The position numbers and the translations under genes were made by a program. This document shows positions 1 through 64,000 of a stretch of 64,000 bases of DNA, piece by piece. Source of the stretch: Clostridiaceae bacterium (GTDB taxonomy: Bacteria > Bacillota > Clostridia > CAYPLH01 > DUMO01); the NCBI GenBank assembly GCA_012839865.1, contig DUMO01000051.1:1-64000 (forward strand). The letters run 5' to 3'. Positions within the stretch are counted from its first letter, which is position 1, and each line of letters begins with the position of its first letter. The notes beneath the pieces are model-generated. The model was given only the letters and a program-made list of their open reading frames with translations, was not told the origin of the DNA and made no database searches.

Positions 1-281
1 CTTATGGTTGTATTTATGGTTTTGACTATGAATGATTCAAAAACTTACACATGGTAAAGTTTCGTACCGAAACCCGGCTTTCATCTCCCCATTCAAATGC
101 GGAGGATTCCCGCCGGATTTACTAAAATTATTATTGACTGAAAAAGATTAAGGGAAGAGAAATTCCGAATGAAAGAATCCCTCCGGATTATAGCTGTTTA
201 AGTATAAATCACTGTAAATAAATGTTATAATAACTTATATGCCCGTAGCATTGGCATATAATCTGACTTTGGAGGGATCAT
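1..281. other. Left-edge intergenic region
   Basis: No gene can be supported here. Frame 1 is open from the window edge to a TAA at 55-57 and frame 3 to a TGA at 31-33, so the tail of an upstream gene is possible but not recognisable. A short perfect hairpin (GTTTCG-TAC-CGAAAC, 59-73) has no T-run after it. The region ends in the putative promoter/operator zone of the ybjQ-type gene. Confidence 0.4.
235..261 (+). promoter_or_regulatory. Inverted repeat upstream of ybjQ-type gene
   Basis: A perfect 9-bp inverted repeat, TTATATGCC at 235-243 and GGCATATAA at 253-261, separated by 9 nt. It ends 20 bp before the ATG and 9 bp before the GGAGGG ribosome binding site, where a repressor operator or leader hairpin would sit. 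No known regulator box was recognised. Confidence 0.4.
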
Positions 282-602
282 ATGATAATTACAACGACAA
301 ATTGCGTTGAAGGCAGAAAAGTAGTTGAGTACAAAGGGATAGTATTCGGTGAAGTAATTTCCGGTGTAGATTTCATAAAAGATTTTGCTGCCGGACTGAC
401 AAACTTCTTTGGCGGGCGTTCAAGGTCCTACGAAGGAGAACTGATACAGGCAAGGGAATCAGCCATTTCAGAAATGGAGAAGAGGGCACAGGCCATAGGG
501 GCAAATGCAGTTATTGGAGTAGATATTGATTATGAAGTATTGGGGCAGGGCGGCAATATGCTCATGGTAACAGCTTCAGGTACTGCCGTCGTGCTGGAAT
601 GA
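282..602 (+). CDS. YbjQ/UPF0145 family protein
   Basis: A 106-residue protein of the YbjQ (UPF0145, DUF74) family, a small protein thought to form pentamers; its function is not established, although the family has been labelled a putative heavy-metal-binding domain. The family pattern is visible: an N-terminal strand with TTN, a central segment with [36 protein letters not shown], and a C-terminal strand ending in GTAV (given here as a spaced pattern, not a literal run). Length matches the family. ATG 282 follows GGAGGG at 271-276 with good spacing. It appears to be a single-gene unit; the nearest gene downstream is a small peptide at 800 with its own ribosome binding site. Confidence 0.9.
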
Positions 603-799
603 TATAAACCACTTATTAAATCACCATTGTGCAGCTAATAAAGGTACTTGCAACATAGTTCCGCAATGTATGGAAAATGAAATGCTGCTTCAACCCAATC
701 TGTCTTCCGGCTTGATTAATATGTGCTTTGAGTTGTAACAACTTACTACCCAACAGAATAATATGTTCTGTAAGAATTTTTATGAGGTGAGGTAGTGTT

Positions 800-925
800 A
801 TGTCGGAAGAAAGAGGTTTTGGATTTAACAATGAATGGATTTGGTGGGTAATAATAATTCTTCTTATTATTTGCCTGTGCAATCCGGGATTCTTCGGTGG
901 ATTTGGTTGTGGTTTCAAAAACTAA
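800..925 (+). CDS. Small hydrophobic peptide (41 aa), YjcZ-like
   Basis: A 41-residue ORF starting at ATG 800 behind a strong GAGGTGAGGT sequence (784-793). The peptide has an acidic start (MSEERGFGF), a W/I/L-rich single membrane segment (about residues 13-27) and a Gly/Phe/Cys-rich tail (PGFFGGFGCGF). This layout recalls the short Gly-rich hydrophobic sporulation peptides (YjcZ type) of Firmicutes, but similarity is by character only. A rho-independent terminator follows within 30 bp, which supports a real short transcription unit. No function can be assigned. Confidence 0.6.
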   Translation: MSEERGFGFNNEWIWWVIIILLIICLCNPGFFGGFGCGFKN

Positions 926-950
926 ATAAACAGCGAGCGTAATTGTACAT

Positions 951-978
951 AGGAGGTTTATCCTCCTTATTTTTTTGC
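951..978 (+). terminator. Rho-independent terminator
   Basis: Stem AGGAGG (951-956) with CCTCCT (962-967), 5-nt loop, followed by a TTATTTTTTT tract. It closes the small-peptide transcript. Confidence 0.75.
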
Positions 979-1007
979 TTGACATCATTGGTAAAAAGCA
1001 TTAATCT
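979..1007 (+). promoter_or_regulatory. Sigma-A-type promoter before the Cys4 protein
   Basis: TTGACA at 979-984, a 17-bp spacer, then TAATCT at 1002-1007. It lies directly after a terminator and about 125 bp before the next start codon, so it probably drives the gene at 1134. Confidence 0.55.
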
Positions 1008-1133
1008 ATATTAGTGAATCGGTTGTCTTGCCCATGTATACAATTATTGATTAAATTCTTAAATATAAGCAGGATTAATTCGTTTCAATTTAAAAGAATT
1101 AAAACTATTTTTTTATAGTGAAAGGAGCATTTT

Positions 1134-1316
1134 ATGGCTACTAAAGCGCATCGTGGAAAAACACTTTATACCGAAAAGGCTCGCGGGAGAGGCACTTGCC
1201 CCGTATGTAAGGCTACCAGAATCAAGGTTTTATATGATTTGGTAATAGATGATAAAAAGACTGTTAAAGTATGTAAAAGGTGCCAGCATAAAAAAGCATC
1301 AGATATTAATATGTAA
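1134..1316 (+). CDS. Small basic Cys4 zinc-binding protein, function unknown
   Basis: A 60-residue, Lys/Arg-rich protein. Two knuckles, CPVC (residues 22-25) and CKRC (47-50), could hold one zinc ion with about 21 residues between them, giving a zinc-ribbon-like fold. The N-terminus (AHRGKTLYTEKARGRG) is strongly basic. Size, charge and the terminal knuckles suggest a ribosome- or RNA-associated protein, but the sequence does not match L28, L31, L32, L33 or L36 closely, so I give no symbol. ATG 1134 follows AAAGGAG. It has its own promoter and a strong terminator, so it is monocistronic. Next downstream is argS. Confidence 0.8.
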   Translation: MATKAHRGKTLYTEKARGRGTCPVCKATRIKVLYDLVIDDKKTVKVCKRCQHKKASDINM

Positions 1317-1385
1317 TATTTTTTAGCTGTTTGATCGAAAAATCTCAAATGCTTTTTTAGTGAAATTTTTCTAAACAACCAAGTG

Positions 1386-1412
1386 AAGATTCCTTTCAGG
1401 AATCTTTTTTAT
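1386..1412 (+). terminator. Rho-independent terminator
   Basis: Perfect 9-bp stem AAGATTCCT (1386-1394) / AGGAATCTT (1398-1406) with a 3-nt loop, running into TTTTTT. It ends the Cys4 protein transcript. Confidence 0.85.
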
Positions 1413-1544
1413 AAGCAAAAACTTTTACCGTTTAAGTGGAATGCGGTTGAAAGATTGTACCTATAATAATTGTTAAGGGTATAAATGTATTTTTTGCAAA
1501 AATGTATTTTAGGCATTAATCATGAAATATAAAGGAGATATTTT

Positions 1545-3242
1545 ATGTTTGACATTAGAAGAAAAATTGCGGGTATTTTGTGTGACGTTGTTGATTTGAG
1601 TGTTGATGACATATATTCCATGCTTGAGGTCCCACCTGATCCCAAAATGGGGGATCTTGCCCTTCCATGTTTTAAGCTGAGCAAAATACTTAAGAAGTCT
1701 CCTGTGATTATAGCCTCGGAGTTGGTGGAAAAAACACCGAAAAGCGAATATTTTGAAAAAATGCAGGCTGTCTCCGGATATTTAAACATATTCTTAAACA
1801 GAAAGTTTTTTATCAGGGAAGTTTTGAATGAAGTACTTGACCGCAAGGAGCTTTACGGTTCCAGTGACATAGGGAAGGGTAAGAACATAGTTATTGACTA
1901 TTCGGCACCAAATATTGCAAAGCCCTTTCATATAGGACATTTACGCTCTACCGTAATAGGCAATTCATTATATAAAATTTTTGAGTTCATGGGTTACAAT
2001 TGCATTGGAGTAAATCATCTTGGCGACTGGGGCACGCAGTTTGGCAAGCTGATAGTTGCATACAAAAAATGGGGAGACAGGGAAACAGTCGAAAAGGAAA
2101 AGATAAGTGAATTAATGCGGCTTTACGTGAAATTCCATGAAGAAGCTGAAAAAGACCCATCTTTGGAAGATGAAGCAAGAGCCTGGTTTACAAAAATGGA
2201 AAAGGGAGATAATGAAGCCCTGGAACTTTGGAGATGGTTCAGAGAATTAAGCCTTGCTGAGTTCAGCAAGGTATATGATATGCTGGGTGTAACCTTTGAC
2301 TCCTTTGCAGGGGAAAGTTTTTATGAAGATAAAATGCAAGCGGTAATTAAAGACCTGGAGAGTAAAGGTCTCCTTGAAGAAAGCCAGGGAGCCATGATAG
2401 TCAACCTTGAGAAGTATGATATGCCTCCCTGCCTGATACTGAAAAAAGATGGAAGCACCCTCTATGCCACCAGGGATATTACTGCTGCCATCTACCGGAA
2501 AAACACATATAATTTTGATAAGTGCATTTATGTTACTGCTTCAGCCCAATGCCTGCATTTTAAACAATGGTTCAAGGTAACCGGGCTTATGGGCTATGAA
2601 TGGGCTAAAGATCTGGTACATGTGCCCTTTGGTCTCGTTAGTATAGAAGGTGAGAAACTGGCAACAAGAAAAGGGAATGTAGTTCTTCTGGAGGACCTGC
2701 TTAACAAGGCCGTAAGCAAGACTTTGGAGATTATGGAAGAGAAAAACCCTGATTTACCGGATAAAGAACGAATTGCAAAGGAAGTTGGTATAGGCGCGGT
2801 AGTATTTAATGACCTCTCAAATAACAGAATTAAAGATATATCATTCTCGTGGAGTGAAGCTTTGAACTTTGACGGGGAGACCGGACCTTATGTGCAGTAC
2901 ACCCATGCAAGGACTTGCAGTGTTCTCCATAAAGCATGCTGTGAAATCATTGGGAGCTTTGATGAGAGCCTGATCAGTAATGATGATGAATATCAATTGG
3001 TAAAGACACTAAGCCTTTTCCCGGAGAAAGTGAAGCTTGCAATGGAGGAATATGAGCCCTCAATTATTTCCCGGTATCTTATAGACCTTGCCCAGGATTT
3101 CAACAGGTTCTATCATAACCAGTCAATACTTGTTGATGATAAAAGTCTGAGAAATGCAAGACTTGCTCTGGTACAGGCTGTAAAATATACACTCTCAGCC
3201 GGGCTGAAACTGATTGGGTTAAGTGCTCCTGAAAGAGTGTAG
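1545..3242 (+). CDS. argS: Arginyl-tRNA synthetase
   Basis: Class Ia arginyl-tRNA synthetase, 565 residues, charging tRNA-Arg with arginine in the cytosol. In order: an N-terminal Add1 domain (about 1-105), the catalytic Rossmann fold with HIGH at 129-132 inside SAPNIAKPFHIGHLRST, and a C-terminal all-helical anticodon-binding (DALR) domain ending in SAGLKLIGLSAPERV. Family length is about 550-580. The KMSK loop is degenerate (ATRKGN), which is usual for ArgRS. ATG 1545 follows AAAGGAGAT. It is transcribed alone or with the DUF72 gene downstream. No T-box leader was recognised in the 130 bp upstream. Confidence 0.97.
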   Translation: MFDIRRKIAGILCDVVDLSVDDIYSMLEVPPDPKMGDLALPCFKLSKILKKSPVIIASELVEKTPKSEYFEKMQAVSGYLNIFLNRKFFIREVLNEVLDRKELYGSSDIGKGKNIVIDYSAPNIAKPFHIGHLRSTVIGNSLYKIFEFMGYNCIGVNHLGDWGTQFGKLIVAYKKWGDRETVEKEKISELMRLYVKFHEEAEKDPSLEDEARAWFTKMEKGDNEALELWRWFRELSLAEFSKVYDMLGVTFDSFAGESFYEDKMQAVIKDLESKGLLEESQGAMIVNLEKYDMPPCLILKKDGSTLYATRDITAAIYRKNTYNFDKCIYVTASAQCLHFKQWFKVTGLMGYEWAKDLVHVPFGLVSIEGEKLATRKGNVVLLEDLLNKAVSKTLEIMEEKNPDLPDKERIAKEVGIGAVVFNDLSNNRIKDISFSWSEALNFDGETGPYVQYTHARTCSVLHKACCEIIGSFDESLISNDDEYQLVKTLSLFPEKVKLAMEEYEPSIISRYLIDLAQDFNRFYHNQSILVDDKSLRNARLALVQAVKYTLSAGLKLIGLSAPERV

Positions 3243-3368
3243 TCCGTCTTACATCATTACATGCTGACATGCTTACATAAAATGTTTTATTTTCTGAAAA
3301 GGTGTAAGCCGGCACATGAGCAAATTCGTTTATTTTTAAAAGTATATAATAAAGGGAATGAATTTATT

Positions 3369-4133
3369 ATGATTTGCATAGGTACTGCCGGATACTCATA
3401 CGAGGACTGGGTAGGTCCCTTTTATCCTGAGGGCACCAAGTCATCTCAAATGCTGGAATATTATGCTTCCTGCTTCAACTTCGTCGAAATAAACAGCACC
3501 TATTATCATATGCCCGGATTACGGCTTTTTGATAGCCTGAACAGGAAAACTTCAAACGATTTCAAGCTTTCGGTGAAGCTTTTCAAAGGCTTTACCCACG
3601 AAGGGACGGGAAGCAGGGAAGAGGCGAAAAAATTTATATTTTCTCTTGAACCTGTAATCAAGTCAAATAAACTAATGTGTATACTGGCACAATTTCCATA
3701 TTCTTTTAATTACAGGCCTGAAAACATGGACCTTATTAAAATGCTTAGGGAGTGGTTCCCTGAGATTGACTTATCTGTTGAATTCCGAAACCATAATTGG
3801 ATTCGGCAAGAGGTCATGCAGCTTTTAAAATCTGAAAACCTTGGTTTTGTCTGTGTTGATGAGCCGGGGATAAAAGGCCTTGTAAAAAATGTCACCGCTG
3901 TTACTTCCGATATAGCCTATTTGCGTTTGCATGGCCGCAATGCAGGAAAATGGTATGGCAGTGAAGGCAATGAGCGTTATAACTACCTATATTCATGGGA
4001 TGAGTTGTATGAATGGGTTCCCAGGATAAAGGAAATGGAGAAAAGGGCTAAATTTATGGTAATCTCCTTCAATAATCATCCCTTGGGAAAAGCGGTTCAG
4101 AATGCGCGCATGATGGCAGAAATGCTGAAATAG
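3369..4133 (+). CDS. DUF72 domain protein (YecE-like)
   Basis: A 254-residue DUF72 protein with a TIM-barrel fold; the biochemical role of the family is not known. Typical features are the start CIGTAGYSYEDW, the GPFYP and EINSTYYHMP segments, FxLSVKLFKGFTH, and the C-terminal NNHPLGKAVQNA. The open frame extends to 3261, but the family N-terminus begins at the Met at 3369, preceded by AAAGGG, so I choose that start. It lies 126 bp after argS in the same direction and may share its transcript. YecE-type genes have no fixed partner, so context does not help. Confidence 0.88.
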   Translation: MICIGTAGYSYEDWVGPFYPEGTKSSQMLEYYASCFNFVEINSTYYHMPGLRLFDSLNRKTSNDFKLSVKLFKGFTHEGTGSREEAKKFIFSLEPVIKSNKLMCILAQFPYSFNYRPENMDLIKMLREWFPEIDLSVEFRNHNWIRQEVMQLLKSENLGFVCVDEPGIKGLVKNVTAVTSDIAYLRLHGRNAGKWYGSEGNERYNYLYSWDELYEWVPRIKEMEKRAKFMVISFNNHPLGKAVQNARMMAEMLK

Positions 4134-4221
4134 CGTCTGGAATAAACTTAAAATATTTTTGGAACCTTCTTACTTTTATTAACGTCATACCAGACAACAA
4201 ATACATTAGGAAGGTGATTTT

Positions 4222-5031
4222 ATGTACAGGAAAATAGGGAAGGCAGCGCTGGCAATAGTATTGGTTTTTGCTTTGACAGTCGGGGTAATGATCTTTACAA
4301 GCGTATTGCAGCCTGTTCAGGCTACAGCAGAAGAAAAAACTGATGAAAAAGGCAACTTAAGTGTTAGTGGTTCATTCACTGTAAAGGTTTCTCCTGATAT
4401 TGCATATATTACAATCGGTATAAATACTTTTGCAGTAGATCCAAAGGATGCTCAAAAAGAAAACAGGGAGAAGATGGATCAGGTTTTTGAAAAACTGGTT
4501 GCATTGGGAATTGACAGCAAGGATATCCAGACCATGAATTATTCCATAACCCCAAGGTATGAGTATAAAAATATTGAAGAAAAAGATGAATACGGTAATC
4601 TTGTCCGCAGGGGTGAAAGTGTACTTACAGGATATAATGTTGACAATACAATCAGAGTTAATGTAAGAGATTTGCAGATTGTGGGAGACGTAATTGACGT
4701 AACTGTTGATGAAGGTATTAACAAGGCAAACTCCATAGCCTTTGGGATCAGTGACGCTGTAAGAGATGCAAAATATCTGGAAGCATTAAAAGGAGCAGCC
4801 GAGGCGGCAAAAGCCAAAGCGGAGACCCTTGCTGAAGTATATGGTATTCAGCTTGACATACCATACAGTGTAGTGGAAGGCAGTTCATATATACCCTCTC
4901 CAATATACAGAAATTTGGATTATGCAGCATGGGACAAAGGAATTGCTGCTGCAAATGAATCTGTTTCAACACCTATAGCAGCCGGAGAAATGGAAATAAG
5001 TGCAAACGTTACTGTAGTCTATAAATATTAA
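4222..5031 (+). CDS. SIMPL (DUF541) domain exported protein
   Basis: A 269-residue protein with a Sec signal (basic RKIGK, hydrophobic stretch to about residue 30, AxA site near VQATAEE), then one SIMPL/DUF541 domain. The domain shows GSFTVKVSPDIAYITIGI at its start and a C-terminal EMEISANVTVVYKY strand. SIMPL proteins are exported or periplasmic-type proteins of poorly defined function, with oxidative-stress and membrane-protein links in some bacteria. Ribosome binding site AGGAAGGTGAT precedes ATG 4222. It appears monocistronic; a short GGGAGA/TCTCCC hairpin (5038-5053) follows the stop. Confidence 0.88.
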   Translation: MYRKIGKAALAIVLVFALTVGVMIFTSVLQPVQATAEEKTDEKGNLSVSGSFTVKVSPDIAYITIGINTFAVDPKDAQKENREKMDQVFEKLVALGIDSKDIQTMNYSITPRYEYKNIEEKDEYGNLVRRGESVLTGYNVDNTIRVNVRDLQIVGDVIDVTVDEGINKANSIAFGISDAVRDAKYLEALKGAAEAAKAKAETLAEVYGIQLDIPYSVVEGSSYIPSPIYRNLDYAAWDKGIAAANESVSTPIAAGEMEISANVTVVYKY

Positions 5032-5246
5032 TAAATAGGGAGACTATTCTCCCGGTTTGGATTGAACCATGAGCATACCAGAGCAAATCAGGGGGTAAAC
5101 CCTCTGGTTTGCTTCTGATTTGGCTGAAACCTGGACGATTAAAGTTTTAAAATTTCTTCATGTTGTTTTCATATAAAGCTTTTCCGGACGCCTCCAAAGA
5201 GGCGTTCGGGGAAGCATGTTTTCTAAAACAAATTTATTTTTTACTA

Positions 5247-5275
5247 TTGTTTATATTAAAAATATCTGTTATAAT
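5247..5275 (+). promoter_or_regulatory. Promoter of tRNA-Glu
   Basis: TTGTTT at 5247-5252, 17-bp spacer, then a perfect TATAAT at 5270-5275; the mature tRNA begins 16 nt after the -10 box. This is the expected placement for a tRNA promoter. Confidence 0.65.
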
Positions 5276-5290
5276 TGTTTCTGTTGACAC

Positions 5291-5366
5291 GGCCCATTGG
5301 TCAAGCGGCCTAAGACTCCGCCCTCTCACGGCGGCAACAGGGGTTCGAATCCCCTATGGGTCACCA
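5291..5366 (+). tRNA. tRNA-Glu (anticodon CTC)
   Basis: A 76-nt cloverleaf with encoded CCA. The acceptor stem pairs GGCCCAT with ATGGGTC (one G-T pair). The anticodon stem CCGCC/GGCGG encloses the 7-nt loop CTCTCAC, whose middle three bases CTC read the GAG codon. The T arm is CAGGGGTTCGAATCCCCT. It stands alone, with its own promoter and terminator. The CTC isoacceptor is an addition to the general TTC tRNA-Glu, which alone can read both Glu codons. Confidence 0.95.
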
Positions 5367-5367
5367 C

Positions 5368-5401
5368 AAAAGCGCCTTTATGAAAGAAGGCGCTTTTTTT
5401 T
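5368..5401 (+). terminator. Terminator after tRNA-Glu
   Basis: Perfect 11-bp stem AAAAGCGCCTT (5368-5378) / AAGGCGCTTTT (5387-5397), 8-nt loop, then a run of T. It starts 2 nt after the tRNA CCA. Confidence 0.9.
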
Positions 5402-5484
5402 CAAGTCTTGCTTACATGATTTGAAAAGCTAGCCTGCCATCTCCAGTTGGCAGTATTAAAAAACTGTTTTTTTGGGGGTTTGGG

Positions 5485-6339
5485 ATGAAGAAAATTATAA
5501 TTGCTTCTTTGTTTGTATTACTTTTCTTGTTTGTATATTTATTTTTTCAACTTGGATTAAACACTTTATTTGGCTTTATAGTTACGATGTTATGTTTATT
5601 CAAATATGAAGGAAATATTGATGTACCCCAATTGATTGCCGAAGTGGAATCAATTGTTTTGAATAACACCCTTTATATATTGCTTATATCTGCTGTTGTT
5701 TCCCTGCCAATTTATTATGTTATATGCAGGCTCAGGCATCAGAATATCTTCAGGGTATGTGAGTTTAATAAAACAAAGGGAGCAGTAATAATTTTAACTG
5801 CCATCCTGGGTATTGCTTCAAGTATATTTCTTTCATCTGTTTTGAGCTTTATTCCTGTCGGGGATTGGTTTCCTGAACACGAAAGGCTGATGTCCATATT
5901 AATCGGTGGGAACAACCTGTTTGTGATTTTACTTGTAACAGGTATTGTTGCACCCTTTATTGAGGAATTGATATTCAGAGGTCTCATCCTGAATGAATTA
6001 AACAAAGTAACGTCGGTAACTTTGGCAGTCGTAATTCAGGGTGTGCTGTTCGGCCTGTATCACCTGAACCCCCTTCAATTCATATATGGAACCTTGCTGG
6101 GCTTATTACTCGGGTATGTTGCCGTCTGGACAAAATCAATATGGCCGTCGATAATCCTGCATGTATTTATAAACAGCACCAGCACCGTAATTGGTACATT
6201 TATGACAGACGAGTTTATGATGACTTACAGGTATTGGCTCCTGGCTGTATGTCTGGTGATTATAGCGGCAATAACAGCTTTTCTTTTTAAGAACAGGGGA
6301 AGAGAGGCAATTTCAAATTACAGCGAACTTGAATCGTGA
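5485..6339 (+). CDS. CPBP family intramembrane metalloprotease
   Basis: A 284-residue membrane protein with about 7-8 predicted hydrophobic segments and the CPBP/Abi (CAAX-protease-and-bacteriocin-processing) signature: EELIFRGLIL (the EExxxR motif), a second motif FGLYHLNP supplying Phe/His, and a third HVFINST. These residues form the di-glutamate/histidine metal site of the Rce1-like fold. Bacterial members are linked to bacteriocin self-immunity or signal-peptide processing, but the substrate here is unknown. ATG 5485 follows GGGGGTTTGGG. It is convergent with the ABC exporter pair, and the gap between them can fold into a branched RNA. Confidence 0.88.
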   Translation: MKKIIIASLFVLLFLFVYLFFQLGLNTLFGFIVTMLCLFKYEGNIDVPQLIAEVESIVLNNTLYILLISAVVSLPIYYVICRLRHQNIFRVCEFNKTKGAVIILTAILGIASSIFLSSVLSFIPVGDWFPEHERLMSILIGGNNLFVILLVTGIVAPFIEELIFRGLILNELNKVTSVTLAVVIQGVLFGLYHLNPLQFIYGTLLGLLLGYVAVWTKSIWPSIILHVFINSTSTVIGTFMTDEFMMTYRYWLLAVCLVIIAAITAFLFKNRGREAISNYSELES

Positions 6340-6353
6340 TTATTGCATCTTTA

Positions 6354-6426
6354 TTTCAATACGCTTGCAAGATGACTATTTGCAAGCAATGCGAAAAAGC
6401 AAATACACTTGTTTGCAGTATTGAAA
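6354..6426. other. Branched inverted-repeat structure between convergent genes
   Basis: An outer perfect 9-bp pair, TTTCAATAC (6354-6362) and GTATTGAAA (6418-6426), encloses two inner hairpins: GCTTGCAA (6363-6370)/TTGCAAGC (6380-6387) and GCAAA (6399-6403)/TTTGC (6412-6416). Together these make a three-way junction on either strand. No T-run follows, so it is not a canonical terminator. Confidence 0.5.
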
Positions 6427-6433
6427 ACGCCTG

Positions 6434-8218
6434 TTACACCGCATCCAAAAACCTGTATTGGGATTTGCACAAATTATAGTAGATGCCTTTAGCTTTCAGC
6501 AATTCATAATGATTGCCGCACTCTGCTATCTGGCCGTTATCCACCACCATTATTCTGTCTGCCTTTCTGATAGTCGAAAGCCTGTGTGCAATAACAAAGG
6601 ATGTTCTGCCGCTCAGGACAGTCTCAATAGCTTTTTGAATCAGCAATTCGGTGTGAGTGTCAATACTTGATGTTGCTTCATCCAATATGAGTATCCGTGG
6701 ATTTGCCAGGAGAGCCCGTGCAAAAGAAATCAACTGCTTTTGACCGATGGAAAGCCTTGAACCACGTTCGTTAACCTCGGTATAATATCCGTTTTCCATT
6801 TGGACTATAAAGTCATGGGCATGTACGGCCTTTGCGCAGGCTATAATTTCTTCTTCAGTGGCATCAATTTTACCATACCGGATGTTATCCATGATTGTGC
6901 CCGAGAAGATAAATGAATCCTGAAGCATGACACCCATTTGCTTTCTAAGGGATTTGAGGGTGACATCCTTCACGTTATAGCCGTCAATCCTTACTTCTCC
7001 GGAAGTTGTATCGTAAAACCTGCTTATAAGGTTGACAACGGTACTTTTACCTGCACCGGTTGGTCCAACAAGGGCTATTGTCTCACCTGGATTGACTCTA
7101 AAACTTACATTGTGTAAAACAATTTTATCGGTATCATAACCGAAAGTGACATTATCAAACTCGACTTCTCCTTTAATTTCGGGAATATCTACAGCGTTCG
7201 GGACATCCTTTATCAAAGGAGGCGTATCCATTATTTCAAAAATGCGTTCTGTTGATGCCATTGCTATTAAAATTTGATTATAGAAGTTTGACAGTTTGTT
7301 TAGCGGGTCCCAAAACCTTCCCAGGTATGAGATAATTGCCGTGAGGATTCCGATGGTTACTGCTCCGGTATCTATCATTCTTACCCCAAAGAAAAAAACC
7401 AGTGCTTTTCCGATTGCAGACACAACGTTCAATGAAGGCCAGAAGGTATGGTTTACAATGACTGCCTTCATCCAGGAGGTTTTTATATCCTCATTCAGCT
7501 CATTTTGTATCCTGGCGTTTTCCTTCTCCCGCACAAAGGCTTGCGTAACCCGCATACCTGCAAGGGTTTCATGAAGATAAGCATTCATATTTGAACTTTT
7601 TCTTCTTACATTCTGCCAGCGTGTCAATATCATGCGTTTAAGCTTGAATGCGATTAATATCAACAGAGGTATTGTTGAAATGGATATCAGTGTAAGTTTC
7701 ACATTGAGGCTCAGCATCAAACCCAATATAACAAATATTGTAGCGCAGTCAATCAGCACATTTATTATTCCGTCGGTAAACAAACCCATCAATGAGTTGA
7801 CGTCATTTATAACCCTGACCATTATTTTCCCGGCAGGCCTGCTGTCAAAAAATGATAGGGAAAGGGATTGAATATGGTCAAAAAGGTCTTCCCTTAGTTT
7901 GGCAATTGCACTTCGCCCTAAAGTGTCCATTATCTTAACCCTGTATCTTAAGCATAGGGCACTTATCAAATTCGAAAGAAAAAACAGAAGTATTATCCAA
8001 TGAATTCCTTCCAGCTTGCCAGGTGAAATGTAATTATCAATTGCCAGCTTGGTAAAATACGGCCCCGATAAACTGCATAATGCGGCTGTAATCATTAAAA
8101 ACAGTGACAATAGCAGCTTGCTTTTATATGGTTTCAGGTAGGATAATAAACGTGAAAACTGTTTCCAGTTAAAAGGCCTTTCCAGCACTTCATCATCAAT
8201 CAGCCTGTTTTTTATCAT
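6434..8218 (-). CDS. ABC exporter, permease-ATPase fusion (second of pair)
   Basis: A 594-residue half-transporter: a six-helix type-I exporter membrane domain (about 1-330), then a nucleotide-binding domain. Walker A is GPTGAGKST, the Q-loop is MLQDSFIFSGT, and Walker B is ILILDEATSSID. The ABC signature here reads LSIGQKQ instead of the usual LSGGQ. The H-loop is IAHRLSTIRKAD. Its start codon overlaps the stop of the upstream ABC gene by 4 nt, so the two are translationally coupled and most likely form a heterodimer of the BmrCD/YheIH type (multidrug or lipid export). The altered signature fits the asymmetric ATP sites of such heterodimers. The substrate cannot be read from the sequence. 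Confidence 0.93.
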   Translation of the reverse strand: MIKNRLIDDEVLERPFNWKQFSRLLSYLKPYKSKLLLSLFLMITAALCSLSGPYFTKLAIDNYISPGKLEGIHWIILLFFLSNLISALCLRYRVKIMDTLGRSAIAKLREDLFDHIQSLSLSFFDSRPAGKIMVRVINDVNSLMGLFTDGIINVLIDCATIFVILGLMLSLNVKLTLISISTIPLLILIAFKLKRMILTRWQNVRRKSSNMNAYLHETLAGMRVTQAFVREKENARIQNELNEDIKTSWMKAVIVNHTFWPSLNVVSAIGKALVFFFGVRMIDTGAVTIGILTAIISYLGRFWDPLNKLSNFYNQILIAMASTERIFEIMDTPPLIKDVPNAVDIPEIKGEVEFDNVTFGYDTDKIVLHNVSFRVNPGETIALVGPTGAGKSTVVNLISRFYDTTSGEVRIDGYNVKDVTLKSLRKQMGVMLQDSFIFSGTIMDNIRYGKIDATEEEIIACAKAVHAHDFIVQMENGYYTEVNERGSRLSIGQKQLISFARALLANPRILILDEATSSIDTHTELLIQKAIETVLSGRTSFVIAHRLSTIRKADRIMVVDNGQIAECGNHYELLKAKGIYYNLCKSQYRFLDAV

Positions 8219-9972
8219 TGGATTAACACCTCATCAATTTGTTTCAGTTCGAAGAAATCCTTGCATTGATCCATATAAGTCCTGTAATAGTATCCTTGCA
8301 AGGCAATCAACGAATCGTGGGTACCCCGTTCAACAATCCTGCCCTGGTCAAGTACAATAATCTGATCGGCATTTTTAACTGAAGATATCCTGTGGGCAAT
8401 AATGATTGTCGTTTTATTTTTTTGAATCTTGTCAAGGGCTGTTTGAATCTCGTATTCGGTTTCCATGTCAACACTTGATGTACTATCGTCAAGGACCAGT
8501 ATTGGTGCATTTTTTAAAATTGCCCTTGCCAATGCGATCCTTTGTCTCTGTCCACCTGAAAGACCCATACCTCTTTCACCGATAATGGTGTTGTATCCCA
8601 GGGGCATGTTCATTATAAATTCATGAGCCTGGGCTGCCTTTGCAGCTTCCACTATCTTATCCATGCCGGCATCCGGCACCGCAAAAGATATGTTTGCTTC
8701 TATAGTATCCGAGAACAAAAATGTTTCCTGCATGACATAGCTGATTTGCTGCCGCAATTCTTTTAATTTGTATTTTTTTATGTCAATTCCGTCAATGGTG
8801 ATTTTTCCCTGGGTGCAGTCATAGAACCGGCCTAAAAGGTTAATAATGGTTGTTTTCCCGGAACCTGTGGCTCCGACTATGCCAAGGGTCTTGCCGGGTT
8901 CAAGATCAAGATTTATATTGTGTAAAACATAATTTTCATTGTATTTGAACGATACATTGTCGAAAACTATATGCCCCTGGAAATTTCCAGGAAAGACAGG
9001 GTTTTCGCTTTCTTTAAGAGAACTTCCGATGCTCATGAGTTCAAGGACTCTCTCGCCGGAAGAAATTGCATGGGCAACCGTGTTTATTATTGAACCGTAT
9101 GACCGCATCGGGCTTGTTATCATCCAAATATATCCTGTAAACGCAACAAGGGTACCAAGGGATATTTTATTTGCCACAACCATATAGCCGCCGGCCCATA
9201 AAAACAGTACGGAACCCAGCCCGCTGATAAAGTCCATTACCGGGTAATAATCAGCCCATGTGGAACTGGCTTTTAAATGCTTCTCAAGATGCTTTCTGTT
9301 TTCTGCCTTAAAAGTTTCTTTTTCATAATCTTCCTTTGCAAATGCCTTGACAACCCTGACACCCGCTATGTTCTCCTGGGCCCGGGTGTTTAAAACAGCA
9401 TTTTGCTCTCTGATGTCATTATATATTGGCCGGATAATTTTATTGAAACGCCATCCCACATATGCAAGAAAAGGTGCAGTAATTAAAACCAGAGAAGCCA
9501 TCATTGCGTTCATTGTAAATAAAATCACCGAAGAGGCGACAAAGTACACCAGGTTTTCAATTATTACTACAATTCCGCTGCAAATAAAACTTCTTACACC
9601 GTCAAGATCCGAAGTCAATCTCGACATTATTTCCCCAATACGTGTTTTGTCGTAATACTCATAGGGCATTTCCTGCAAATTCCCGTATATTTTTTTTCGA
9701 AGGTCAAACACAACATCCTGGGAAGTCTTTTCAAACATGTAGTGCCGGAAGAAGACCGATACTGAAATTATGGCTTCCAAACCAAATATAAGGGCAAGGA
9801 TGGTTGTTAACAGTTCTCTGTTGCCTTTTTCGATTACATCATCAATTAGTATTTTTGTAAGATAAGGGGAAATCAGCCTTAAAGTCAATACAATAATTAA
9901 GAGGCCTGTTGCTATGACAGTCCTCTTCCTGTAAGGTCTTAATAAACCAATTATTCTTTTGAAAATTTCCAA
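8215..9972 (-). CDS. ABC exporter, permease-ATPase fusion (first of pair)
   Basis: A type-I exporter half-transporter. It carries the six-helix membrane domain, then an NBD with Walker A GATGSGKTT, Q-loop VMQETFLFSDT, a canonical signature LSGGQRQR, Walker B ILVLDDSTSSVD and the H-loop IAHRISSVKNAD. Walker B ends in Asp-Asp rather than Asp-Glu, so the usual catalytic Glu is Asp. This makes this subunit the likely carrier of the degenerate Walker B of a heterodimeric exporter, complementing the partner's altered signature. The open frame runs to an ATG at 10035, but a TTG at 9972 behind GGGGG gives the family-typical start MEIFKRIIGLLRPY (585 residues). The longer start cannot be excluded. Confidence 0.92.
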   Translation of the reverse strand: MEIFKRIIGLLRPYRKRTVIATGLLIIVLTLRLISPYLTKILIDDVIEKGNRELLTTILALIFGLEAIISVSVFFRHYMFEKTSQDVVFDLRKKIYGNLQEMPYEYYDKTRIGEIMSRLTSDLDGVRSFICSGIVVIIENLVYFVASSVILFTMNAMMASLVLITAPFLAYVGWRFNKIIRPIYNDIREQNAVLNTRAQENIAGVRVVKAFAKEDYEKETFKAENRKHLEKHLKASSTWADYYPVMDFISGLGSVLFLWAGGYMVVANKISLGTLVAFTGYIWMITSPMRSYGSIINTVAHAISSGERVLELMSIGSSLKESENPVFPGNFQGHIVFDNVSFKYNENYVLHNINLDLEPGKTLGIVGATGSGKTTIINLLGRFYDCTQGKITIDGIDIKKYKLKELRQQISYVMQETFLFSDTIEANISFAVPDAGMDKIVEAAKAAQAHEFIMNMPLGYNTIIGERGMGLSGGQRQRIALARAILKNAPILVLDDSTSSVDMETEYEIQTALDKIQKNKTTIIIAHRISSVKNADQIIVLDQGRIVERGTHDSLIALQGYYYRTYMDQCKDFFELKQIDEVLIQ

Positions 9973-10220
9973 AAAACGACCCCCGTCGCAATGTATATTC
10001 CTGTTAATAATATTTTTCTTTTTCAAAAAGGTCAATGTTTATATAAACTCAAATTCCAAGATATTCTCATGGTTTTTATTGCTTTTTTAAATCTTGTGCC
10101 TTTATATGCAATTTAATCCTGATTGGTTTTAAATCCTTTCAAAAACTCCCGTTAACGTAAAGGAGTTTACATATTGCCGGCGAATATACTGTATATATGA
10201 TTTAAAGGTTGGGGATTTTA

Positions 10221-10748
10221 TTGGATATATCACTGGAAAACGAAGCCATCCGGATTTTTAGTCTTAAAGAAAGCCACTTAAGCATTTTGCTAAGGTTATA
10301 TAATAAATTTGAGGAGTTCAAGTTTGCAACCGGCTTTGTCGAGAAGGTTGATTTTAAAGATATTTGCAGAATATATGCTGAAGCAGTAAATGACAAACAT
10401 TCTTTTTTTGCAGGTATCTGCCCAAAAGACGGCAGCAGAATAATAGGTTTGATAAAAGGCGCTGTCAGGGGAGCGGTAAAAAAAGTTTTGTGGATTAATA
10501 CACTTCTTGTCGATACGGATTTTCAGAACAAGGGATATGGCACAATGTCTCTGAATCTCATACTTGAATACTTCTATAATGCTTTTGGAATACAGGATAT
10601 TTTTGTTTCAGTAATAAAAAGCAACGCCAAAGGCCTGAATTTCTGGGTCAACAAAGGCTTTAAGGAAATAAAGGGGTTAAGAATCATTAAAAATTTCGAT
10701 AACCTATGTCACAATGTACTGATCATGCATAAAATATATTATCCATAA
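10221..10748 (+). CDS. GNAT family N-acetyltransferase
   Basis: A 175-residue GNAT-fold acetyltransferase. The acetyl-CoA-binding motif A is visible as LLVDTDFQNKGYGTMSLNLI (Q/R-x-x-G-x-G/A), followed by SVIKSNAKGLNFWVNKGF, the typical motif B. The substrate is unknown. TTG 10221 lies 6-7 nt after GGGG; a TTG at 10209 is also in frame but has no clear ribosome binding site. It is divergent from the ABC exporter genes, with about 250 bp between the chosen starts, so shared regulation is possible but not shown. Confidence 0.82.
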   Translation: MDISLENEAIRIFSLKESHLSILLRLYNKFEEFKFATGFVEKVDFKDICRIYAEAVNDKHSFFAGICPKDGSRIIGLIKGAVRGAVKKVLWINTLLVDTDFQNKGYGTMSLNLILEYFYNAFGIQDIFVSVIKSNAKGLNFWVNKGFKEIKGLRIIKNFDNLCHNVLIMHKIYYP

Positions 10749-10837
10749 AATCCTGGAGCTGATTTTTCCTTCTAAACCGCAAAAATCTCTGAATATCAAC
10801 TCTTTTGAACAGCTACATAGATTGTTAAGGAAATTAT

Positions 10838-10867
10838 TTGACAAGTTTATTGCAAATTATGTATAAT
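10838..10867 (+). promoter_or_regulatory. Sigma-A-type promoter of NlpC/P60 gene
   Basis: Consensus TTGACA at 10838-10843, 18-bp spacer, TATAAT at 10862-10867. The implied leader is about 140 nt and includes AGGGA (10921-10925) and TCCCC (10944-10948), which can pair. I do not recognise a known aptamer; the conserved blocks of the c-di-AMP (ydaO) riboswitch, often found before such hydrolases, are absent. Confidence 0.7.
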
Positions 10868-11014
10868 CTATCTATGGCAAACTCTAGTAGTACTTAATAT
10901 TATTCAACCAAAAACCAGCCAGGGAAAGCCGTTTTGAAGGTTGATCCCCAGCCTGATGAATTTTGTTGATGTTGACTTTTTTATTGTTCAAACTACAACG
11001 GAGGACGGTAGCCT

Positions 11015-11887
11015 ATGTCTGACATGAAAAAAATTTGTTTTGCCTTTCTTGTAATTTGCGTTTCAATATTTGCTTTCAGCAGTATGGCGTTTGCAGATCA
11101 GAATCAAGTCGGAATAGTCACGGCGGATGTGCTGAATTTCAGGGAATCTCCAAGCCTGGACGCCAAAATACTTATGCAATTGCTGGAAGGCACCGAAGTA
11201 CAGGTTACCGGTTACAAAGATGGCTGGTACAATATAGTATACGAAGATGTTGCAGGCTGGGTTTTTGGAGAGTACCTCGATGTTGTCGATGAACCTTATA
11301 TGATTGGAGTAATGATCGCCTCCGATGTGAATGTAAGAAGCGGTCCTTCAACGGACCATTATGTCGTAGGAAGTCTCGACAAAGGTGATGAAATAAAAAT
11401 TACAGGCAGGTCAGGCAACTGGTACAGCATAAAATATGAAGACGGTCTGGATGCCTGGGTATTCGGGGATTATGTCAGAGTTGTTGATTCCGGTTCATCA
11501 AGGGGTAATGATTTGGCTACCAGAATTATAAAATATGCGAAAAATTTGCTGGGCATCAAATATGTCTATGGCGGGAACTCGCCTTCGGAAGGACTTGACT
11601 GCTCAGGCTTCGTCAAGTATGTATTCAACCATTTCGGAATTGATATTTACAGGGTGGCGGCAGACCAGGCCACCCAGGGAGAATATGTTGACCGTTCCGA
11701 ATTAAAGCCGGGTGACCTGGTGTTCTTTGATACCAACGGAGGACACGATTATATAAACCATGTTGGGATTTATGTCGGCGGCAATGAATTCATTCATGCT
11801 TCTTCCGGAAAAGGTTCGATAGTAATCAGTGAGCTGTCCGGGTTTTACAGCGAAAATTATATGAAAGCAAAAAGGTTTTTCAGATAA
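11015..11887 (+). CDS. SH3-domain NlpC/P60 peptidoglycan hydrolase
   Basis: A 290-residue secreted cell-wall hydrolase. Signal peptide about 1-27 (hydrophobic, ending SSMAFA). Two bacterial SH3 domains follow at about 33-92 and 97-157, each with the NFRESPS/NVRSGPS and WYNI/WYSI motifs that bind peptide stems. The C-terminal NlpC/P60 domain (about 168-290) has the catalytic Cys196 in GLDCSGFVKYVF, His249 in YINHVGIYVG and a third polar residue near His261. These enzymes typically cut the gamma-D-Glu to diamino-acid bond of stem peptides. ATG 11015 follows GGAGGACGG. It is a single gene with a strong promoter and a long leader. Confidence 0.93.
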   Translation: MSDMKKICFAFLVICVSIFAFSSMAFADQNQVGIVTADVLNFRESPSLDAKILMQLLEGTEVQVTGYKDGWYNIVYEDVAGWVFGEYLDVVDEPYMIGVMIASDVNVRSGPSTDHYVVGSLDKGDEIKITGRSGNWYSIKYEDGLDAWVFGDYVRVVDSGSSRGNDLATRIIKYAKNLLGIKYVYGGNSPSEGLDCSGFVKYVFNHFGIDIYRVAADQATQGEYVDRSELKPGDLVFFDTNGGHDYINHVGIYVGGNEFIHASSGKGSIVISELSGFYSENYMKAKRFFR

Positions 11888-12009
11888 ATAAACCCTGGAA
11901 AGTCCCGCCGGTATTTTCATGCACCGGGATAAGTTCCGCAGGTACCGGGAGCGTATATAAAGCACACTTTATCGTCAATTAAAAAGATTTAGAAGGCAAT
12001 TGTAATTTG

Positions 12010-14334
12010 ATGAAAAGACCTTTGTTTTTCTTCGTTTTGTTTTATATCTCAGGCATATTGCTTACTGCAAGCTTTGGCTTTCTGACTTCCGTTTTATTCA
12101 TCTCCGCCGCTTTGATTTTTGCACTTATATTTTTCTTCAGGAAAACTTCTGTCTGGATTCTTTTTTTATCTTTTATTTTTTTTACAGCCGGTTCAATTAA
12201 TTATGCCTATTCTACAGAACAGCTTAAATCATTTTATAACTTTACCCTGGAAGAAGCTGAATTTACGGGGGTTGTTGTTTCTGAGCCGGAAAAAAACGAA
12301 AGAACCACCAACTATGTTGTTGAAGTACTTAAAATTCAAACCAGGGATAAGATTTTTAAAATTAATAAGAAAATTCTTTTAACAGTTTACCTTCCCGGAA
12401 ATAAAACATACCCTTACGGTCAATATATAAATTTTACCTGCAAACCAGGCATTCCGGAAGGGCAAAGAAACCCGGGAGGATTCAACTATAGAAACTATCT
12501 TGCCCAGAAGAAAATATATGCTACAGCATTTGTTCGTGTTGAGGATATAAAAACAATTGACAAGACAAGGAAAAACTTTATTTATGCGGCTTCAATTGCT
12601 GTCAGGAACCGGATAATTGAATCGGTAAACAAATATATTCCCAAACAGAAAGCTGCATTGCTGACCGGTATGATTACAGGATACAGGGAGAACTTGAGCG
12701 ATGTGATAACCAACATGTTTTCTGAAACAGGTCTTATACATATTTTATCGGTTTCAGGACTGCATGTCGGTTTTATAATCCTGCCCTTAATGTTTATAGC
12801 AAAAAAACTAAGAATAAATCGTAAATTTTCTAATTCGCTGACAATTTTGCTGCTTTTGTTCTATTGTTTCATTACAGGTTTTACAGCATCTGTCGTTAGG
12901 GCTGTTATAATGGCGGCTACGGTTTTGTTCGGTAAAATAATCAACAGGGAAGCAGACGTACTTACCGGTATATCCTTTGCAGCTTTCGTCATATTGCTTT
13001 ACAACCCGTACAGCATTTATAATGTAGGCTTTCAGCTTTCCTTTGCAGCTACTTTGTCAATAGTGATATTTTTTCAAAAATTCAAGACAGCCCTGGGCAA
13101 GCTCAAATTTCCCGGCTATTTAACCGATGTTGTGTCAGTTACATCAGCGGCTCAATTAGGTATCCTGCCACTGGGGGTATATTACTTTAATACTGTTTCC
13201 TTAATATCGATAATCGCAAATATAATTGTATTGCCCTTTGTTCAGATAGCGCTGATTATTGGAATAATACTGATTATTTTAGATCAGATTAATGTATTTG
13301 CAGCCGGAATTGCTGCACAAATAGCCAATTTTTTTATCTCATTGATTTTGTATTCAACAGAAATTCTCTCAAATTTGAATTTTTCGTCTGTAAAAATAAT
13401 TACGCCCCCGGCAGCGCTGATAATTTTATATTATTTGATATTACTTTACTTAAGATACAGCAATAAGACTTTCAAGTATTTGAAGCCCACCGGACTGGTT
13501 TTCTTCCTGATATATGCTGTTTTGCTTTTCAGGCTGATTTGTCCTCCAAAACTTGAAGTGGTTTTTTTGGATGTGGGGGAGGGTGATTCAATTTTTATTA
13601 AAACAGCTTCCGGTAAAAACATACTGATAGACGGAGGCGGAGAAGAAGGAAAAAGGGTTGTACCGGATTTTCTTTTGGATTATGGCGTATGGAAGCTGGA
13701 TTTGGTTATTTCCACCCATTCCCATGCAGACCATGCAACGGGGCTCGTGCCTGTGCTTGAAAATTTCCGGGTCAGGCACCTTCTTTTGCCCGGAGGTGAA
13801 AACATGGACAATTTCAACACGCTCCTTTCCTGTATTGATGAAGACCGTACAACTGTATTTCGCTGCTTCAAAGGCAGTAAAATATACCTGGATGATAAAA
13901 CCATGATAACATTCCTGAATCCGGACAAGAACCTGGCTTATTCAGATTCATCTTTAAACAATGGCTCTATAGTGTTAAAATTTGAATATATGGATACTTC
14001 CATTTTATTTTGTGCAGATATCGAAAAAGAAGTGGAAGCTTTGCTTGCAAAAAATGGAGAATTCCTTGAAAGCGACATAATTAAGATAGCCCATCATGGC
14101 GCAGGCACTTCCTCAACAGAACTGTTCCTCGACAGCGTTAACCCAAAGGCAGGTATAATCAGTGTAGGGAAAAACAACTATGGGCATCCATCCATAACCA
14201 CTTTGGACAGGTTGACGGAAAGAGGAATAGTATGTCTTAGAACTGACCGGGACGGTGCCGTGATTTTAAAATCAGACGGAAAGACTATTAAAATAAACAA
14301 AATTTGTACAGGTGATTTGAAAAATGAGTATTGA
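12010..14334 (+). CDS. comEC: ComEC/Rec2 DNA-uptake channel protein
   Basis: A 774-residue polytopic membrane protein carrying single-stranded DNA across the cytoplasmic membrane during natural competence. N-terminal DUF4131 region with an OB-like part (about 25-170), the competence transmembrane core with LIHILSVSGLHVGFI (about 240-260) and GFTASVVRAVIM, then a C-terminal metallo-beta-lactamase-like domain with LDVGEGDSIFI, THSHADHATGL (HxHxDH intact) and IKIAHHGAGTSS. The intact metal ligands suggest an active nuclease domain. ATG 12010 is preceded by an in-frame TTG at 12007, which sits closer to AGAAGG (11991-11996), so either may be used. It overlaps holA by 11 nt, a common clostridial pairing. 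comEA was not found next to it. Confidence 0.94.
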   Translation: MKRPLFFFVLFYISGILLTASFGFLTSVLFISAALIFALIFFFRKTSVWILFLSFIFFTAGSINYAYSTEQLKSFYNFTLEEAEFTGVVVSEPEKNERTTNYVVEVLKIQTRDKIFKINKKILLTVYLPGNKTYPYGQYINFTCKPGIPEGQRNPGGFNYRNYLAQKKIYATAFVRVEDIKTIDKTRKNFIYAASIAVRNRIIESVNKYIPKQKAALLTGMITGYRENLSDVITNMFSETGLIHILSVSGLHVGFIILPLMFIAKKLRINRKFSNSLTILLLLFYCFITGFTASVVRAVIMAATVLFGKIINREADVLTGISFAAFVILLYNPYSIYNVGFQLSFAATLSIVIFFQKFKTALGKLKFPGYLTDVVSVTSAAQLGILPLGVYYFNTVSLISIIANIIVLPFVQIALIIGIILIILDQINVFAAGIAAQIANFFISLILYSTEILSNLNFSSVKIITPPAALIILYYLILLYLRYSNKTFKYLKPTGLVFFLIYAVLLFRLICPPKLEVVFLDVGEGDSIFIKTASGKNILIDGGGEEGKRVVPDFLLDYGVWKLDLVISTHSHADHATGLVPVLENFRVRHLLLPGGENMDNFNTLLSCIDEDRTTVFRCFKGSKIYLDDKTMITFLNPDKNLAYSDSSLNNGSIVLKFEYMDTSILFCADIEKEVEALLAKNGEFLESDIIKIAHHGAGTSSTELFLDSVNPKAGIISVGKNNYGHPSITTLDRLTERGIVCLRTDRDGAVILKSDGKTIKINKICTGDLKNEY

Positions 14335-15319
14335 GATTTTTAAGGAGCATCTGTCAGGGAACAAATTTGACAGCCTTTACCTTTTCTATGGACCGGAGGA
14401 GTTTCTTAAAAAGAAATATCTTGACAATATGGTGGATCTGAGCATAGAAAAAGGAACCGAAGCTCTTAATAAAATAGTTTTCAAAGGGGAAATCGATACC
14501 GGTAAGCTGATTGAAGCATGCAGGACAATGCCCTTTTTTTCAGAGAGGAAAATGGTTATAGTAAAAAACTCAGGCTTCTTCAAAAATAAGTCAGGCAATT
14601 ATGAAGACCTGATATCTTTTTTCAGTGTCATACCCAGTCATACCATTTTGGTTTTTGTTGAAGATGAAATTGATGCACGTCTGAAAATAACAAAAGCGAT
14701 AAAGGAAAAAGGGCTTATGGTGGAGTTGGAATACCAAAAGGCCGATGAACTGGCTAAATGGGTTATGAAGGGTTTCAAAACCTTTAATAAAGAAATAGAT
14801 TATAAAACCGCATCCTTGCTGGTGGAATATTGTGAACCGGGAATGACCGGTATTTATAACGAAATTGAAAAAATTACAGCTTATATGGGAGAAGAAAAAA
14901 AGGTACAGGCCAGGCACATTGAAGATGTTGTAACAAAATCAATAAAGGCTATAATATTTGATCTTCTGGATGCAATTTTTGAAAAGAAAAGTGAGAAAGC
15001 CATGGTTCTGTTCAGGGATATGCTGAATCTGAGGGAACCTGTTCCCCGTATATTGGTTATGGTTGCATGGCAGCTTCGTATGGTACTGGAACTGAAAGCC
15101 TGCCAGCAAAAGGGGATACCATTGCCAAAAGCAGCAGCCAGGCTTAAAATTGCTCCCTTTGTTCTAAAAAAGCTTACCCGGCAGATAGAGAATTACGATA
15201 TAGATACTTTAAAAAAGGCAATGGAAGACTGCCATAAGCTGGACCTCGGAATCAAAACCGGACAAATCGATCCGCAAACGGGTATGGAGATGCTGATACT
15301 AAAATATGCAGCTTCCTGA
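14324..15319 (+). CDS. holA: DNA polymerase III subunit delta
   Basis: The 331-residue delta subunit of the clamp loader, which opens the beta clamp on DNA. The N-terminal domain starts with the family-typical SLYLFYGPEEFLKKKYL, the GYGPE-like P-loop remnant. Later come MTGIYNEIEKI and the C-terminal collar helices with RMVLELKACQQKG and IKTGQIDP. Length is normal. ATG 14324 lies inside the comEC end (11-nt overlap) behind AGGTGAT, so translation is coupled. A bidirectional terminator shared with rpsT follows. Confidence 0.95.
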   Translation: MSIEIFKEHLSGNKFDSLYLFYGPEEFLKKKYLDNMVDLSIEKGTEALNKIVFKGEIDTGKLIEACRTMPFFSERKMVIVKNSGFFKNKSGNYEDLISFFSVIPSHTILVFVEDEIDARLKITKAIKEKGLMVELEYQKADELAKWVMKGFKTFNKEIDYKTASLLVEYCEPGMTGIYNEIEKITAYMGEEKKVQARHIEDVVTKSIKAIIFDLLDAIFEKKSEKAMVLFRDMLNLREPVPRILVMVAWQLRMVLELKACQQKGIPLPKAAARLKIAPFVLKKLTRQIENYDIDTLKKAMEDCHKLDLGIKTGQIDPQTGMEMLILKYAAS

Positions 15320-15404
15320 TGGGGCAAGTGAAATGAATACCGCCAGGCATTTCAAATTTTGCATTGTGTTTCTTGCGCAAAATTGAAATATAGTCTTAAA
15401 AAAT

Positions 15405-15438
15405 AAAAAAACGTACCATCTGATGTACGTTTTTTATT
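15405..15438. terminator. Bidirectional terminator between holA and rpsT
   Basis: Core stem ACGTAC (15411-15416) / GTACGT (15425-15430), extended by an A-run on the left and a T-run on the right, so it works for both the plus-strand comEC-holA transcript and the minus-strand rpsT transcript. Confidence 0.8.
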
Positions 15439-15472
15439 TGGAAGACTGTATTGAAAGCCGCGTAAAATCAAG

Positions 15473-15763
15473 CTATTCTGCAGCTTTGGCAGCATTTAAC
15501 ATCCTGGCCAATTGCGATTTTTTTCTCGCAGCGGTGTTCTTATGGATGATACCTTTAGCTGCGGCTTTATCTATTAATTTTACAGCATTAACATACTTTG
15601 AATCCATCGCTTCGTCTTTATTCTGAATAGCTTCCTTTGATTTCTTAACTGCAGTTCTTAAAGTAGATTTATTCATGCTGTTAATCAAGGTTCTCTTTTT
15701 GGTTTTTGTAGTCCACTTTAAAATTTTTGCAATTTTGTATGCTGATTTATTAGTAGATGCCAA
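15473..15763 (-). CDS. rpsT: 30S ribosomal protein S20
   Basis: A 96-residue basic helical protein that binds 16S rRNA. The family pattern is clear: an N-terminal NKSAYK stretch, a TKKRTLINSMNKSTLRTAVKK segment given here as its position (about residues 20-40) with key residues Asn-Lys-Ser-x-x-Arg, and the C-terminal KGIIHKNTAARKKSQLA. The start is TTG at 15763, behind a strong AGGAGGTGA; the longer open frame to 15895 has no ribosomal-protein character. It is divergent from gpr, as in many Clostridia, and ends at the shared bidirectional terminator. Confidence 0.95.
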   Translation of the reverse strand: MASTNKSAYKIAKILKWTTKTKKRTLINSMNKSTLRTAVKKSKEAIQNKDEAMDSKYVNAVKLIDKAAAKGIIHKNTAARKKSQLARMLNAAKAAE

Positions 15764-15998
15764 ATTTTTCACCTCCTGCGAGTAAATTAACCTTACACAT
15801 TTTATCATGAAAGTTTTCGCAATGCAAGGAGAACATAACACAAAGTTTTTGCAGCGATAATGTTTTTTACTTCTCTGTCTCAATTTTAGAAACAATCAGC
15901 CCTGATGCAGCTATTTACATCAGACTGCACAAATATTTTTTCTGCACAATGGGAAAATATTTAATAATAAATAAGTATTTTGGAAGGACTGATGCAGA

Positions 15999-17000
15999 TT
16001 GTACAATGGAAGAAGTGTAGTAACCGACCTTGCGGTGGAAGCAAGAGAAATTTTTCAAGAGCTTAAGAAAGAAGTAATGCAGGAGATGAGGGAACCTCCC
16101 GGAGTGGAGGTTGAAAATGCAGGTACAGATGAAATCAAAATAACACGGGTAAGGGTTGTTTCGCCTGAAGGAGAACAGTCAATAGGCAAGCCCATGGGAA
16201 ATTATATTACTCTTGAAATACAGGGACTTCGGGAGAATGACCAGCGAATATTTGAAGAAACATGCAAAACTTTAGGTCAGGAACTTGTTCCGATATTAAA
16301 ATTACATGAAAAATCCACAATTCTGGTCGTAGGGCTTGGAAACTGGAATGTTACAGCTGACGCCCTCGGACCCAAGGTTGTATCCAGCATTATGGTTACA
16401 CGGCATTTGACAGAGTATGTACCTGAACAAATAGATGAGGGAGTTAGACCGGTTTGTGCGATTGCCCCCGGGGTATTGGGTATAACCGGAATTGAAACCG
16501 GAGAGATAGTGAGAGGAATTGTTGACAGGATACGGCCAGACATCATTATAGCCATTGATGCGCTGGCTTCAAGGCGGATGGACAGAATCAACACCACCAT
16601 CCAGGTAGCTGATACAGGCATAACTCCCGGTTCTGGCGTAGGCAATAAAAGAATGGAACTATCACAAAAGACTTTAGGCTGCCCCGTTATAGCCATTGGT
16701 GTACCAACCGTTGTAGATGCCGCAACCATGGCAAATGACGCAATTGATCTTGTAATTGACAGTATGATAAAACAAGCCAACCAGGGCAGTGATTTTTACA
16801 ATATGCTGGCCAATCTGGACAGGGAAGACAAATACCGGCTTATCAGGGAAGTTATGAATCCTTATATCGGGAATCTTGTGGTAACTCCAAAAGAAATTGA
16901 CGAGCTGATTGACAGGACCTCCAAGGTTGTGGCAAACGGTTTGAATATTGCCCTGCATCAGGGTATAACCATGGAAGACGTGAACAGATATATCCACTAA
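15999..17000 (+). CDS. gpr: Spore protease GPR
   Basis: The 333-residue germination protease, which is made as a zymogen in the forespore and degrades small acid-soluble spore proteins at germination. Visible family features are the N-terminal VTDLAVEAREIF, in which the TDLAxEA motif resembles its own and SASP cleavage sites, then LVVGLGNWNVTADALGPKV, PGVLGITGIETGEIV, IIAIDALASR and NTTIQVADTGITPGSGVGN. TTG 15999 follows GGAAGG; the following residues put the TDLA motif at the expected distance. It marks the host as an endospore former. Forespore sigma-G control would be expected, but no confident promoter was identified. Confidence 0.96.
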   Translation: MYNGRSVVTDLAVEAREIFQELKKEVMQEMREPPGVEVENAGTDEIKITRVRVVSPEGEQSIGKPMGNYITLEIQGLRENDQRIFEETCKTLGQELVPILKLHEKSTILVVGLGNWNVTADALGPKVVSSIMVTRHLTEYVPEQIDEGVRPVCAIAPGVLGITGIETGEIVRGIVDRIRPDIIIAIDALASRRMDRINTTIQVADTGITPGSGVGNKRMELSQKTLGCPVIAIGVPTVVDAATMANDAIDLVIDSMIKQANQGSDFYNMLANLDREDKYRLIREVMNPYIGNLVVTPKEIDELIDRTSKVVANGLNIALHQGITMEDVNRYIH

Positions 17001-17049
17001 ACTCATACATTGACGTTCTTATGCAATAATTATATAATCACTCCTGTAG

Positions 17050-19119
<2,070 letters not shown>

Positions 19120-19206
19120 AGAAACGACATATATAATAGAAAAAGCTTTATGGTGCGGTGAAAGCTGCAAATCTGAAAATATAGGGAAAAGATGTATATG
19201 ATAGAA

Positions 19207-19235
19207 AAAGGGGCTTTACGCCCCTTTGCTTTTGC
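19207..19235 (+). terminator. Terminator after ligA
   Basis: Stem AAAGGGGC (19207-19214) / GCCCCTTT (19220-19227) with a 5-nt loop, followed by GCTTTTGC. A reasonable rho-independent terminator with a broken T-tract. Confidence 0.65.
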
Positions 19236-19362
19236 TCTGAATCAAATACCAATCCAACCGCACATCTATTCAGTGCAACTATTTAATTACATTGTTTATT
19301 GTTCAAAGATCCCAAAAGCTGTTGAAATTGAGCAATCAGCCCAATACAGCAATACACCCCGG

Positions 19363-21072
19363 TTATTTATTCTGAATCTTTGCCCATGTGTCCTTTAAAG
19401 TCACAATTCTGTTGAACACAGGTTTGCCCGGTATTGAGTCATAGTCTACGGAGAAATATCCCATTCTGAGAAATTGGAACTTTGTCTCAAGGGGAACATC
19501 CGCCAGACTCTGTTCAACCTTGCAGTCTGTCAGAACCTTCAGGGAATCAGGGTTTATATATTTCAGGTAATCATCACTGTCCGGATTTTCAACCGTGAAA
19601 AGGTTGTCATACAGTCTTATCTCCGCATTAACTGCATGAGGTGCAGAAACCCAGTGCAAAGTGCCCTGAACCCTGCGCCCGTCTTCTGTCCAGCCGCCCT
19701 TTGAAGCAGGGTCATAGGTGCAGTGAAGCTCAACTATTTCACCGGCGGAATTTTTAACTACACTGTTGCATGTAATATAATATGCATGTTTGAGTCTGAC
19801 TTCTCTTCCGGGAGCCAGCCTGAAAAACTTCTTTGGCGGGTCTTCCATGAAATCATCTCGTTCAATGTATATTTCACGGCTAAAAGGTATCTTCCTGGTG
19901 CCGGCATCGGGGTTTTCAGGGTTGTTTTCCGCATCAAACCATTCCACCTGGCCTTCCGGATAATTGTCAATAATGACCTTTACCGGATTTAGCACTGCCA
20001 TAACCCGGTTTGCTGTTTTGTTAAGCTCTTCACGTATGCAATGCTCTAAAAGTGCAATGTCAACTACACTGTAAGTTTTGGCCACACCGATTTTTTCGAT
20101 GAAAGCTTTTATTGAACCAGGTGTATATCCGCGCCTTCTCAACCCGCATAATGTTGGCATTCTGGGGTCGTCCCATCCTCTTACAAGGCCTTCCTTTACA
20201 AGAGTAATAAGTTTGCGTTTGCTCATAACCGTATAGTTTAAATTGAGTCTTGCAAATTCAATTTGACGCGGTTTGGAAGGTACGCTTACATTTTCCACAA
20301 ACCAGTTGTACAAAGGCCGGTGGTCTTCATATTCCAGAGAGCAAAGGGAATGGGTGATACCCTCGATGGCATCCGATAGGGGATGCTGGAAATCATACAT
20401 GGGATATATGCACCATTTATTTCCCGTTCTGTGATGACTGGTATGAAGAATCCTGTATATAACCGGGTCCCGCATGTTTATATTGGGAGAAGCCATGTCT
20501 ATCTTTGCCCGGAGAACTTTTTCACCTTCTTTGAATTCTCCGTTCTTCATCCTTTCAAAAAGCTCAAGATTCTCCTCAACACTCCTGTCTCTGTAAGGAC
20601 TGTTTTTGCCGGGCTCCGTAAGTGTTCCGCGATACTCTCTGATTTCGTCGGGGCTTAAATCGCATACATATGCTTTTCCTGCTTTTATCAGCTCAACTGC
20701 ATATTCATAGAGTCTTTCAAAATAATCGGAGGCATAGAAAAGCCTGTCTTCCCAGTCATATCCCAGCCAATGGATATCTTCCTTTATTGATTCAACATAT
20801 TCCACGTCTTCCTTTACCGGGTTTGTGTCATCAAACCTCAGGTTGCATAAACCGTTGTATTTTTCCGCTATTCCAAAATCAATGCATATGGCTTTTGCAT
20901 GCCCTATATGAAGATAACCGTTGGGTTCGGGAGGAAATCTTGTATGAACTCTGCCGTCGTTTTTGCCTTGTCTTAAATCCTCATTAATAATTTCCTCGAT
21001 AAAGTTTGTGCTTTCTGGCATTGCGCCTGCATCATCAGGATTATTGACACTTATTTCATTAATATTATCCAT
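19363..21072 (-). CDS. glnS: Glutaminyl-tRNA synthetase
   Basis: A class Ib GlnRS of 569 residues. HIGH lies at 55-58 in [15 protein letters not shown], and the KMSKS equivalent is TVMSKRKL. The specificity region [24 protein letters not shown] is present, followed by the two C-terminal beta-barrel anticodon domains (about 340-560). GlnRS charges tRNA-Gln directly and bypasses the GatCAB transamidation route. ATG 21072 is preceded by GGAGGAG. It lies 80 bp after gltX in the same direction, so the two related synthetases form one probable operon. Bacterial GlnRS derives from a eukaryote-like lineage and spread by transfer; whether GatCAB is also present cannot be seen here. Confidence 0.96.
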
Positions 21073-21152
21073 AAAACTCCTCCATATTGTTCAGAATCAT
21101 GCATGAAACCTTTATTAAACGTCTGTAACCATTCTTTCCTTTGCTTATTGTT

Positions 21153-22622
21153 TCATTGATTTTGAATGGCTTCCTCGAGCAGGGAGATACCTTTTTCTAT
21201 CCTGTACAGAGTCTCCTTCTTGCCTAAAATATCGGCAATTTCAATGGCACCGCCCGGGGACACCGGTTTTCCTGAAACAGCTGTACGTATAGGCCACAGC
21301 ATTTGACCATTTTTAATTCCCATTTTGCCCACAAGGGCTATAAGTGCATCATGAATAGCCTGCTCTTTCCAGTCATTCAACTCCCGGAGGACGGGAAGAG
21401 CCGCTTTAAGGCTTGCAAGGGAATTCTCCAAATTTGTTTTCATTTTATTATGAATATAAATTGATACATCATAATCAGGCAGTTCATCCAGAAAGTCAAT
21501 TTTTTCAGGGATTTGTGAAAGTACATCAACCCTTGCCTGAAGGACTCTGCTAACTTTCAAAAAGTCTATATCAGACCTTTTAATTGCAGCTTCATAATAG
21601 GGAAGGGCAGCCTTGTGGAAGCCCTCCAGTGACATTTTCCGGATATACTCGCCATTCATCCAGTTCAATTTGTCATAATCAAATATGGCGGGGGACTTGC
21701 TGATTCCCTTGATGTCAAAAGCTTTTTCAAGCTCCTCAAGGCTGAAAATTTCCTGATTGGTTCCGGGACTCCAGCCAAGAAGGGCTACATAATTGACAAC
21801 AGCCTCCGGAAGATATCCCATCTCCAGCAAATCCTCAAAGCTTGCATCCCTGGCTCTCTTACTCAGTTTTTGACCGGGCCCCTTTGTAATAAGGGGAAGA
21901 TGAACATATACAGGTATCTCCCAGCCAAATGCCTCGTATAATAGATTGTACTTGGGAACTGAAGTTAAATACTCGCAGCCTCTTACTACATGAGTAATGC
22001 GCATCAGGTGGTCATCCACCACATTTGCAAAGTTATAAGTGGGCAAACCGTCTGATTTGATAAGTATCTGATCCTCAAGCTCTTTATTATCAATTGCGAT
22101 TTTTCCATAAACCACATCATCAAATTCTGTTACTCCTGAATCCGGCATTTTTTGCCTTATTACATAGGGCACGCCTTGCTTTAAGTTTTGCTCAATTTCC
22201 TCTTTGCAAAGATGGAGGCAATGCCTGTCATATTTGTAACCTCTGCCTTCTGATTCGCATTGCTGCTTCAACTCTGCAAGCCTTTCCTTTGAGCAGAAGC
22301 AATAATAAGCTTCACCTTTTTCAATAAGCTGTTTTGCATAAGAAAGATATATGTCTTTTCGCTCACTTTGAACATATGGTCCATAATCTCCGCCAATGTC
22401 AGGACCTTCGTCATGCTTCAGGCCTGCAATTTTCAAGGTACGGTAAATCGTTTCAATGGCACCTTCGACAAATCTTTTCTGATCTGTATCTTCAATCCTT
22501 AATATAAAATTGCCTCCATTGGACCTTGCAATTAAATACTCATACAATGCAGTCCTTAAATTGCCGATATGCATATAACCTGTAGGGCTTGGCGCATATC
22601 TTGTTCGAACCTGGGTAGCCAT
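21153..22622 (-). CDS. gltX: Glutamyl-tRNA synthetase
   Basis: The 489-residue bacterial GluRS. The HIGH-type motif is HIGN (18-21) in [22 protein letters not shown]; the KMSKS equivalent is KLSKR in [18 protein letters not shown]; the C-terminal all-helical anticodon-binding cage ends in [13 protein letters not shown] putative Zn-site segment [28 protein letters not shown] is given by its key Cys/His residues (about 107-134). ATG 22622 follows AAGGAGG; the open frame extends 10 codons further, but the family N-terminus is [15 protein letters not shown]. It is the first gene of a gltX-glnS unit, and a perfect 10-bp hairpin precedes it. Confidence 0.97.
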
Positions 22623-22648
22623 GTAATTTTTCCTCCTTATATATGGAT

Positions 22649-22679
22649 ACAACCTTTCGTTTTTTGAATGAAAGGTTGT
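22649..22679 (-). promoter_or_regulatory. Leader hairpin upstream of gltX
   Basis: On the minus strand, ACAACCTTTC (22679-22670) pairs perfectly with GAAAGGTTGT (22658-22649) across an 11-nt loop. It ends about 26 nt before the gltX start and just before the AAGGAGG site. No T-run follows on the minus strand. It may be an operator or a translational control hairpin; no T-box sequence was found. Confidence 0.45.
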
Positions 22680-22938
22680 GGGGTTCAGGCAAATAAAGCA
22701 TTTATCGGAAAATATATTTCCCGAAAATGTAAGTTGATTATATTACTTTGAGCCTCTGATGTCAAGGTGAACAGCAGTATCAGGGATCAGCCTGCTCGAT
22801 AATTGTTATTGTTAAGATGCGCTTTCCTATAAACCATACAACAAGAAAACAGACACAAAACTGAATAAATGAAATTCATGCAAGAACAAAATAAAGCTAT
22901 TTGCCATTGTTCGCAATACATTTCATTTATTCTGCTCG
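22680..22938. other. Intergenic region before gltX
   Basis: About 260 bp between the gltX leader hairpin and the end of the membrane acyltransferase gene. It must contain the gltX promoter on the minus strand, but I could not pick a convincing -35/-10 pair. No gene seen. Confidence 0.4.
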
Positions 22939-23640
22939 TTAACTTATGATTAACCGGACAAGGTAAATAATCAGTATAAATAACGGTTGATGCACAAGAT
23001 ACAAAAGAAGAGAATGCCTTCCGGCAGTATTAATAATATTATCACGCTTTATTGAAGGCATCAGGCTCTTTTTATCCTTATAGAGAACCTTGCCCAAAAA
23101 TATGCCAATCATAAAATAGCCAAGATAGGGGATAAGGGGATAGTAATCGGAAGAATAAAATTTGTTGTTGAATAAGCCAAGGGGAGCGAAAAAGTTATGG
23201 CTTACATTTATTTTTGAAACAGGTACTCCCGCAGCTATTATTATAATACCAACCAGAGGTATTAGATTTTTCGGTATTTTATTTATCAGGGGATACAGCA
23301 GAAAACTTGCTCCAAAAAAATGCAGCACACCAAAAACCACTACATACCGGGGATTAAAAATATAGGACATGAGAGTAATCAGCATTGCATAGCCAAATAC
23401 AATCAGTCCTCTTTTTAAATTGCTTCTGCTTAAGGAGCAGCTTATGCCGGCCACGAAAATAAAGATGTAAGCAGCCATCCGGCCTGTCAGATAGTTAAAG
23501 CCGGTAAGATATGAGACATTCAAACCCAGAAATTCATTAAGGTCGAAAATCAGGTGAAAATACATCATTAAAATGACTGCAAGCCCTCTTAAGAAATCAA
23601 GTTCCCATATGCGTTTTTGATATAATTGATCCTTGTTCAT
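22939..23640 (-). CDS. HGSNAT-like (DUF1624) membrane acyltransferase
   Basis: A 233-residue integral membrane protein with about 7 hydrophobic segments. It opens with RIWELDFLRGLAVILMMYFHL, the DUF1624 / heparan-alpha-glucosaminide N-acetyltransferase catalytic pattern (key residues Arg, Asp, Arg-Gly, His). The family transfers acyl groups across membranes in some members, but the bacterial substrate is unknown. The C-terminal segment with GRHSLLLYLVHQPLF is also typical. ATG 23640 follows GAAGGT. It is a lone gene between gltX and a nitroreductase. Confidence 0.8.
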   Translation of the reverse strand: MNKDQLYQKRIWELDFLRGLAVILMMYFHLIFDLNEFLGLNVSYLTGFNYLTGRMAAYIFIFVAGISCSLSRSNLKRGLIVFGYAMLITLMSYIFNPRYVVVFGVLHFFGASFLLYPLINKIPKNLIPLVGIIIIAAGVPVSKINVSHNFFAPLGLFNNKFYSSDYYPLIPYLGYFMIGIFLGKVLYKDKKSLMPSIKRDNIINTAGRHSLLLYLVHQPLFILIIYLVRLIIS

Positions 23641-24060
23641 GATCTACCTTCAATATTTGTTTTTATTGTTCTTTATATTTGATTATATCAATTTTTATTT
23701 GACGCCGCCAGTAGTTGCCATCTTCTTGTCCCGGAAAAAGGATGAGTAGTTGGGTTAATGATCAATAAACCGGTTATATGGCATTCCTGCTTTTTTACGG
23801 GCTGTCGGTTTTCTTAAAATAAAAGCCTTGTTCTTAGAAAAGCCCGGGGCATCGAGCCCTGCTCACTTTTGGCTGGATTTACTTCGCAAATGGCCCTGTT
23901 CAGTATACATTTCATATATGTCAGGTTACGTCTGAATAGCAGCAGGGTTAGTACGGACAAAGATTGTGTATCCTGACGGCTATGGACTTAATATTGATTT
24001 TTATGCTAAAATTAGACTGTCCATGTTTTTACAAAGCAGCAAAAAAGGAGGGAATTTTTG
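23641..24060. other. Intergenic region with dispersed repeat copy A
   Basis: 420 bp without a gene. It contains copy A of the dispersed repeat (23803-23922) and, at its right end, the GGAGGG ribosome binding site of the nitroreductase gene. The regulatory sites of both flanking genes were not clearly identified. Confidence 0.6.
23803..23922 (+). repeat. Dispersed MITE-like repeat, copy A
   Basis: About 120 bp sharing blocks with copies at 37.7 and 50.5 kb: GTCGGTTTTCT, GAGCCTTGTTC-like, AGAAAAGCCCGGG, GGCTGGATTT, CGCAAAT-GCCCT and ATACATTTC. The block around 23871-23895 can form a hairpin (GGCT...GGCC enclosing ATTT/AAAT). It lies in a gap between two unrelated genes. This copy lacks the GCGAACC block at its left end and has a more diverged sequence. 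Confidence 0.75.
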
Positions 24061-24630
24061 ATGGACGTTTACCAGGCAATTTATAAAAGAAGAACAATAA
24101 GAAAATTCAAACAGCAGAAAATTGACAGAAAAGTATTGGAGAAGCTGATTGATGCCGCAAGGTTCGCACCGTCGGGAAATAATTTGCAGCCTGTCAAGTA
24201 CAGGATCGTGGAAGAGCCGGAGGAAGTCGCAAAGGTCTTTGAACAGGTAAAGTGGGCAGGCTACATTGCACCCGAGGGAAATCCCAAAAAAGGTGAGGAA
24301 CCTGTTGCTTTTATTATGGTATTGGCTGATACCAATATAAGAAAAGCCGGATATGAGCTCGACGTAGGAGCTGCAGTGCAAAACTTGCTGCTTTCGGCTG
24401 TTGAGGAAGGTATCGGTACCTGCTGGATAGGTTCGGTAAACAGGGATAATGTCCGAAATATACTGAACATCCCGGAAAACCTTGTAATAAGCACAGCCAT
24501 AGCTTTGGGATACCCTGCAGAAGAACCGGTATCAGAGGAAGAACAGGGATCAATAAAATATTACAAAGATTCAAATGGAGTTCTGCATGTGCCAAAAAGA
24601 GCTCTTCGGGATATTATAATAAATAGTTAG
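24061..24630 (+). CDS. Nitroreductase family protein
   Basis: A 189-residue FMN-dependent nitroreductase-fold oxidoreductase. Family features: YQAIYKRRTIRKF at the N-terminus (the R-x-x-R-x-F FMN phosphate contact), LIDAARFAPSGNNLQPVKY, then DVGAAVQNLLLSAVEEGIGTCWIG (flavin and dimer contacts) and IALGYPAEEP near the C-terminus. The physiological substrate is unknown. ATG 24061 follows GGAGGG; an in-frame TTG just before it is less likely. It is convergent with gatD. Confidence 0.9.
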   Translation: MDVYQAIYKRRTIRKFKQQKIDRKVLEKLIDAARFAPSGNNLQPVKYRIVEEPEEVAKVFEQVKWAGYIAPEGNPKKGEEPVAFIMVLADTNIRKAGYELDVGAAVQNLLLSAVEEGIGTCWIGSVNRDNVRNILNIPENLVISTAIALGYPAEEPVSEEEQGSIKYYKDSNGVLHVPKRALRDIIINS

Positions 24631-24646
24631 TTAACATATAGCAGGC

Positions 24647-24684
24647 AGTACTCTCCCTCCTTGCTCACAGGAGGCGGGAGTACT
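24647..24684. other. Imperfect hairpin between nitroreductase and gatD
   Basis: AGTACTC (24647-24653) with GAGTACT (24678-24684), extended inwards by CCCTCC/GGAGGCGGG with one offset. It is in the gap between convergent genes, so it may end transcription or protect 3' ends, but neither side has a good T-run. Confidence 0.4.
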
Positions 24685-24769
24685 TCACGCTGCCCTGCTT
24701 AAGGTAAATATATAGTGAGTAAGGCATAAGCAATGCAAAGCAATATTATTGTTGCAACTCTGGTTTTTG

Positions 24770-25516
24770 TTATCTTATGATTCTCTCAATCAACGTCATT
24801 CGTGTTGCTTTTTCAAGAGAATCATCCAACGGGGATAAAGAAGAAAAATCAGGGTATTTTTCTTTCAGGGCAAGTGTGAGTAAGTGGTCTGCCAATTCAT
24901 GATTTTTGGGGAGCAGGCTTCCATGGGCATAGGAACAGAATACATTCCTGTATCTTGCGCCTTCAAAACCATCCTGCCCGTTGTTGCCAAAACCCTTTAC
25001 CACCCGTCCCAGGGGCTCGACTCCTTCACCCAGGTAAGTGTACCCCGAGTGGTTCTCAAATCCTACTATTTTCCCGTCAAACGTATCACTTTTAAGAAAA
25101 TCGCATTCAAATACGATATCTCCGGTCAAACGTTCCCTGCCTTCAATGGTCCATAAATCAAGGGCTCCAAGAAACTCAATTTCTTTTCCCTCCAGGGTTC
25201 TCAAGTACATTCCAAGCATCTGGTATCCACCGCCAATGCAAAGAAAAACCTTGTTGTTTTCTATGGCAGACCTGATTTCATTGCCTTTTATATCAATAAA
25301 ATCCTTCCGGATTATTTGCTGCTCATATTCCTGACCGCTTCCTAAAACAACAATATCATATTTCTCCGGAACAAAGGGCTCATCCAGGGTCACATTTATT
25401 ATGTTTACAGAAATATTCCTCCACAGGGCGCGTTTGGACAGGGCAATAATATTTCCCCGGTCTCCGTTGTAATTCAATAAGTCAGGGTATAATACACAAA
25501 TATTTAAACTGTACAA
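24770..25516 (-). CDS. gatD: Lipid II isoglutaminyl synthase, glutaminase subunit GatD
   Basis: A 248-residue class-I glutamine amidotransferase of the CobQ-like type. It supplies ammonia to MurT, which amidates D-Glu in lipid II to D-isoGln. The catalytic Cys sits in FLCIGGGYQMLG, and the catalytic His in YAHGSLLPKNHELAD; ENHSGYTYLG is also family-typical. The start is TTG 25516 behind GGAGG. It is the second gene of a murT-gatD pair, 175 bp after murT on the same strand, which confirms the function because the two proteins form a complex. Confidence 0.93.
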   Translation of the reverse strand: MYSLNICVLYPDLLNYNGDRGNIIALSKRALWRNISVNIINVTLDEPFVPEKYDIVVLGSGQEYEQQIIRKDFIDIKGNEIRSAIENNKVFLCIGGGYQMLGMYLRTLEGKEIEFLGALDLWTIEGRERLTGDIVFECDFLKSDTFDGKIVGFENHSGYTYLGEGVEPLGRVVKGFGNNGQDGFEGARYRNVFCSYAHGSLLPKNHELADHLLTLALKEKYPDFSSLSPLDDSLEKATRMTLIERIIR

Positions 25517-25691
25517 TTTTTATTGCCTCCTTTTATGGCACATCAGGACTCAATCAATTTATTTAAACATCCCGGAATTATTCGTATGTCGATCCGGCAA
25601 GACAAAGTTGCAAACGACATTTTCCAACTTACTGAATTTTCGGGGCATGCGAAAGCCCAGGTTGGAAAAACCAGACTGCAATTACAACTTT
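25517..25691. other. murT-gatD spacer
   Basis: 175 bp between two genes whose products form one complex; in most Firmicutes they are nearly adjacent or overlapping. Only the gatD ribosome binding site was recognised in it. Confidence 0.4.
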
Positions 25692-27395
25692 CTATTTCCA
25701 AAACTCCCGAAGGCCGAACTTTTTCCTGAGTATGCTTCTTATATCAAGCATTGCCGAATAATTCGGGAGGATATAGAAGCAGTTTCCGGCATTAGTTTTT
25801 GAAAGCCCGTTGTCCAGCAGCAAGCCATAATCTTTCATAATCGAAATCCTGCCTGGGTCGATGCCGCCATACTTGAGCCTTAATGCCACATCCTCAGCTC
25901 TTGTGCCCGATACATAAAATTTGCTGATTTTGTTTTCAATCTCTGACAGTATTTCGAAATCCACATCCCATAGCCATGAAATGTCCGTACCGTCGGCAAG
26001 TTTATCATTTATTGCAAAAGCAAGCACAAACTCCTTTTCTTCGGATAAAAGAAAGTTCAGGACCTGGTTCAAGCCTGCCGGATTCTTAACAAGAATGACT
26101 TTAATTAATTTATCATCAGCCTTAATGGTTTCCATTCTTCCAAAGCTGCACTCACATTCCGAAAGAGCTGCCACTGTATTCTCCAAAGGAAGGGAAAGGG
26201 CTTGTCCGCAAGCTATGGATGCTAATGCATTATACACATTGTAAAGGCCGGGAAGGTTTATTTTTGCTGTATGCTTTAAAGCTTTCTTTTCATATTTTGT
26301 CATGCCTGTTGATAGTGCTTCCAAACCGGTCCCATTTTCCGGTGAAGACGCATGCATCCCTTGAGTTGTTACTTCAAAATCCATGATTGTATAGGATGCC
26401 TTCATCTCCCTGACATAAGTGCAAACGACTTCTGCAAAAGGTCTTTCAAACCCGCAGTTGTCGCACCTGAACCAGCCAAAATGTTCATAGGTTCGGCTTT
26501 GGTAGGTGAATTTATTATTACAGAATATACAGTACATAGCCCCACCGGTCTCATCCTTTACAGGTTTTTCACCTGTCCTGTTTTTTACTGAAGTTTCACT
26601 GGGTTCATCTTCTACCAGCACTGTACCGGACTTGTTTTTTACAGGTGTTTCACCAGTCTCATCTTCTTTCGATGCTTCACAGGGCTTGCCTTTTACCGTT
26701 GCTTCATCAGACTCATCAATTACCAGTGCTGCCATTTCACCTTTTACCGCCATTTCACCGGTCTTGTCTTTTACCGTTGTCCCATCGCCCTTGTTTATAA
26801 AGCCAGCCAAAGCATTTACATCAAATCCATAGTAAATTTTCCTGCCATCATATACTTTGCCCAGGGAAGCGCACAGAGGATCGTCCCCGTTTAAAACCAG
26901 AATGGTCTTATTAAGGTTTTTGATTCCTTTCTTCACATTGTCAACTATTTTATATATGGACCCGTATCGGTCAAGTTGGTCGTTGAAAAAGTTAGTTACA
27001 ACCAATATGTCCGGCTCAATGAAATTGCTGATTAAAGCAAATGCTGCATCATCTATTTCAAGAACGGCTGTTGAATATGGGCATTTTCCTGACAGGGGAA
27101 CCGACTCTATGAAAGTTGATATAATACCCCCCGGAAGATTTGCGCCGGACCGGTTTGCAATATATTTAATGTTGTTTTTTTGCAGTATTTCCCCGATAGC
27201 TTTCGTTGTTGTGGTCTTTCCGTTTGTACCGGTTACCATGATTATTTTAAATTTTTCAGCAATAATTCCGGCAAACCGGGGATATATTTTCAGGGCAATT
27301 TTCCCGGGCAGGGAAGTGCCGCCACGCTTAAGAAGCCTTAGAATCAGCATTACGGTTTTGCAAATAAACAATGTAATTTTGAACATTAAATTCAT
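25692..27395 (-). CDS. murT: Lipid II isoglutaminyl synthase, Mur-ligase subunit MurT (with repeat insertion)
   Basis: A 567-residue Mur-ligase-like protein that activates the D-Glu carboxyl of lipid II for amidation by GatD-derived ammonia. N-terminal hydrophobic stretch, then the ATP loop VTGTNGKTTTTKAI, NRSGANLPGGI, VLEIDDAAF and VTNFFNDQLDRYG, then a C-terminal DUF1727 domain. A Cys4 zinc ribbon (YCIFC at 288-292 and RCDNCGF) is present, as in characterised MurT. Known MurT proteins are about 430-450 residues. The excess here is largely a run of about ten 9-residue repeats at residues 199-287, immediately before the ribbon. ATG 27395 follows AGGAG. It is followed by gatD and divergent from the murA-ftsZ region. 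Confidence 0.93.
   Translation of the reverse strand: MNLMFKITLFICKTVMLILRLLKRGGTSLPGKIALKIYPRFAGIIAEKFKIIMVTGTNGKTTTTKAIGEILQKNNIKYIANRSGANLPGGIISTFIESVPLSGKCPYSTAVLEIDDAAFALISNFIEPDILVVTNFFNDQLDRYGSIYKIVDNVKKGIKNLNKTILVLNGDDPLCASLGKVYDGRKIYYGFDVNALAGFINKGDGTTVKDKTGEMAVKGEMAALVIDESDEATVKGKPCEASKEDETGETPVKNKSGTVLVEDEPSETSVKNRTGEKPVKDETGGAMYCIFCNNKFTYQSRTYEHFGWFRCDNCGFERPFAEVVCTYVREMKASYTIMDFEVTTQGMHASSPENGTGLEALSTGMTKYEKKALKHTAKINLPGLYNVYNALASIACGQALSLPLENTVAALSECECSFGRMETIKADDKLIKVILVKNPAGLNQVLNFLLSEEKEFVLAFAINDKLADGTDISWLWDVDFEILSEIENKISKFYVSGTRAEDVALRLKYGGIDPGRISIMKDYGLLLDNGLSKTNAGNCFYILPNYSAMLDIRSILRKKFGLREFWK
26535..26801 (-). repeat. 27-bp in-frame minisatellite within murT
   Basis: Ten consecutive units, nine of 27 bp and one of 24 bp, encode the nonapeptides FINKGDGTT, VKDKTGEMA, VKGEMAAL, VIDESDEAT, VKGKPCEAS, KEDETGETP, VKNKSGTVL, VEDEPSETS, VKNRTGEKP and VKDETGGAM. 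The consensus is V-K-(D/N/G)-(K/E)-(T/S)-(G/S)-E-x-(P/S/T). Frame is kept throughout; units have diverged, so the expansion is not very recent. The result is a charged, probably disordered linker. Confidence 0.9.
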
Positions 27396-27535
27396 AATAA
27401 ACTCCTGATGGATAATAAGTTAAACACTCTTTTACTTTCTGGCTTGCAATACATTATAGATTATAGCACAACGAATACCAAACACATACAAGTTTCCTGA
27501 TGGAACAGTGTGTTTTTATGCTTCACAAGGGAAGG

Positions 27536-27806
27536 GCAGGAGGCAATCGGGGGGACTGGAAGAATTGTCCCCATGGTTCCACATGGGAACCGCAGGAGGC
27601 AATCGGGGGAACCGGAAGAATTGTCCCTATGGTTCCACATAGGAACCGCAGGAGGCAATCGGCGGGGGACCGGAAGAATTGTCCCTATGGTTCCACATGG
27701 GAACGGCAGGAGGCAATCAACAGGGGGACCGGGAGAACCGTCCCCATGGTTCCAAACGGGAACCGCAGGAGGCGGCAATCAGCGGGAACCATCCCCATGG
27801 TTCCCC
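27536..27806. repeat. GC-rich palindromic tandem array (56-59 bp units)
   Basis: Five units starting with GCAGGAGGC(GGC)AATC at 27536, 27592, 27648, 27706 and 27765 (spacing 56, 56, 58, 59). Each unit contains two inverted repeats: GGGGAC...GTCCCC (spaced by GGAAGAATT or variants) and GGTTCC-ACAT-GGAACC. It is G-rich on the plus strand, unlike its surroundings. Because the period is not a multiple of three, it is not coding; ORFs across it are frame-shifting copies of the same unit. Confidence 0.9.
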
Positions 27807-27962
27807 ATTTGTGATAGCATTATAATCCATATAAGGAAATTGGGACAAGGTACCTGTCCCCCCGGTCCTGTGGAAATAATCAGCGGGGAAGATAAAGACA
27901 ATCCCCGGTTACAGTAAAACCGGAAAAACTCCTCCTGTTTGCGCCTTAGGGGCAAATAACTA

Positions 27963-27991
27963 TTGATGGCGTTTAAAGGTAATGGTACAAT
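27963..27991 (+). promoter_or_regulatory. Promoter-like sequence overlapping the murA 5' end
   Basis: TTGATG at 27963-27968, 17-bp spacer, TACAAT at 27986-27991. The -10 box abuts the ATG at 27992. If used, transcription would start inside the murA remnant and could serve ftsQ and the genes after it. Confidence 0.5.
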
Positions 27992-28957
27992 ATGTATACA
28001 TTTAGCTTAAGTGACAATAGACTTACCCATCCGGGTGGATGTGAAATTGGTCCGCGCCCTATAGATCTCCACATTAAGGCGTTCAGAAGTATGGGGGTTA
28101 AGGTTACTGAAGCTATTCATGGCTTTTTGTATTGCGAAGCCGAAAAATTAAAAGGATGTGATATACTACTCAACTATCCCAGTGTCGGTGCAACTGAGAA
28201 CATTATGCTTGCTTCAGTTTTCGCCGAAGGTGAAACAACCATCAGGAACGCAGCTAAAGAGCCTGAAATCAAAGATCTTCAGGATTTTTTGGCGGCAATG
28301 GGTGTTGATATAAAAGGAGCAGGTACAAGTATAATCCGTATTAAAGGCAACAAGAAGAAATTAAACAGGGTTGAACATAAAATTATTCCCGACAGAATTG
28401 TTGCCGGAACTTATTTGATTGCTGCGGCAATAACCGGCGGGGAACTGCTTCTTAAGAACACAATTGCCGAGGACTTGAGTTCGGTTATTCACAACTTAAG
28501 AGATAGTGGGTGTAAAATTTGTTCCACCGACTCTACAATTTATATAAAAGGGCCAACCAGGCCAAGAGCCATCGATACGATAAGAACACATCCTTATCCC
28601 GGATTTCCTACAGATATGCAGGCACAAATGGTAACATACTTGTCTGTGGCAGCAGGAACAAGTATAATGGTGGAAACGGTATTTGAGAACAGATATATGT
28701 ATGTTGAAGAGCTTAACAAAATGGGAGCAAATATAAAATTAGAAGGCAGAGTTGCATTAATCATCGGTGTACCCAAACTGACAGGTGCAAACATCAACGC
28801 CCGGGATTTGAGGGGAGGAGCAGCCCTTGTGCTTGCTGGCCTTTCCGCAGTTGGGACTACAGTAGTAAACGGAGTTCACCACATTGACCGCGGGTATGAG
28901 TCTATTGAAACAACACTAAAAAAAGTCGGGGCAGATATCGAAAGAATACAATCATAA
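27992..28957 (+). pseudogene. murA: 5'-truncated murA (UDP-GlcNAc 1-carboxyvinyltransferase)
   Basis: 321 residues that match MurA from about E. coli residue 110 to the C-terminus; full MurA is about 420. Present are PGGCEIGPRP with the PEP-binding Cys (residue 17 here; Cys115 in E. coli), SVGATENIMLA, FPTDMQAQ with the catalytic Asp, ETVFENRYMYVEELNKMGA, DLRGGAALVLAG and HIDRGYESIE. Missing is the first part with the substrate-binding Lys22-Asn23 (GAKNA) and Arg91, so it should be inactive alone. An in-frame TAA lies 12 bp before the ATG, and the upstream region holds a tandem array. The rest is an intact open frame with no internal stops. It could be a recent deletion remnant or an expressed fragment; a full murA is expected elsewhere. 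Confidence 0.75.
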
Positions 28958-29014
28958 GTAAAATTTATGCAATAACACTTTAAATTTGGTGTTAAGGAGC
29001 AAAATAAAAAACAA

Positions 29015-29833
29015 ATGATGAAGCTGAAAAAGCTGGATAATAATTCGGGAAAAAAAATGGGAAAAACTAAAGCAATCAGGCTGCTGAAGATTTTTATTGT
29101 TTTGATTCTGGCTTTAGGTGTGCTGATTGTTATAGCTTTTTCACCTTTATATGCAATTAAAGAAATAAAAGCATTGGGTTCGTTGAAATATACCGGGGAT
29201 GAGATAATAAGGGCAAGTGGCATAAGATACGGGGATAACGGTTTCCAGGGGATTGGAGCCAACCCTGGCAGCATATTCTCATTGAGAAACACTAATGCTG
29301 AAAAGGCAATTTTGGAAAAGCTCCCTTACATAAAGGACGCAACTGTTAAATTTATAATGCCCGATAAAGTGGAAATACACGTAATTGACAGAGAACCTCA
29401 TATGATGGTATCCTGCCTTGGTGCTTATCTTTTGGTTGATAATGAAAGTTACGTCCTTGAGTCCTTTAAGGAACCTGTTGAAGGATACCCGGTTGTTACC
29501 GGGATAGACTTTTCACGGTATAAACTGGGACAACCCTTGACATGTACAAATCCTGACAGACTCGAAACTGCAGGCAAAGTAATAAATGCAATAATCGAAT
29601 CCGATAAAACCGAAAGATTTAAAATATATGAGCTTGTAAAAAGTCTGGATGTTGAGGATGTAAGGAATATAAGACTGTTTATAAATGGCACTTTGGTGGC
29701 AAACCTTGGTGATATAAAAGATATCGGTTACAAAATAACATTTTTGAAGGAAGCATACTTTACGAGCATCAAAGATACAAAAGGAATACTTGATTTTACT
29801 ATAGGTGGGAATCCTACATTCAGAACCCGATAA
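29015..29833 (+). CDS. ftsQ: Cell division protein FtsQ/DivIB
   Basis: A 272-residue bitopic divisome protein: a basic cytoplasmic start, one membrane helix (about 24-45, LLKIFIVLILALGVLIVIAF), an extracytoplasmic POTRA domain (SPLYAIKEIKALGSLKYTG..., about 45-115) and the beta/FtsQ domain. It links early and late divisome proteins. Met codons at 29015 and 29018 are both possible; AAGGAG at 28995-29000 is rather far away. It follows the murA remnant by 57 bp and precedes sbp-ftsA-ftsZ, the usual order in clostridial division clusters. Confidence 0.9.
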   Translation: MMKLKKLDNNSGKKMGKTKAIRLLKIFIVLILALGVLIVIAFSPLYAIKEIKALGSLKYTGDEIIRASGIRYGDNGFQGIGANPGSIFSLRNTNAEKAILEKLPYIKDATVKFIMPDKVEIHVIDREPHMMVSCLGAYLLVDNESYVLESFKEPVEGYPVVTGIDFSRYKLGQPLTCTNPDRLETAGKVINAIIESDKTERFKIYELVKSLDVEDVRNIRLFINGTLVANLGDIKDIGYKITFLKEAYFTSIKDTKGILDFTIGGNPTFRTR

Positions 29834-29936
29834 AATTTAAACTTGAAGCAAACCGGAATTATTGGTATTTTAACGTATAAAGTTGTATTATTATATTGAA
29901 TACTTGTTTTACTAAAAATTCAAGGAGGGATTGTTC

Positions 29937-30329
29937 ATGCTGCCAATTCTGGGGCTGATAATAGGAATATTAGTCGGTATTTTTATACCTTACAATATAC
30001 CCTATAAATATTCCAATTATGTTGCAATTTCAATACTTGCTGCTCTTGATTCAGTATTTGGTGCAGCAGCAGCAACCCTTCAGAATAAATTCAACATGAA
30101 AGTTTTTATTTCTGGTTTTTTCGGGAATGCAATGCTGGCAGCCGTCCTTGCCTATATTGGCGATAAACTTGGTATACAACTTTATCTTGCAGCCGTCTTT
30201 GCTTTTGGAAACAGACTTTTCTTAAATTTTGCAGTTATTCGAAGATTGTTGTTGAACAAGATTTCAAAAAAAGATAATAAAGATAATATAGACATAGACG
30301 GCATTGATAACAAAATGGATATTTTATAA
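29937..30329 (+). CDS. sbp: Small basic protein Sbp (DUF1290)
   Basis: A 130-residue DUF1290 membrane protein with three hydrophobic segments and the conserved block YVAISILAALDSVFGAAAA. In Bacillus, sbp lies between divIB and ftsA, the same place as here. Its function is unknown, though location suggests a division role. The tail (SKKDNKDNIDIDGIDNKMD) is polar. ATG 29937 follows AAGGAGGG with 7-nt spacing; the TTG at 29931 is too close to the site. Confidence 0.88.
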   Translation: MLPILGLIIGILVGIFIPYNIPYKYSNYVAISILAALDSVFGAAAATLQNKFNMKVFISGFFGNAMLAAVLAYIGDKLGIQLYLAAVFAFGNRLFLNFAVIRRLLLNKISKKDNKDNIDIDGIDNKMDIL

Positions 30330-30413
30330 AGGCATTTTTTCAATGAATGTCCGCATACCGGGCATATTGAATTTGAGTGTCAATAATCGAAGCAGCCAAC
30401 AGGGGGTATTTTA

Positions 30414-31643
30414 TTGGAAAGGATTTATAGCATCATTGATATAGGAACCTCCAGAGTTTCCACTATAATTTGCAGTGTAGAACATAAAAGTTACAATATC
30501 CTTGGGAAAGGTACCTGTCAATGTACTGGAATCACAAAAGGTTTCATAACAGAACCCAATAAGGTCATAGATTCCATAAATACAGCAGTTGAGCAGGCTG
30601 AGGCGATGGCCGGCGCATCAATCCATTCAGCATATTTAAATCTGAAACCGCTGCATATCGAAGTAATAAACAAAAGATGCCTGATTGATATTGACAGTGG
30701 AGACCGGAAAGTAACATCCGCCGATGTAAAAAAACTCAAGGAACAGTTGCGCCATATTGAATTGAATCAGGATTGGCAGCTTATAGATATTATTCCAAGA
30801 CAGTTTATTCTTGATAACAATGAAGGCATATTCGATCCTGTTTGCATGGTAGGAAGCAGGTTGGCAATTGACGCATATGTTATATGCGGATACAAGAACC
30901 ATATAAATTCCATAATTAAATGTCTCAGAAGTCTTGATATCGAACTTGACGGATTTATAATCGAGCCTCTTGCATCCGCAGAATCCGTATTTGGGAACAG
31001 CACAAACGAAAAAGGTGTAATTGTAATTAATATTGATGGCAATATGACAGATATCGCCTCCTTTTCAGGAGAAAAACTTGTTTTTTGCAAATCACTTCCC
31101 GTAGGCGGTGACAATATTCCGAAGGATTTGTCAATTTCTCTGCAAATTCCAATATCTGAAGCTCACAGACTGAAAAAACAATGTAATTTGGCTTTAAAGG
31201 ACATGGTCCAGGAGGACAAGGAATTTATTGTAACTGATTCTAATGATCCAACTGTAAAAAAGTCAGTGTATAAATCATGGGTTGCCGAGATAATTGAAGC
31301 CAGAATGAGTGAAATATTCACCTTAAGCAAGGACCTGATTTTAGACGGGGATGCAAATATGTATGATGCGGCCGAAATTCTTCTAACCGGGAGGGGAATA
31401 AACGATTTGTACGGATGCATAGAACTTGCAGGCAATGTGTTTGGGCTTCCTGTACGATATGTATCCTTTGATGATCCGTCCAACCCAGAATATACACAAT
31501 GCATTATTATGGCAAAATTCCTGTCAAGCTGCCCAAGCGATTTGTGGCCTTCCAGCAATGTGGAATTTTTTGCCCAGTCAAGCAACAAGAAAAAAAAGGG
31601 ATTTGTGGACAGGGTGATTTCGTTCCTGGAAAGATTTTTATAA
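30414..31643 (+). CDS. ftsA: Cell division protein FtsA
   Basis: A 409-residue actin-like ATPase that tethers FtsZ to the membrane. It starts IDIGTSRVSTIIC (phosphate-1 loop), has the SHS2/1C domain inserted (SAYLNLKPLHIEVI... at about 70-150), the phosphate-2 loop VINIDGNMTDIASF, the adenosine region ILLTGRGINDLYG, and a C-terminal amphipathic helix KKGFVDRVISFLERFL for membrane binding. TTG 30414 follows GGGGG with 7-nt spacing. Directly upstream of ftsZ with about 180 bp between; ftsZ has its own promoter. Confidence 0.92.
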   Translation: MERIYSIIDIGTSRVSTIICSVEHKSYNILGKGTCQCTGITKGFITEPNKVIDSINTAVEQAEAMAGASIHSAYLNLKPLHIEVINKRCLIDIDSGDRKVTSADVKKLKEQLRHIELNQDWQLIDIIPRQFILDNNEGIFDPVCMVGSRLAIDAYVICGYKNHINSIIKCLRSLDIELDGFIIEPLASAESVFGNSTNEKGVIVINIDGNMTDIASFSGEKLVFCKSLPVGGDNIPKDLSISLQIPISEAHRLKKQCNLALKDMVQEDKEFIVTDSNDPTVKKSVYKSWVAEIIEARMSEIFTLSKDLILDGDANMYDAAEILLTGRGINDLYGCIELAGNVFGLPVRYVSFDDPSNPEYTQCIIMAKFLSSCPSDLWPSSNVEFFAQSSNKKKKGFVDRVISFLERFL

Positions 31644-31722
31644 AAACAAAGGCTGTTTTTTATTTTCTGACCTGCTTGTTTTTTACCGGAGATTTAAAAA
31701 ATTTTCTTTAATTTTTATGGTA

Positions 31723-31751
31723 TTGGCATTTACCTTATGCTAATATATATA
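31723..31751 (+). promoter_or_regulatory. Putative ftsZ promoter
   Basis: TTGGCA at 31723-31728, 17-bp spacer, TATATA at 31746-31751, 73 bp before the ftsZ ATG. Confidence 0.5.
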
Positions 31752-31824
31752 TTGATAACGTGGGGAAGGAAATATCTACTTGAAGTAGTTCAACATAACA
31801 AATGAAAAATCAAGGGGGATTCTC

Positions 31825-32931
31825 ATGCTTGAGTTTGATCTGGATATGGAAAATTTCGCTCAGATAAAGGTAATCGGAGTTGGCGGCGGTGGAAATAATG
31901 CTGTTAACCGAATGATTTCTGCTGGCCTTCGCGGCGTTGAGTTTATTGCAATTAACACGGACAAGCAGGTATTGTTACGTTCTGAGGCAAACACCAAAAT
32001 CCAAATAGGTGAAAAGCTTACCAAAGGATTAGGTGCCGGTGCCAACCCGGATATTGGTGAAAAAGCTGCAGAGGAATGCAAAGAAGAAATCAATCAGGCA
32101 ATCAAGGGTGCGGATATGGTATTTGTTACCGCCGGTATGGGTGGTGGAACAGGTACAGGTGCGGCTCCTGTTGTTGCACGGATTGCCAAGGAAATGGGAA
32201 TACTTACGGTTGCTGTTGTAACAAAACCTTTCGCATTTGAAGGACGGAAAAGGATGCAGAATGCCGAAAGGGGCATTGAAAATCTCAAAAGCAATGTTGA
32301 CACTCTTATTACCATACCTAATGACAGATTAATTCAAATAACAGATAAAAAGGCTTCAATAGTTGATGCGTTCAAAATGGCTGATGATGTTTTAAGACAA
32401 GGTGTGCAGGGTATTTCCGACCTTATTACAGTCCCCGGCCTGGTTAACGTGGATTTTGCCGATGTTAAGACAATTATGCTGAATCAGGGTCTTGCACATA
32501 TGGGCATTGGCAGGGCCAGCGGCGAAGGCAGGGCTGAGGTTGCAGTAAAACAAGCTATAGAAAGTCCCCTTTTGGAAACTTCAATAGACGGTGCAAGGGG
32601 AGTTCTCATTAACATAACCGGAGGGCTTGATATGGGGCTTCATGAAGTTAACACTGCAGCTGAAATGGTGCAAAAATCAGCTGATCCTGATGCAATTATC
32701 ATTGTTGGCGCAGCAATTGACGAAAATATGAAAGACGAAATAATGATGACAGTAATTGCAACCGGGTTTGATAAAGGCATGGGTTTAAGAAACGCAGAAA
32801 AGCCTGATAATCGTGATATCCCGGTTGGCAATGTGCCGCCGATACCCCAGAAAAATACGCCGGGAGTGAAAGATTTATCTTCTGTAGATCTGGATATTCC
32901 AACCTTCCTGAGAAGGAACCGGTTTAAATAA
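31825..32931 (+). CDS. ftsZ: Cell division GTPase FtsZ
   Basis: The 368-residue tubulin-like GTPase that forms the Z ring. The GTP-binding tubulin signature GGGTGTG lies at 107-113; other contacts are VGGGGNNAV (19-27) and the T7 loop region [11 protein letters not shown]. The C-terminal peptide [12 protein letters not shown] binds FtsA and other partners. The linker before it is short. ATG 31825 follows AAGGGGGAT. Last gene of the division cluster; no terminator was recognised after it. Confidence 0.98.
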
Positions 32932-32986
32932 TATTTAAAGATATATAAAAAACTTTAAGAATATTGAATAATTTCGCGATTCAAAA

Positions 32987-33039
32987 AGACAAGCTTTAAA
33001 GGTGTGGCTTTTGCAGCATTCAGCCTTTCTGGCTTGTCT
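32987..33039 (+). other. Candidate structured RNA element
   Basis: AGACAAGC (32987-32994) pairs with GCTTGTCT (33032-33039); inside, AAAGG (32998-33002) pairs with CCTTT (33024-33028), giving a two-tier stem with a symmetric 3x3 internal loop and a 21-nt apical loop. No T-run follows. Confidence 0.4.
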
Positions 33040-33308
33040 AAGGTTGTTATTGCAGGATTGTTTTTTCTGTTGAAATCTATGAATTTTTTTACATATACCC
33101 GGATATTTTATCCAGCGATGATTGCCTGCTTAATTTTAATAAATCCAGCCGATTTGTACCATTTAATTTTTTGCCGAACGCTAGTTTTGGTACAATTTTT
33201 TTATGTTTTTAATTGCAAGATAATTTCCCTTATAAATGCAGTAAATAACATGGATTTATTTAAAGTAACCGGCATGTGTTCATCATTTAAGTATTTTGAA
33301 AGATTTTG

Positions 33309-33337
33309 TTGACTTATTGGATAAATTGGTATATAAT
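33309..33337 (+). promoter_or_regulatory. recA promoter
   Basis: TTGACT at 33309-33314, a 17-bp spacer and a perfect TATAAT at 33332-33337. The LexA box follows 6 bp later, over the expected start site. Confidence 0.8.
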
Positions 33338-33342
33338 TAACA

Positions 33343-33356
33343 GGAACATACGTTCG
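33343..33356 (+). promoter_or_regulatory. LexA (SOS) operator upstream of recA
   Basis: GGAACATACGTTCG fits the Firmicutes SOS box CGAACRNRYGTTYG in all but the outermost base. It lies just past the -10 box, so bound LexA would block transcription start. It shows that recA belongs to an SOS regulon in this host. Confidence 0.88.
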
Positions 33357-33397
33357 TTTAAAGACTAATACCAAAGTAATCAAGGGAGGTCAGCAAT

Positions 33398-34429
33398 ATG
33401 AATGAAAAGAAAAAAGCCCTGGAAGCCGCATTAGGTCAAATAGAAAAACAGTTTGGAAAAGGCGCGGTTATGAAACTTGGTGAAAACACCCGCCTGAACA
33501 TTGAAACCATACCTACCGGAGCTTTATGCCTGGATTTGGCGCTTGGCGTAGGTGGTGTGCCGAGGGGAAGAATTGTCGAAGTATTCGGACCTGAATCATC
33601 CGGTAAGACCACAGTTGCACTGCACATAATTGCAGAAGCGCAAAAAGCCGGAGGAGATGCCGCTTTTATTGATGCAGAGCATGCCCTGGACCCGGCGTAT
33701 GCAAAAAAAGTTGGAGTTGATATAGACAATCTTATAGTATCCCAGCCGGACACAGGCGAACAAGCACTGGAAATTGCAGAAGCCCTTGTAAGAAGCGGAG
33801 CTATTGATGTTATTGTAATTGACTCGGTTGCCGCACTTGTCCCAAAAGCTGAAATAGACGGGGAAATGGGCGACAGCCATGTAGGTTTGCAGGCCAGGCT
33901 TATGTCACAGGCTTTAAGAAAACTTGCAGGTGTGGTAAGCAAATCCAAAACCACAGCAATTTTTATCAACCAGTTGAGAGAAAAAGTCGGTGTTATGTTT
34001 GGGAATCCTGAAACAACTCCCGGTGGCAGAGCTCTCAAGTTTTACTCTACAATCAGGCTTGAAGTAAGAAGGATAGAGTCTTTAAAGCAGGGTACCGATG
34101 TTATAGGAAACAGAACCCGTGTAAAGGTGGTTAAGAATAAAGTCGCACCTCCATTTAAAGAAGCCGAATTTGACATAATTTACGGGGAAGGGATTTCAAA
34201 GGAAGGCTGCATCCTTGATGTAGGAACTGAGCTTAATATAGTTGGCAAAAGCGGTTCCTGGTATTCGTATAATGACCAGAGAATCGGACAGGGAAGAGAC
34301 AATGCAAAGCAGTTCCTCAGGGAAAATCCTGAAATATCCAAGGAAATAGAAGACAAAATTAGAATCAAATGCAATTTAAAACCTAATGCTTTACCCGCTG
34401 AGGAAAAAACGGCAGAAGTTGTTGAATGA
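33398..34429 (+). CDS. recA: Recombinase RecA
   Basis: The 343-residue strand-exchange recombinase and co-protease for LexA. Walker [10 protein letters not shown] at 64-72, Walker [12 protein letters not shown]1/L2 DNA loops including the strongly conserved [20 protein letters not shown] region (about 150-170) and [20 protein letters not shown]. Length is typical. ATG 33398 follows GGGAGGT. Control by LexA is explicit in its promoter. It is followed 160 bp later by recX, its usual modulator. Confidence 0.98.
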
Positions 34430-34590
34430 TAATACTGCGCACTCTGGCATTATACTGTTCCCGGCGTGAAAGATGAACCACCATGCCTGCCGCATAATAT
34501 ATGCTTCACAAAAAGCTGTTTTAATGCTATATTTTGAATGTGCATACAACTTATTTATAGTTTTGGTTTTTAGGATAAAAGGTGATTATG

Positions 34591-35208
34591 ATGAAAATAA
34601 CATCTATTGAAAAGGGAAAAAAAACCAACGAAAAATATTCGGTATATGTGGATGACAAGTTCGCTTTTTCAATTCCAGAGGAAGATTTTATTGAGCTTAA
34701 CCTGTATGAAAAAAGTGAATTAACAGAAGAAGAAATAAGATCCATCAGGGAACATGTTTTATTCAAAGCAGCCAAGAAAACAGCAATCAGATTTTTATCC
34801 TTAAAATACCGAAGCGAAAATGAAGTCCGGAAAAAACTGAGCAGAGAGGGATTCAGTAAGGACATTACAGATAGAGTTGTATCAGAATTGCGAAGCATGG
34901 GGTATATTAACGACCAGATTTACGCCCAGAAATATTTATACGACAGAAGCAAGCTGAAACCAAAATCAAAAAGAATGTTGAAGTATGAATTAATTAATAA
35001 AGGCGTAAATGAGAATATTATAGATAGTATCCTCGACAATTGGGAACTGGATGACAGAAATCTGGCAATCAGTCTTGTCAAAAAAAAGTTCGGAAAATAT
35101 GACATGAATGATGAAAAGATATTTAGAAAAGCTTATGCCTTTTTGAGGCACAGGGGATTTGATGAAAGTATCATATTTGATGTGCTTAAGGAGTTTACAA
35201 AGGCTTAA
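34591..35208 (+). CDS. recX: Regulatory protein RecX
   Basis: About 205 residues, a three-helix-repeat protein that binds RecA filaments and limits their activity. Family features: an N-terminal KITSIEKGKKTNEKYSVYVD-type strand region (key pattern YSVYVDDKFAFSI), then RSENEVRKKLSREGF, LRSMGYINDQIYAQKYL, LKYELINKGV and FLRHRGFDESII. Start choice lies among GTG 34582, ATG 34588 and ATG 34591; AAAAGGTGAT makes the last the best spaced. Genetic linkage to recA supports the call. Confidence 0.93.
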   Translation: MKITSIEKGKKTNEKYSVYVDDKFAFSIPEEDFIELNLYEKSELTEEEIRSIREHVLFKAAKKTAIRFLSLKYRSENEVRKKLSREGFSKDITDRVVSELRSMGYINDQIYAQKYLYDRSKLKPKSKRMLKYELINKGVNENIIDSILDNWELDDRNLAISLVKKKFGKYDMNDEKIFRKAYAFLRHRGFDESIIFDVLKEFTKA

Positions 35209-35384
35209 CCCTAAGCCCTGATGTTAGTCACCGGGATGGAGTTTTAATTCCTGGCTTAAAAGCCAGGCGGCAATACAAGTCGTAAAACCAAAACAGGTCC
35301 CCTGGCTCAAGTCACAGGAATGTCAAAGCCTGAAGCTTTGCTATAACAGCTAAATACAATTATTTGGATTAACGGAGGTAGGCT
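35209..35384. other. recX-rimO gap with hairpins
   Basis: 176 bp including a perfect 8-bp hairpin CCTGGCTT/AAGCCAGG (35250-35267, 2-nt loop) and CAAAGC/GCTTTG (35324-35340). Neither has a T-run. The right end carries the GGAGGT site of rimO. Possible leader structure; no known riboswitch was recognised. Confidence 0.45.
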
Positions 35385-36722
35385 TTGAAAGCAAAAATCG
35401 GAATGGTATCTCTCGGGTGCGCAAAGAATCTTGTGGACAGCGAGATAATGCTGGGAATGCTAAGGAATGAATATGAAATTACAGCTGACGAAAAGGCGGC
35501 TGATGTTATTATAATAAATACCTGTGGTTTCATAGATACCGCCAAGGAAGAGTCAATCAACACAATTCTTGAAATGGCACAGCACAAGAAAAAAAACTGC
35601 AAATGTATTATAGTTACGGGTTGCCTTGCAGAAAGGTACCGGGATGAAATTTTACAAGAGATACCTGAAGTAGATGCGGTTATCGGCACCGGAAATTACA
35701 GTGATATAATAAATGCAGTCAATAATGCACTTGCCGGACAAAAGTATGTTAATACAAGCCCCCTGAAAGATGTTGATTATCTTGATAAAGAAAGGGTTGT
35801 CTCTACAGGTAAGGGTTTCGCTTATCTGAAAATTGCCGAGGGATGCGACAACTGCTGTACTTATTGCATTATACCGTCATTAAGGGGACGACTGAAAAGC
35901 AGAAAAATTGAAAGTATCGTAAATGAAGCCAGATGGCTTGCCGATAATGGCTACAGGGAAATAATTCTTGTTGCCCAGGACACATCCCGCTACGGACTTG
36001 ATATCTATGGTAAAAAAATGCTTGCGGAGTTATTGAGAAAACTTGGTGAAATTAAAGACTTGTTATGGATCAGAGTGCTTTATTGCTACCCTGAAGCAAT
36101 TGACGATGAACTAATAAATGAATTTTTGGAGAATGATAAAGTCTGTAAATACCTGGATATCCCCATACAGCATTTCAGTGACAGAATTCTGAAAATGATG
36201 GGAAGAAGAGGCACCTCAAAGGATATTTTAAATGTGATTGAAAAAGTCCGGAAGAAAATTCCTGGGATAATTCTAAGAACGACAATGATTGTTGGTTTTC
36301 CAGGTGAAAAGGAAGAAGATTTCGATATTCTTTGTAATTTTATAAAGAATATAAAGTTTGACAGGCTTGGAGTTTTTACCTATTCTAGAGAGGAGAACAC
36401 TCCGGCAGCCGGGTTTCCGGACCAGGTGGATGAAGAAGTAAAACTTGAAAGATATAATAAATTGATGAGCATCCAGAAAAAAATTGCGGTTGCAAAGAAT
36501 AAAAAACGAGTTGGAAAGGTCTATCCTGCAATTGTAGAGGGTTTATCAGAAGATGGCATTTTTTACTTTGGCAGAACCTACGCTGAAGCTCCTGATGTTG
36601 ACAGCAAAGTATATTTTACAAGCCAGGAGCCTTTAAAGGAAGGCAGTTTTGTCAATGTTAAAATCTTAAATTCTGATGAGTACGACCTGATAGGAGAGGT
36701 TATTAATGAATTTGCCGAATAA
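35385..36722 (+). CDS. rimO: Ribosomal protein S12 methylthiotransferase RimO
   Basis: A 445-residue radical-SAM enzyme that adds a methylthio group to Asp of ribosomal protein S12. N-terminal UPF0004 domain with three cluster Cys (GCAKNLVDSEIMLG, NTCGFIDTA, VTGCLAERY), radical-SAM domain with the CxxxCxxC motif in EGCDNCCTYCIIPSLRGR, and a C-terminal TRAM domain. The VSLGCAKNLVD and AEGC(D)NxC patterns distinguish RimO from MiaB. TTG 35385 follows GGAGGT. It overlaps pgsA by 17 nt, a pairing widespread in Firmicutes. Confidence 0.96.
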   Translation: MKAKIGMVSLGCAKNLVDSEIMLGMLRNEYEITADEKAADVIIINTCGFIDTAKEESINTILEMAQHKKKNCKCIIVTGCLAERYRDEILQEIPEVDAVIGTGNYSDIINAVNNALAGQKYVNTSPLKDVDYLDKERVVSTGKGFAYLKIAEGCDNCCTYCIIPSLRGRLKSRKIESIVNEARWLADNGYREIILVAQDTSRYGLDIYGKKMLAELLRKLGEIKDLLWIRVLYCYPEAIDDELINEFLENDKVCKYLDIPIQHFSDRILKMMGRRGTSKDILNVIEKVRKKIPGIILRTTMIVGFPGEKEEDFDILCNFIKNIKFDRLGVFTYSREENTPAAGFPDQVDEEVKLERYNKLMSIQKKIAVAKNKKRVGKVYPAIVEGLSEDGIFYFGRTYAEAPDVDSKVYFTSQEPLKEGSFVNVKILNSDEYDLIGEVINEFAE

Positions 36723-37326
36723 GATAACAGTTTCCAGAATATTTCTGGTACCTGTGTTTATGTTGTTTATTTTGCCGTTCCCGGACTGGCTTTTAACCAG
36801 CGATTTATTTAAATTTATTAATCCACAGTTAACCGCCATTCATAATTTTATGCAAAATTACGGCCATATCCTTGGAGCTGTTTTCTTTCTTTTGGCGGCC
36901 TCAACAGACGGCATTGACGGCTATATTGCAAGAAAACATAAAATGGTGACCAAGTTTGGAATTTTCCTTGATCCCATAGCTGATAAACTCATTATTGCAG
37001 CTGCATTAATAGGACTTGTACAAAGGAATTATGTTACAGGCTGGGCAGCAATGGTTATTATCGGAAGGGAGTTCATTGTCACTGGTTTGAGATTGCTTGC
37101 AGCCGGTGAAGGCATAGTCATTTCTGCAGGAATCTGGGGAAAGATAAAAATGGTTACCCAGGTTGTCGGCGTTGCTTTAATGCTTCTGGATAATTGGCCT
37201 TTCTCATTGTTTACTTCATTCAGGGTTGATAAATTTGCCATGTGGATTGCAATATTTGCAACTATTTATTCAATGTTCGACTATTTAAAAAAGAATATAA
37301 AATTGATTGATTTGAAGAAATCATAA
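36706..37326 (+). CDS. pgsA: CDP-diacylglycerol-glycerol-3-phosphate 3-phosphatidyltransferase
   Basis: A 206-residue membrane enzyme making phosphatidylglycerol phosphate. The CDP-alcohol phosphotransferase signature is clear: STDGIDGYIARKHKMVTKFG followed by IFLDPIADK, carrying the D-x2-D-G-x2-A-R-x8-G-x3-D-x3-D residues. About 5-6 hydrophobic segments. ATG 36706 is inside the end of rimO (17-nt overlap) behind GGAGAGG, so translation is coupled. It starts the run of lipid genes that continues at fapR. Confidence 0.94.
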   Translation: MNLPNKITVSRIFLVPVFMLFILPFPDWLLTSDLFKFINPQLTAIHNFMQNYGHILGAVFFLLAASTDGIDGYIARKHKMVTKFGIFLDPIADKLIIAAALIGLVQRNYVTGWAAMVIIGREFIVTGLRLLAAGEGIVISAGIWGKIKMVTQVVGVALMLLDNWPFSLFTSFRVDKFAMWIAIFATIYSMFDYLKKNIKLIDLKKS

Positions 37327-37737
37327 AACCGGTACCTGATGTATTTCCTTTATATTGCCCAGGGCAAAAGATGCTGCAAATTCGTTTATCGCAAGTTATT
37401 TTATTTGCAGCAGTTCGCTCATCCCATAGAGGTAATACTGCTAGAGCAATATATGTTTTCCATAGTAATTATTCCTTTCATATGATATTTGCTTATCTTT
37501 ATTGTGTTGTATGACTCACCGCATATATTTTATTGCCAATCAAACCCTTTACGGTCTTTTCCTGAAAAACTCTTATGCACCATTTTTTAAGTCACTGTAG
37601 CTGAAATGTATGATGAACAATAATAACCGGCTTCATTTTGTTAGAAAACCAGGTTCGGTAAAGGCAAAAAATGCTTGAAAAAAAAGGTGTTTTTTCACTT
37701 TTTGAGCCATTAAGAGCAAGTAAAAGCGGTAGCATTT

Positions 37738-37864
37738 TCAGCGAACCGTCGGTTTTCTAAAATAAGAGCCTTGTTCCAGAAAAGCCCGGGGGCATCGAAC
37801 CACGCTCGCTTTCGGCTGGATTTGTTACGCAAATAGCCCTGTTCTGCATACATTTCGTTCATGC
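37738..37864 (+). repeat. Dispersed MITE-like repeat, copy B
   Basis: Matches copy C closely in inverse orientation: GCGAACCGTCGGTTTTCT, GAGCCTTGTTCCAGAAAAGC, CGCTCGCTTT, GGCTGGATTTG, CGCAAATAGCCCT, TTCTGCATA and ATTTCGTTCATG blocks are shared in the same order. A segment at about 37640-37676 (AGAAAACCAGGTTCG... AAGGCAAAAAATGC) matches the other end of copy C, so the element may be longer or rearranged here. Confidence 0.8.
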
Positions 37865-37924
37865 CGGATTTATGTCGGGTTACAAGCTGAAAAAAACCTT
37901 AATAAAAATTTTTTTATGAAAATA

Positions 37925-37953
37925 TTGCATAAAATTAAATTGTGTAATATACT
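37925..37953 (+). promoter_or_regulatory. fapR promoter
   Basis: TTGCAT at 37925-37930, 17-bp spacer, TATACT at 37948-37953. The FapR operator begins 15 bp later. Confidence 0.7.
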
Positions 37954-37967
37954 TTTATAAGTAACAT

Positions 37968-37984
37968 TTAGTATCAGGTAATAA
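37968..37984 (+). promoter_or_regulatory. FapR operator
   Basis: TTAGTATCAGGTAATAA matches the 17-bp FapR palindrome (TTAGTA-N5-TACTAA) with one arm mismatch. Position just after the -10 box implies autorepression relieved by malonyl-CoA/malonyl-ACP, as known for FapR. Confidence 0.85.
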
Positions 37985-38015
37985 TTTTCTGAAATCCTTT
38001 GTGAGGTGCTTTGAT

Positions 38016-38591
38016 ATGGGGAAAAATTCCCTGGCGAAAAAGGAACGCCAAAGGATTCTTCTGGAAAAGCTGGAAGATGATCCTTTTCTAACAGATGAAG
38101 AGTTGTCAGAAATATTCCAGGTAAGTGTTCCAACTATAAGACTGGATCGATTGGAGCTTGGCATACCTGAATTAAGGCAAAGGATCAAGGATGTAGCCGA
38201 ATTGAATTACAGCAAGGTAAAATCCTTGCAAAGCAGTGAAATCGTAGGGGAACTCATTGATTTAAAATTAGGTCAAAGCGGTATATCTATTCTGGAAACA
38301 GAAGATAGCATGGCTTTTGAACGCACAAAAATCGTGAGGGGGCATTTCATTTATTCTTTTGCTGAGTCCCTGGCTATAGCAGTAATTGATGCAAATGTAG
38401 CCCTGGTAGGTGTTGCCAATATAAAATATAAAATACCGGTTTATTCAAATACAAAACTTATTGCCAAGGCTGAGGTCAAAAGGCGCCTTGATAATAAATA
38501 CATTGTATGGGTTAAGATATACAGGAAGGAGGATGAAGTTTTCAGAGGTAAATTTATTCTGGTATCTATTGAAAACAGTAATAATTCATAG
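38016..38591 (+). CDS. fapR: Fatty-acid biosynthesis transcription repressor FapR
   Basis: A 191-residue repressor of fatty-acid and phospholipid genes. N-terminal DeoR-like helix-turn-helix ([27 protein letters not shown], about 30-57) and a C-terminal hotdog-fold effector domain that binds malonyl-CoA. ATG 38016 follows GAGGTG; an upstream GTG at 38001 is in frame but has no site. The operator upstream indicates self-control. It heads the fapR-plsX-fabH-fabD run. Confidence 0.94.
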
Positions 38592-38746
38592 TAAATTATG
38601 ATTAAAACTCAAAAAGTATATTATTTGTGCTTTACATACAATATATAGAGTCAAAGATACATTTTTGCAATGGCTTGTTGTGTGGAAGGCCGTTCAAATT
38701 ACTATTTGGGAATAATCATATTAAATATAAATGGGAGTGAAATAGT

Positions 38747-39757
38747 TTGCTGATACTTGTAGATGCTATGGGTGGAGACAATGCACCGAAACAAATTGTT
38801 AACGGATGTATAGATGCAGTTGAGGAATCTGAAGGATTCGATATTCTTTTAATTGGTGATGGAAAGCAGATAAATGAAATATTAAAGAAAAGAAAGTACA
38901 ACAAATCCAGAATAAATATTGAACATGCTCCCGATACCATTAACAACGACGATATTCCAACAAAATCCATCAGAAATAAAACTGAATCTTCAATGGTTGT
39001 TGGATTCAACCTGCTTAAAGAAAAGAAAGGAGATGCTTTTCTTTCTGCAGGAAACAGCGGGGCACTGATGGCAGGAGCACTGTTTATACTTGGCAGAATA
39101 AAAGGCGTAGACAGGCCAGCCCTTGCAACAATTATCCCTACCAGAACCGGTATGTCCCTTTTAATTGATGCAGGTCTTAATCCTATATGCAAACCTATAA
39201 ACTATTATCAGTTCGGAATTATGGGGTCAATTTACATGCAGCAGTTCTTTAATATTCCAAATCCCAAAGTAGGGCTGGTAAATGTCGGGGCGGAAGAAAA
39301 AAAGGGAAATATCGTGATTCAACAGGCATTTGACCTTTTGGGGCAGGCACCCATAAACTTTATAGGCAACATTGAAGGCAGGCAGATACCTTTAGGTGAG
39401 GCGGACGTAATTGTGTGCGACGGTTTTGTGGGAAATGTTCTCTTAAAATTTCTTGAAGGCATTGGCTCATTTATCAAAGGCACTTTGAAAGAAATGTATT
39501 CAAGAAATTTCCTGTCCAAGGCTTCTGCCTTGTTTGTCAGAAAAGACCTGAAAAAAATAAGCAAACGCATGGACTACGAGGAGTATGGAGGAACACCGCT
39601 TCTTGGCGTTAATGGCCTTGTAATTAAAAGCCATGGAAGTTCAAGCGCAAAAGCCATCAAGAACGCTGTTATTAAATGCAGTTATTTTGCTAAAAACTGC
39701 ATCACTAATCAAATTTTAGAGGCTCTTAATACCAAAGGAGTTGAAGGAATTGTCTAA
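38747..39757 (+). CDS. plsX: Phosphate acyltransferase PlsX
   Basis: A 336-residue peripheral-membrane enzyme converting acyl-ACP to acyl-phosphate for phospholipid synthesis. Family motifs: VDAMGGDNAPKQIVNG at the start, FLSAGNSGALMAGA, LIDAGLNP, GLVNVGAEEKKGN and ADVIVCDGFVGNVLLK. TTG 38747 follows GGGAGTGA. It overlaps fabH by 8 nt when the TTG at 39750 is used there, so expression is coupled. Confidence 0.96.
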   Translation: MLILVDAMGGDNAPKQIVNGCIDAVEESEGFDILLIGDGKQINEILKKRKYNKSRINIEHAPDTINNDDIPTKSIRNKTESSMVVGFNLLKEKKGDAFLSAGNSGALMAGALFILGRIKGVDRPALATIIPTRTGMSLLIDAGLNPICKPINYYQFGIMGSIYMQQFFNIPNPKVGLVNVGAEEKKGNIVIQQAFDLLGQAPINFIGNIEGRQIPLGEADVIVCDGFVGNVLLKFLEGIGSFIKGTLKEMYSRNFLSKASALFVRKDLKKISKRMDYEEYGGTPLLGVNGLVIKSHGSSSAKAIKNAVIKCSYFAKNCITNQILEALNTKGVEGIV

Positions 39758-40745
39758 TTTCGGTTATACCTCAGGTATATTGGGAATTGGGGGTGTACTG
39801 CCTGAAAAAGTACTCACTAATTTCGATCTTGAAGAAATAGTAGATACCAGTAATGAATGGATTGTTCAAAGGACTGGAATACATTCAAGAAGAATTCTTG
39901 AAAAAGATCAACCGGCATACCTTCTGGGTGTGGAAGCAGCCAAAATCGCCTTGAATGAAGCTGGCATCGATGCAAAGGATATAGATTTGATAATTACCAC
40001 TACTGAGACACCGGATTACCTTTCTCCCTCCACGTCTTGCCTGATTCAAAAGGAAATTGGAGCAGATAAGGCATCCGCTTTTGATTTGAACGCAGCATGT
40101 TCAGGGTTTGTATATGGACTTACAGTTGCCAGCCAGTTTATTGCAACAGGATATTACAAATACATACTGGTGGTGGCTTGTGAGGGGCTTTCAAAGGTTA
40201 CCGACTGGGAAGACCGGAAAACCTGCATACTCTTTTCCGATGGCGCCGGGGCTGCAGTTGTGGGCCCGGAACAGGAAGGTTACGGGATATTGCAGACAAA
40301 TATCGGAGCTGTTGGCAGCCTGGGACATAATATAACAATTCCTTGCTGTTATATCAGTCAGGAGGACATTGAAAACCGCCCCAATAAAAATAAACGGGTA
40401 GTCTGGATGAACGGCAGTGAGGTTTTGAAATTTGCAGTCAGAGCCATGGAGAGTTCTACTAGAACAATCCTGGATAATGCGGGGCTCACGGTGGATGATA
40501 TCAGCCTGATTATACCGCATCAGGCTAATATAAGAATAATCGACAATGCTTTAAAACGTCTTGGAATTCCTGAATCAAAAGCAGTTATTAATTTGGATAA
40601 ATACGGAAACAACTCTTCTGCTTCAATACCGATAGCCTTGTATGAAGCTAAGAAGGGAAACAAACTGAATAAAGACGATTATGTTGTGCTGGTCGGTTTT
40701 GGCGGAGGGCTGACATATGGTTCAGTGCTGCTCAAGTGGCGCTAA
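39750..40745 (+). CDS. fabH: 3-oxoacyl-ACP synthase III (KAS III)
   Basis: The 331-residue initiating condensing enzyme, joining acetyl-CoA (or branched acyl-CoA) to malonyl-ACP. Catalytic triad: Cys117 in NAACSGFVYG, His257 in IIPHQANIRI and Asn287 in KYGNNSSASIP. Start is uncertain: TTG 39741 directly abuts AAAGGAG, whereas TTG 39750 has normal spacing and is preferred. It overlaps the plsX end. In related clusters fabK follows, but here fabD comes next. Confidence 0.95.
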   Translation: MSNFGYTSGILGIGGVLPEKVLTNFDLEEIVDTSNEWIVQRTGIHSRRILEKDQPAYLLGVEAAKIALNEAGIDAKDIDLIITTTETPDYLSPSTSCLIQKEIGADKASAFDLNAACSGFVYGLTVASQFIATGYYKYILVVACEGLSKVTDWEDRKTCILFSDGAGAAVVGPEQEGYGILQTNIGAVGSLGHNITIPCCYISQEDIENRPNKNKRVVWMNGSEVLKFAVRAMESSTRTILDNAGLTVDDISLIIPHQANIRIIDNALKRLGIPESKAVINLDKYGNNSSASIPIALYEAKKGNKLNKDDYVVLVGFGGGLTYGSVLLKWR

Positions 40746-40824
40746 GCAACAACAGATATTTGAACCGGCATTTCAACCTTGATTCTTTATGTAAACATCA
40801 TTTGACAAAAGCGGGGTGGTTTAT

Positions 40825-41760
40825 ATGGGTAAAATCGCATTTATTTTCCCTGGACAGGGTGCCCAATATATAGGAATGGGGCAACAAATTTCCTCACAGT
40901 ACCCAAGCGCAAAGAAAGTTTATAAAGAGGCTTCGGAAGCCCTTGGATTTGACCTTGAAAAAATGGTTTTTGAAGGAGACGAAGAAACCCTTAAAATTAC
41001 TGAAAACACACAACCGGCAATATTGACAACCAGCATAGCATGCCTTCAACCGTTTCTGGAAAAAGGCATACAACCAGACGTTACTGCAGGTTTAAGCCTT
41101 GGTGAATATACTGCCCATGTGCTTTCAGGAACAATGGAGTTTAAAGACGCAGTTGCACTGGTGAGAAAAAGAGGAAAGTACATGCAGGAGGCTGTTCCGG
41201 TAGGTGTGGGTGGAATGGCTGCAATAATTGGATTGTCTGATGAAGATACAATAGCATGCTGCAATGAAGCTTCTGACTGTGGAATTGTTGAACCGGTGAA
41301 TTTCAACTGCCCTGGACAGCTTGTTATAGCCGGTGAAAAGGAAGCTGTGGAAAAAGCAGTAGCAATTGCAGGCAGCAAAGGCGCTAAAAGAGCTGTTATG
41401 CTTCCGGTAAGTGCACCGTTCCATAGCAGTTTGTTAAAGCCGGCCGGTGAAATGCTTAAGAAAGAATTGGATAAAGTAAACTTAAATGAAATGAAAATTC
41501 CTGTAGTATCAAATGTGACAGCTGATTATGTCAGGGACACATCTTTGGTTAAAAATTTATTGGTGAAGCAGGTAAGCAGCCCGGTAAAATGGGAGGCATC
41601 AATGCGGAAAATGATTCAGGACGGTGTGGACACCTTCGTTGAAATAGGTCCCGGCAAGGCACTTACCGGATTTATGAAAAGAATCAGCAAGGACGTCAAT
41701 TGCCTGAATGTTGAAGATATTGATACCCTTTACAAGGCTTTTGAGTTTTTGGGAGCTTAG
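40825..41760 (+). CDS. fabD: Malonyl-CoA-ACP transacylase
   Basis: A 311-residue enzyme loading malonyl groups onto ACP. FPGQGAQYIGMG at the start, catalytic Ser91 in AGLSLGEYTAHVLSG, partner His200 in SAPFHSSLLKPA, and VEIGPGKALTGF near the end. ATG 40825 follows GGGGTGG; a GTG at 40816 is in frame but within the site. It lies 79 bp after fabH; fabG follows after a separate promoter. Confidence 0.96.
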   Translation: MGKIAFIFPGQGAQYIGMGQQISSQYPSAKKVYKEASEALGFDLEKMVFEGDEETLKITENTQPAILTTSIACLQPFLEKGIQPDVTAGLSLGEYTAHVLSGTMEFKDAVALVRKRGKYMQEAVPVGVGGMAAIIGLSDEDTIACCNEASDCGIVEPVNFNCPGQLVIAGEKEAVEKAVAIAGSKGAKRAVMLPVSAPFHSSLLKPAGEMLKKELDKVNLNEMKIPVVSNVTADYVRDTSLVKNLLVKQVSSPVKWEASMRKMIQDGVDTFVEIGPGKALTGFMKRISKDVNCLNVEDIDTLYKAFEFLGA

Positions 41761-41780
41761 TTCCCAAAGGTCCTGTTTAT

Positions 41781-41809
41781 TTGACTTTCATGCAATATGT
41801 TGTCATAAT
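41781..41809 (+). promoter_or_regulatory. Promoter upstream of fabG
   Basis: TTGACT at 41781-41786, 17-bp spacer, CATAAT at 41804-41809, 120 bp before fabG. No FapR box was found here, so fabG-acpP may be partly independent of FapR. Confidence 0.6.
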
Positions 41810-41928
41810 CCGTTGCTTTTGGAGTATATTTTTTATGTATAGTTGTTAACTGTTGTGAAATAATCACTTTATGAATACATAAGGTTCGTTTAAGGCTTTT
41901 ATAATGAATTTACTGGAGGTATATTTGA

Positions 41929-42672
41929 ATGGATCTAAAGGGAAAAACTGCTTTAATTACAGGCTCAGGAAGAGGTTTGGGAAAATCCATTGCATTGACT
42001 CTGGCCCGCATGGGAGCCAATATAGTGCTCAATGATATAGCAAATTCTGACTCTGTTGATCAGACTGCAATAGAATTTAAAAATTCCGGGTATAATGTAC
42101 TTGTCACAAAAGGTGACGTTAGAAATCCGGATGATGTGGAAACCATGATAAATAAAGCAGTTGAAGTATTTGGAGGAATAGATATTTTGGTTAATAATGC
42201 CGGTATAACCCGGGACACATTAATGGTCAGGATGAGCCTTGAAGATTGGAATGATGTCCTGGACATAAATCTGAAAGGAGCATTTCTTTGCACAAAAGCT
42301 GTTGCCAGGGTAATGATGAAGCAAAGAAGCGGCAAAATAATTAATATTTCCTCGGTTGCCGGATTAATGGGCAACCCTGGACAGGCAAATTATTCTGCTT
42401 CCAAAGCCGGCTTGATAGGACTTACAAAAACTACGGCAAAGGAACTTGCTTCAAGGGGAATTACATGCAATGCCGTTGCTCCGGGACTGATTAAGAGCAA
42501 GATGACCGATGTGCTGCCTGACAAGGTAAAGGAAAACTATCTTAACAACATTCCACTGGGCAGGTTTGGGACTCCTGAAGATGTGGCTAATGTTGTAGGC
42601 TTCTTAGCTTCCAGCCTTTCAGATTATATAACAGGTCAGGTAATAAATATTGACGGCGGTCTGGTTATGTAA
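41929..42672 (+). CDS. fabG: 3-oxoacyl-ACP reductase
   Basis: A 247-residue NADPH-dependent short-chain dehydrogenase for the first reduction in chain elongation. The cofactor loop TGSGRGLGKS (11-20), NNAG at 89-92, and the catalytic Ser (INISSVAG, about 141-142), Tyr155 and Lys159 (YSASKAG) are all present; the C-terminus YITGQVINIDGGLVM is typical. ATG 41929 follows GGAGGT. Probably transcribed with acpP, which ends in a strong terminator. Confidence 0.97.
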   Translation: MDLKGKTALITGSGRGLGKSIALTLARMGANIVLNDIANSDSVDQTAIEFKNSGYNVLVTKGDVRNPDDVETMINKAVEVFGGIDILVNNAGITRDTLMVRMSLEDWNDVLDINLKGAFLCTKAVARVMMKQRSGKIINISSVAGLMGNPGQANYSASKAGLIGLTKTTAKELASRGITCNAVAPGLIKSKMTDVLPDKVKENYLNNIPLGRFGTPEDVANVVGFLASSLSDYITGQVINIDGGLVM

Positions 42673-42782
42673 TATTATTTTTATGAATATTGCATAGACT
42701 CAAGACTGCTGAACGTTTGCACGTATGATGCAAAGTCGGCTGCAAGTAAATGTATGCCTGCCTTTGGAAGGAGGTGAAATGC

Positions 42783-43007
42783 ATGTTTGAAAAAGTAAGA
42801 AGCATTATAGTTGAACAGCTTGGTGTCGATGAAGATGATGTAACTATGGAATCGTCATTTATAGATGATTTGGGAGCTGACTCACTGGATATAGTAGAGC
42901 TTATAATGGCTCTGGAAGAGGAATTCGATTTGGAGATTCCTGACAGCGAGGCAGAGAAGATTTCTACAGTGGGAGATGTGGTTGAATACATTAAAAATAA
43001 TTCATAA
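42783..43007 (+). CDS. acpP: Acyl carrier protein
   Basis: A 74-residue acidic four-helix carrier. The phosphopantetheine-bearing Ser34 is in [18 protein letters not shown] 42783 follows GGAAGGAGGTGA; the longer open frame from 42750 is not conserved-looking. It lies 110 bp after fabG and is followed by a strong terminator. Confidence 0.97.
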
Positions 43008-43038
43008 AAAAAGTCCCCTAAAAAGGGACTTTTTTTTA
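43006..43038 (+). terminator. Terminator after acpP
   Basis: Stem AAGTCCC (43011-43017) / GGGACTT (43025-43031), extended by flanking A/T, then TTTTTT. It overlaps the acpP stop codon. Confidence 0.9.
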
Positions 43039-43262
43039 AAATAAGATTTTTCAGAGGATTTATAAATATATTTTATATACATCAATTATTCGAAATTTTC
43101 TTCAGACATATACATTAGGATAGAGATTATTAAGCTATTGTAATAATATTCATTTGCTTAAATTTCATAAATATAGATAATGTATTTAAGTAATGCAATA
43201 CAAAAGCGTTATTATTTTTATTCCAGGTATTTGGTTATTCTACCTAAAAAGGAGGTCATTAA

Positions 43263-44501
43263 ATGAATAGACGTGTTGTAGTCACAGGTACTGGGGTCAT
43301 ATCTTCTTTAGGTATTGGTACGGATAATTTCTGGGAAGCTATAAAACAAGGCAAAAACGGTATCAGCGTGATTACTAAATTTGATACAGCGGATTTTACT
43401 ACAAAAGTAGGCGCAACAGTTGATAACTTTAATCCTGAAGATTTCCTTAGTAAAAAGGAAGCCAAAAGAATGGACAGATTCACTCAGTTTGCATTGGTTT
43501 CTGCAAAACTTGCCATTGAGAATTCCTGTTTGGATCTTGACAGTGTAGATAAAAACAGGATGGGTGTTATTGTTTCTTCCGGTATTGGAGGAATTGAAAC
43601 TTTGGAAGCACAGCACCAGACATTGATGGATAAGGGTGCAAAATGGGTAAGTCCGTTTTTCATACCAATGATGATACCAAACATGGCTTCAGGTCAAATT
43701 TCCATAGAATTTGGAGCAAAAGGCTTTATTGGCTGCTCAATATCAGCATGCGCTTCGGGGAACAGTGCCATTGGTGATGCCTTCAAGGTAATACAGCGTG
43801 GAGACGCCGATATCATGATTACCGGTGGTGCCGAAGCATCCATTACACCTCTATCCTTTGCAGGTTTCTGTTCAATGAAAGCCATGTCAACCAATGAGAA
43901 CCCGGATGAGGCTTGCCGCCCCTTTGATCTTGAAAGGGATGGATTTGTTATGGGCGAGGGAGCCGGAATACTGATTCTCGAAGAACTTGAGCATGCTTTG
44001 AAAAGAGGGGCAAACATAATTTCGGAAATAATGGGTTATGGATGCACAAGTGATGCATATCACATTACAGCCCCGGCTCCGGGAGGAGAGGGAGCATTAA
44101 GGTGCATGCAGCTGGCAATAAAAGATGCAGGAATTAATTTGGAAGATATTGAATATATTAATGCACACGGTACATCAACTCCTCATAATGACAAGAATGA
44201 AACAGCTGCCATAAAATCCTTGTTTGGTGAACATGCTTACAAAATTGCAGTAAGTTCCACAAAGTCAATGACAGGACATTTGCTGGGTGCAGCCGGAGGA
44301 GTTGAAGCGGTAATAACATCTCTGGCCCTTAAGGAGGGTTTTTTACCTGCAACAATTAACTACCGCAAACCTGATCCGGAATGTGATTTGGATTATGTAC
44401 CAAACGTCGGAAGAAGCAAGGAAATAAAATGTGCCATATCGAACTCTTTCGGTTTTGGAGGTCAAAATGTCAGCATTGTTTTCAAGAGGTTTGAAGCTTA
44501 A
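43263..44501 (+). CDS. fabF: 3-oxoacyl-ACP synthase II (KAS II)
   Basis: A 412-residue elongating condensing enzyme. Catalytic Cys163 in [15 protein letters not shown], the two His in [11 protein letters not shown] and [14 protein letters not shown], and the C-terminal [15 protein letters not shown] gating loop are all visible. ATG 43263 follows AAAAGGAGGT. It lies after the acpP terminator, so it needs its own promoter in the 255-bp gap; none was picked with confidence. Confidence 0.97.
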
Positions 44502-44517
44502 TGCTGCATACTAACGC

Positions 44518-44544
44518 TTATTGCCGGGAAATACCCGGCAATAA
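44518..44544 (+). other. Perfect hairpin after fabF
   Basis: TTATTGCCGGG (44518-44528) pairs perfectly with CCCGGCAATAA (44534-44544), 5-nt loop, 16 bp after the fabF stop. The following GGTTTAAAG is not a T-run, so this is more likely an RNA-stabilising or processing hairpin than a terminator; as rnc follows, an RNase III target is conceivable. Confidence 0.6.
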
Positions 44545-44638
44545 GGTTTAAAGATTAAGTTATGGTTTACAGTTGCTTTCAAGAGGTTTATATTAATAAT
44601 GCAGTATGACTTACGGCTTTGCCGGGAAAGGATTAGTA

Positions 44639-45358
44639 ATGCATAAGACAATTATAGCACTTGCCAGAGGCTTTAAGGAGTTTGAAAAAACAATTGGATA
44701 CAGATTTAAGCTGAAAAGGAATCTGGTTCTTGCTTTTACACACAGTTCCTATGCAAATGAAAGCAAGTCCAAGGAAATCAGAAGCAACGAGAGGCTTGAG
44801 TTTCTCGGCGATGCCGTGCTTAATCTGGTTATTTCCGAATATATCTACAACAGCTGCCCTGAAATGACTGAGGGAGAAATGACCAAATCAAGGGCTGTTA
44901 TTGTATGTGAATCCTCCCTGGCAAAATGCGCCAACAATATAAACATCGGCAAATTCTTACTCCTTGGAAAGGGCGAGGAACTTACCGGTGGCAGAACACG
45001 GATTTCTATTTTGTCTGATTCTTTTGAAGCCGTTATAGGTGCAATTTTCATAGACGGTGGGATTAAGCCCGCAAAAAATTTCATTTTGAAACAGATGCAG
45101 CAAATTATACATGGTTCGGTGCATGGAACCCTTTTCATGGATTATAAAACAGAACTGCAGGAATTGGTTCAGAAAAACGGTGAAAAGAAAATTGTCTATG
45201 AAAAAATTGAAGAATCCGGACCTGACCATAATAAAGTTTTTGTTTTGCAAGTAAAAGTCGACGGAAATGTATTGGGAGTAGGTACCGGAAAGACAAAAAA
45301 AGAAGCTGAACAAAATGCTGCTAAAATTGCATTAGAAAAAATTATAAAAAAGGGTTGA
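44639..45358 (+). CDS. rnc: Ribonuclease III
   Basis: A 239-residue double-strand RNA endonuclease for rRNA processing. Signature NERLEFLGDAVL at 50-61 holds the acidic metal residues; later come AVIGAIFIDGG and a C-terminal double-strand RNA-binding domain with DYKTELQELVQKNGEKK and KKEAEQNAAKIALEKI. The open frame begins at 44606, but ATG 44639 behind GGAAAGGA gives the expected N-terminus. smc and ftsY follow after spoVS, the common rnc-smc-ftsY order. Confidence 0.96.
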   Translation: MHKTIIALARGFKEFEKTIGYRFKLKRNLVLAFTHSSYANESKSKEIRSNERLEFLGDAVLNLVISEYIYNSCPEMTEGEMTKSRAVIVCESSLAKCANNINIGKFLLLGKGEELTGGRTRISILSDSFEAVIGAIFIDGGIKPAKNFILKQMQQIIHGSVHGTLFMDYKTELQELVQKNGEKKIVYEKIEESGPDHNKVFVLQVKVDGNVLGVGTGKTKKEAEQNAAKIALEKIIKKG

Positions 45359-45439
45359 CTCAGCAGGAATTATTAGAAAAATATAGAACTTTATAAAGAT
45401 AAAATTAATTTTTTTATTTTTTTAGTAGGGGGATATATT

Positions 45440-45700
45440 ATGGAAATGCTTAAAGTGTCAGCCAAGTCAATTCCAAACTCAGTTGCCGGGGCAGTAGCTT
45501 CAATACTTAGAGAAAGCAAAAGAGTAGAAATACAGGCAATTGGAGCCGGTGCTGTCAATCAGGCAACAAAAGCAATTGCAATTGCGAGGGGATTTGTTTC
45601 TCCTAACGGAATCGATTTGGTAGCTGTACCAACTTTCGCAGAAGTGGAAATTGAAGGAGAAGAAAGGACTGCTATTAGGTTTATCGTAGAACCAAGATAG
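45440..45700 (+). CDS. spoVS: Stage V sporulation protein S
   Basis: An 86-residue SpoVS/Alba-like protein, matching the family over its whole length: LKVSAKSIPNSVAGAVA, VEIQAIGAGAVNQATKAIAIARGF and VPTFAEVEIEGEERTAIRFIVE. In Bacillus it affects progression to stage V and septation. ATG 45440 follows AGGGGGAT. It sits between rnc and smc, an insertion into the usual rnc-smc-ftsY group. Confidence 0.96.
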   Translation: MEMLKVSAKSIPNSVAGAVASILRESKRVEIQAIGAGAVNQATKAIAIARGFVSPNGIDLVAVPTFAEVEIEGEERTAIRFIVEPR

Positions 45701-45707
45701 AGCCCTC

Positions 45708-45730
45708 GGGGGACAGTTGAACTGTCCCCA
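45708..45730. repeat. GGGGACAG...CTGTCCCC hairpin
   Basis: GGGGACAG (45709-45716) pairs perfectly with CTGTCCCC (45722-45729) over a 5-nt loop, just after spoVS. A-rich, not T-rich, sequence follows, so termination on the plus strand is doubtful. It resembles the palindromes in the 27.5-27.9 kb array. Confidence 0.65.
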
Positions 45731-45788
45731 AAAAATTTTATAAGGTTTTTATTATTATTGGCACTAAAGATAAACAGAGGTGTTATTT

Positions 45789-48700
45789 TTGAGGTTAAAA
45801 CAGCTGGAGATACAGGGATTTAAATCATTTGCAGACAAGGTTGTTTTAGAGTTTGATTCAGGAATTACTGCGATAGTAGGTCCTAATGGAAGCGGAAAAA
45901 GCAATATTGCAGACGCTATTCGATGGGTGCTTGGCGAGCAAAGCGTTAAAACTCTCAGGGGAAGCAAAATGGAAGATGTTATTTTTGCAGGCACAGAGCA
46001 TAGAAAAACCATGGGCTTTGCCGAAGTATCCCTGGTTATTGATAATTATAACAAGTCTCTGCCCTTGGAATATTCTGAAGTTAAAATTACCCGTCGGTTG
46101 TTCAGATCAGGTGAAAGCGAATATTTTATCAATAAAACGCCTTGCAGGCTCAAGGATATAACCGAGCTTTTTCTGGATACAGGAATAGGCAAGGAAGGAT
46201 ATTCTATTATTGGACAGAGCAGGATAGATGAAATCTTAAGCACAAAATCCGAAGACAGGAGATATATATTTGAAGAAGCTTCGGGTATTATGAAATATAA
46301 ACTCAGAAAAATAGAAGCTGAAAAAAAGCTTGAAAGCACCAGGCAAAATCTTGTTAGAATAAATGACATAATCAATGAGCTTGAAAGCCAGTTGGAACCA
46401 TTGAAAATCCAGGCAGAGACAGCCAGGAAATATCTCTCATTAAGAGAAAGTCTGAAAGTACTGGAAGTTAATTTGTACCTGACCAATATCGAAAAAATCA
46501 AAAACAGGGTAAATGAGCTTCAGAACCTTATTTCCGATGTAGAGAAGAATATCCGGGATGAAAACTTAAAAATAGAAAGTTTGAACAGGGAAAATGAAAC
46601 AAGAAGCCTGCTCGTAAAATCAAGGAGTGAAAGGCTTGATGCCACAAGACAGGAATTCTTTGAACTGGAAAAAAACCTGGAAAAGCTCAATGCCGCTGTA
46701 AATCTCAATAATGAGAAGATCAGCAATTATGACAAAAATAATAAGAGACTTGAAAATGAAATAAGTCAAATCAATGACAGGATTTTGAAAATTGACCGGG
46801 AAGCTCAATTGCAAAAAAGCAGGTTGGATCAACTTAATTTGCAGCTTGGGGAAAATTTAGCCAGGTTTTCTCATATGGAAGAGGAATTCAGGCTGTTGTC
46901 CGGCACCCTGGACCAGGATGAAAAAGTAATAGAAGAGATGAAATCTTCCCTTATTGGAAAACTGGAATTATTGTCGGATAAAAAGACTCAAGTAAACAAT
47001 ATTGAGAATCAGATTAATATCGTTTCCGAAAGAAAAGCCAAGGTTGCAGAGGAAATAAAGCAAATCGGAGATGCCTACAGTACTGAAAATGTCAAAAAAG
47101 AGGCAATGTACACTGAGCTTGAGCAACTTGGCAATGCTATTGAAAAATTCAAAGCAAAAATTTCAAAACTTAATTCGGAAAAAGAAAACAAAAACAAAAA
47201 ACTGCAGGAGTTAAGAAATCATCAGACTAAAATCAAGTCCGAAAAGCAGTTTAAAGAATCCAGATACAACATGCTTAAAAACATGGAGAATAATCTTGAG
47301 GGATACAACAGAAGCGTAAGGGTTATTCTTCAAAAATGCAAGGAATCCGATGAATTCGGTGATGGAATTCATGGTGCCCTGGCACAGCTTATCACCGTTG
47401 ATAAAAAGTATGAAATTGCCTTGGAGATGACTCTCGGAGGTGCACTTCAGAATATTGTCACCACCTCTGAAGAGGACGCAAAAAAAGCAATTGAATACTT
47501 AAAGACAAATCGCATGGGAAGAGCTACATTTCTTCCTATCAGCTCTGTTACCGGAACCAGACTGGACGAGCATACCATATCCAGAATAAAAAAATATAAA
47601 GGTTTTTGCGGCATAGCATCCGACCTGGTGGAATACAGCAGCTTGTATAATGGGATTATTCTGAGCTTTCTAGGAAAAGTGGCTGTGGTGGATAACATAG
47701 ATACAGGAATAGAAATGGCCCGGGAATTCAATTACAGCTTCAAAATTGTCACATTGGACGGTGACATTTTAAGCACCAGAGGTTCCATAACCGGGGGTGA
47801 TTCCACAAGCAGAAGCAGCGGAATTTTAAGCAGGGGCAGGGAAATAGCAAGCCTGTACCATGAAATTTTGCAACTGGCAAAAGATGAAATGAATATTGAA
47901 GAAAAGATAAGTTCAATCATAAATTCCCTGAATGAACTTGACAAAGCTGTAAACCAGGAAACGAGCATGCTGCATGATGCCGAAATTACAAAAGCCAGGA
48001 ATGAGAACTACATCAGGCAAATTGCTGATAATATCAACAGAATGCAATCAAAATCTGAAATGCTTGAACAGGAAAGCTTGCAGCTAGCCAGGGAAATGGA
48101 AGAAATCTTCCAGGAGAGGGATAAGTACATCAAAGAGCAGAAAGATATTGAAAAAGAAATCGAAGATATGAAAAGGATAATCAGCGAAAATTCCGACAAG
48201 CACAGGGAGGACCAGATTGCAAGAGACAAGTTGAATGAAAAGCTTACAGACTGTAAAATTTCCATCAGTACCATAAAGGAAAGCATAGAAATGGTCCGGG
48301 AAGGGATTGAAAAGCTGAATAACGATAAAATTTCCCTTGAGAAAAGCATTGAGGTAAAGAATCAGGAAATATGCAAGAATATTGAAAAAATAAAAAGCTT
48401 GGCGGAAGAAAACGAAGGATTGTCAGAGCAAATCAAAAAAATTGATGTTGAAAAGGTCGGAAAAACCCTGGAAATTGACAACATTGAAGAAGAAAGAAAA
48501 AGCCTGGAGGAAGAGCTCCTTGAATTGTCAAACAAGATTAAGGATAAAAGCAATAATGTTACTCTTTTGAAAGAAGAATTCAACCGGTTGGAAGTCAGAA
48601 TGGTCAAAGCTGAAGCCGAGCTGGAAGCAGTTCAAAACAGGTTGTGGGATGAATATGAACTTACATATAACAATGCTTTATCATTGAAAAAAGATATAGG

Positions 48701-49361
48701 GAGTATTACTCAGGCTCAGAAGGATATACTTGAACTCAGAAACGAGATAAAAAACCTTGGTACGGTCAACGTGGCAGCTATTGATGATTATGTAAAGACG
48801 AAAGAACGTTATGAGTTCATGACAACCCAAAGGGACGACATGGAACAGGCTCAAGAGAAGCTTTACAGGGTTATTTCGGAAATGACGGTCCTTATGAAGC
48901 AAAAATTCATAGAGCAGTTTAGGAAAATCAATGAAAATTTCAACCTGGTATACAGGCAGCTCTTTGATGGCGGCAAGGCCGAGCTTAAACTGGTGGATGA
49001 AGAAAATATCCTTGAGAGCGGCATTGATATTGAAGTACAACCTCCGGGGAAGAAACTTCAGAACATGATGCTGCTTTCAGGTGGTGAAAGGGCATTTACG
49101 GCAATCGCCCTGCTTTTTGCAATTTTGAAACTGAAACCTGTTCCGTTTTGTGTTCTCGACGAAATTGAAGCAGCTCTGGATGATGCAAATGTGTACAGGT
49201 TTGCAAAGTATTTGAAAGATTATTCAGAGGAGACGCAGTTTATTATGGTGACCCATAGAAAAGGTACAATGGAAGTGTCTGATTCTTTATATGGCGTTAC
49301 CATGCAGGAAAGAGGCGTTTCCGGAATAGTGTCATTAAAACTGGGAGAAAAAGCAAGTTGA
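45789..49361 (+). CDS. smc: Chromosome segregation protein SMC
   Basis: A 1190-residue condensin ATPase that compacts and segregates the chromosome. Head N-half with Walker A GPNGSGKSN at 31-39; long coiled coil (about 170-500); hinge (about 515-660, EFGDGIHGALAQLI ... VTLDGDILSTRGSITGG); second coiled coil (about 670-1020); C-terminal head with signature LLSGGERAFTAIALLFA and Walker B FCVLDEIEAALDDAN. TTG 45789 (MRLKQLEIQGFKSFADK) fits the family start and lies 6 nt after AGAGGTG; the GTG at 45780 is inside that site. scpA and scpB are not in the window. Confidence 0.97.
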   Translation: MRLKQLEIQGFKSFADKVVLEFDSGITAIVGPNGSGKSNIADAIRWVLGEQSVKTLRGSKMEDVIFAGTEHRKTMGFAEVSLVIDNYNKSLPLEYSEVKITRRLFRSGESEYFINKTPCRLKDITELFLDTGIGKEGYSIIGQSRIDEILSTKSEDRRYIFEEASGIMKYKLRKIEAEKKLESTRQNLVRINDIINELESQLEPLKIQAETARKYLSLRESLKVLEVNLYLTNIEKIKNRVNELQNLISDVEKNIRDENLKIESLNRENETRSLLVKSRSERLDATRQEFFELEKNLEKLNAAVNLNNEKISNYDKNNKRLENEISQINDRILKIDREAQLQKSRLDQLNLQLGENLARFSHMEEEFRLLSGTLDQDEKVIEEMKSSLIGKLELLSDKKTQVNNIENQINIVSERKAKVAEEIKQIGDAYSTENVKKEAMYTELEQLGNAIEKFKAKISKLNSEKENKNKKLQELRNHQTKIKSEKQFKESRYNMLKNMENNLEGYNRSVRVILQKCKESDEFGDGIHGALAQLITVDKKYEIALEMTLGGALQNIVTTSEEDAKKAIEYLKTNRMGRATFLPISSVTGTRLDEHTISRIKKYKGFCGIASDLVEYSSLYNGIILSFLGKVAVVDNIDTGIEMAREFNYSFKIVTLDGDILSTRGSITGGDSTSRSSGILSRGREIASLYHEILQLAKDEMNIEEKISSIINSLNELDKAVNQETSMLHDAEITKARNENYIRQIADNINRMQSKSEMLEQESLQLAREMEEIFQERDKYIKEQKDIEKEIEDMKRIISENSDKHREDQIARDKLNEKLTDCKISISTIKESIEMVREGIEKLNNDKISLEKSIEVKNQEICKNIEKIKSLAEENEGLSEQIKKIDVEKVGKTLEIDNIEEERKSLEEELLELSNKIKDKSNNVTLLKEEFNRLEVRMVKAEAELEAVQNRLWDEYELTYNNALSLKKDIGSITQAQKDILELRNEIKNLGTVNVAAIDDYVKTKERYEFMTTQRDDMEQAQEKLYRVISEMTVLMKQKFIEQFRKINENFNLVYRQLFDGGKAELKLVDEENILESGIDIEVQPPGKKLQNMMLLSGGERAFTAIALLFAILKLKPVPFCVLDEIEAALDDANVYRFAKYLKDYSEETQFIMVTHRKGTMEVSDSLYGVTMQERGVSGIVSLKLGEKAS

Positions 49362-49528
49362 TAAGCAGGCAGCAATCCGGATACCATATAATAGAGCGTG
49401 ATTAAGCTGTTGTTTTATGCAAGGAAACAGGATACTTGAAACTTTTCATGGATATGCAAAGGAGAAATTTGCCTTTGCATGTTTTATGGTTGGAATCTAA
49501 ATTATCAGACAATACAGGAGGCAAAGAA

Positions 49529-50437
49529 ATGAGTTTTTTTGAAAAGCTGAAACAGGGTTTGCAGAAAACAAGAAAGGGAATAACGGAGAGAATTGACCAG
49601 GTTTTGGTTTCTTTTGGCAAGATTGATGAGGAGCTGTTTGAAGAACTGGAGGAAGTTTTGATAACTTCCGATGTAGGAGTGGAAACATCAATAAAAATAA
49701 TATCTGATCTTAGAAAGGCAGTTAAAGAGAAAAAAGTTACAAATCCCCAGAATATAAGGGAAATGCTGAAGTATGAACTTAAGAAAATTTTGAATAAAGG
49801 CGAAAACAGGCTGAATATCAGCACATCTCCCTCCGCCATTATTGTCTTGGGCGTAAACGGAGTCGGCAAGACTACATCAATAGGTAAAATTGCCAGCCTG
49901 CTCAGAAAAGAAGGGAAGAAAGTTGTAATTGCCGCAGCAGATACCTTCCGGGCTGCTGCCATAGATCAGCTGGAGATTTGGGCAAACAGGGCGGAGGTTG
50001 ACATAATAAAGCATAATGAAGGTGCAGATCCCGGTGCGGTTGTTTATGATGCAATAAAGGCTGCAAAAGCCAGAAATGCCGATGTTTTGATTTGCGATAC
50101 CGCAGGCAGGCTCCACACCAAGAAAAACCTGATGGAAGAACTGAAAAAGATTCACAGGATAATAGACAGGGAACTGGAGGGGGCGGATAAGGAAAACCTT
50201 CTGGTTCTTGATGCAACCACCGGGCAGAATGCAATTTCCCAGGCTAAAACTTTCAGCGAGTTTGTCAATGTTTCGGGCATTGTACTGACAAAGCTTGATG
50301 GAACTGCCAAGGGCGGAATAGTAATTGCAATAGAATCAGAACTTGGAATACCGGTTAAATTGATAGGTGTCGGAGAGAAAATGGATGACTTGCAGTGGTT
50401 CAACCCGGATGAATTTATAGATGCCCTAATGGAATAA
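49529..50437 (+). CDS. ftsY: Signal recognition particle receptor FtsY
   Basis: The 302-residue SRP GTPase receptor that docks ribosome-SRP complexes at the membrane. NG domain with G1 GVNGVGKTTS (108-117), the TFRAAAIDQLEIWANR insertion-box region, G3 DTAGRLHTK and G4 TKLDGTAKGG. It has a very short A domain, as in many Firmicutes. ATG 49529 follows CAGGAGG; the open frame extends 31 codons upstream without family character. Directly after smc, in the standard order; its partner ffh is 750 bp downstream. Confidence 0.96.
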   Translation: MSFFEKLKQGLQKTRKGITERIDQVLVSFGKIDEELFEELEEVLITSDVGVETSIKIISDLRKAVKEKKVTNPQNIREMLKYELKKILNKGENRLNISTSPSAIIVLGVNGVGKTTSIGKIASLLRKEGKKVVIAAADTFRAAAIDQLEIWANRAEVDIIKHNEGADPGAVVYDAIKAAKARNADVLICDTAGRLHTKKNLMEELKKIHRIIDRELEGADKENLLVLDATTGQNAISQAKTFSEFVNVSGIVLTKLDGTAKGGIVIAIESELGIPVKLIGVGEKMDDLQWFNPDEFIDALME

Positions 50438-50795
50438 TAATGGTTATTATTTAAAAATAACCTTACATGAACGAAATATATGCAGAATAGGGCTATTTGC
50501 GAAGCAAATCCAGCCAAAAGCGAGCGGAGATTGATGGCCCGAGCTTTTCTGGAACAAGGCTCCTATTTTGAGAAAACCGACGGTTCGCTGAAGGCAAAAA
50601 TACATTTCATTCATGTGAGATTATGTCTGAACAGTAGCTGCATAACTCATTTATCCGGGAAAACTAATAAATAATGCTTGACAAAGATAATGAAGCAATT
50701 TAAAATTAGGTGTAAAGTAAAATTACTTAACACCTTTTTGTTTTGCTTGCTCTTTGCATTTTACAAAAAGGTCGTGAGAATGCCTGGTGGTAATT
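50438..50795. other. ftsY-ylxM intergenic region
   Basis: 358 bp filled largely by dispersed repeat copy C (50465-50616). After it, an AT-rich stretch leads to the ylxM ribosome binding site. Such insertion between ftsY and ylxM-ffh is atypical of the compact cluster. Confidence 0.6.
50465..50616 (-). repeat. Dispersed MITE-like repeat, copy C (with inverted ends)
   Basis: 152 bp bounded by 17-bp inverted ends: ACATGAACGAAATATAT (50465-50481) and, at 50600-50616, ATACATTTCATTCATGT, whose complement differs at two positions. In reverse orientation it matches copy B almost block by block. The internal GGCT...ATTTGC-TTC-GCAAAT...AGCC (complement of 50488-50513) is a hairpin. No coding capacity. 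Flanking target duplications were not obvious. Confidence 0.8.
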
Positions 50796-51149
50796 ATGAA
50801 TGATGTTTATGAAGTTGCAATGATGTTGGACTTTTATGGACAGCTTTTGACAAGCAGGCAGTACGAGATACTGGACCTTTATTACAACAATGACTACTCT
50901 CTGGGAGAGATTTCGGAACACCTGGACATAAGTCGTCAGGCGGTGTTTGATAATATCAAAAGGTCCAGAGAAATTCTGCTTGAATACGAAACTAAGCTTG
51001 GATTGGTAAGAAACCATATGGCATTCATAAAGAAGGCAAAAGAGCTGCTCAATATGATTAAGAGTATTGACAGCAGCAGACTTGAAGAGAAAGACCGGGA
51101 AACAATGACGCGCATTGAAAAGGAGCTTAATCAACTGATAGATTTTTGA
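50796..51149 (+). CDS. ylxM: YlxM/p13-like DNA-binding protein
   Basis: A 117-residue UPF0122 protein. It has a sigma-70 region-4-like helix-turn-helix: LLTSRQYEILDLYYNNDYSLGEISEHLDISRQAVFDNIKRS is the region at about 16-56, with key YSLxEIAxxxxISRQAV pattern. YlxM modulates SRP GTPase activity in streptococci and is almost always directly before ffh, as here (36 bp). ATG 50796 follows GGTGG. Confidence 0.93.
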   Translation: MNDVYEVAMMLDFYGQLLTSRQYEILDLYYNNDYSLGEISEHLDISRQAVFDNIKRSREILLEYETKLGLVRNHMAFIKKAKELLNMIKSIDSSRLEEKDRETMTRIEKELNQLIDF

Positions 51150-51185
51150 AACCCATAACATTGAAAAACCGGAGGATTATTATAA

Positions 51186-52529
51186 ATGGCAACTTTTTTT
51201 GAAGGGCTATCCAGCAAACTTCAGGAAACAATAAAAAAACTGAAAAGCAAGGGAAGGATTACCGAAAAGGATCTAAAAGAGGTAACCAGGGAAATTAAGC
51301 TTGCATTATTAGAGGCAGATGTAAACTTTAAAATTGTAAAGGATTTTATAAATAAAATTTCTGAAAGAGCCTTGGGGCAGGATGTCCTGGAAAGCCTGAC
51401 CCCCGGACAGCAGGTAATCAAAATAGTTCATGAAGAGCTTATTGAACTTATGGGAAGCAGCCAAAGCAAGCTTACATTTTCTCCAAAGCCTCCTTCAGTT
51501 TATATGCTTGTGGGGCTACAGGGCGCAGGTAAAACCACAACCTGCGGAAAGCTTGGGAATCTTTTGAAGAAGCAAGGAAAAAATCCCCTTCTTGTTGCAT
51601 GTGATATTTATCGGCCTGCTGCCATAAAGCAGTTGCAGGTTGTCGGAAATCAACTGGGCATCCCTGTATTTTCCATGGGTGACAAACTGAACCCTGTTGA
51701 TATTGCAAAGGCTAGTATTGAACATGCAAAAAGCAAACAGTATGATACTGTTTTAATTGATACTGCAGGCCGCCTTCATATAAATGAAGAATTGATGGAG
51801 GAACTGAAAAATATAAAGAATGCTGTAAAACCGCAGGAAATTTTGCTTGTGGTTGACGCCATGACCGGACAGGATGCTGTCAATGTTGCTGAAAGCTTCA
51901 GCGGCAAATTGGGTATCGACGGTGTAATAATGACCAAACTGGACGGAGACACCAGGGGTGGAGCAGCCCTTTCAGTCAAGGCCGTTACAGGAAAACCCAT
52001 CAAGTTTGCTGCCATCGGTGAAAAAATGAATGACATTGAGCCCTTTTTCCCCGAAAGAATGGCATCAAGGATTCTTGGAATGGGTGATGTTCTAAGCCTT
52101 ATAGAAAAAGCCCAGGCAGCTTATGATGAAAAGAAAGCCCTGGAGATGGAAAAGAAGCTTAGAACCCAGCAGTTTACCCTGGAGGACTTTCTTGATCAAA
52201 TGCAGCAGATGAAGAAAATGGGGTCTTTAACGGATATCATAAGCATGATACCCGGTTTGAGTGCCAAAGCCTTAAAAAACGTAAATGTGGACGAAAAACA
52301 GATGGTCCGCATGGAAGCAATCATCCAGTCCATGACCCCCGGTGAAAGAAGTGATCCTTCCATTCTAAACGCCAGCAGGCGAAAAAGGATAGCAGCCGGG
52401 AGTGGAACAAGCATACAGGAAGTTAATAAGCTTTTAAAGGACTTCCAGGATTTGAAAAAGCTTCTGAAAAACATGAGCAATATCGGAAAGGGCAGAGGCG
52501 GTCTGGGTAAGTTTAGAATGCCCTTTTAG
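51186..52529 (+). CDS. ffh: Signal recognition particle protein Ffh
   Basis: The 447-residue SRP54 GTPase that binds signal peptides at the ribosome together with SRP RNA. N domain, G domain with G1 [10 protein letters not shown] (110-119), [19 protein letters not shown] and [10 protein letters not shown], then a Met-rich M domain (about 300-447) with [14 protein letters not shown] and [12 protein letters not shown] (the RNA-binding helix). ATG 51186 follows CGGAGGAT. It forms an ylxM-ffh-rpsP-khpA run. Confidence 0.98.
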
Positions 52530-52603
52530 CAATTGATCATTGGCTTGCAAAAATGTGGCTATGCCGCTTTTTATATTATACTATTACCGGGGAGGTGAAC
52601 ACG

Positions 52604-52849
52604 TTGGCAGTTAAAATCAGATTAAAGAGAATGGGTGCAAAGAAAACTCCTTTTTATAGAGTAGTTGTTGCAGACTCAAGATCTCCGAGGGATGGAAGGT
52701 TCATTGAAGAACTTGGTTATTATAATCCTGTAAGTGATCCCGTTGAAATCAAGATTGACGGTGAAAAAGCACAAAAATGGTTAAAGAACGGTGCTCAACC
52801 GACAGATACTGTAAAATACCTGTTGAAGAAATCCGGGATAATTGAATAG
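52604..52849 (+). CDS. rpsP: 30S ribosomal protein S16
   Basis: An 81-residue 16S rRNA-binding protein: [30 protein letters not shown] at the start (key pattern RLKRxGxKxxPxYRIVVADSRxxRDGRxIExLGYYNP, shown with spacing) and [18 protein letters not shown] near the end. TTG 52604 is behind GGGGAGGTGA; the open frame upstream is non-coding. It is followed by khpA after 26 bp. Confidence 0.97.
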
Positions 52850-52875
52850 GATAACAATACTAGGAGGTAATGTTT

Positions 52876-53106
52876 ATGAAAGAGCTACTTGAAACAATTG
52901 CAAAAGCTCTGGTTGATCATCCTGATGAGGTTGAAATCAACGAAATCGAGGGTGAAAAATCATTGATACTTGAGCTGAAAGTAGCTAAAGAGGATATGGG
53001 TAAGGTAATAGGAAGACAGGGAAGAATTGCTAAAGCAATTAGGACGGTTGTTAAAGCATCAGCTGTGAAATCTAACAAAAGGGTAGTTGTTGAAATAATT
53101 CAATAA
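52876..53106 (+). CDS. khpA: KH-domain RNA-binding protein KhpA
   Basis: A 76-residue single KH domain protein. The GxxG RNA-binding loop is in VIGRQGRIAKAIRTVV. KhpA (YlqC) pairs with KhpB/EloR and affects cell shape and RNA regulation in Firmicutes. ATG 52876 follows GGAGG at the right distance; an ATG at 52870 is too close. The usual next genes rimM-trmD-rplS are absent: a strong terminator follows instead. Confidence 0.94.
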   Translation: MKELLETIAKALVDHPDEVEINEIEGEKSLILELKVAKEDMGKVIGRQGRIAKAIRTVVKASAVKSNKRVVVEIIQ

Positions 53107-53117
53107 CATTTAAAAAA

Positions 53118-53157
53118 AATTGGTGCAGGATTCTATAGAATCATGCACCTTTTTTTG
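53118..53157 (+). terminator. Terminator after khpA
   Basis: GGTGCA (53122-53127) / TGCACC (53144-53149), continued by GATTC/GAATC inside, followed by TTTTTTT. Ends the ylxM-khpA unit. Confidence 0.9.
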
Positions 53158-53320
53158 TTCAGCAGGTTTATTAACACCAGGTGCGTATAGAACGCAAGAA
53201 TAACTTATATTAATGGGTCCCATTCATTTTTTGTTCGATAAAACATCACAAATGCAGCTTAAGAGGAGAAAAGTACTTTTATATTTACCTGAAATTAAAT
53301 GCATGCAGAATATAACAATG

Positions 53321-54928
53321 TCACCCAATGTTACCTATATTGAAGAAACTCGAAAATATCCTGTAATCGATTTTGGGGAAAATGTTGTTTTTTTGCTCAA
53401 GGCTGTTGAGCCAGCTTTCATCTATGTTACATTCCTTTATGGAATTATAAATTTTTGTAAAATTGTTTAAATGTTCTTTCGTGCGCTTTATTGCATATTG
53501 AACCATGGTGCCGCTCTTCATGATAAAAGCCCAATCACTGCTTTGGGCCAGCAAAAGCTCCCTGGCAGCCTGATTCAATGCTTTTCTTGTTATTCCGCTG
53601 CTTCCCGGGTGGCTGTCAGCAAGTTCAGTCATCCTTTCCGAAGCCTTGTGCAGATGCCTGTAAATCCAATCATTTGAACCATTGAGCCAGTATTCGCTAT
53701 ATCCGTTACAACCCCAGCTTGACGGATTTGGATTTGAAATTTGCATTACAGGGTTTTCCTCCAGGTATTCACTTAAGGTTGCTGTTCTTATGGTATCCTG
53801 TTCAAAATATAATTTACGCAGCAAAAAGTCCAGCCAGACAGGTCCTTCATACCACCAATGCCCGAACAATTCCGCATCGAAGGGGCATACCATAACAGGT
53901 CTTTTTTTAATTTTATCAAAAATATATTCAGCCTGCTTTATCCGCCTGTTCATAAAATCAGTCGCATGCATTCCAGCTTTCTTTACTGCACCTTCAGGAT
54001 TATAGAGCTTTTTTTCATTTGTTTTGCCTGTAATTCTGTGATACTTGATACCGGTGTTTACTCTTTGGCCATCCCTTGAAATGTAGTTTTTAATGTAGCC
54101 AAAGTCAAGATCATAACCGATATCCCGGTAGAAATCCCTGTAATCCCGGTCTCCCGGATACCCTGTCTCGGCACTCCAAACTTCTTTTGCTGATTCAGTA
54201 TCCCTTCCAAAAGCAACAATGCCGTTTGGTGTAACTATAGGACGGTAAAGGCTATACACAGGTCTTGGATTTGCATATAAAAGCCCATGGGATTCAATGA
54301 CTATAAACTTTATGCCATACCTTCCCAGCACTTTTTCAATCACAGGTACATACCCGCACTCAGGCAGCCAGATGCCTTTAGGGTTCTTTTGAAAATATTC
54401 CAGAAATGTCTTGACTCCGATGCCCACCTGGGCATCTATAACCTTTGGACATGTTTCATATACGGGAAGAAACCCGTGAGTTGCCGCACCTGCAATGATT
54501 TCAACAGTCCCGGATTCCTGAAAGCTTTTGATGGTGCCAATGAGGTCACATTTATAAACTCCTACATATTTATGGTAATCTTCTTTATATTTCCTGTTGT
54601 AGAATTTCGCAAGCTCATTAAGCCTGATATCGTATTTCGTCCGTATTACTTCCTTTTCAGTAAGTTCAATCATGGATTCCAGATACCGTTTATATCTTTT
54701 TTGCAGCAATTCATCATTCAACATTGATATCAGGGAAGGTGTCATTGAAATTGTCAGTCTGAAGTTGATTTTCTCATTTATAAGGTTTCCAAATACGCCT
54801 ATCAGTGGGATATAGGACTCCGATATGGCTTCAAAAAGCCATTTTTCTTCAAACATGGAGTCGTTTTCGGGATGTCTTACAAATGGAAGATGCATGTTGA
54901 GTATTAAAGATAAATAACCCTTGAACAT
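53321..54928 (-). CDS. GH57 (DUF1957) 1,4-alpha-glucan branching enzyme-like protein
   Basis: A 535-residue GH57 protein with a DUF1957 C-terminal domain, the architecture of the archaeal/Thermus GH57 branching enzymes. Start GYLSLILNMHLPFVRHPE is family-typical, the catalytic Glu lies in GIWLPECGY, and the catalytic Asp in PFDAELFGHWWYEGP. The C-terminal helical region (SSWGCNGYSEYWLNGSNDW onward) matches the branching-enzyme lid. Expected activity is branching of alpha-1,4-glucan. The open frame continues to 54994, overlapping the DUF4912 gene by 23 nt, but ATG 54928 gives the conserved start. Transcribed after DUF4912, divergent from the GT4 gene. Confidence 0.9.
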   Translation of the reverse strand: MFKGYLSLILNMHLPFVRHPENDSMFEEKWLFEAISESYIPLIGVFGNLINEKINFRLTISMTPSLISMLNDELLQKRYKRYLESMIELTEKEVIRTKYDIRLNELAKFYNRKYKEDYHKYVGVYKCDLIGTIKSFQESGTVEIIAGAATHGFLPVYETCPKVIDAQVGIGVKTFLEYFQKNPKGIWLPECGYVPVIEKVLGRYGIKFIVIESHGLLYANPRPVYSLYRPIVTPNGIVAFGRDTESAKEVWSAETGYPGDRDYRDFYRDIGYDLDFGYIKNYISRDGQRVNTGIKYHRITGKTNEKKLYNPEGAVKKAGMHATDFMNRRIKQAEYIFDKIKKRPVMVCPFDAELFGHWWYEGPVWLDFLLRKLYFEQDTIRTATLSEYLEENPVMQISNPNPSSWGCNGYSEYWLNGSNDWIYRHLHKASERMTELADSHPGSSGITRKALNQAARELLLAQSSDWAFIMKSGTMVQYAIKRTKEHLNNFTKIYNSIKECNIDESWLNSLEQKNNIFPKIDYRIFSSFFNIGNIG

Positions 54929-54971
54929 TTCATAAACCCTTTCCAAGCATAGCAAGATTGCTGAAGATTTT

Positions 54972-55520
54972 TTATGAATAAAAAGAATATCCATTATATC
55001 CGTAAATCAAGAAGGACTCTTTGGATACAGAATCTCTATAGTATATTTCCGATGAGCCAAGACCATAAATAAAATTATACAATACTGTACTGTATGTTAC
55101 GTTATCCAAATTAATCTGTGGAAGCGGCTGGCTGCAATCTGCAAATATCACATGATTATTTTTACTGACGGTGTTGTTTGGTGTCAAAGCACAATTTGAA
55201 CCGATTACACATATAAAACTGTTATTGATATGCCTGCCCAGCTCAGCCTTATACAGGGATCCTGGTTCCTTCACATGGATGTACCAGTCTGAAGCATTGT
55301 CATTTATATTTATTAAAAAACTATGGTTTTTTGAAAGGTTAGTCACCTTTAATGCCGGAACGGATTTATTCCAAAAATCTTCTCCAATGTTGTTCATGTG
55401 TGTCTTTAAATCTTCTTTCTTTATTTCCCAGTATGTGTAAATATTATATGGATCTATGGCAATCAACACCATTTTGCTGTCATTATATCTTAAAGGCAGA
55501 TAATTATCCCGTACAGACAT
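54972..55520 (-). CDS. DUF4912 domain protein
   Basis: A 182-residue cytosolic protein with a DUF4912 domain, seen as LIAIDPYNIYTYWEI near the start and the following beta-sandwich-like region (LKVTNLSKNHSFLI, DWYIHVKEPGSLYKAELG). DUF4912 genes commonly sit beside GH57 and GT4 genes and may bind glucans, but no activity is proven. ATG 55520 follows GGAGG (reading the minus strand). It leads the GH57 gene with 43 bp between stop and start, so they form one operon. Confidence 0.85.
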   Translation of the reverse strand: MSVRDNYLPLRYNDSKMVLIAIDPYNIYTYWEIKKEDLKTHMNNIGEDFWNKSVPALKVTNLSKNHSFLININDNASDWYIHVKEPGSLYKAELGRHINNSFICVIGSNCALTPNNTVSKNNHVIFADCSQPLPQINLDNVTYSTVLYNFIYGLGSSEIYYRDSVSKESFLIYGYNGYSFYS

Positions 55521-55747
55521 TTATTGAAGGACCTCCGTTTAAATATGTCTATTCTCAAATTCCATAATATTTTCTCTTGGATTGTTTTATATTATTCAGG
55601 CAATAGCAACAATAAAAATCAGAATTGAAGGAATTTCATTTTTACTTTGTCTTAAACTGCATAAAATATATTTGCTTAAATGGCACCCTTTATGTTTTTA
55701 AAAAGCAGTGCCTGAACATTATAGATGCAAATGAAAGGAAACGGTAT

Positions 55748-56965
55748 ATGAGGATTCTGATGCTGTCATGGGAATATCCGCCAAGAATAGTAGGAGGAAT
55801 ATCCAGAGTGGTATATCACCTGTCTCAAAAACTGGGAGAGGCAGGTAATGAAGTACATGTTGTCACCTGCCGGGAACAGAATACACCGGCAATAGAGAAA
55901 GATTCAAATGTTTATGTGCACAGGGTTCATACATATGATGTGAAACCCGGTAATTTTGTTGATTGGGTTCTGCATTTTAATTTTACAATTATAGAACACT
56001 GCATTAAAATGATAAATGAAACAGGCAAATTTGATATTATTCATGCTCACGACTGGATAGTGGCCTTTGCCGCCCGGGTATTGAAAAATGCCTACTTCAT
56101 GCCCCTTGCATGTACAATTCATGCAACGGAATACGGGAGAAACTGGGGTATCCATAATGAAACACAAAAATACATCAGTAATGTTGAATGGTTTTTGACG
56201 TATGAATCCTGGAAAGTCATTGTGAACAGCAATTACATGAAAGAGGAAGTTATCAGGGTGTTTAACCTGCCCTGGGATAAAATTGAATTGGTCCCTAATG
56301 GAATTGACATTAATAAATTTGCCGGAATTGAGAAAGATATGAATTTTCGGAGGAGGTATGCCCACGACAGTGAAAAAATCATATTTTATGTCGGGAGGAT
56401 TGTAAACGAAAAGGGAGTAGGTGTTTTGCTTGACTCAGTGCCTATGGTTTTAAGTGCTTACAAAGGTGCAAAATTCATAATTTCAGGCAAGGGACCACAA
56501 CTGGATTACCTGAAAACCAAAGCATCAGCAATGGGCGTATCGCAGAATATTTATTTTACCGGATATATCAGCGATGAAGACCTTTTAAGATTATATAAAT
56601 GTGTTGATATAGCTGTGTTCCCAAGTCTGTATGAACCCTTTGGAATTGTTGCCCTGGAGGGAATGGCTGCGGGGGTTCCCATCGTTGTATCTGATGTGGG
56701 GGGACTGGGAGAAATAGTGGAGCATGGAGTTAATGGTTTGAAATGCATTGCAGGAAATGCAAATTCATTGGCCTGTTCAATACTTGAAATATTATTCAAC
56801 CCGCAAAAAGGAGAAGTAATGAAAAATAACGCTTTGAAAAAAGTTAGAGCTCATTTCACCTGGGATATAATTTCCAGGCAAACACAAAAAGTGTATCAGA
56901 AAATTCTTGATGAAAGAAAAAGGACCAATTGGGTAATCAAGCCGATTATGAGCGAATTGCCCTGA
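55748..56965 (+). CDS. GT4 family glycosyltransferase (glycogen synthase-like)
   Basis: A 405-residue GT-B fold enzyme. N-terminal MRILMLSWEYPPRIVGGISRVVYHL is the sugar-acceptor glycine loop typical of starch/glycogen-synthase-like GT4 enzymes; the C-terminal nucleotide-sugar site is FPSLYEPFGIVALEGMAAGVPIVVSDVGGLGEIV, described here by its E-x7-E residues. FYVGRIVNEKGVGVLLDS is also typical. ATG 55748 follows AAAGGAAAC; the open frame runs 41 codons further without similarity. Divergent from DUF4912-GH57, it supplies a plausible chain-extending partner for the branching enzyme. Confidence 0.9.
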   Translation: MRILMLSWEYPPRIVGGISRVVYHLSQKLGEAGNEVHVVTCREQNTPAIEKDSNVYVHRVHTYDVKPGNFVDWVLHFNFTIIEHCIKMINETGKFDIIHAHDWIVAFAARVLKNAYFMPLACTIHATEYGRNWGIHNETQKYISNVEWFLTYESWKVIVNSNYMKEEVIRVFNLPWDKIELVPNGIDINKFAGIEKDMNFRRRYAHDSEKIIFYVGRIVNEKGVGVLLDSVPMVLSAYKGAKFIISGKGPQLDYLKTKASAMGVSQNIYFTGYISDEDLLRLYKCVDIAVFPSLYEPFGIVALEGMAAGVPIVVSDVGGLGEIVEHGVNGLKCIAGNANSLACSILEILFNPQKGEVMKNNALKKVRAHFTWDIISRQTQKVYQKILDERKRTNWVIKPIMSELP

Positions 56966-57074
56966 ATTTTTATTTTAAGTTGAAATATAATGTATGTATA
57001 CTTTATAATGAGAAATAATAGCAATCATTGCTATAAGGTCAAATGCTAAAGAAAAGAGATTTGGAGGTTTAGGT

Positions 57075-58742
57075 GTGTCAAAAGAACAAAAAAGACTTAA
57101 AGTAATACCTCTTGGCGGGCTTGAGGAAATAGGAAAAAATATTACAGTTTTCGAATATGAAGATGACATAATAATTGTGGATTGCGGAATGTCATTTCCT
57201 GAAGATGAAATGCTGGGAGTTGACCTGGTAATACCTGATATTTCTTATTTAACCAAAAATAAAGAGAAAGTAAGAGCGATAATATTGACCCACGGTCATG
57301 AAGATCATATTGGAGCAATACCTTATGTATTAAAGGATTTAAATGTACCGGTATATGGAACAAAACTTACTCTGGGGCTAGTAAAACACAAGCTGGATGA
57401 GCATGAAATGACAAGTGATGCCATTTTATATGAAATAAAAAGCGGTGATATTTTAAACCTTGGCTGTTTTAGTGTGGAAATTATCAGATCAACCCACAGT
57501 ATAGCTGATTCTGTCGCATTGGCAATTCATACTCCGGTAGGAGTTGTCCTGCATACTTCGGATTTTAAAATAGATTTTACTCCTATTGAAGGTGAGCCGA
57601 TGGACCTTGCCCGGATAGCTGAGCTTGGAAGAAAGGGCATACTTCTCCTGCTGTGCGATAGTACAAATGTTGAACGTGAAGGATACACAATGTCTGAAAA
57701 AACTGTCGGATATACTTTTGAAAGTATATTTGAAAATGCCAGGCAAAGAATACTGGTGGCAACCTTTGCATCAAATGTCCATCGGGTTCAGCAGGTTATC
57801 AATGCTTCGGTCAAATTTGGAAGAAAAGTTGCTATTTGCGGAAGAAGCATGATAAATGTTGTGAGCGCAGCCATGGACATGGGTTACCTTCAAATTCCCG
57901 ACGGCGTATTGATAGACATTGATGATATTAACAAGTATGCACCGGAGGAATTGGCTATTATAACTACAGGAAGCCAGGGAGAGCCAATGTCGGCCCTGAC
58001 CCGTATGGCTTTTTCCGACCATAGAAAAGTCGAAATTGTCCCGGGGGACCTGGTTATTATTTCTGCAAACCCGATTCCGGGCAATGAAAAATTAGTCTCA
58101 AGAGTTATTAATGAATTATTTAAAAAGGGAGCCGATGTAATTTATGAAGCTCTGGCTGACATCCATGTTTCAGGCCATGCCTGCCAGGAAGAATTGAAGC
58201 TTATCCACTGCCTGGCAAAACCCAGGTTTTTTGTTCCGGTGCATGGAGAATACAGGCATCTTAAGCAGCACGCAATACTTGCAAACAGCCTTGGAATGCC
58301 AATGGAGAATATTTTCATATTGAGCAACGGAAGAGTTATGGAACTATCCCCCGACAAAGCAAGGGTTACCGGAAACGTAACTTCCGGCAACATTATGGTT
58401 GACGGCCTTGGAGTAGGGGATGTGGGCAATATTGTGCTGAAGGACAGGAAGCTTTTATCCCAGGATGGTCTGTTAATAATCGTTATTTCCATTGATGCCG
58501 ATTCCGGAAATATAGTGGCAGGCCCTGATGTTATTTCAAGAGGTTTCGTTTATGTAAGGGAATCTGAAGACCTTATGGAAGAAGTTAAGGAAAAATGCAG
58601 GATTGCCCTTGCAAAATGCGATGAGAAAAAGAAAAACAACTGGGATAAGAAGAAAATTGCCATCAAGGAGACTTTAAGAGATTTCCTGTACGAAAAGACA
58701 AAGAGAAAACCAATGATACTTCCTATTATCATGGAAGTCTGA
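57075..58742 (+). CDS. rnj: Ribonuclease J
   Basis: A 555-residue metallo-beta-lactamase/beta-CASP RNase with 5'-exonuclease and endonuclease activity in RNA decay. Motif 2 is THGHEDHIGA (His73, His75, Asp77, His78), then STHSIADSVALAI, HTSDFKID, and the beta-CASP motifs LLCDSTN, GRSMINVV, ITTGSQGEPMSAL, and HVSGHACQEEL. C-terminal domain ends in PMILPIIMEV. GTG 57075 follows TTGGAGG. Stands alone; convergent with tmcAL. Confidence 0.96.
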   Translation: MSKEQKRLKVIPLGGLEEIGKNITVFEYEDDIIIVDCGMSFPEDEMLGVDLVIPDISYLTKNKEKVRAIILTHGHEDHIGAIPYVLKDLNVPVYGTKLTLGLVKHKLDEHEMTSDAILYEIKSGDILNLGCFSVEIIRSTHSIADSVALAIHTPVGVVLHTSDFKIDFTPIEGEPMDLARIAELGRKGILLLLCDSTNVEREGYTMSEKTVGYTFESIFENARQRILVATFASNVHRVQQVINASVKFGRKVAICGRSMINVVSAAMDMGYLQIPDGVLIDIDDINKYAPEELAIITTGSQGEPMSALTRMAFSDHRKVEIVPGDLVIISANPIPGNEKLVSRVINELFKKGADVIYEALADIHVSGHACQEELKLIHCLAKPRFFVPVHGEYRHLKQHAILANSLGMPMENIFILSNGRVMELSPDKARVTGNVTSGNIMVDGLGVGDVGNIVLKDRKLLSQDGLLIIVISIDADSGNIVAGPDVISRGFVYVRESEDLMEEVKEKCRIALAKCDEKKKNNWDKKKIAIKETLRDFLYEKTKRKPMILPIIMEV

Positions 58743-58806
58743 CACAATAATTGCATAAGTCTTTATGATAAACAATAATGGATCTTCCGATTATCATGGA
58801 AGCCTG
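58722..58806. repeat. Short duplicated sequence at the rnj/tmcAL convergent ends
   Basis: CTTCCTATTATCATGGAAG at 58722-58740 recurs as CTTCCGATTATCATGGAAG at about 58784-58802, one mismatch. Each has CTTCC/GGAAG inverted ends. The first encodes the RNase J C-terminus, the second overlaps the tmcAL stop. Likely a local duplication. Confidence 0.6.
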
Positions 58807-60059
58807 ATTATTTTTTTCCTGTATTCCAGTCCTGACTGTCTTTTATTTTTATCAGGGCAGCCCAGTACATACAAGTCTGTGGCAATATTTTCAATCCTGA
58901 AAAGTTCTTTTTCCATATTGCCATGGGATTTTTCAATTGAAGCTGCCCTGGTTACAACCGGAAGAGTGGATTGTTTCTTTATCCGGGTGAGAAGTTTGAG
59001 TCCTTTGCTGTTGAACCCCAAAACCCTTATGTATGGGGGACCATTGAAACTGTCATACATGTTTTTTGTGATTCCTGTCAACGAATAAAACAAGACTCTA
59101 TTTATACGTGTCCTGGTGTATCTTTTTGCACATATCATATCCAAAAGGGTTTCATAATCTCCGGCAATATTTGCAGCATGCTTTATTCTGTTTTCAAGTC
59201 CTTCGGATACATCCTGAAGCTCCCTGATTTCATCAGCCCTCAGTTTTCTTAAGTTACCCAGAATCAATGAGCCGAAAGTTTCAGGAAAAACGGGACCTGT
59301 GCCCTTTTCAAACTCATCTGTCAATAAGTCCAGACAATCTTTGGGCATGACTTTTTCAAGTTCGCCGTATATGTTTTTTTTGTCAACTGTGCAACCAGCA
59401 TATGATTTTTTGATGAAATTCCTGATTGCATTGGCACTTGAAAATATGCCGGTTATATTTTCATCATTGTAATTGTTGCCGGTTCTTTTGATTGTATATG
59501 GTTGCATGGAGCTTTTCAGTCTTTTGATTGCCTTCATATATTCAATTCCCAGTATGTTGTTGGAACTTTTCATTGTATCTTCCAACTGTTTATTGCCGCT
59601 TTGGCTCAAATATTCCCTGATGGTAGCTTCCCTTGCAGCAGGAAAGGATAAGCCTTTTTTAAGATTTTTCTGAAGAAGATCCTTAAAAAGCTCGTTTTCA
59701 TTGTTTAAAATGTCTGCGGCAATACTTAATTCGTCAAGATTTCCGGACTCGCTTCCAAAGCACAGGCAGTCAACAACTCCGGTACTGTCCAAAAGCTTCA
59801 CGGCACTGCCTGCAAAAAACTCTGCGCTTCCTGCTGAATAAATGCATGGGTTTTCAATTACAAGGTCGACTCCTGAAAGGAGGGCCATTTTTGTCCTGGT
59901 CCATTTATCTATAATGGCAGGTTCCCCCCGTTGGACAAAGTTGCCGCTCATCACAGAGATGACAGCGTCACAGCCTGTGATTTCACGGGATTTTTCCAAG
60001 TGGAATTTATGACCGTTATGGAAAGGATTATATTCCGAAACAATACCTAAAACTTTCAT
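58794..60059 (-). CDS. tmcAL: tRNA(Met) cytidine acetate ligase TmcAL (YlbM)
   Basis: A 421-residue nucleotidyltransferase-like enzyme that acetylates the wobble cytidine of elongator tRNA-Met with acetate and ATP. Start VLGIVSEYNPFHNGHKFHL holds the HxGH-type motif; MSGNFVQRGEPAI and SAGSAEFFAGSAV are family-typical. ATG 60059 follows GAGGC; the 31 extra upstream codons of the open frame are not conserved. Length matches B. subtilis YlbM (about 415). Confidence 0.93.
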   Translation of the reverse strand: MKVLGIVSEYNPFHNGHKFHLEKSREITGCDAVISVMSGNFVQRGEPAIIDKWTRTKMALLSGVDLVIENPCIYSAGSAEFFAGSAVKLLDSTGVVDCLCFGSESGNLDELSIAADILNNENELFKDLLQKNLKKGLSFPAAREATIREYLSQSGNKQLEDTMKSSNNILGIEYMKAIKRLKSSMQPYTIKRTGNNYNDENITGIFSSANAIRNFIKKSYAGCTVDKKNIYGELEKVMPKDCLDLLTDEFEKGTGPVFPETFGSLILGNLRKLRADEIRELQDVSEGLENRIKHAANIAGDYETLLDMICAKRYTRTRINRVLFYSLTGITKNMYDSFNGPPYIRVLGFNSKGLKLLTRIKKQSTLPVVTRAASIEKSHGNMEKELFRIENIATDLYVLGCPDKNKRQSGLEYRKKIIRLP

Positions 60060-60231
60060 ATCAGCCTCACAAATTAAATTATGCAGGTTTTCCTTACCAT
60101 AAGCCCGGTGCCTTATCGGCACATACAAATTATAGCCATGGTTTTTATCCAAAAAACAAAGTGAAGGGTTTTATAATAAAAAAACATTTTTTTATTTCAT
60201 TTATTATATATCAATCAGGAGAATTTTTAAA

Positions 60232-61131
60232 TTAAATATTCTTCTCCATTTCCTTTTCCAAATTCTCAAGATTGTCAAGCAAAATATTCCCTTTAATTTC
60301 TGTAAGGAGCAAGTTTTTATCGTTTACAACCTTCTCAAATTCATATATGGAATAATCTATCTTATTTGCGCTTTCCTGCTGCTCCGGCTTTATTGAATTC
60401 TTAAAAAGAGACCAGGAAGCCTTTGCGCTTGATACATCAAGGGATGCCTGACCCCAATCACCTTTGCCTGCAAGCAAGACCGCATTTCGTGAAAAATGGC
60501 GTATCCTTTTTATTTCAGGAGAAACCTTTGTCTTATAAAGAGAATAAAAGTCGGGAATAAATGAATAAAACCTGCTGCAAAAAATCAGACTTTCTTCAAG
60601 ATTCCGTTCTGCAGTCTTTACAGTCAGATCATTCAGAGCATTGCTGAAATCTTCAATAAGCTTGTTGCTTGCGCCTTTTTTAGCTGCCACTGGTATTAAG
60701 CTGTTCCATTGAACATGTATTTCATGTATACCGGCTGATATCTCTTTCCATGGATCCTGGACCTGCTGCTCCTGTCCTTGCTGATCCTTTTGTCCATGGC
60801 CTTGATCCTGACCCTGTCCCTGGCCTTGTTCCTGCTCTGATTTCTGCCCTTGCTGCTCCTGTCCCTGTTCCTTCTGTCCTTGCTCCTGAGCCTGATTTTG
60901 CCCCTGCTGCACATTACCGCCGCCTTTTGCCAGACTGGTTAAATCTTTAAACATCTTTTCAATTTTTTTCTCAATCTCTTTGAGCTGTTCGGGGGGATCT
61001 TCATTTTCACCGGAATCTTTTGCCGACTGCCTCTGCATTTCAGGATTCTGCTTGTTTTGGCTGCAGCCTGTAAACAGGAAAATAAGAAGTGTAAAAATTA
61101 TTAATATATACAGCGGAATTTTTTTTAACAT
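60232..61131 (-). CDS. Gln-rich lipoprotein of unknown function
   Basis: A 299-residue predicted lipoprotein: signal (MLKKIPLYILIIFTLLIFLF) with lipobox LFTGC, lipidated Cys23. Then a charged helix, a Gln/Gly-rich tract at about 75-126 (GQEQ, GQGQ and similar), and a helical C-terminal region. The architecture suggests a flexible tether between membrane and a helical domain. No family recognised with certainty. ATG 61131 follows AAGGAGG; the longer open frame from 61203 lacks a site. Single gene between tmcAL and a divergent hypothetical gene. Confidence 0.85.
   Translation of the reverse strand: MLKKIPLYILIIFTLLIFLFTGCSQNKQNPEMQRQSAKDSGENEDPPEQLKEIEKKIEKMFKDLTSLAKGGGNVQQGQNQAQEQGQKEQGQEQQGQKSEQEQGQGQGQDQGHGQKDQQGQEQQVQDPWKEISAGIHEIHVQWNSLIPVAAKKGASNKLIEDFSNALNDLTVKTAERNLEESLIFCSRFYSFIPDFYSLYKTKVSPEIKRIRHFSRNAVLLAGKGDWGQASLDVSSAKASWSLFKNSIKPEQQESANKIDYSIYEFEKVVNDKNLLLTEIKGNILLDNLENLEKEMEKNI
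60754..60909 (-). repeat. Gln-rich coding repeat in lipoprotein gene
   Basis: Low-complexity stretch of CAG/CAA and GGA/GGT codons coding GQ-type dipeptides (about residues 75-126), interspersed with Glu, Lys and Asp. Prone to slippage, so length may vary among strains. Confidence 0.7.
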
Positions 61132-61352
61132 CAATAAACCTCCTTGCCGGTAGTACAATACAAGATTAATTTTTTCGTTATTATGATGTCTAATCCGACA
61201 CATAAAAATTCATGTGCAAGATAAACTTACCTTTATTTGAAAGCCTTTAATGCCATAATGGGCAGTTAACATAATTTACATAAAGGTATTTTTCTTTTTG
61301 TGTCAAATTAGTATTGTGTATGCTTAAAAAAAATTATACAGGAGGCAGGCCG

Positions 61353-61664
61353 GTGTCAATCACAGTTAGCTTATGGTCAAAAAAAAGAGGAGAAATTAAA
61401 AGGTTTCTGGAAAGGTTTTATGAAAGAGAGATGGATATTGACATAGATTTGGAAAAATGGGTCTATATATATAATAAACCACTTATGTCAGTTGATCTTA
61501 TCAGCGCGGTTCTGGACAATAATGATGATTTTGATATTTATCTGTTTCTGCAGGTTAATGACGGGCAGTTTCATTTTGTAACTGAAGAAAATAAAAATGA
61601 TATTATAAAAAGCCTGTTTCAACTTTATTATGATGTAAATAACACTCAACCGGTTTATTGCTAG
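61353..61664 (+). CDS. Hypothetical protein (103 aa)
   Basis: A 103-residue acidic protein that I do not recognise. It starts MSITVSLWSKKRGEIKRFLERFYER with a likely N-terminal helix, followed by acidic LNNDDFDIYLFLQVNDGQFHFV segments and a C-terminal helix. No membrane segment. GTG 61353 lies 7 nt after GGAGG, so I prefer it to the ATG at 61314, which has no site. It is divergent from the lipoprotein gene. Confidence 0.65.
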   Translation: MSITVSLWSKKRGEIKRFLERFYEREMDIDIDLEKWVYIYNKPLMSVDLISAVLDNNDDFDIYLFLQVNDGQFHFVTEENKNDIIKSLFQLYYDVNNTQPVYC

Positions 61665-61737
61665 AACCTTAAGTTATAAAATAACAAAAATTAAACTTTT
61701 GCAGCAGTTTATTTTTAAAATACCGTTAAATGAGTAT

Positions 61738-61775
61738 AATATATTAAATTATTAAATAAAATAATTTAATATATT
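61738..61775. repeat. Perfect AT-only palindrome
   Basis: AATATATTAAATTATT (61738-61753) pairs perfectly with AATAATTTAATATATT (61760-61775) over a 6-nt loop, with no G or C. It lies about 80 bp before the zinc-ribbon gene at 61856. Function unknown; could be a cruciform site or an operator. Confidence 0.75.
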
Positions 61776-61855
61776 AATATTTTTATTGAAATATTTAATT
61801 TAATGGTATACTATATATGTAATAATAAATTTTTATTAGAGGGAGGATATGAAAC

Positions 61856-62350
61856 ATGTCATTTTTTGATAACTTATCAAAAAAGGTAAGCAACACTGCA
61901 AAATCTGCTGCGAAGAAATCAAGCAACCTGGTGGAAATCGCGAAACTTAACATGAATATCAGCTCGGAAGAAGATAAAATTAACAAACTTTATGCAGAGA
62001 TAGGGAAAATTGCTTATTCATCATACTCCGCCGGCAAAGAAGTGCCTGAGGAGTATAAAACCCAGTGTGAATCTATAAAAACATGCCTGGACAATATCAA
62101 AAATTTTAAGAAGCAAATTATGGCCTTAAAGCAGATTAAGGAATGTCCTTCATGTGGAAATGAACTGGAAATTGATGCTGTTTTCTGTTCAAAATGCGGG
62201 GCCAAACAGGAAATAATCAAACCGGAAAATTCAGAAGCAAAGGAATCAGACAAGAATGATACTGCTGAAGAATGTGATAAATGCGAAGACACCCAGGAAG
62301 AAAAATCAGATAATGAACAGGACGACGAATCTGAAACCGAGGTTGAATGA
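61856..62350 (+). CDS. Zinc-ribbon protein with acidic tail
   Basis: A 164-residue soluble protein. N-terminal helical part (about 1-90; SFFDNLSKKVSNTAKSAAKK, EDKINKLYAEIGKIAYSSY) resembles the coiled-coil start of many clostridial zinc-ribbon proteins; a zinc ribbon CPSC...CSKC lies at about 99-118; the tail is acidic, with another ECDKCED patch. Function unknown. ATG 61856 follows GGGAGGAT. A terminator lies 24 bp after the stop. Confidence 0.8.
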   Translation: MSFFDNLSKKVSNTAKSAAKKSSNLVEIAKLNMNISSEEDKINKLYAEIGKIAYSSYSAGKEVPEEYKTQCESIKTCLDNIKNFKKQIMALKQIKECPSCGNELEIDAVFCSKCGAKQEIIKPENSEAKESDKNDTAEECDKCEDTQEEKSDNEQDDESETEVE

Positions 62351-62373
62351 GAATAGGTTCTGTTACTTATAAC

Positions 62374-62411
62374 AAAAGCTCGGAGGCGTATGTCACCGGG
62401 CTTTTATTCTT
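62374..62411 (+). terminator. Terminator after zinc-ribbon gene
   Basis: AAAAGCTCGG (62374-62383) with CCGGGCTTTT (62396-62405), allowing one G-T pair, followed by ATTCTTT. Confidence 0.7.
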
Positions 62412-62581
62412 TGGCTGCAATAACTTGCATAATTTACACTGTTAAAATATAATATACTTGATTTCGGATGTTTAAAGCCTGCAACAAAGCGGCCAGGAAA
62501 ACAATTCTTCGATTTGTGGGACAAGTATTGCTCATGTTTTAAAATATTATTATTCAGGGAAACAGGTAAGGGGGTCATCAC

Positions 62582-63457
62582 TTGGACGGGCAGAGCAGAA
62601 TCTGTAATTATTGCAAGGAGGCTATTGATGTAAATTTAAGACGATGCCCATATTGCGGAAGCCTTCTTCGTAACACCGCAAAAGAAGGTGATGGGGATTT
62701 TTCTTTTAACGATAAAGTTGACATAAGCTTTGGAAATTTAAAATATGTTGAAAATATCAAAGGTGAAAGAGATGCCGAAAGAGTCGAAAGTGATGCTCAA
62801 AGTACTGAAAAAATCAAATACGAAAGCACAGTCGGCATTATAGAGGAAACAGCAGGAGAGGTAAGCCTGGAGGTTGCACCTGATTCTGAAAATGCAACTG
62901 ATCATGACAGCAGCGCACTTTTATCAGACCCAATAATCATTTCAGCGGAAACTTTTGATATGGAAAATTCCAAACCGGACATTGATATAAAAGATGATGA
63001 GCCTCAGGCCGGAAGTGCTTTTAAAACCGATGAATCCGAGGCTGGAAGCGTTAAAAAACCTCACGAACTTACGACCGGCAATGCCATAAAAACCGATGAA
63101 CCCCAAACAGGCAGCGTTGTTCAGGATGAATACAGCACAGCAAGGCATGAGCCAACTGCTGCAAAACAACTGCATGACATGGAGCGAAGCAGGGAAGTCT
63201 ATAATCGAAAGCCTAAAAGGAAACTTGGCAATGGCATGAAAGTCTTTCTAACAGTCCTGTGCACAATCATTCCAGGTATTGGTCAGTTGGCAGGTGTCAT
63301 TATCGGAATCGCTTTTATGGCTGCCGAGGATGATGATGACAGCAGAACCTTCGGGACGGCTTTAATGATAGCAAGCGTGATCATGTTTTTTATTTCATGT
63401 GTTTTTTATGCCATCCTGTCCATTCTTTTGGTGAACTATAACGTTTTTGGATGGTGA
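62582..63457 (+). CDS. Zinc-ribbon membrane protein with 11-residue repeats
   Basis: A 291-residue protein. N-terminal zinc ribbon CNYC...CPYC (about 8-24), a long acidic Ser/Thr/Glu-rich region containing four 11-residue repeats (residues 139-182), then a basic stretch (NRKPKRKLGNG) and two or three hydrophobic segments (about 216-285) ending at the C-terminus. The ribbon is predicted cytosolic. No family recognised. TTG 62582 lies after AAGGGGG. The 5-FCL gene starts 4 bp after the stop, so they share a transcript. Confidence 0.78.
   Translation: MDGQSRICNYCKEAIDVNLRRCPYCGSLLRNTAKEGDGDFSFNDKVDISFGNLKYVENIKGERDAERVESDAQSTEKIKYESTVGIIEETAGEVSLEVAPDSENATDHDSSALLSDPIIISAETFDMENSKPDIDIKDDEPQAGSAFKTDESEAGSVKKPHELTTGNAIKTDEPQTGSVVQDEYSTARHEPTAAKQLHDMERSREVYNRKPKRKLGNGMKVFLTVLCTIIPGIGQLAGVIIGIAFMAAEDDDDSRTFGTALMIASVIMFFISCVFYAILSILLVNYNVFGW
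62996..63127 (+). repeat. 33-bp in-frame repeat array
   Basis: Four units of exactly 33 bp: DEPQAGSAFKT, DESEAGSVKKP, HELTTGNAIKT, DEPQTGSVVQD. Consensus DE-x-x-(A/T)-G-(S/N)-(A/V)-x-K-x. Frame kept and charge pattern alternates acid/base. Confidence 0.85.
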
Positions 63458-63461
63458 TAAT

Positions 63462-64000
63462 TTGTATAGCGAGAAACAAAAAATACGAAAGCAGATGCTC
63501 TTGTTAAGGGACGGCATGACCCGGGAAGAGGTGGAGTTTCTCAGCAAAGAAATAATTGACAGAGTTTATTCAATGCAACAGTTTAAAGAAAGCAATCTTA
63601 TTATGTCATATGTAAACTTCAGAAATGAAGTCAAGACTGTTGATTTTATTGATAAATGCATTTCTTTGGGCAAGAAGGTTGCTGTTCCGAAAATTGTTGA
63701 TACCGGAGAAAAAAGACAGGAAATTATTGCGGTACAAATAACCGGAGTCAGTCACCTTGCAAAAGGAAAGTTTGGAATATTGGAGCCCGGTGAAAAGAAT
63801 TTAGCTGTGATTGACCCGTCATGTCTGGATTTTATTGTTGTTCCGGGTATCGCCTTTGATTTGAACAAAAACCGTTTGGGCTTCGGCAAAGGGTTCTATG
63901 ACAGGTTCCTGTCCCGCACAAACACCAGGTGCATTAAAGTTGGTCTGGCATACGAAATGCAAATAATCGAAAGTCTACCCTTCTCACATTATGATATACC
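63462..64000 (+). CDS. 5-formyltetrahydrofolate cyclo-ligase (3' end outside window)
   Basis: The first 179 codons of a 5-FCL (MTHFS) gene, open to the window edge. The enzyme turns 5-formyl-THF into 5,10-methenyl-THF using ATP. YSEKQKIRKQMLLLRDGM gives the N-terminal ATP-site helix; the family signature is PGIAFDLNKNRLGFGKGFYD, followed by RFLSRT. TTG 63462 has GGTGAT before it. It starts 4 bp after the zinc-ribbon gene. Full length is usually 180-200 residues, so only a few residues are missing. Confidence 0.92.
   Translation, partial: MYSEKQKIRKQMLLLRDGMTREEVEFLSKEIIDRVYSMQQFKESNLIMSYVNFRNEVKTVDFIDKCISLGKKVAVPKIVDTGEKRQEIIAVQITGVSHLAKGKFGILEPGEKNLAVIDPSCLDFIVVPGIAFDLNKNRLGFGKGFYDRFLSRTNTRCIKVGLAYEMQIIESLPFSHYDI

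Follow-up and report, generated by a model that had tools for sequence, protein, structure and literature searches.

In a 64,000-nucleotide stretch of a Clostridiaceae draft genome (89 contigs, 3.7% estimated contamination), here called the window, the gene of the ligase subunit MurT carries an in-frame array of diverged 27-bp repeats directly before its Cys4 ribbon. The array is predicted to form a disordered loop that disturbs neither the catalytic fold nor the ribbon, and it has most likely grown by slippage and is tolerated in a drifting enzyme copy that is under relaxed or changed constraint. The GatD partner of this MurT has lost its nucleophilic cysteine, and a second, canonical murT-gatD pair exists in the same assembly.

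Anatomy of the array and its predicted disorder

The murT gene (25692..27395, minus strand) encodes 567 aa with a Mur ligase middle domain (PF08245, Mur_ligase_M, 68.3 bits), the Cys4 ribbon and a MurT_C domain (PF08353, 118.8 bits), and the top structures in a Foldseek search are MurTs, with those of streptococci and S. aureus as the closest solved ones. Judging from the sequence, the protein is thus MurT, the ligase subunit of lipid II isoglutaminyl synthase, and an activity in lipid II amidation is presumed. It keeps the GTNGKT Walker A motif (G56-T62) and D471, the equivalent of S. aureus D349, both in invariant columns, and the ribbon (26439..26531, minus strand) is intact with C289, C292, C311 and C314, also in invariant columns.

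The array covers residues 199-287 (26535..26801, minus strand) and abuts the ribbon, in the position and frame that had been given in a preliminary description of this DNA. Of the ten units counted there, nine of 27 bp and one of 24 bp, eight 27-bp units and the 24-bp unit stand, and the remaining one, FINKGDGTT (26775..26801, minus strand), is seed-like at best. The nine units read VKDKTGEMA, VKGEMAAL (the 24-bp unit, 26724..26747, minus strand), VIDESDEAT, VKGKPCEAS, KEDETGETP, VKNKSGTVL, VEDEPSETS, VKNRTGEKP and VKDETGGAM. At lags of 27, 54, 81 and 108 the DNA identity within the array is 0.51, 0.56, 0.51 and 0.50, whereas most other lags give about 0.3. None of 20,000 codon shuffles reached any of these four values, so the periodicity is beyond chance. 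The array escapes Tandem Repeats Finder at score 30 owing to the divergence of its units, which are only about 44-74% alike. With a profile built from the eight 27-bp units and scored over the murT gene body and the window, these units obtain 26-33 bits against their own profile and FINKGDGTT 6.1 bits, more than any other in-frame position of the gene outside the units. This value is reached at none of 459 gene-body positions and at 19 of 127,946 positions in the window, a number that includes the eight units and FINKGDGTT. The peptide thus resembles the repeat only weakly and is no clear tenth unit, and the proposal that it is the ancestral loop from which the array grew gains a little from this score, making it a possible seed.

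The array is poor in hydrophobic residues (9% FYWILM, versus 33% in the rest of MurT), net acidic (20 D/E versus 13 K/R), and strikingly uniform in its codons at unit positions 1, 6 and 7 (GTA, GGT, GAA). Comparison from unit to unit gives a pN/pS of 0.68 (bootstrap 0.44-1.17), which is indistinguishable from neutral and, as the interval includes 1, compatible with both neutrality and weak constraint; selection on the array peptide was thus not supported by the unit comparison. A 54-bp higher-order unit with alternating charge was not significant (permutation p 0.18), DNA hairpins as drivers of the expansion had weak signals (z -2.1 on the coding strand, -0.9 on the other), and an Rfam search of the region for RNA structure gave no match. 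Genome searches found no copies of the array elsewhere; its sequence occurs once, which rules out a dispersed or mobile in-frame element of the type of the Rickettsia palindromic elements (reviewed in PMC10969869). With these it shares that an in-frame extra peptide is tolerated in a housekeeping enzyme, but it is tandem, single in the genome, and neither mobile nor dispersed. It also resembles the intragenic tandem repeats coding for disordered segments of a published census (PMC7230257) in its short in-frame unit and predicted disordered product, but unlike those it is found in a cytoplasmic enzyme of cell-wall synthesis, within a loop that permits insertions, and not in a surface protein.

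AlphaFold2, run on an alignment of 59 MurTs, predicts a confident core (378 residues at pLDDT 90 or above, pTM 0.81) with an intact ribbon, most of which has a pLDDT >90. Over most of residues 201-283 the pLDDT is about 26-41 without secondary structure, which speaks against a folded insert domain, and runs below 50 occur only at residues 201-283, 348-358 and 360-366. The latter two belong to a second disordered loop after the ribbon (residues 348-366, 26298..26354, minus strand), within a lengthened segment of 57 aa versus the usual 22-36, and repeats tested for in this loop were not significant. The disorder of the suggested "disordered tether" is thus in line with the prediction, while for a selected tether, as for the suggested regulation of the ribbon or the GatD contact, there is no positive evidence. 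With the solved MurTs of S. aureus (PDB 6GS2, 6H5E, 7Q8E), S. pneumoniae (6FQB) and S. pyogenes (9SQ9, 9SQJ), the protein has in common the middle domain with the Cys4 ribbon insertion, MurT_C, Walker A, the D349-equivalent Asp and the gatD neighbour, but about 80 additional, disordered residues precede its ribbon and about 25 additional ones follow it.

Ribbon-flanking loops in other MurTs

A normal MurT length of 430-450 residues, as had been assumed, is slightly low for this clade, in which open frames are mostly about 450-480 residues long. In 128 MurTs, the pre-ribbon segment was measured from about ten residues before the end of the YYG strand to the first CxxC. It has 23-29 residues in 120 of them, 32-72 in seven others, and 105 in the MurT of the window. 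The nearest MurT in the tree, that of locus L018 (SH-aLRT 90), has 26 residues, and this sister together with all near relatives stays within 26-29, so the insertion is lineage-specific, as judged among 60 relatives searched that are all outside its genus and family. The proposed comparison with related MurTs therefore argues against a folded insertion shared by the whole clade.

After the ribbon, the segment is longer in L018 (83 residues) and in L057 (87 residues) than in the MurT of the window. L057 (6001-7599) has a 21-bp tandem array there that was matched in 0 of 2,000 shuffles, L042 has a 7-bp period after the ribbon (P 0.0025), and L023 (1538-3127) has a 27-bp period before the ribbon that is marginal and uncorrected (P 0.04). 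The MurTs with lengthened ribbon-flanking loops are scattered over the tree, and the sites therefore look recurrently and permissively expandable. Both loops appear to lengthen repeatedly in unrelated MurTs, at times as tandem repeats, which looks like a permissive site. The ribbon itself has been described as an exposed, variable insertion with an unclear role (PMC6113224; PMC6085368).

A GatD without nucleophile and a second pair

The gatD gene (24770..25516, minus strand; 248 aa) adjoins murT and encodes the glutaminase subunit. In the alignment of homologues its codon GGC (25232..25234, minus strand) encodes Gly95 where the catalytic Cys, C94 in S. aureus GatD, would stand: the protein reads FLCIGGGYQ, whereas nearly all homologues have ICGG(Y/F)Q or a closely similar motif with the Cys preserved. 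The nucleophile by which a GatD-MurT amidotransferase depends on glutamine is thus replaced by Gly95, while the His of the catalytic pair (H189 in S. aureus) is retained in SYAHGSLLPKN. At five more positions the protein deviates from a residue shared by at least 90% of homologues (H8V, Y17N, F57V, G60S, P206H); of these, V57 is shared with L018. From a reading of the YGD motif, Y17 probably corresponds to Y30 of S. pneumoniae GatD, the Ala mutant of which keeps 7% activity (PMC6085368). In S. aureus, a laboratory C94G mutant has Gly at the same position; its use of glutamine is abolished at pH 7.5 and 8.5 and its use of ammonia is left at pH 8.5, but at pH 7.5 ammonia is used by neither the wild-type nor the C94G complex (PMC3266927). 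Unlike in that mutant, the change in the window is natural and is accompanied by Y17N, G60S, P206H and H8V.

MurT has diverged as well. It ends a branch of 0.61 in the tree and differs at 20 of 150 clade-conserved positions, versus 3 in its sister L018 and 10 in the second MurT of the genome. Against a special state of this copy, some other members of the clade have at least as many such departures, namely 23 (L089), 29 (L092) and 30 (L093). One of the 20 is Asp116, which replaces the Glu that binds Mg in S. pneumoniae MurT (Glu113). At near-universal positions the protein deviates in only 2 of 64 cases, and as the frame is open and Walker A, D471 and the ribbon Cys residues are kept, it is still under selection, so that some function of the loop is possible.

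The second pair lies on contig C7 (L157, 11418-13688) next to purC-purB-purA-purF-guaA (pur gene names assigned by eye), with a pre-ribbon loop of 27 residues and a GatD in which all conserved residues are present. The pair in the window is the one at the ancestral place, as murT adjoins murA-ftsQ-ftsA-ftsZ in about 15 relatives, and its MurT is the more divergent of the two. The assumption of the preliminary description, that the insertion sits in an essential amidating enzyme, is thus not supported in its ordinary sense, given the GatD without nucleophilic Cys, the divergence of this MurT copy and the canonical state of the other pair. C7 probably belongs to this genome, although the estimated contamination leaves some doubt: purB was found only there, the other guaA-like gene, on contig C1, is without a glutaminase domain, and the composition of C7 is similar, so that contamination as its source was set aside and C7 looks native without being proven to be. 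The gene on C1 (L160, 1498-2508) is a free-standing GuaA-like ATP-pyrophosphatase part without the amidotransferase half, and it adjoins a gene resembling corrinoid-system methyltransferases (family assigned by eye).

Taken together, these observations suggest an in-frame growth of a 27-bp minisatellite, in this lineage only, in an exposed loop between YYG, the strand with which the first part of the middle domain ends, and the first knuckle of the ribbon. A 27-bp loop segment would have been duplicated and then have grown by slippage or unequal recombination, for which the anatomy of the array and the 24-bp unit speak. The product would be about 80 acidic, hydrophobic-poor, disordered residues that the fold tolerates, since the site is permissive and constraint on the pair at the ancestral locus would be relaxed or altered. 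The latter is inferred from the substitutions in GatD and MurT, with the GatD nucleophile lost and a canonical second pair at hand. The C7 pair would then carry the normal amidation, and the array would be near-neutral. The loop is probably tolerated and not useful, as the copy that carries it is drifting and has a partner that has lost the catalytic Cys.

Of the other explanations, the one that survives best holds that selection maintains the array as an acidic tether of tunable length. By releasing the ribbon or attracting a partner, the tether would adjust the contact of MurT with GatD in an amidating complex that has been repurposed, for instance to depend on ammonia. The ribbon Cys residues contribute to GatD association in S. 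pneumoniae, as found with a 4C4S mutant (PMC6085368), the NH3-dependent activity of the S. aureus C94G complex means that a Gly95 GatD could serve as scaffold (PMC3266927), and the intact frames, the kept catalytic residues of MurT and the uniform codons would fit too. Such a tether is nevertheless unlikely, as no such insert is conserved in relatives, the pN/pS is compatible with neutrality, no secondary structure is predicted in the array, and the lack of ammonia use at pH 7.5 holds for the wild-type as for the C94G complex. Somewhat less likely again is that the whole pair consists of pseudogenes on their way out, with the array as one of several degenerative changes. The loss of the nucleophile and other conserved residues in GatD, the 20 changes in MurT and the second pair on C7 would agree with decay, but neither gene has a frameshift or premature stop, 62 of the 64 near-universal MurT positions are kept, and the matches to the GATase_3 and MurT_C profiles lie well above cut-off. 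GatDs without the Cys are also seen in three genomes with a single detected murT, namely L092 and L093 with Ser and L100 with Gly, and the loss of the Cys therefore need not mean decay. For the same reason an ammonia-dependent reading is kept, and there is a slim chance that MurT with its array and the Cys-less GatD form a repurposed complex without glutamine use, ammonia-dependent or regulatory, in which the loop acts at the ribbon or recruits a protein of cell-wall synthesis or cell division. A sequencing or assembly artefact, which the draft status with its contamination estimate and a further tandem array nearby might suggest, is highly improbable, as the units look too diverged for an easy collapse or expansion in assembly, the frame is kept throughout, and the locus order agrees with about 15 relatives.

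Half of a two-piece MurA beside murT

The further array is intergenic (27524..27773), lies upstream of murT between it and murA, and consists of 4.4 copies of a 56-bp unit with 87% matches. It carries GTCCCC- and GGGAAC-like segments and has only short matches elsewhere in the genome.

The murA gene of the window (27992..28957, plus strand), divergent from murT, is only a C-terminal piece that begins at the catalytic-Cys loop and is without about residues 1-110 of MurA. The N-terminal piece lies on contig C64, where an open frame of 171 codons follows ftsW (L171, 9887-10363, minus strand). The same split of this MurA paralogue was found in all 12 further genomes tested, from four families (loci L200-L219), with N-pieces covering about positions 1-115 of the profile and C-pieces about 97/112-417; in residues, the C-piece spans about 111-419. 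Where both lie on one contig their distance varies between about 11 and about 600 kb, the N-piece after ftsW or murG and the C-piece beside ftsQ, and intact full-length genes of the EPSP-synthase family coexist with them. The N-piece keeps the lysine of GxKN and the C-piece keeps GGCE(I/L)GPRP (GGCELGPRP in genomes G365 and G135), FPTD and DLRGG, the residues of which, from E. coli MurA, we take to be the active site; both pieces together therefore hold the active-site residues.

The sequence after the junction of the N-piece is complementary to that before the junction of the C-piece (inverted repeats). Own partners match better than swapped ones (23.1 versus 17.7, permutation p 0.0005, n=10, in a test that takes the genomes to be independent although they are only partly so), and in 5 of 10 rows the own pair is not the top-scoring one. 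By reading, no ATG, GTG or TTG precedes the GGC motif of the C-piece in the frames of G311, G365 and G135, so that several C-pieces seem to have no start codon before the catalytic loop. The genes between the two pieces differ between the two genomes read, in neither of which a recombinase is obvious by eye between them, and an Rfam search for introns gave no match. A mobile element with terminal repeats as cause of the split was rejected, as the putative repeat occurs only at the two junctions, with one 2-mismatch match elsewhere. Candidate readings are a two-chain (split) enzyme, RNA trans-splicing and a programmed DNA rearrangement; a literature search found no description of a two-piece MurA.

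As a repeat array alone, the array in murT is ordinary, and the two-piece MurA with its co-varying junctions is probably of greater interest. What the murT array adds for the family is that the ribbon-flanking loops of MurT can accept long disordered insertions around a ribbon of unclear role, and that a natural counterpart of C94G beside a canonical second pair lets one ask about the function of MurT on ammonia and about the purpose of the ribbon.

Follow-up and report, generated by a model that had tools for sequence, protein, structure and literature searches.

A mobile palindrome that seems to carry a known RNA motif and, in one genus, occupies former terminator sites

The repeat at positions 50465-50616 of the window (the whole 64-kb stretch of DNA that was analysed) is a decayed, internally deleted derivative of a dispersed palindromic family and, taken alone, an ordinary decayed repeat. 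The family itself is a modular palindrome, dispersed through the source genome, with matched arms and a long hairpin, M2, that falls within the RNA family TwoAYGGAY (RF01731); in one other genus the RNA-bearing element shows insertion polymorphism at terminator sites. We consider it probable that the window repeat, copy C, is a dead copy, with an internal deletion, of a MITE-like, gene-less fold-back palindrome that carries TwoAYGGAY at the tip of M2 and spreads via hairpins.

Copy C starts 28 bases past the stop codon (50437) of ftsY and ends before ylxM (50787), the gene names being those assigned by an earlier reader. A preliminary description gave it 17-bp inverted ends with two mismatches, and the left end, ACATGAACGAAATATAT, does match the reverse-complemented right end, ACATGAATGAAATGTAT, at 15 of 17 positions. 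It also described the repeat as free of coding content, and no open reading frame of at least 80 amino acids fills the interval, some frames overlapping its edge only. The internal hairpin that it reported is present as well, but as two hairpins, which make up module M3. The right ‘end’ is just the outer part (50602-50616) of the family end, the inner part having been deleted, and the tip and arm A of the large hairpin M2 are missing. The family is represented in the window by the following features.

50465-50616, plus strand: copy C, an internally deleted composite of left end, M3, arm B of M2 and outer right end (direct reading, BLAST)
50473-50489, plus strand: left terminal inverted repeat of copy C, with 2 mismatches to GAAATGTATGCAGAACA (end-motif search)
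50490-50548, plus strand: module M3 of copy C, two adjoining hairpins, GGGCTATTTGCGAAGCAAATCCAGCC followed by a GC-rich hairpin (compared with complete copies)
50553-50601, plus strand: arm B of module M2 in copy C; the RNA motif would lie on the minus strand; tip and arm A absent (comparison with other copies)
50602-50616, plus strand: right end of copy C, outer part, with palindromic flank (direct reading)
37603-37856, plus strand: copy B, a full-length composite that keeps both ends; its two GGA loops are degraded, and the 28 RF01731 matches do not include it
23804-23921, minus strand: copy A, truncated to an end, M3 and part of arm B
22908-22924, minus strand: end-like motif with 3 mismatches, a probable short-form remnant

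No match to RF01731 reached the gathering score in the window; copy C, its tip deleted, is absent from the 28 matches of the genome and has one weak terminator-like match. We infer that RNA function is now absent from copy C. Between copy C and ylxM, positions 50678-50740 hold a strong promoter-like site (TTGACA, 17, TAAAAT), directly followed by a hairpin and T-run (AGGTGT...ACACCTTTTT, found by eye), possibly a leader with early termination. Just past copy C, at 50625-50638, lies GTCTGAACAGTAGC, a motif with 9 genome matches (at most 1 mismatch) that is often found near elements. A wider element bounded by GTCTGAACAGTAAC was rejected, as that motif matched just 9 times.

As a BLAST query, copy C gave 46 matches in the source genome (2.74 Mb). 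The terminal motif GAAATGTATGCAGAACA, with up to 3 mismatches allowed, occurs 140 times genome-wide compared to 7 times for a reversed-pattern control, and within the window the end motif is found 7 times compared to a mean of 0.42 over 100 shuffles. The dispersed matches and the 140-to-7 difference thus show that the feature is real and no chance palindrome. The two related copies reported near 23.8 and 37.7 kb are genuine, being 82% and 89% identical where they match (BLAST), and the 46 matches exclude the case in which only these three copies exist.

Complete members are built from a terminal repeat, the long hairpin M2 and the two-hairpin module M3, which sits between one M2 arm and the adjacent end; full copies occur with or without M3. 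Among the fetched loci, 35 elements could be followed from one end to the other; 10 measure 44-82 bp, 3 measure 112-134 bp, 15 measure 201-204 bp and 7 measure 251-266 bp. Judging from their sequences, most of the short forms look like deletions of the M2 tip, and a 58-bp form could have arisen through a deletion between two TTGTTA repeats. With MITEs the family shares its short length, its lack of coding capacity, its terminal inverted repeats and its many copies. At two other places in the source genome (L027 and L028; C26:23632 and C41:239615), M3 forms part of a larger inverted-repeat composite of another kind, which has another GCGAAGC hairpin; repeat families thus seem to have modules in common. 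A NiCo riboswitch (L023, 1852-1935; 52.9 bits) lies downstream of one copy of the element.

Outside the source genome, the exact 20-base end gave two single matches, to unrelated records, in a contig collection from which the source genome was excluded. A DNA search of 59 same-class genomes found no match, nor did plasmids and phages match a source-genome element, or viral contigs two core patterns. A phage or plasmid origin was set aside on the plasmid, phage and viral searches; the element of another carrier genome, G365, gave only short, weak matches, and the one inspected was not a transposon.

In an Rfam scan of one intact copy, M2 matched the full TwoAYGGAY model with 42.1 bits, slightly short of the gathering score of 43. 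Searching the whole source genome with RF01731 returned 28 matches, of which 9 were at or above gathering and the best scored 54.6 bits. M2 belongs to TwoAYGGAY (clan CL00106) family-wide; copy C itself does not. A 2010 survey lists TwoAYGGAY as a probable RNA (PMC2864571), and a later paper puts forward the unvalidated prediction that it is an sRNA of Clostridia that binds CsrA (PMC4333381). In the titles, opening lines of abstracts and passages that our literature search covered, subscription papers and supplements lying outside it, nothing joined TwoAYGGAY with mobility.

The source genome has one CsrA gene. Among 391 genomes of the same class, 35 have TwoAYGGAY and 124 have CsrA; CsrA is present in 30 of the 35 genomes with TwoAYGGAY and in 94 of the 356 others, counts that are not independent because related genomes share history. 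Of the five TwoAYGGAY genomes without CsrA, three are just 80-88% complete. By family, all 12 with TwoAYGGAY fall within the 37 with CsrA (86 labels), a rough tally since it rests on table reading and the highest label seen. In ten genomes selected for having TwoAYGGAY matches, a recount gave 4 to 18 copies each. Mid-copy hairpin loops of 102 copies from six genomes carry GGA 121 times and TCC 5 times, a count that is partly circular, as the Rfam model itself favours GGA. The GGA forms include CAGGATG and CATGGATG and fit a CsrA site; in many copies a single GGA loop remains.

As the comparison genomes for the source genome are no closer than class, we sought empty sites in the genus of G365, another carrier, with the sister genomes G241, G200, G135 and G392. 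There, the RNA-bearing element stands where sisters carry an intrinsic terminator hairpin. Between the genes for an FMN-binding protein and apbE (names read from the translations), G365 has an element of ~297 bp, compared to 24-25 bp in G241, G200 and G135; in G392 the form is short. At the empty site there is an intrinsic terminator hairpin with a T-run after it. In G365 and G392 the element has taken the place of the upper hairpin, whose base is retained along with the T-run.

We then searched the four sisters for joined flanks, using 8 of the 18 further loci of G365. The gap at L269 is 109-112 bp in all four sisters and 349 bp in G365, and at L256 it is 80-91 bp in the three sisters that have both flanks and 375 bp in G365; given the flank identities, the simplest account of both is a gain on the G365 branch. 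Two loci are occupied in sisters (L262 in four, L266 in three), and L252, L253, L259 and L260 show mixed states that include short forms. The empty forms at L269, L256, L253 (G241) and L252 (G241) are terminator hairpins too; the whole hairpin is replaced at L269, whereas its base is kept at L256. At the L253 site (L253, L281, L283, L292) the element has opposite orientations in G365 and three sisters, so that either the element inverted or the site was hit twice. The RNA-bearing element of this genus therefore shows the insertion polymorphism of a MITE, and the empty sites in relatives that the preliminary description had proposed to look for exist there. Its suggestion of a structured, mobile RNA or termination module holds for intact copies, which carry TwoAYGGAY, and for the related genus, with its replaced terminators, but not for copy C, which lacks the RNA tip.

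The placement of copies relative to genes was assessed with a simple longest-ORF caller. In G365, 14 of the 18 further copies lie between convergent genes, compared to 8 of 68 neighbour pairs in the background (gaps of at least 60 bp, 140 kb of the genome; Fisher p 1.4e-7). The source genome has no such excess, with 5 of 33 elements whose gene orientation was assigned. There, 12 of 14 tandem RF01731 copies are nearer the 3′ end of the upstream gene and 11 of 14 are antisense to the flanking genes, a mixed outcome in which the latter count speaks against a sense-strand 3′ UTR model for this genome. The tandem and orientation counts leave out 20 of 71 copies from four other genomes and 2 of 28 from the source genome, and L198 and L212 were dropped from the orientation counts because their flanks were too short.

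The arms of each palindrome are matched more closely than family resemblance between copies provides. In the source genome, terminal arms within a copy differ at 41 of 595 sites, compared to 78.8 (sd 3.2) when arms are permuted (5000 permutations, lowest 64 mismatches). An alignment of 20 M2 copies has more than one Watson-Crick type at 15 of 17 outer-stem pairs compared to 4 of 57 inner pairs. The palindrome also extends past the end motif with copy-specific bases: over 40 elements, including 5 with diverged ends that were picked manually, the summed run length is 174 compared to 126.5 (sd 9.2), and flank runs of at least 7 occur in 8 copies compared to 2.1 expected. This run-length test is significant; a flank test with locked positions, run on 35 elements, did not reach significance (857 of 10000 permutations). 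Beyond the Rfam model, the arms of the G201 and G312 copies are long, near-perfect and different between copies. Two causes may account for the matching: landing inside a host hairpin, as at the G365 sites, and template switching, through which one arm would be corrected from the other; PMC8794818 describes template switching as a known mutation route.

The strongest competing explanation is that TwoAYGGAY is a true regulatory RNA family whose intact copies are transcribed and bind CsrA, as a sponge or for 3′ UTR control, with dispersal secondary; the arms would then covary because the RNA stem is selected. The membership of M2 in RF01731, the co-occurrence with CsrA, the partly circular preponderance of GGA loops and the earlier prediction of CsrA binding all speak for it. 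Selection on RNA, however, predicts that on the RNA strand G-U should far outnumber A-C mismatches. We counted 185 GU and 160 AC in the arms and 87 GU and 69 AC in the core, so that G-U is not clearly in excess; G201 alone gave 33 GU and 18 AC, and a rough terminator-like control, which includes chance hairpins, 44 GU and 20 AC. These counts lean toward a DNA-level cause and against strong RNA selection, without being decisive, owing to the chance hairpins in the control and to mismatches common to related copies. The antisense position of most tandem copies in the source genome, the many copies left with just one GGA loop and the loss of the loops from copies A, B and C also weigh against a regulatory RNA, and we regard this explanation as rather unlikely.

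Less probable still is a classical MITE whose parent, a DDE-type insertion sequence, is no longer present in the genome. The family has shared inverted ends, size classes and no genes, and the ends of the G365 element (GGGGTTGTC...GACAACCCC) look like those of an insertion sequence. Against this, we found no excess of direct repeats flanking 35 complete elements, so the target-duplication mark of a MITE, and with it a plain MITE that duplicates its target, is not borne out; terminator tips are replaced rather than duplicated, and the arms within one copy change together. A REP/REPIN-like repeat mobilised in trans by a RAYT (Y1) transposase would agree with the palindromic, intergenic character and the lack of target-duplication excess, and a PF01797 search of the source genome did find a Y1 transposase, of 262 aa, as its single match; this gene is flanked by GGGGACGGTTC repeats and not by the ends of the element, which makes the idea very improbable.

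That transposase (L106 1060-2030, C67), with GGGGACGGTTC-type inverted repeats on both sides, resembles a RAYT that has a REP family of its own; it is the only Y1 transposase found in the genome and belongs to the GGGGACGGTTC repeat, and we accordingly dropped a RAYT-driven REP. The GGGGACGGTTC-type repeat also adjoins several elements. Among the 100 of 140 end motifs listed, there are wider-spaced pairs in opposite orientation. Neither the target duplications nor the transposase with matching ends that the preliminary description had named as checks was therefore found, the latter within the reach of the PF01797 search; its reading of a non-autonomous mobile element stands on the dispersed copies, the shared inverted ends and the empty and occupied sites of the related genus.

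Known systems resemble the element in part. Like TwoAYGGAY RNA, it has an M2 that in intact copies matches the whole model, and GGA loops on one strand; that family is described as a structured RNA, whereas in the present elements it forms the tip of a DNA palindrome that is dispersed and insertion-polymorphic, and the motif is gone from copy C. SPRITE, BOX and RUP of Streptococcus pneumoniae are likewise small, modular intergenic repeats that insert into one another, SPRITE being terminator-like (PMC10969869); compared by description and not by sequence, they differ in that the passages of that paper mention neither CsrA-type loops nor terminator replacement. QMITE1 and QMITE2 of Coxiella burnetii are, in passages of PMC5896051, dispersed non-autonomous elements carrying RNA, bacterial MITEs that give rise to sRNAs, QMITE2 mainly in 3′ UTRs and intergenic DNA. 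According to the same passages they have direct repeats of 2-3 or 7-11 nt, unlike the source-genome elements, at which none are in excess. REPs and REPINs with a RAYT are palindromic, intergenic and of high copy number, but a RAYT gene flanked by the element was not found, the sole Y1 transposase being linked to another repeat.

Returning to a fold-back palindrome that spreads via hairpins, we propose that the element docks in or replaces hairpins without target duplication, by a route that may be single-stranded, may depend on template switching or replication, or may use an enzyme beyond those found. Its arms would be kept matched largely at the DNA level, and deletions across the hairpin would yield the short forms, copy C included. 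The same route presumably operated in the source genome too, the empty sites having been seen in the other genus only.

A broader reading, which we offer tentatively, is that TwoAYGGAY may be a mobile palindrome of Clostridia and not a plain sRNA family, one that replaces terminator hairpins and owes its covariation partly to DNA-level correction of the arms. Each move would give a gene end a CsrA-type module, so that the CsrA network would be rewired by transposition. If this is true, an Rfam family described as a structured RNA rides on a mobile element, and its covariation and copy number need rereading; there would be a direct way to test the spread of CsrA-type sites through a genome, and terminator hairpins would become a safe place, open to testing, for small mobile DNA to land.
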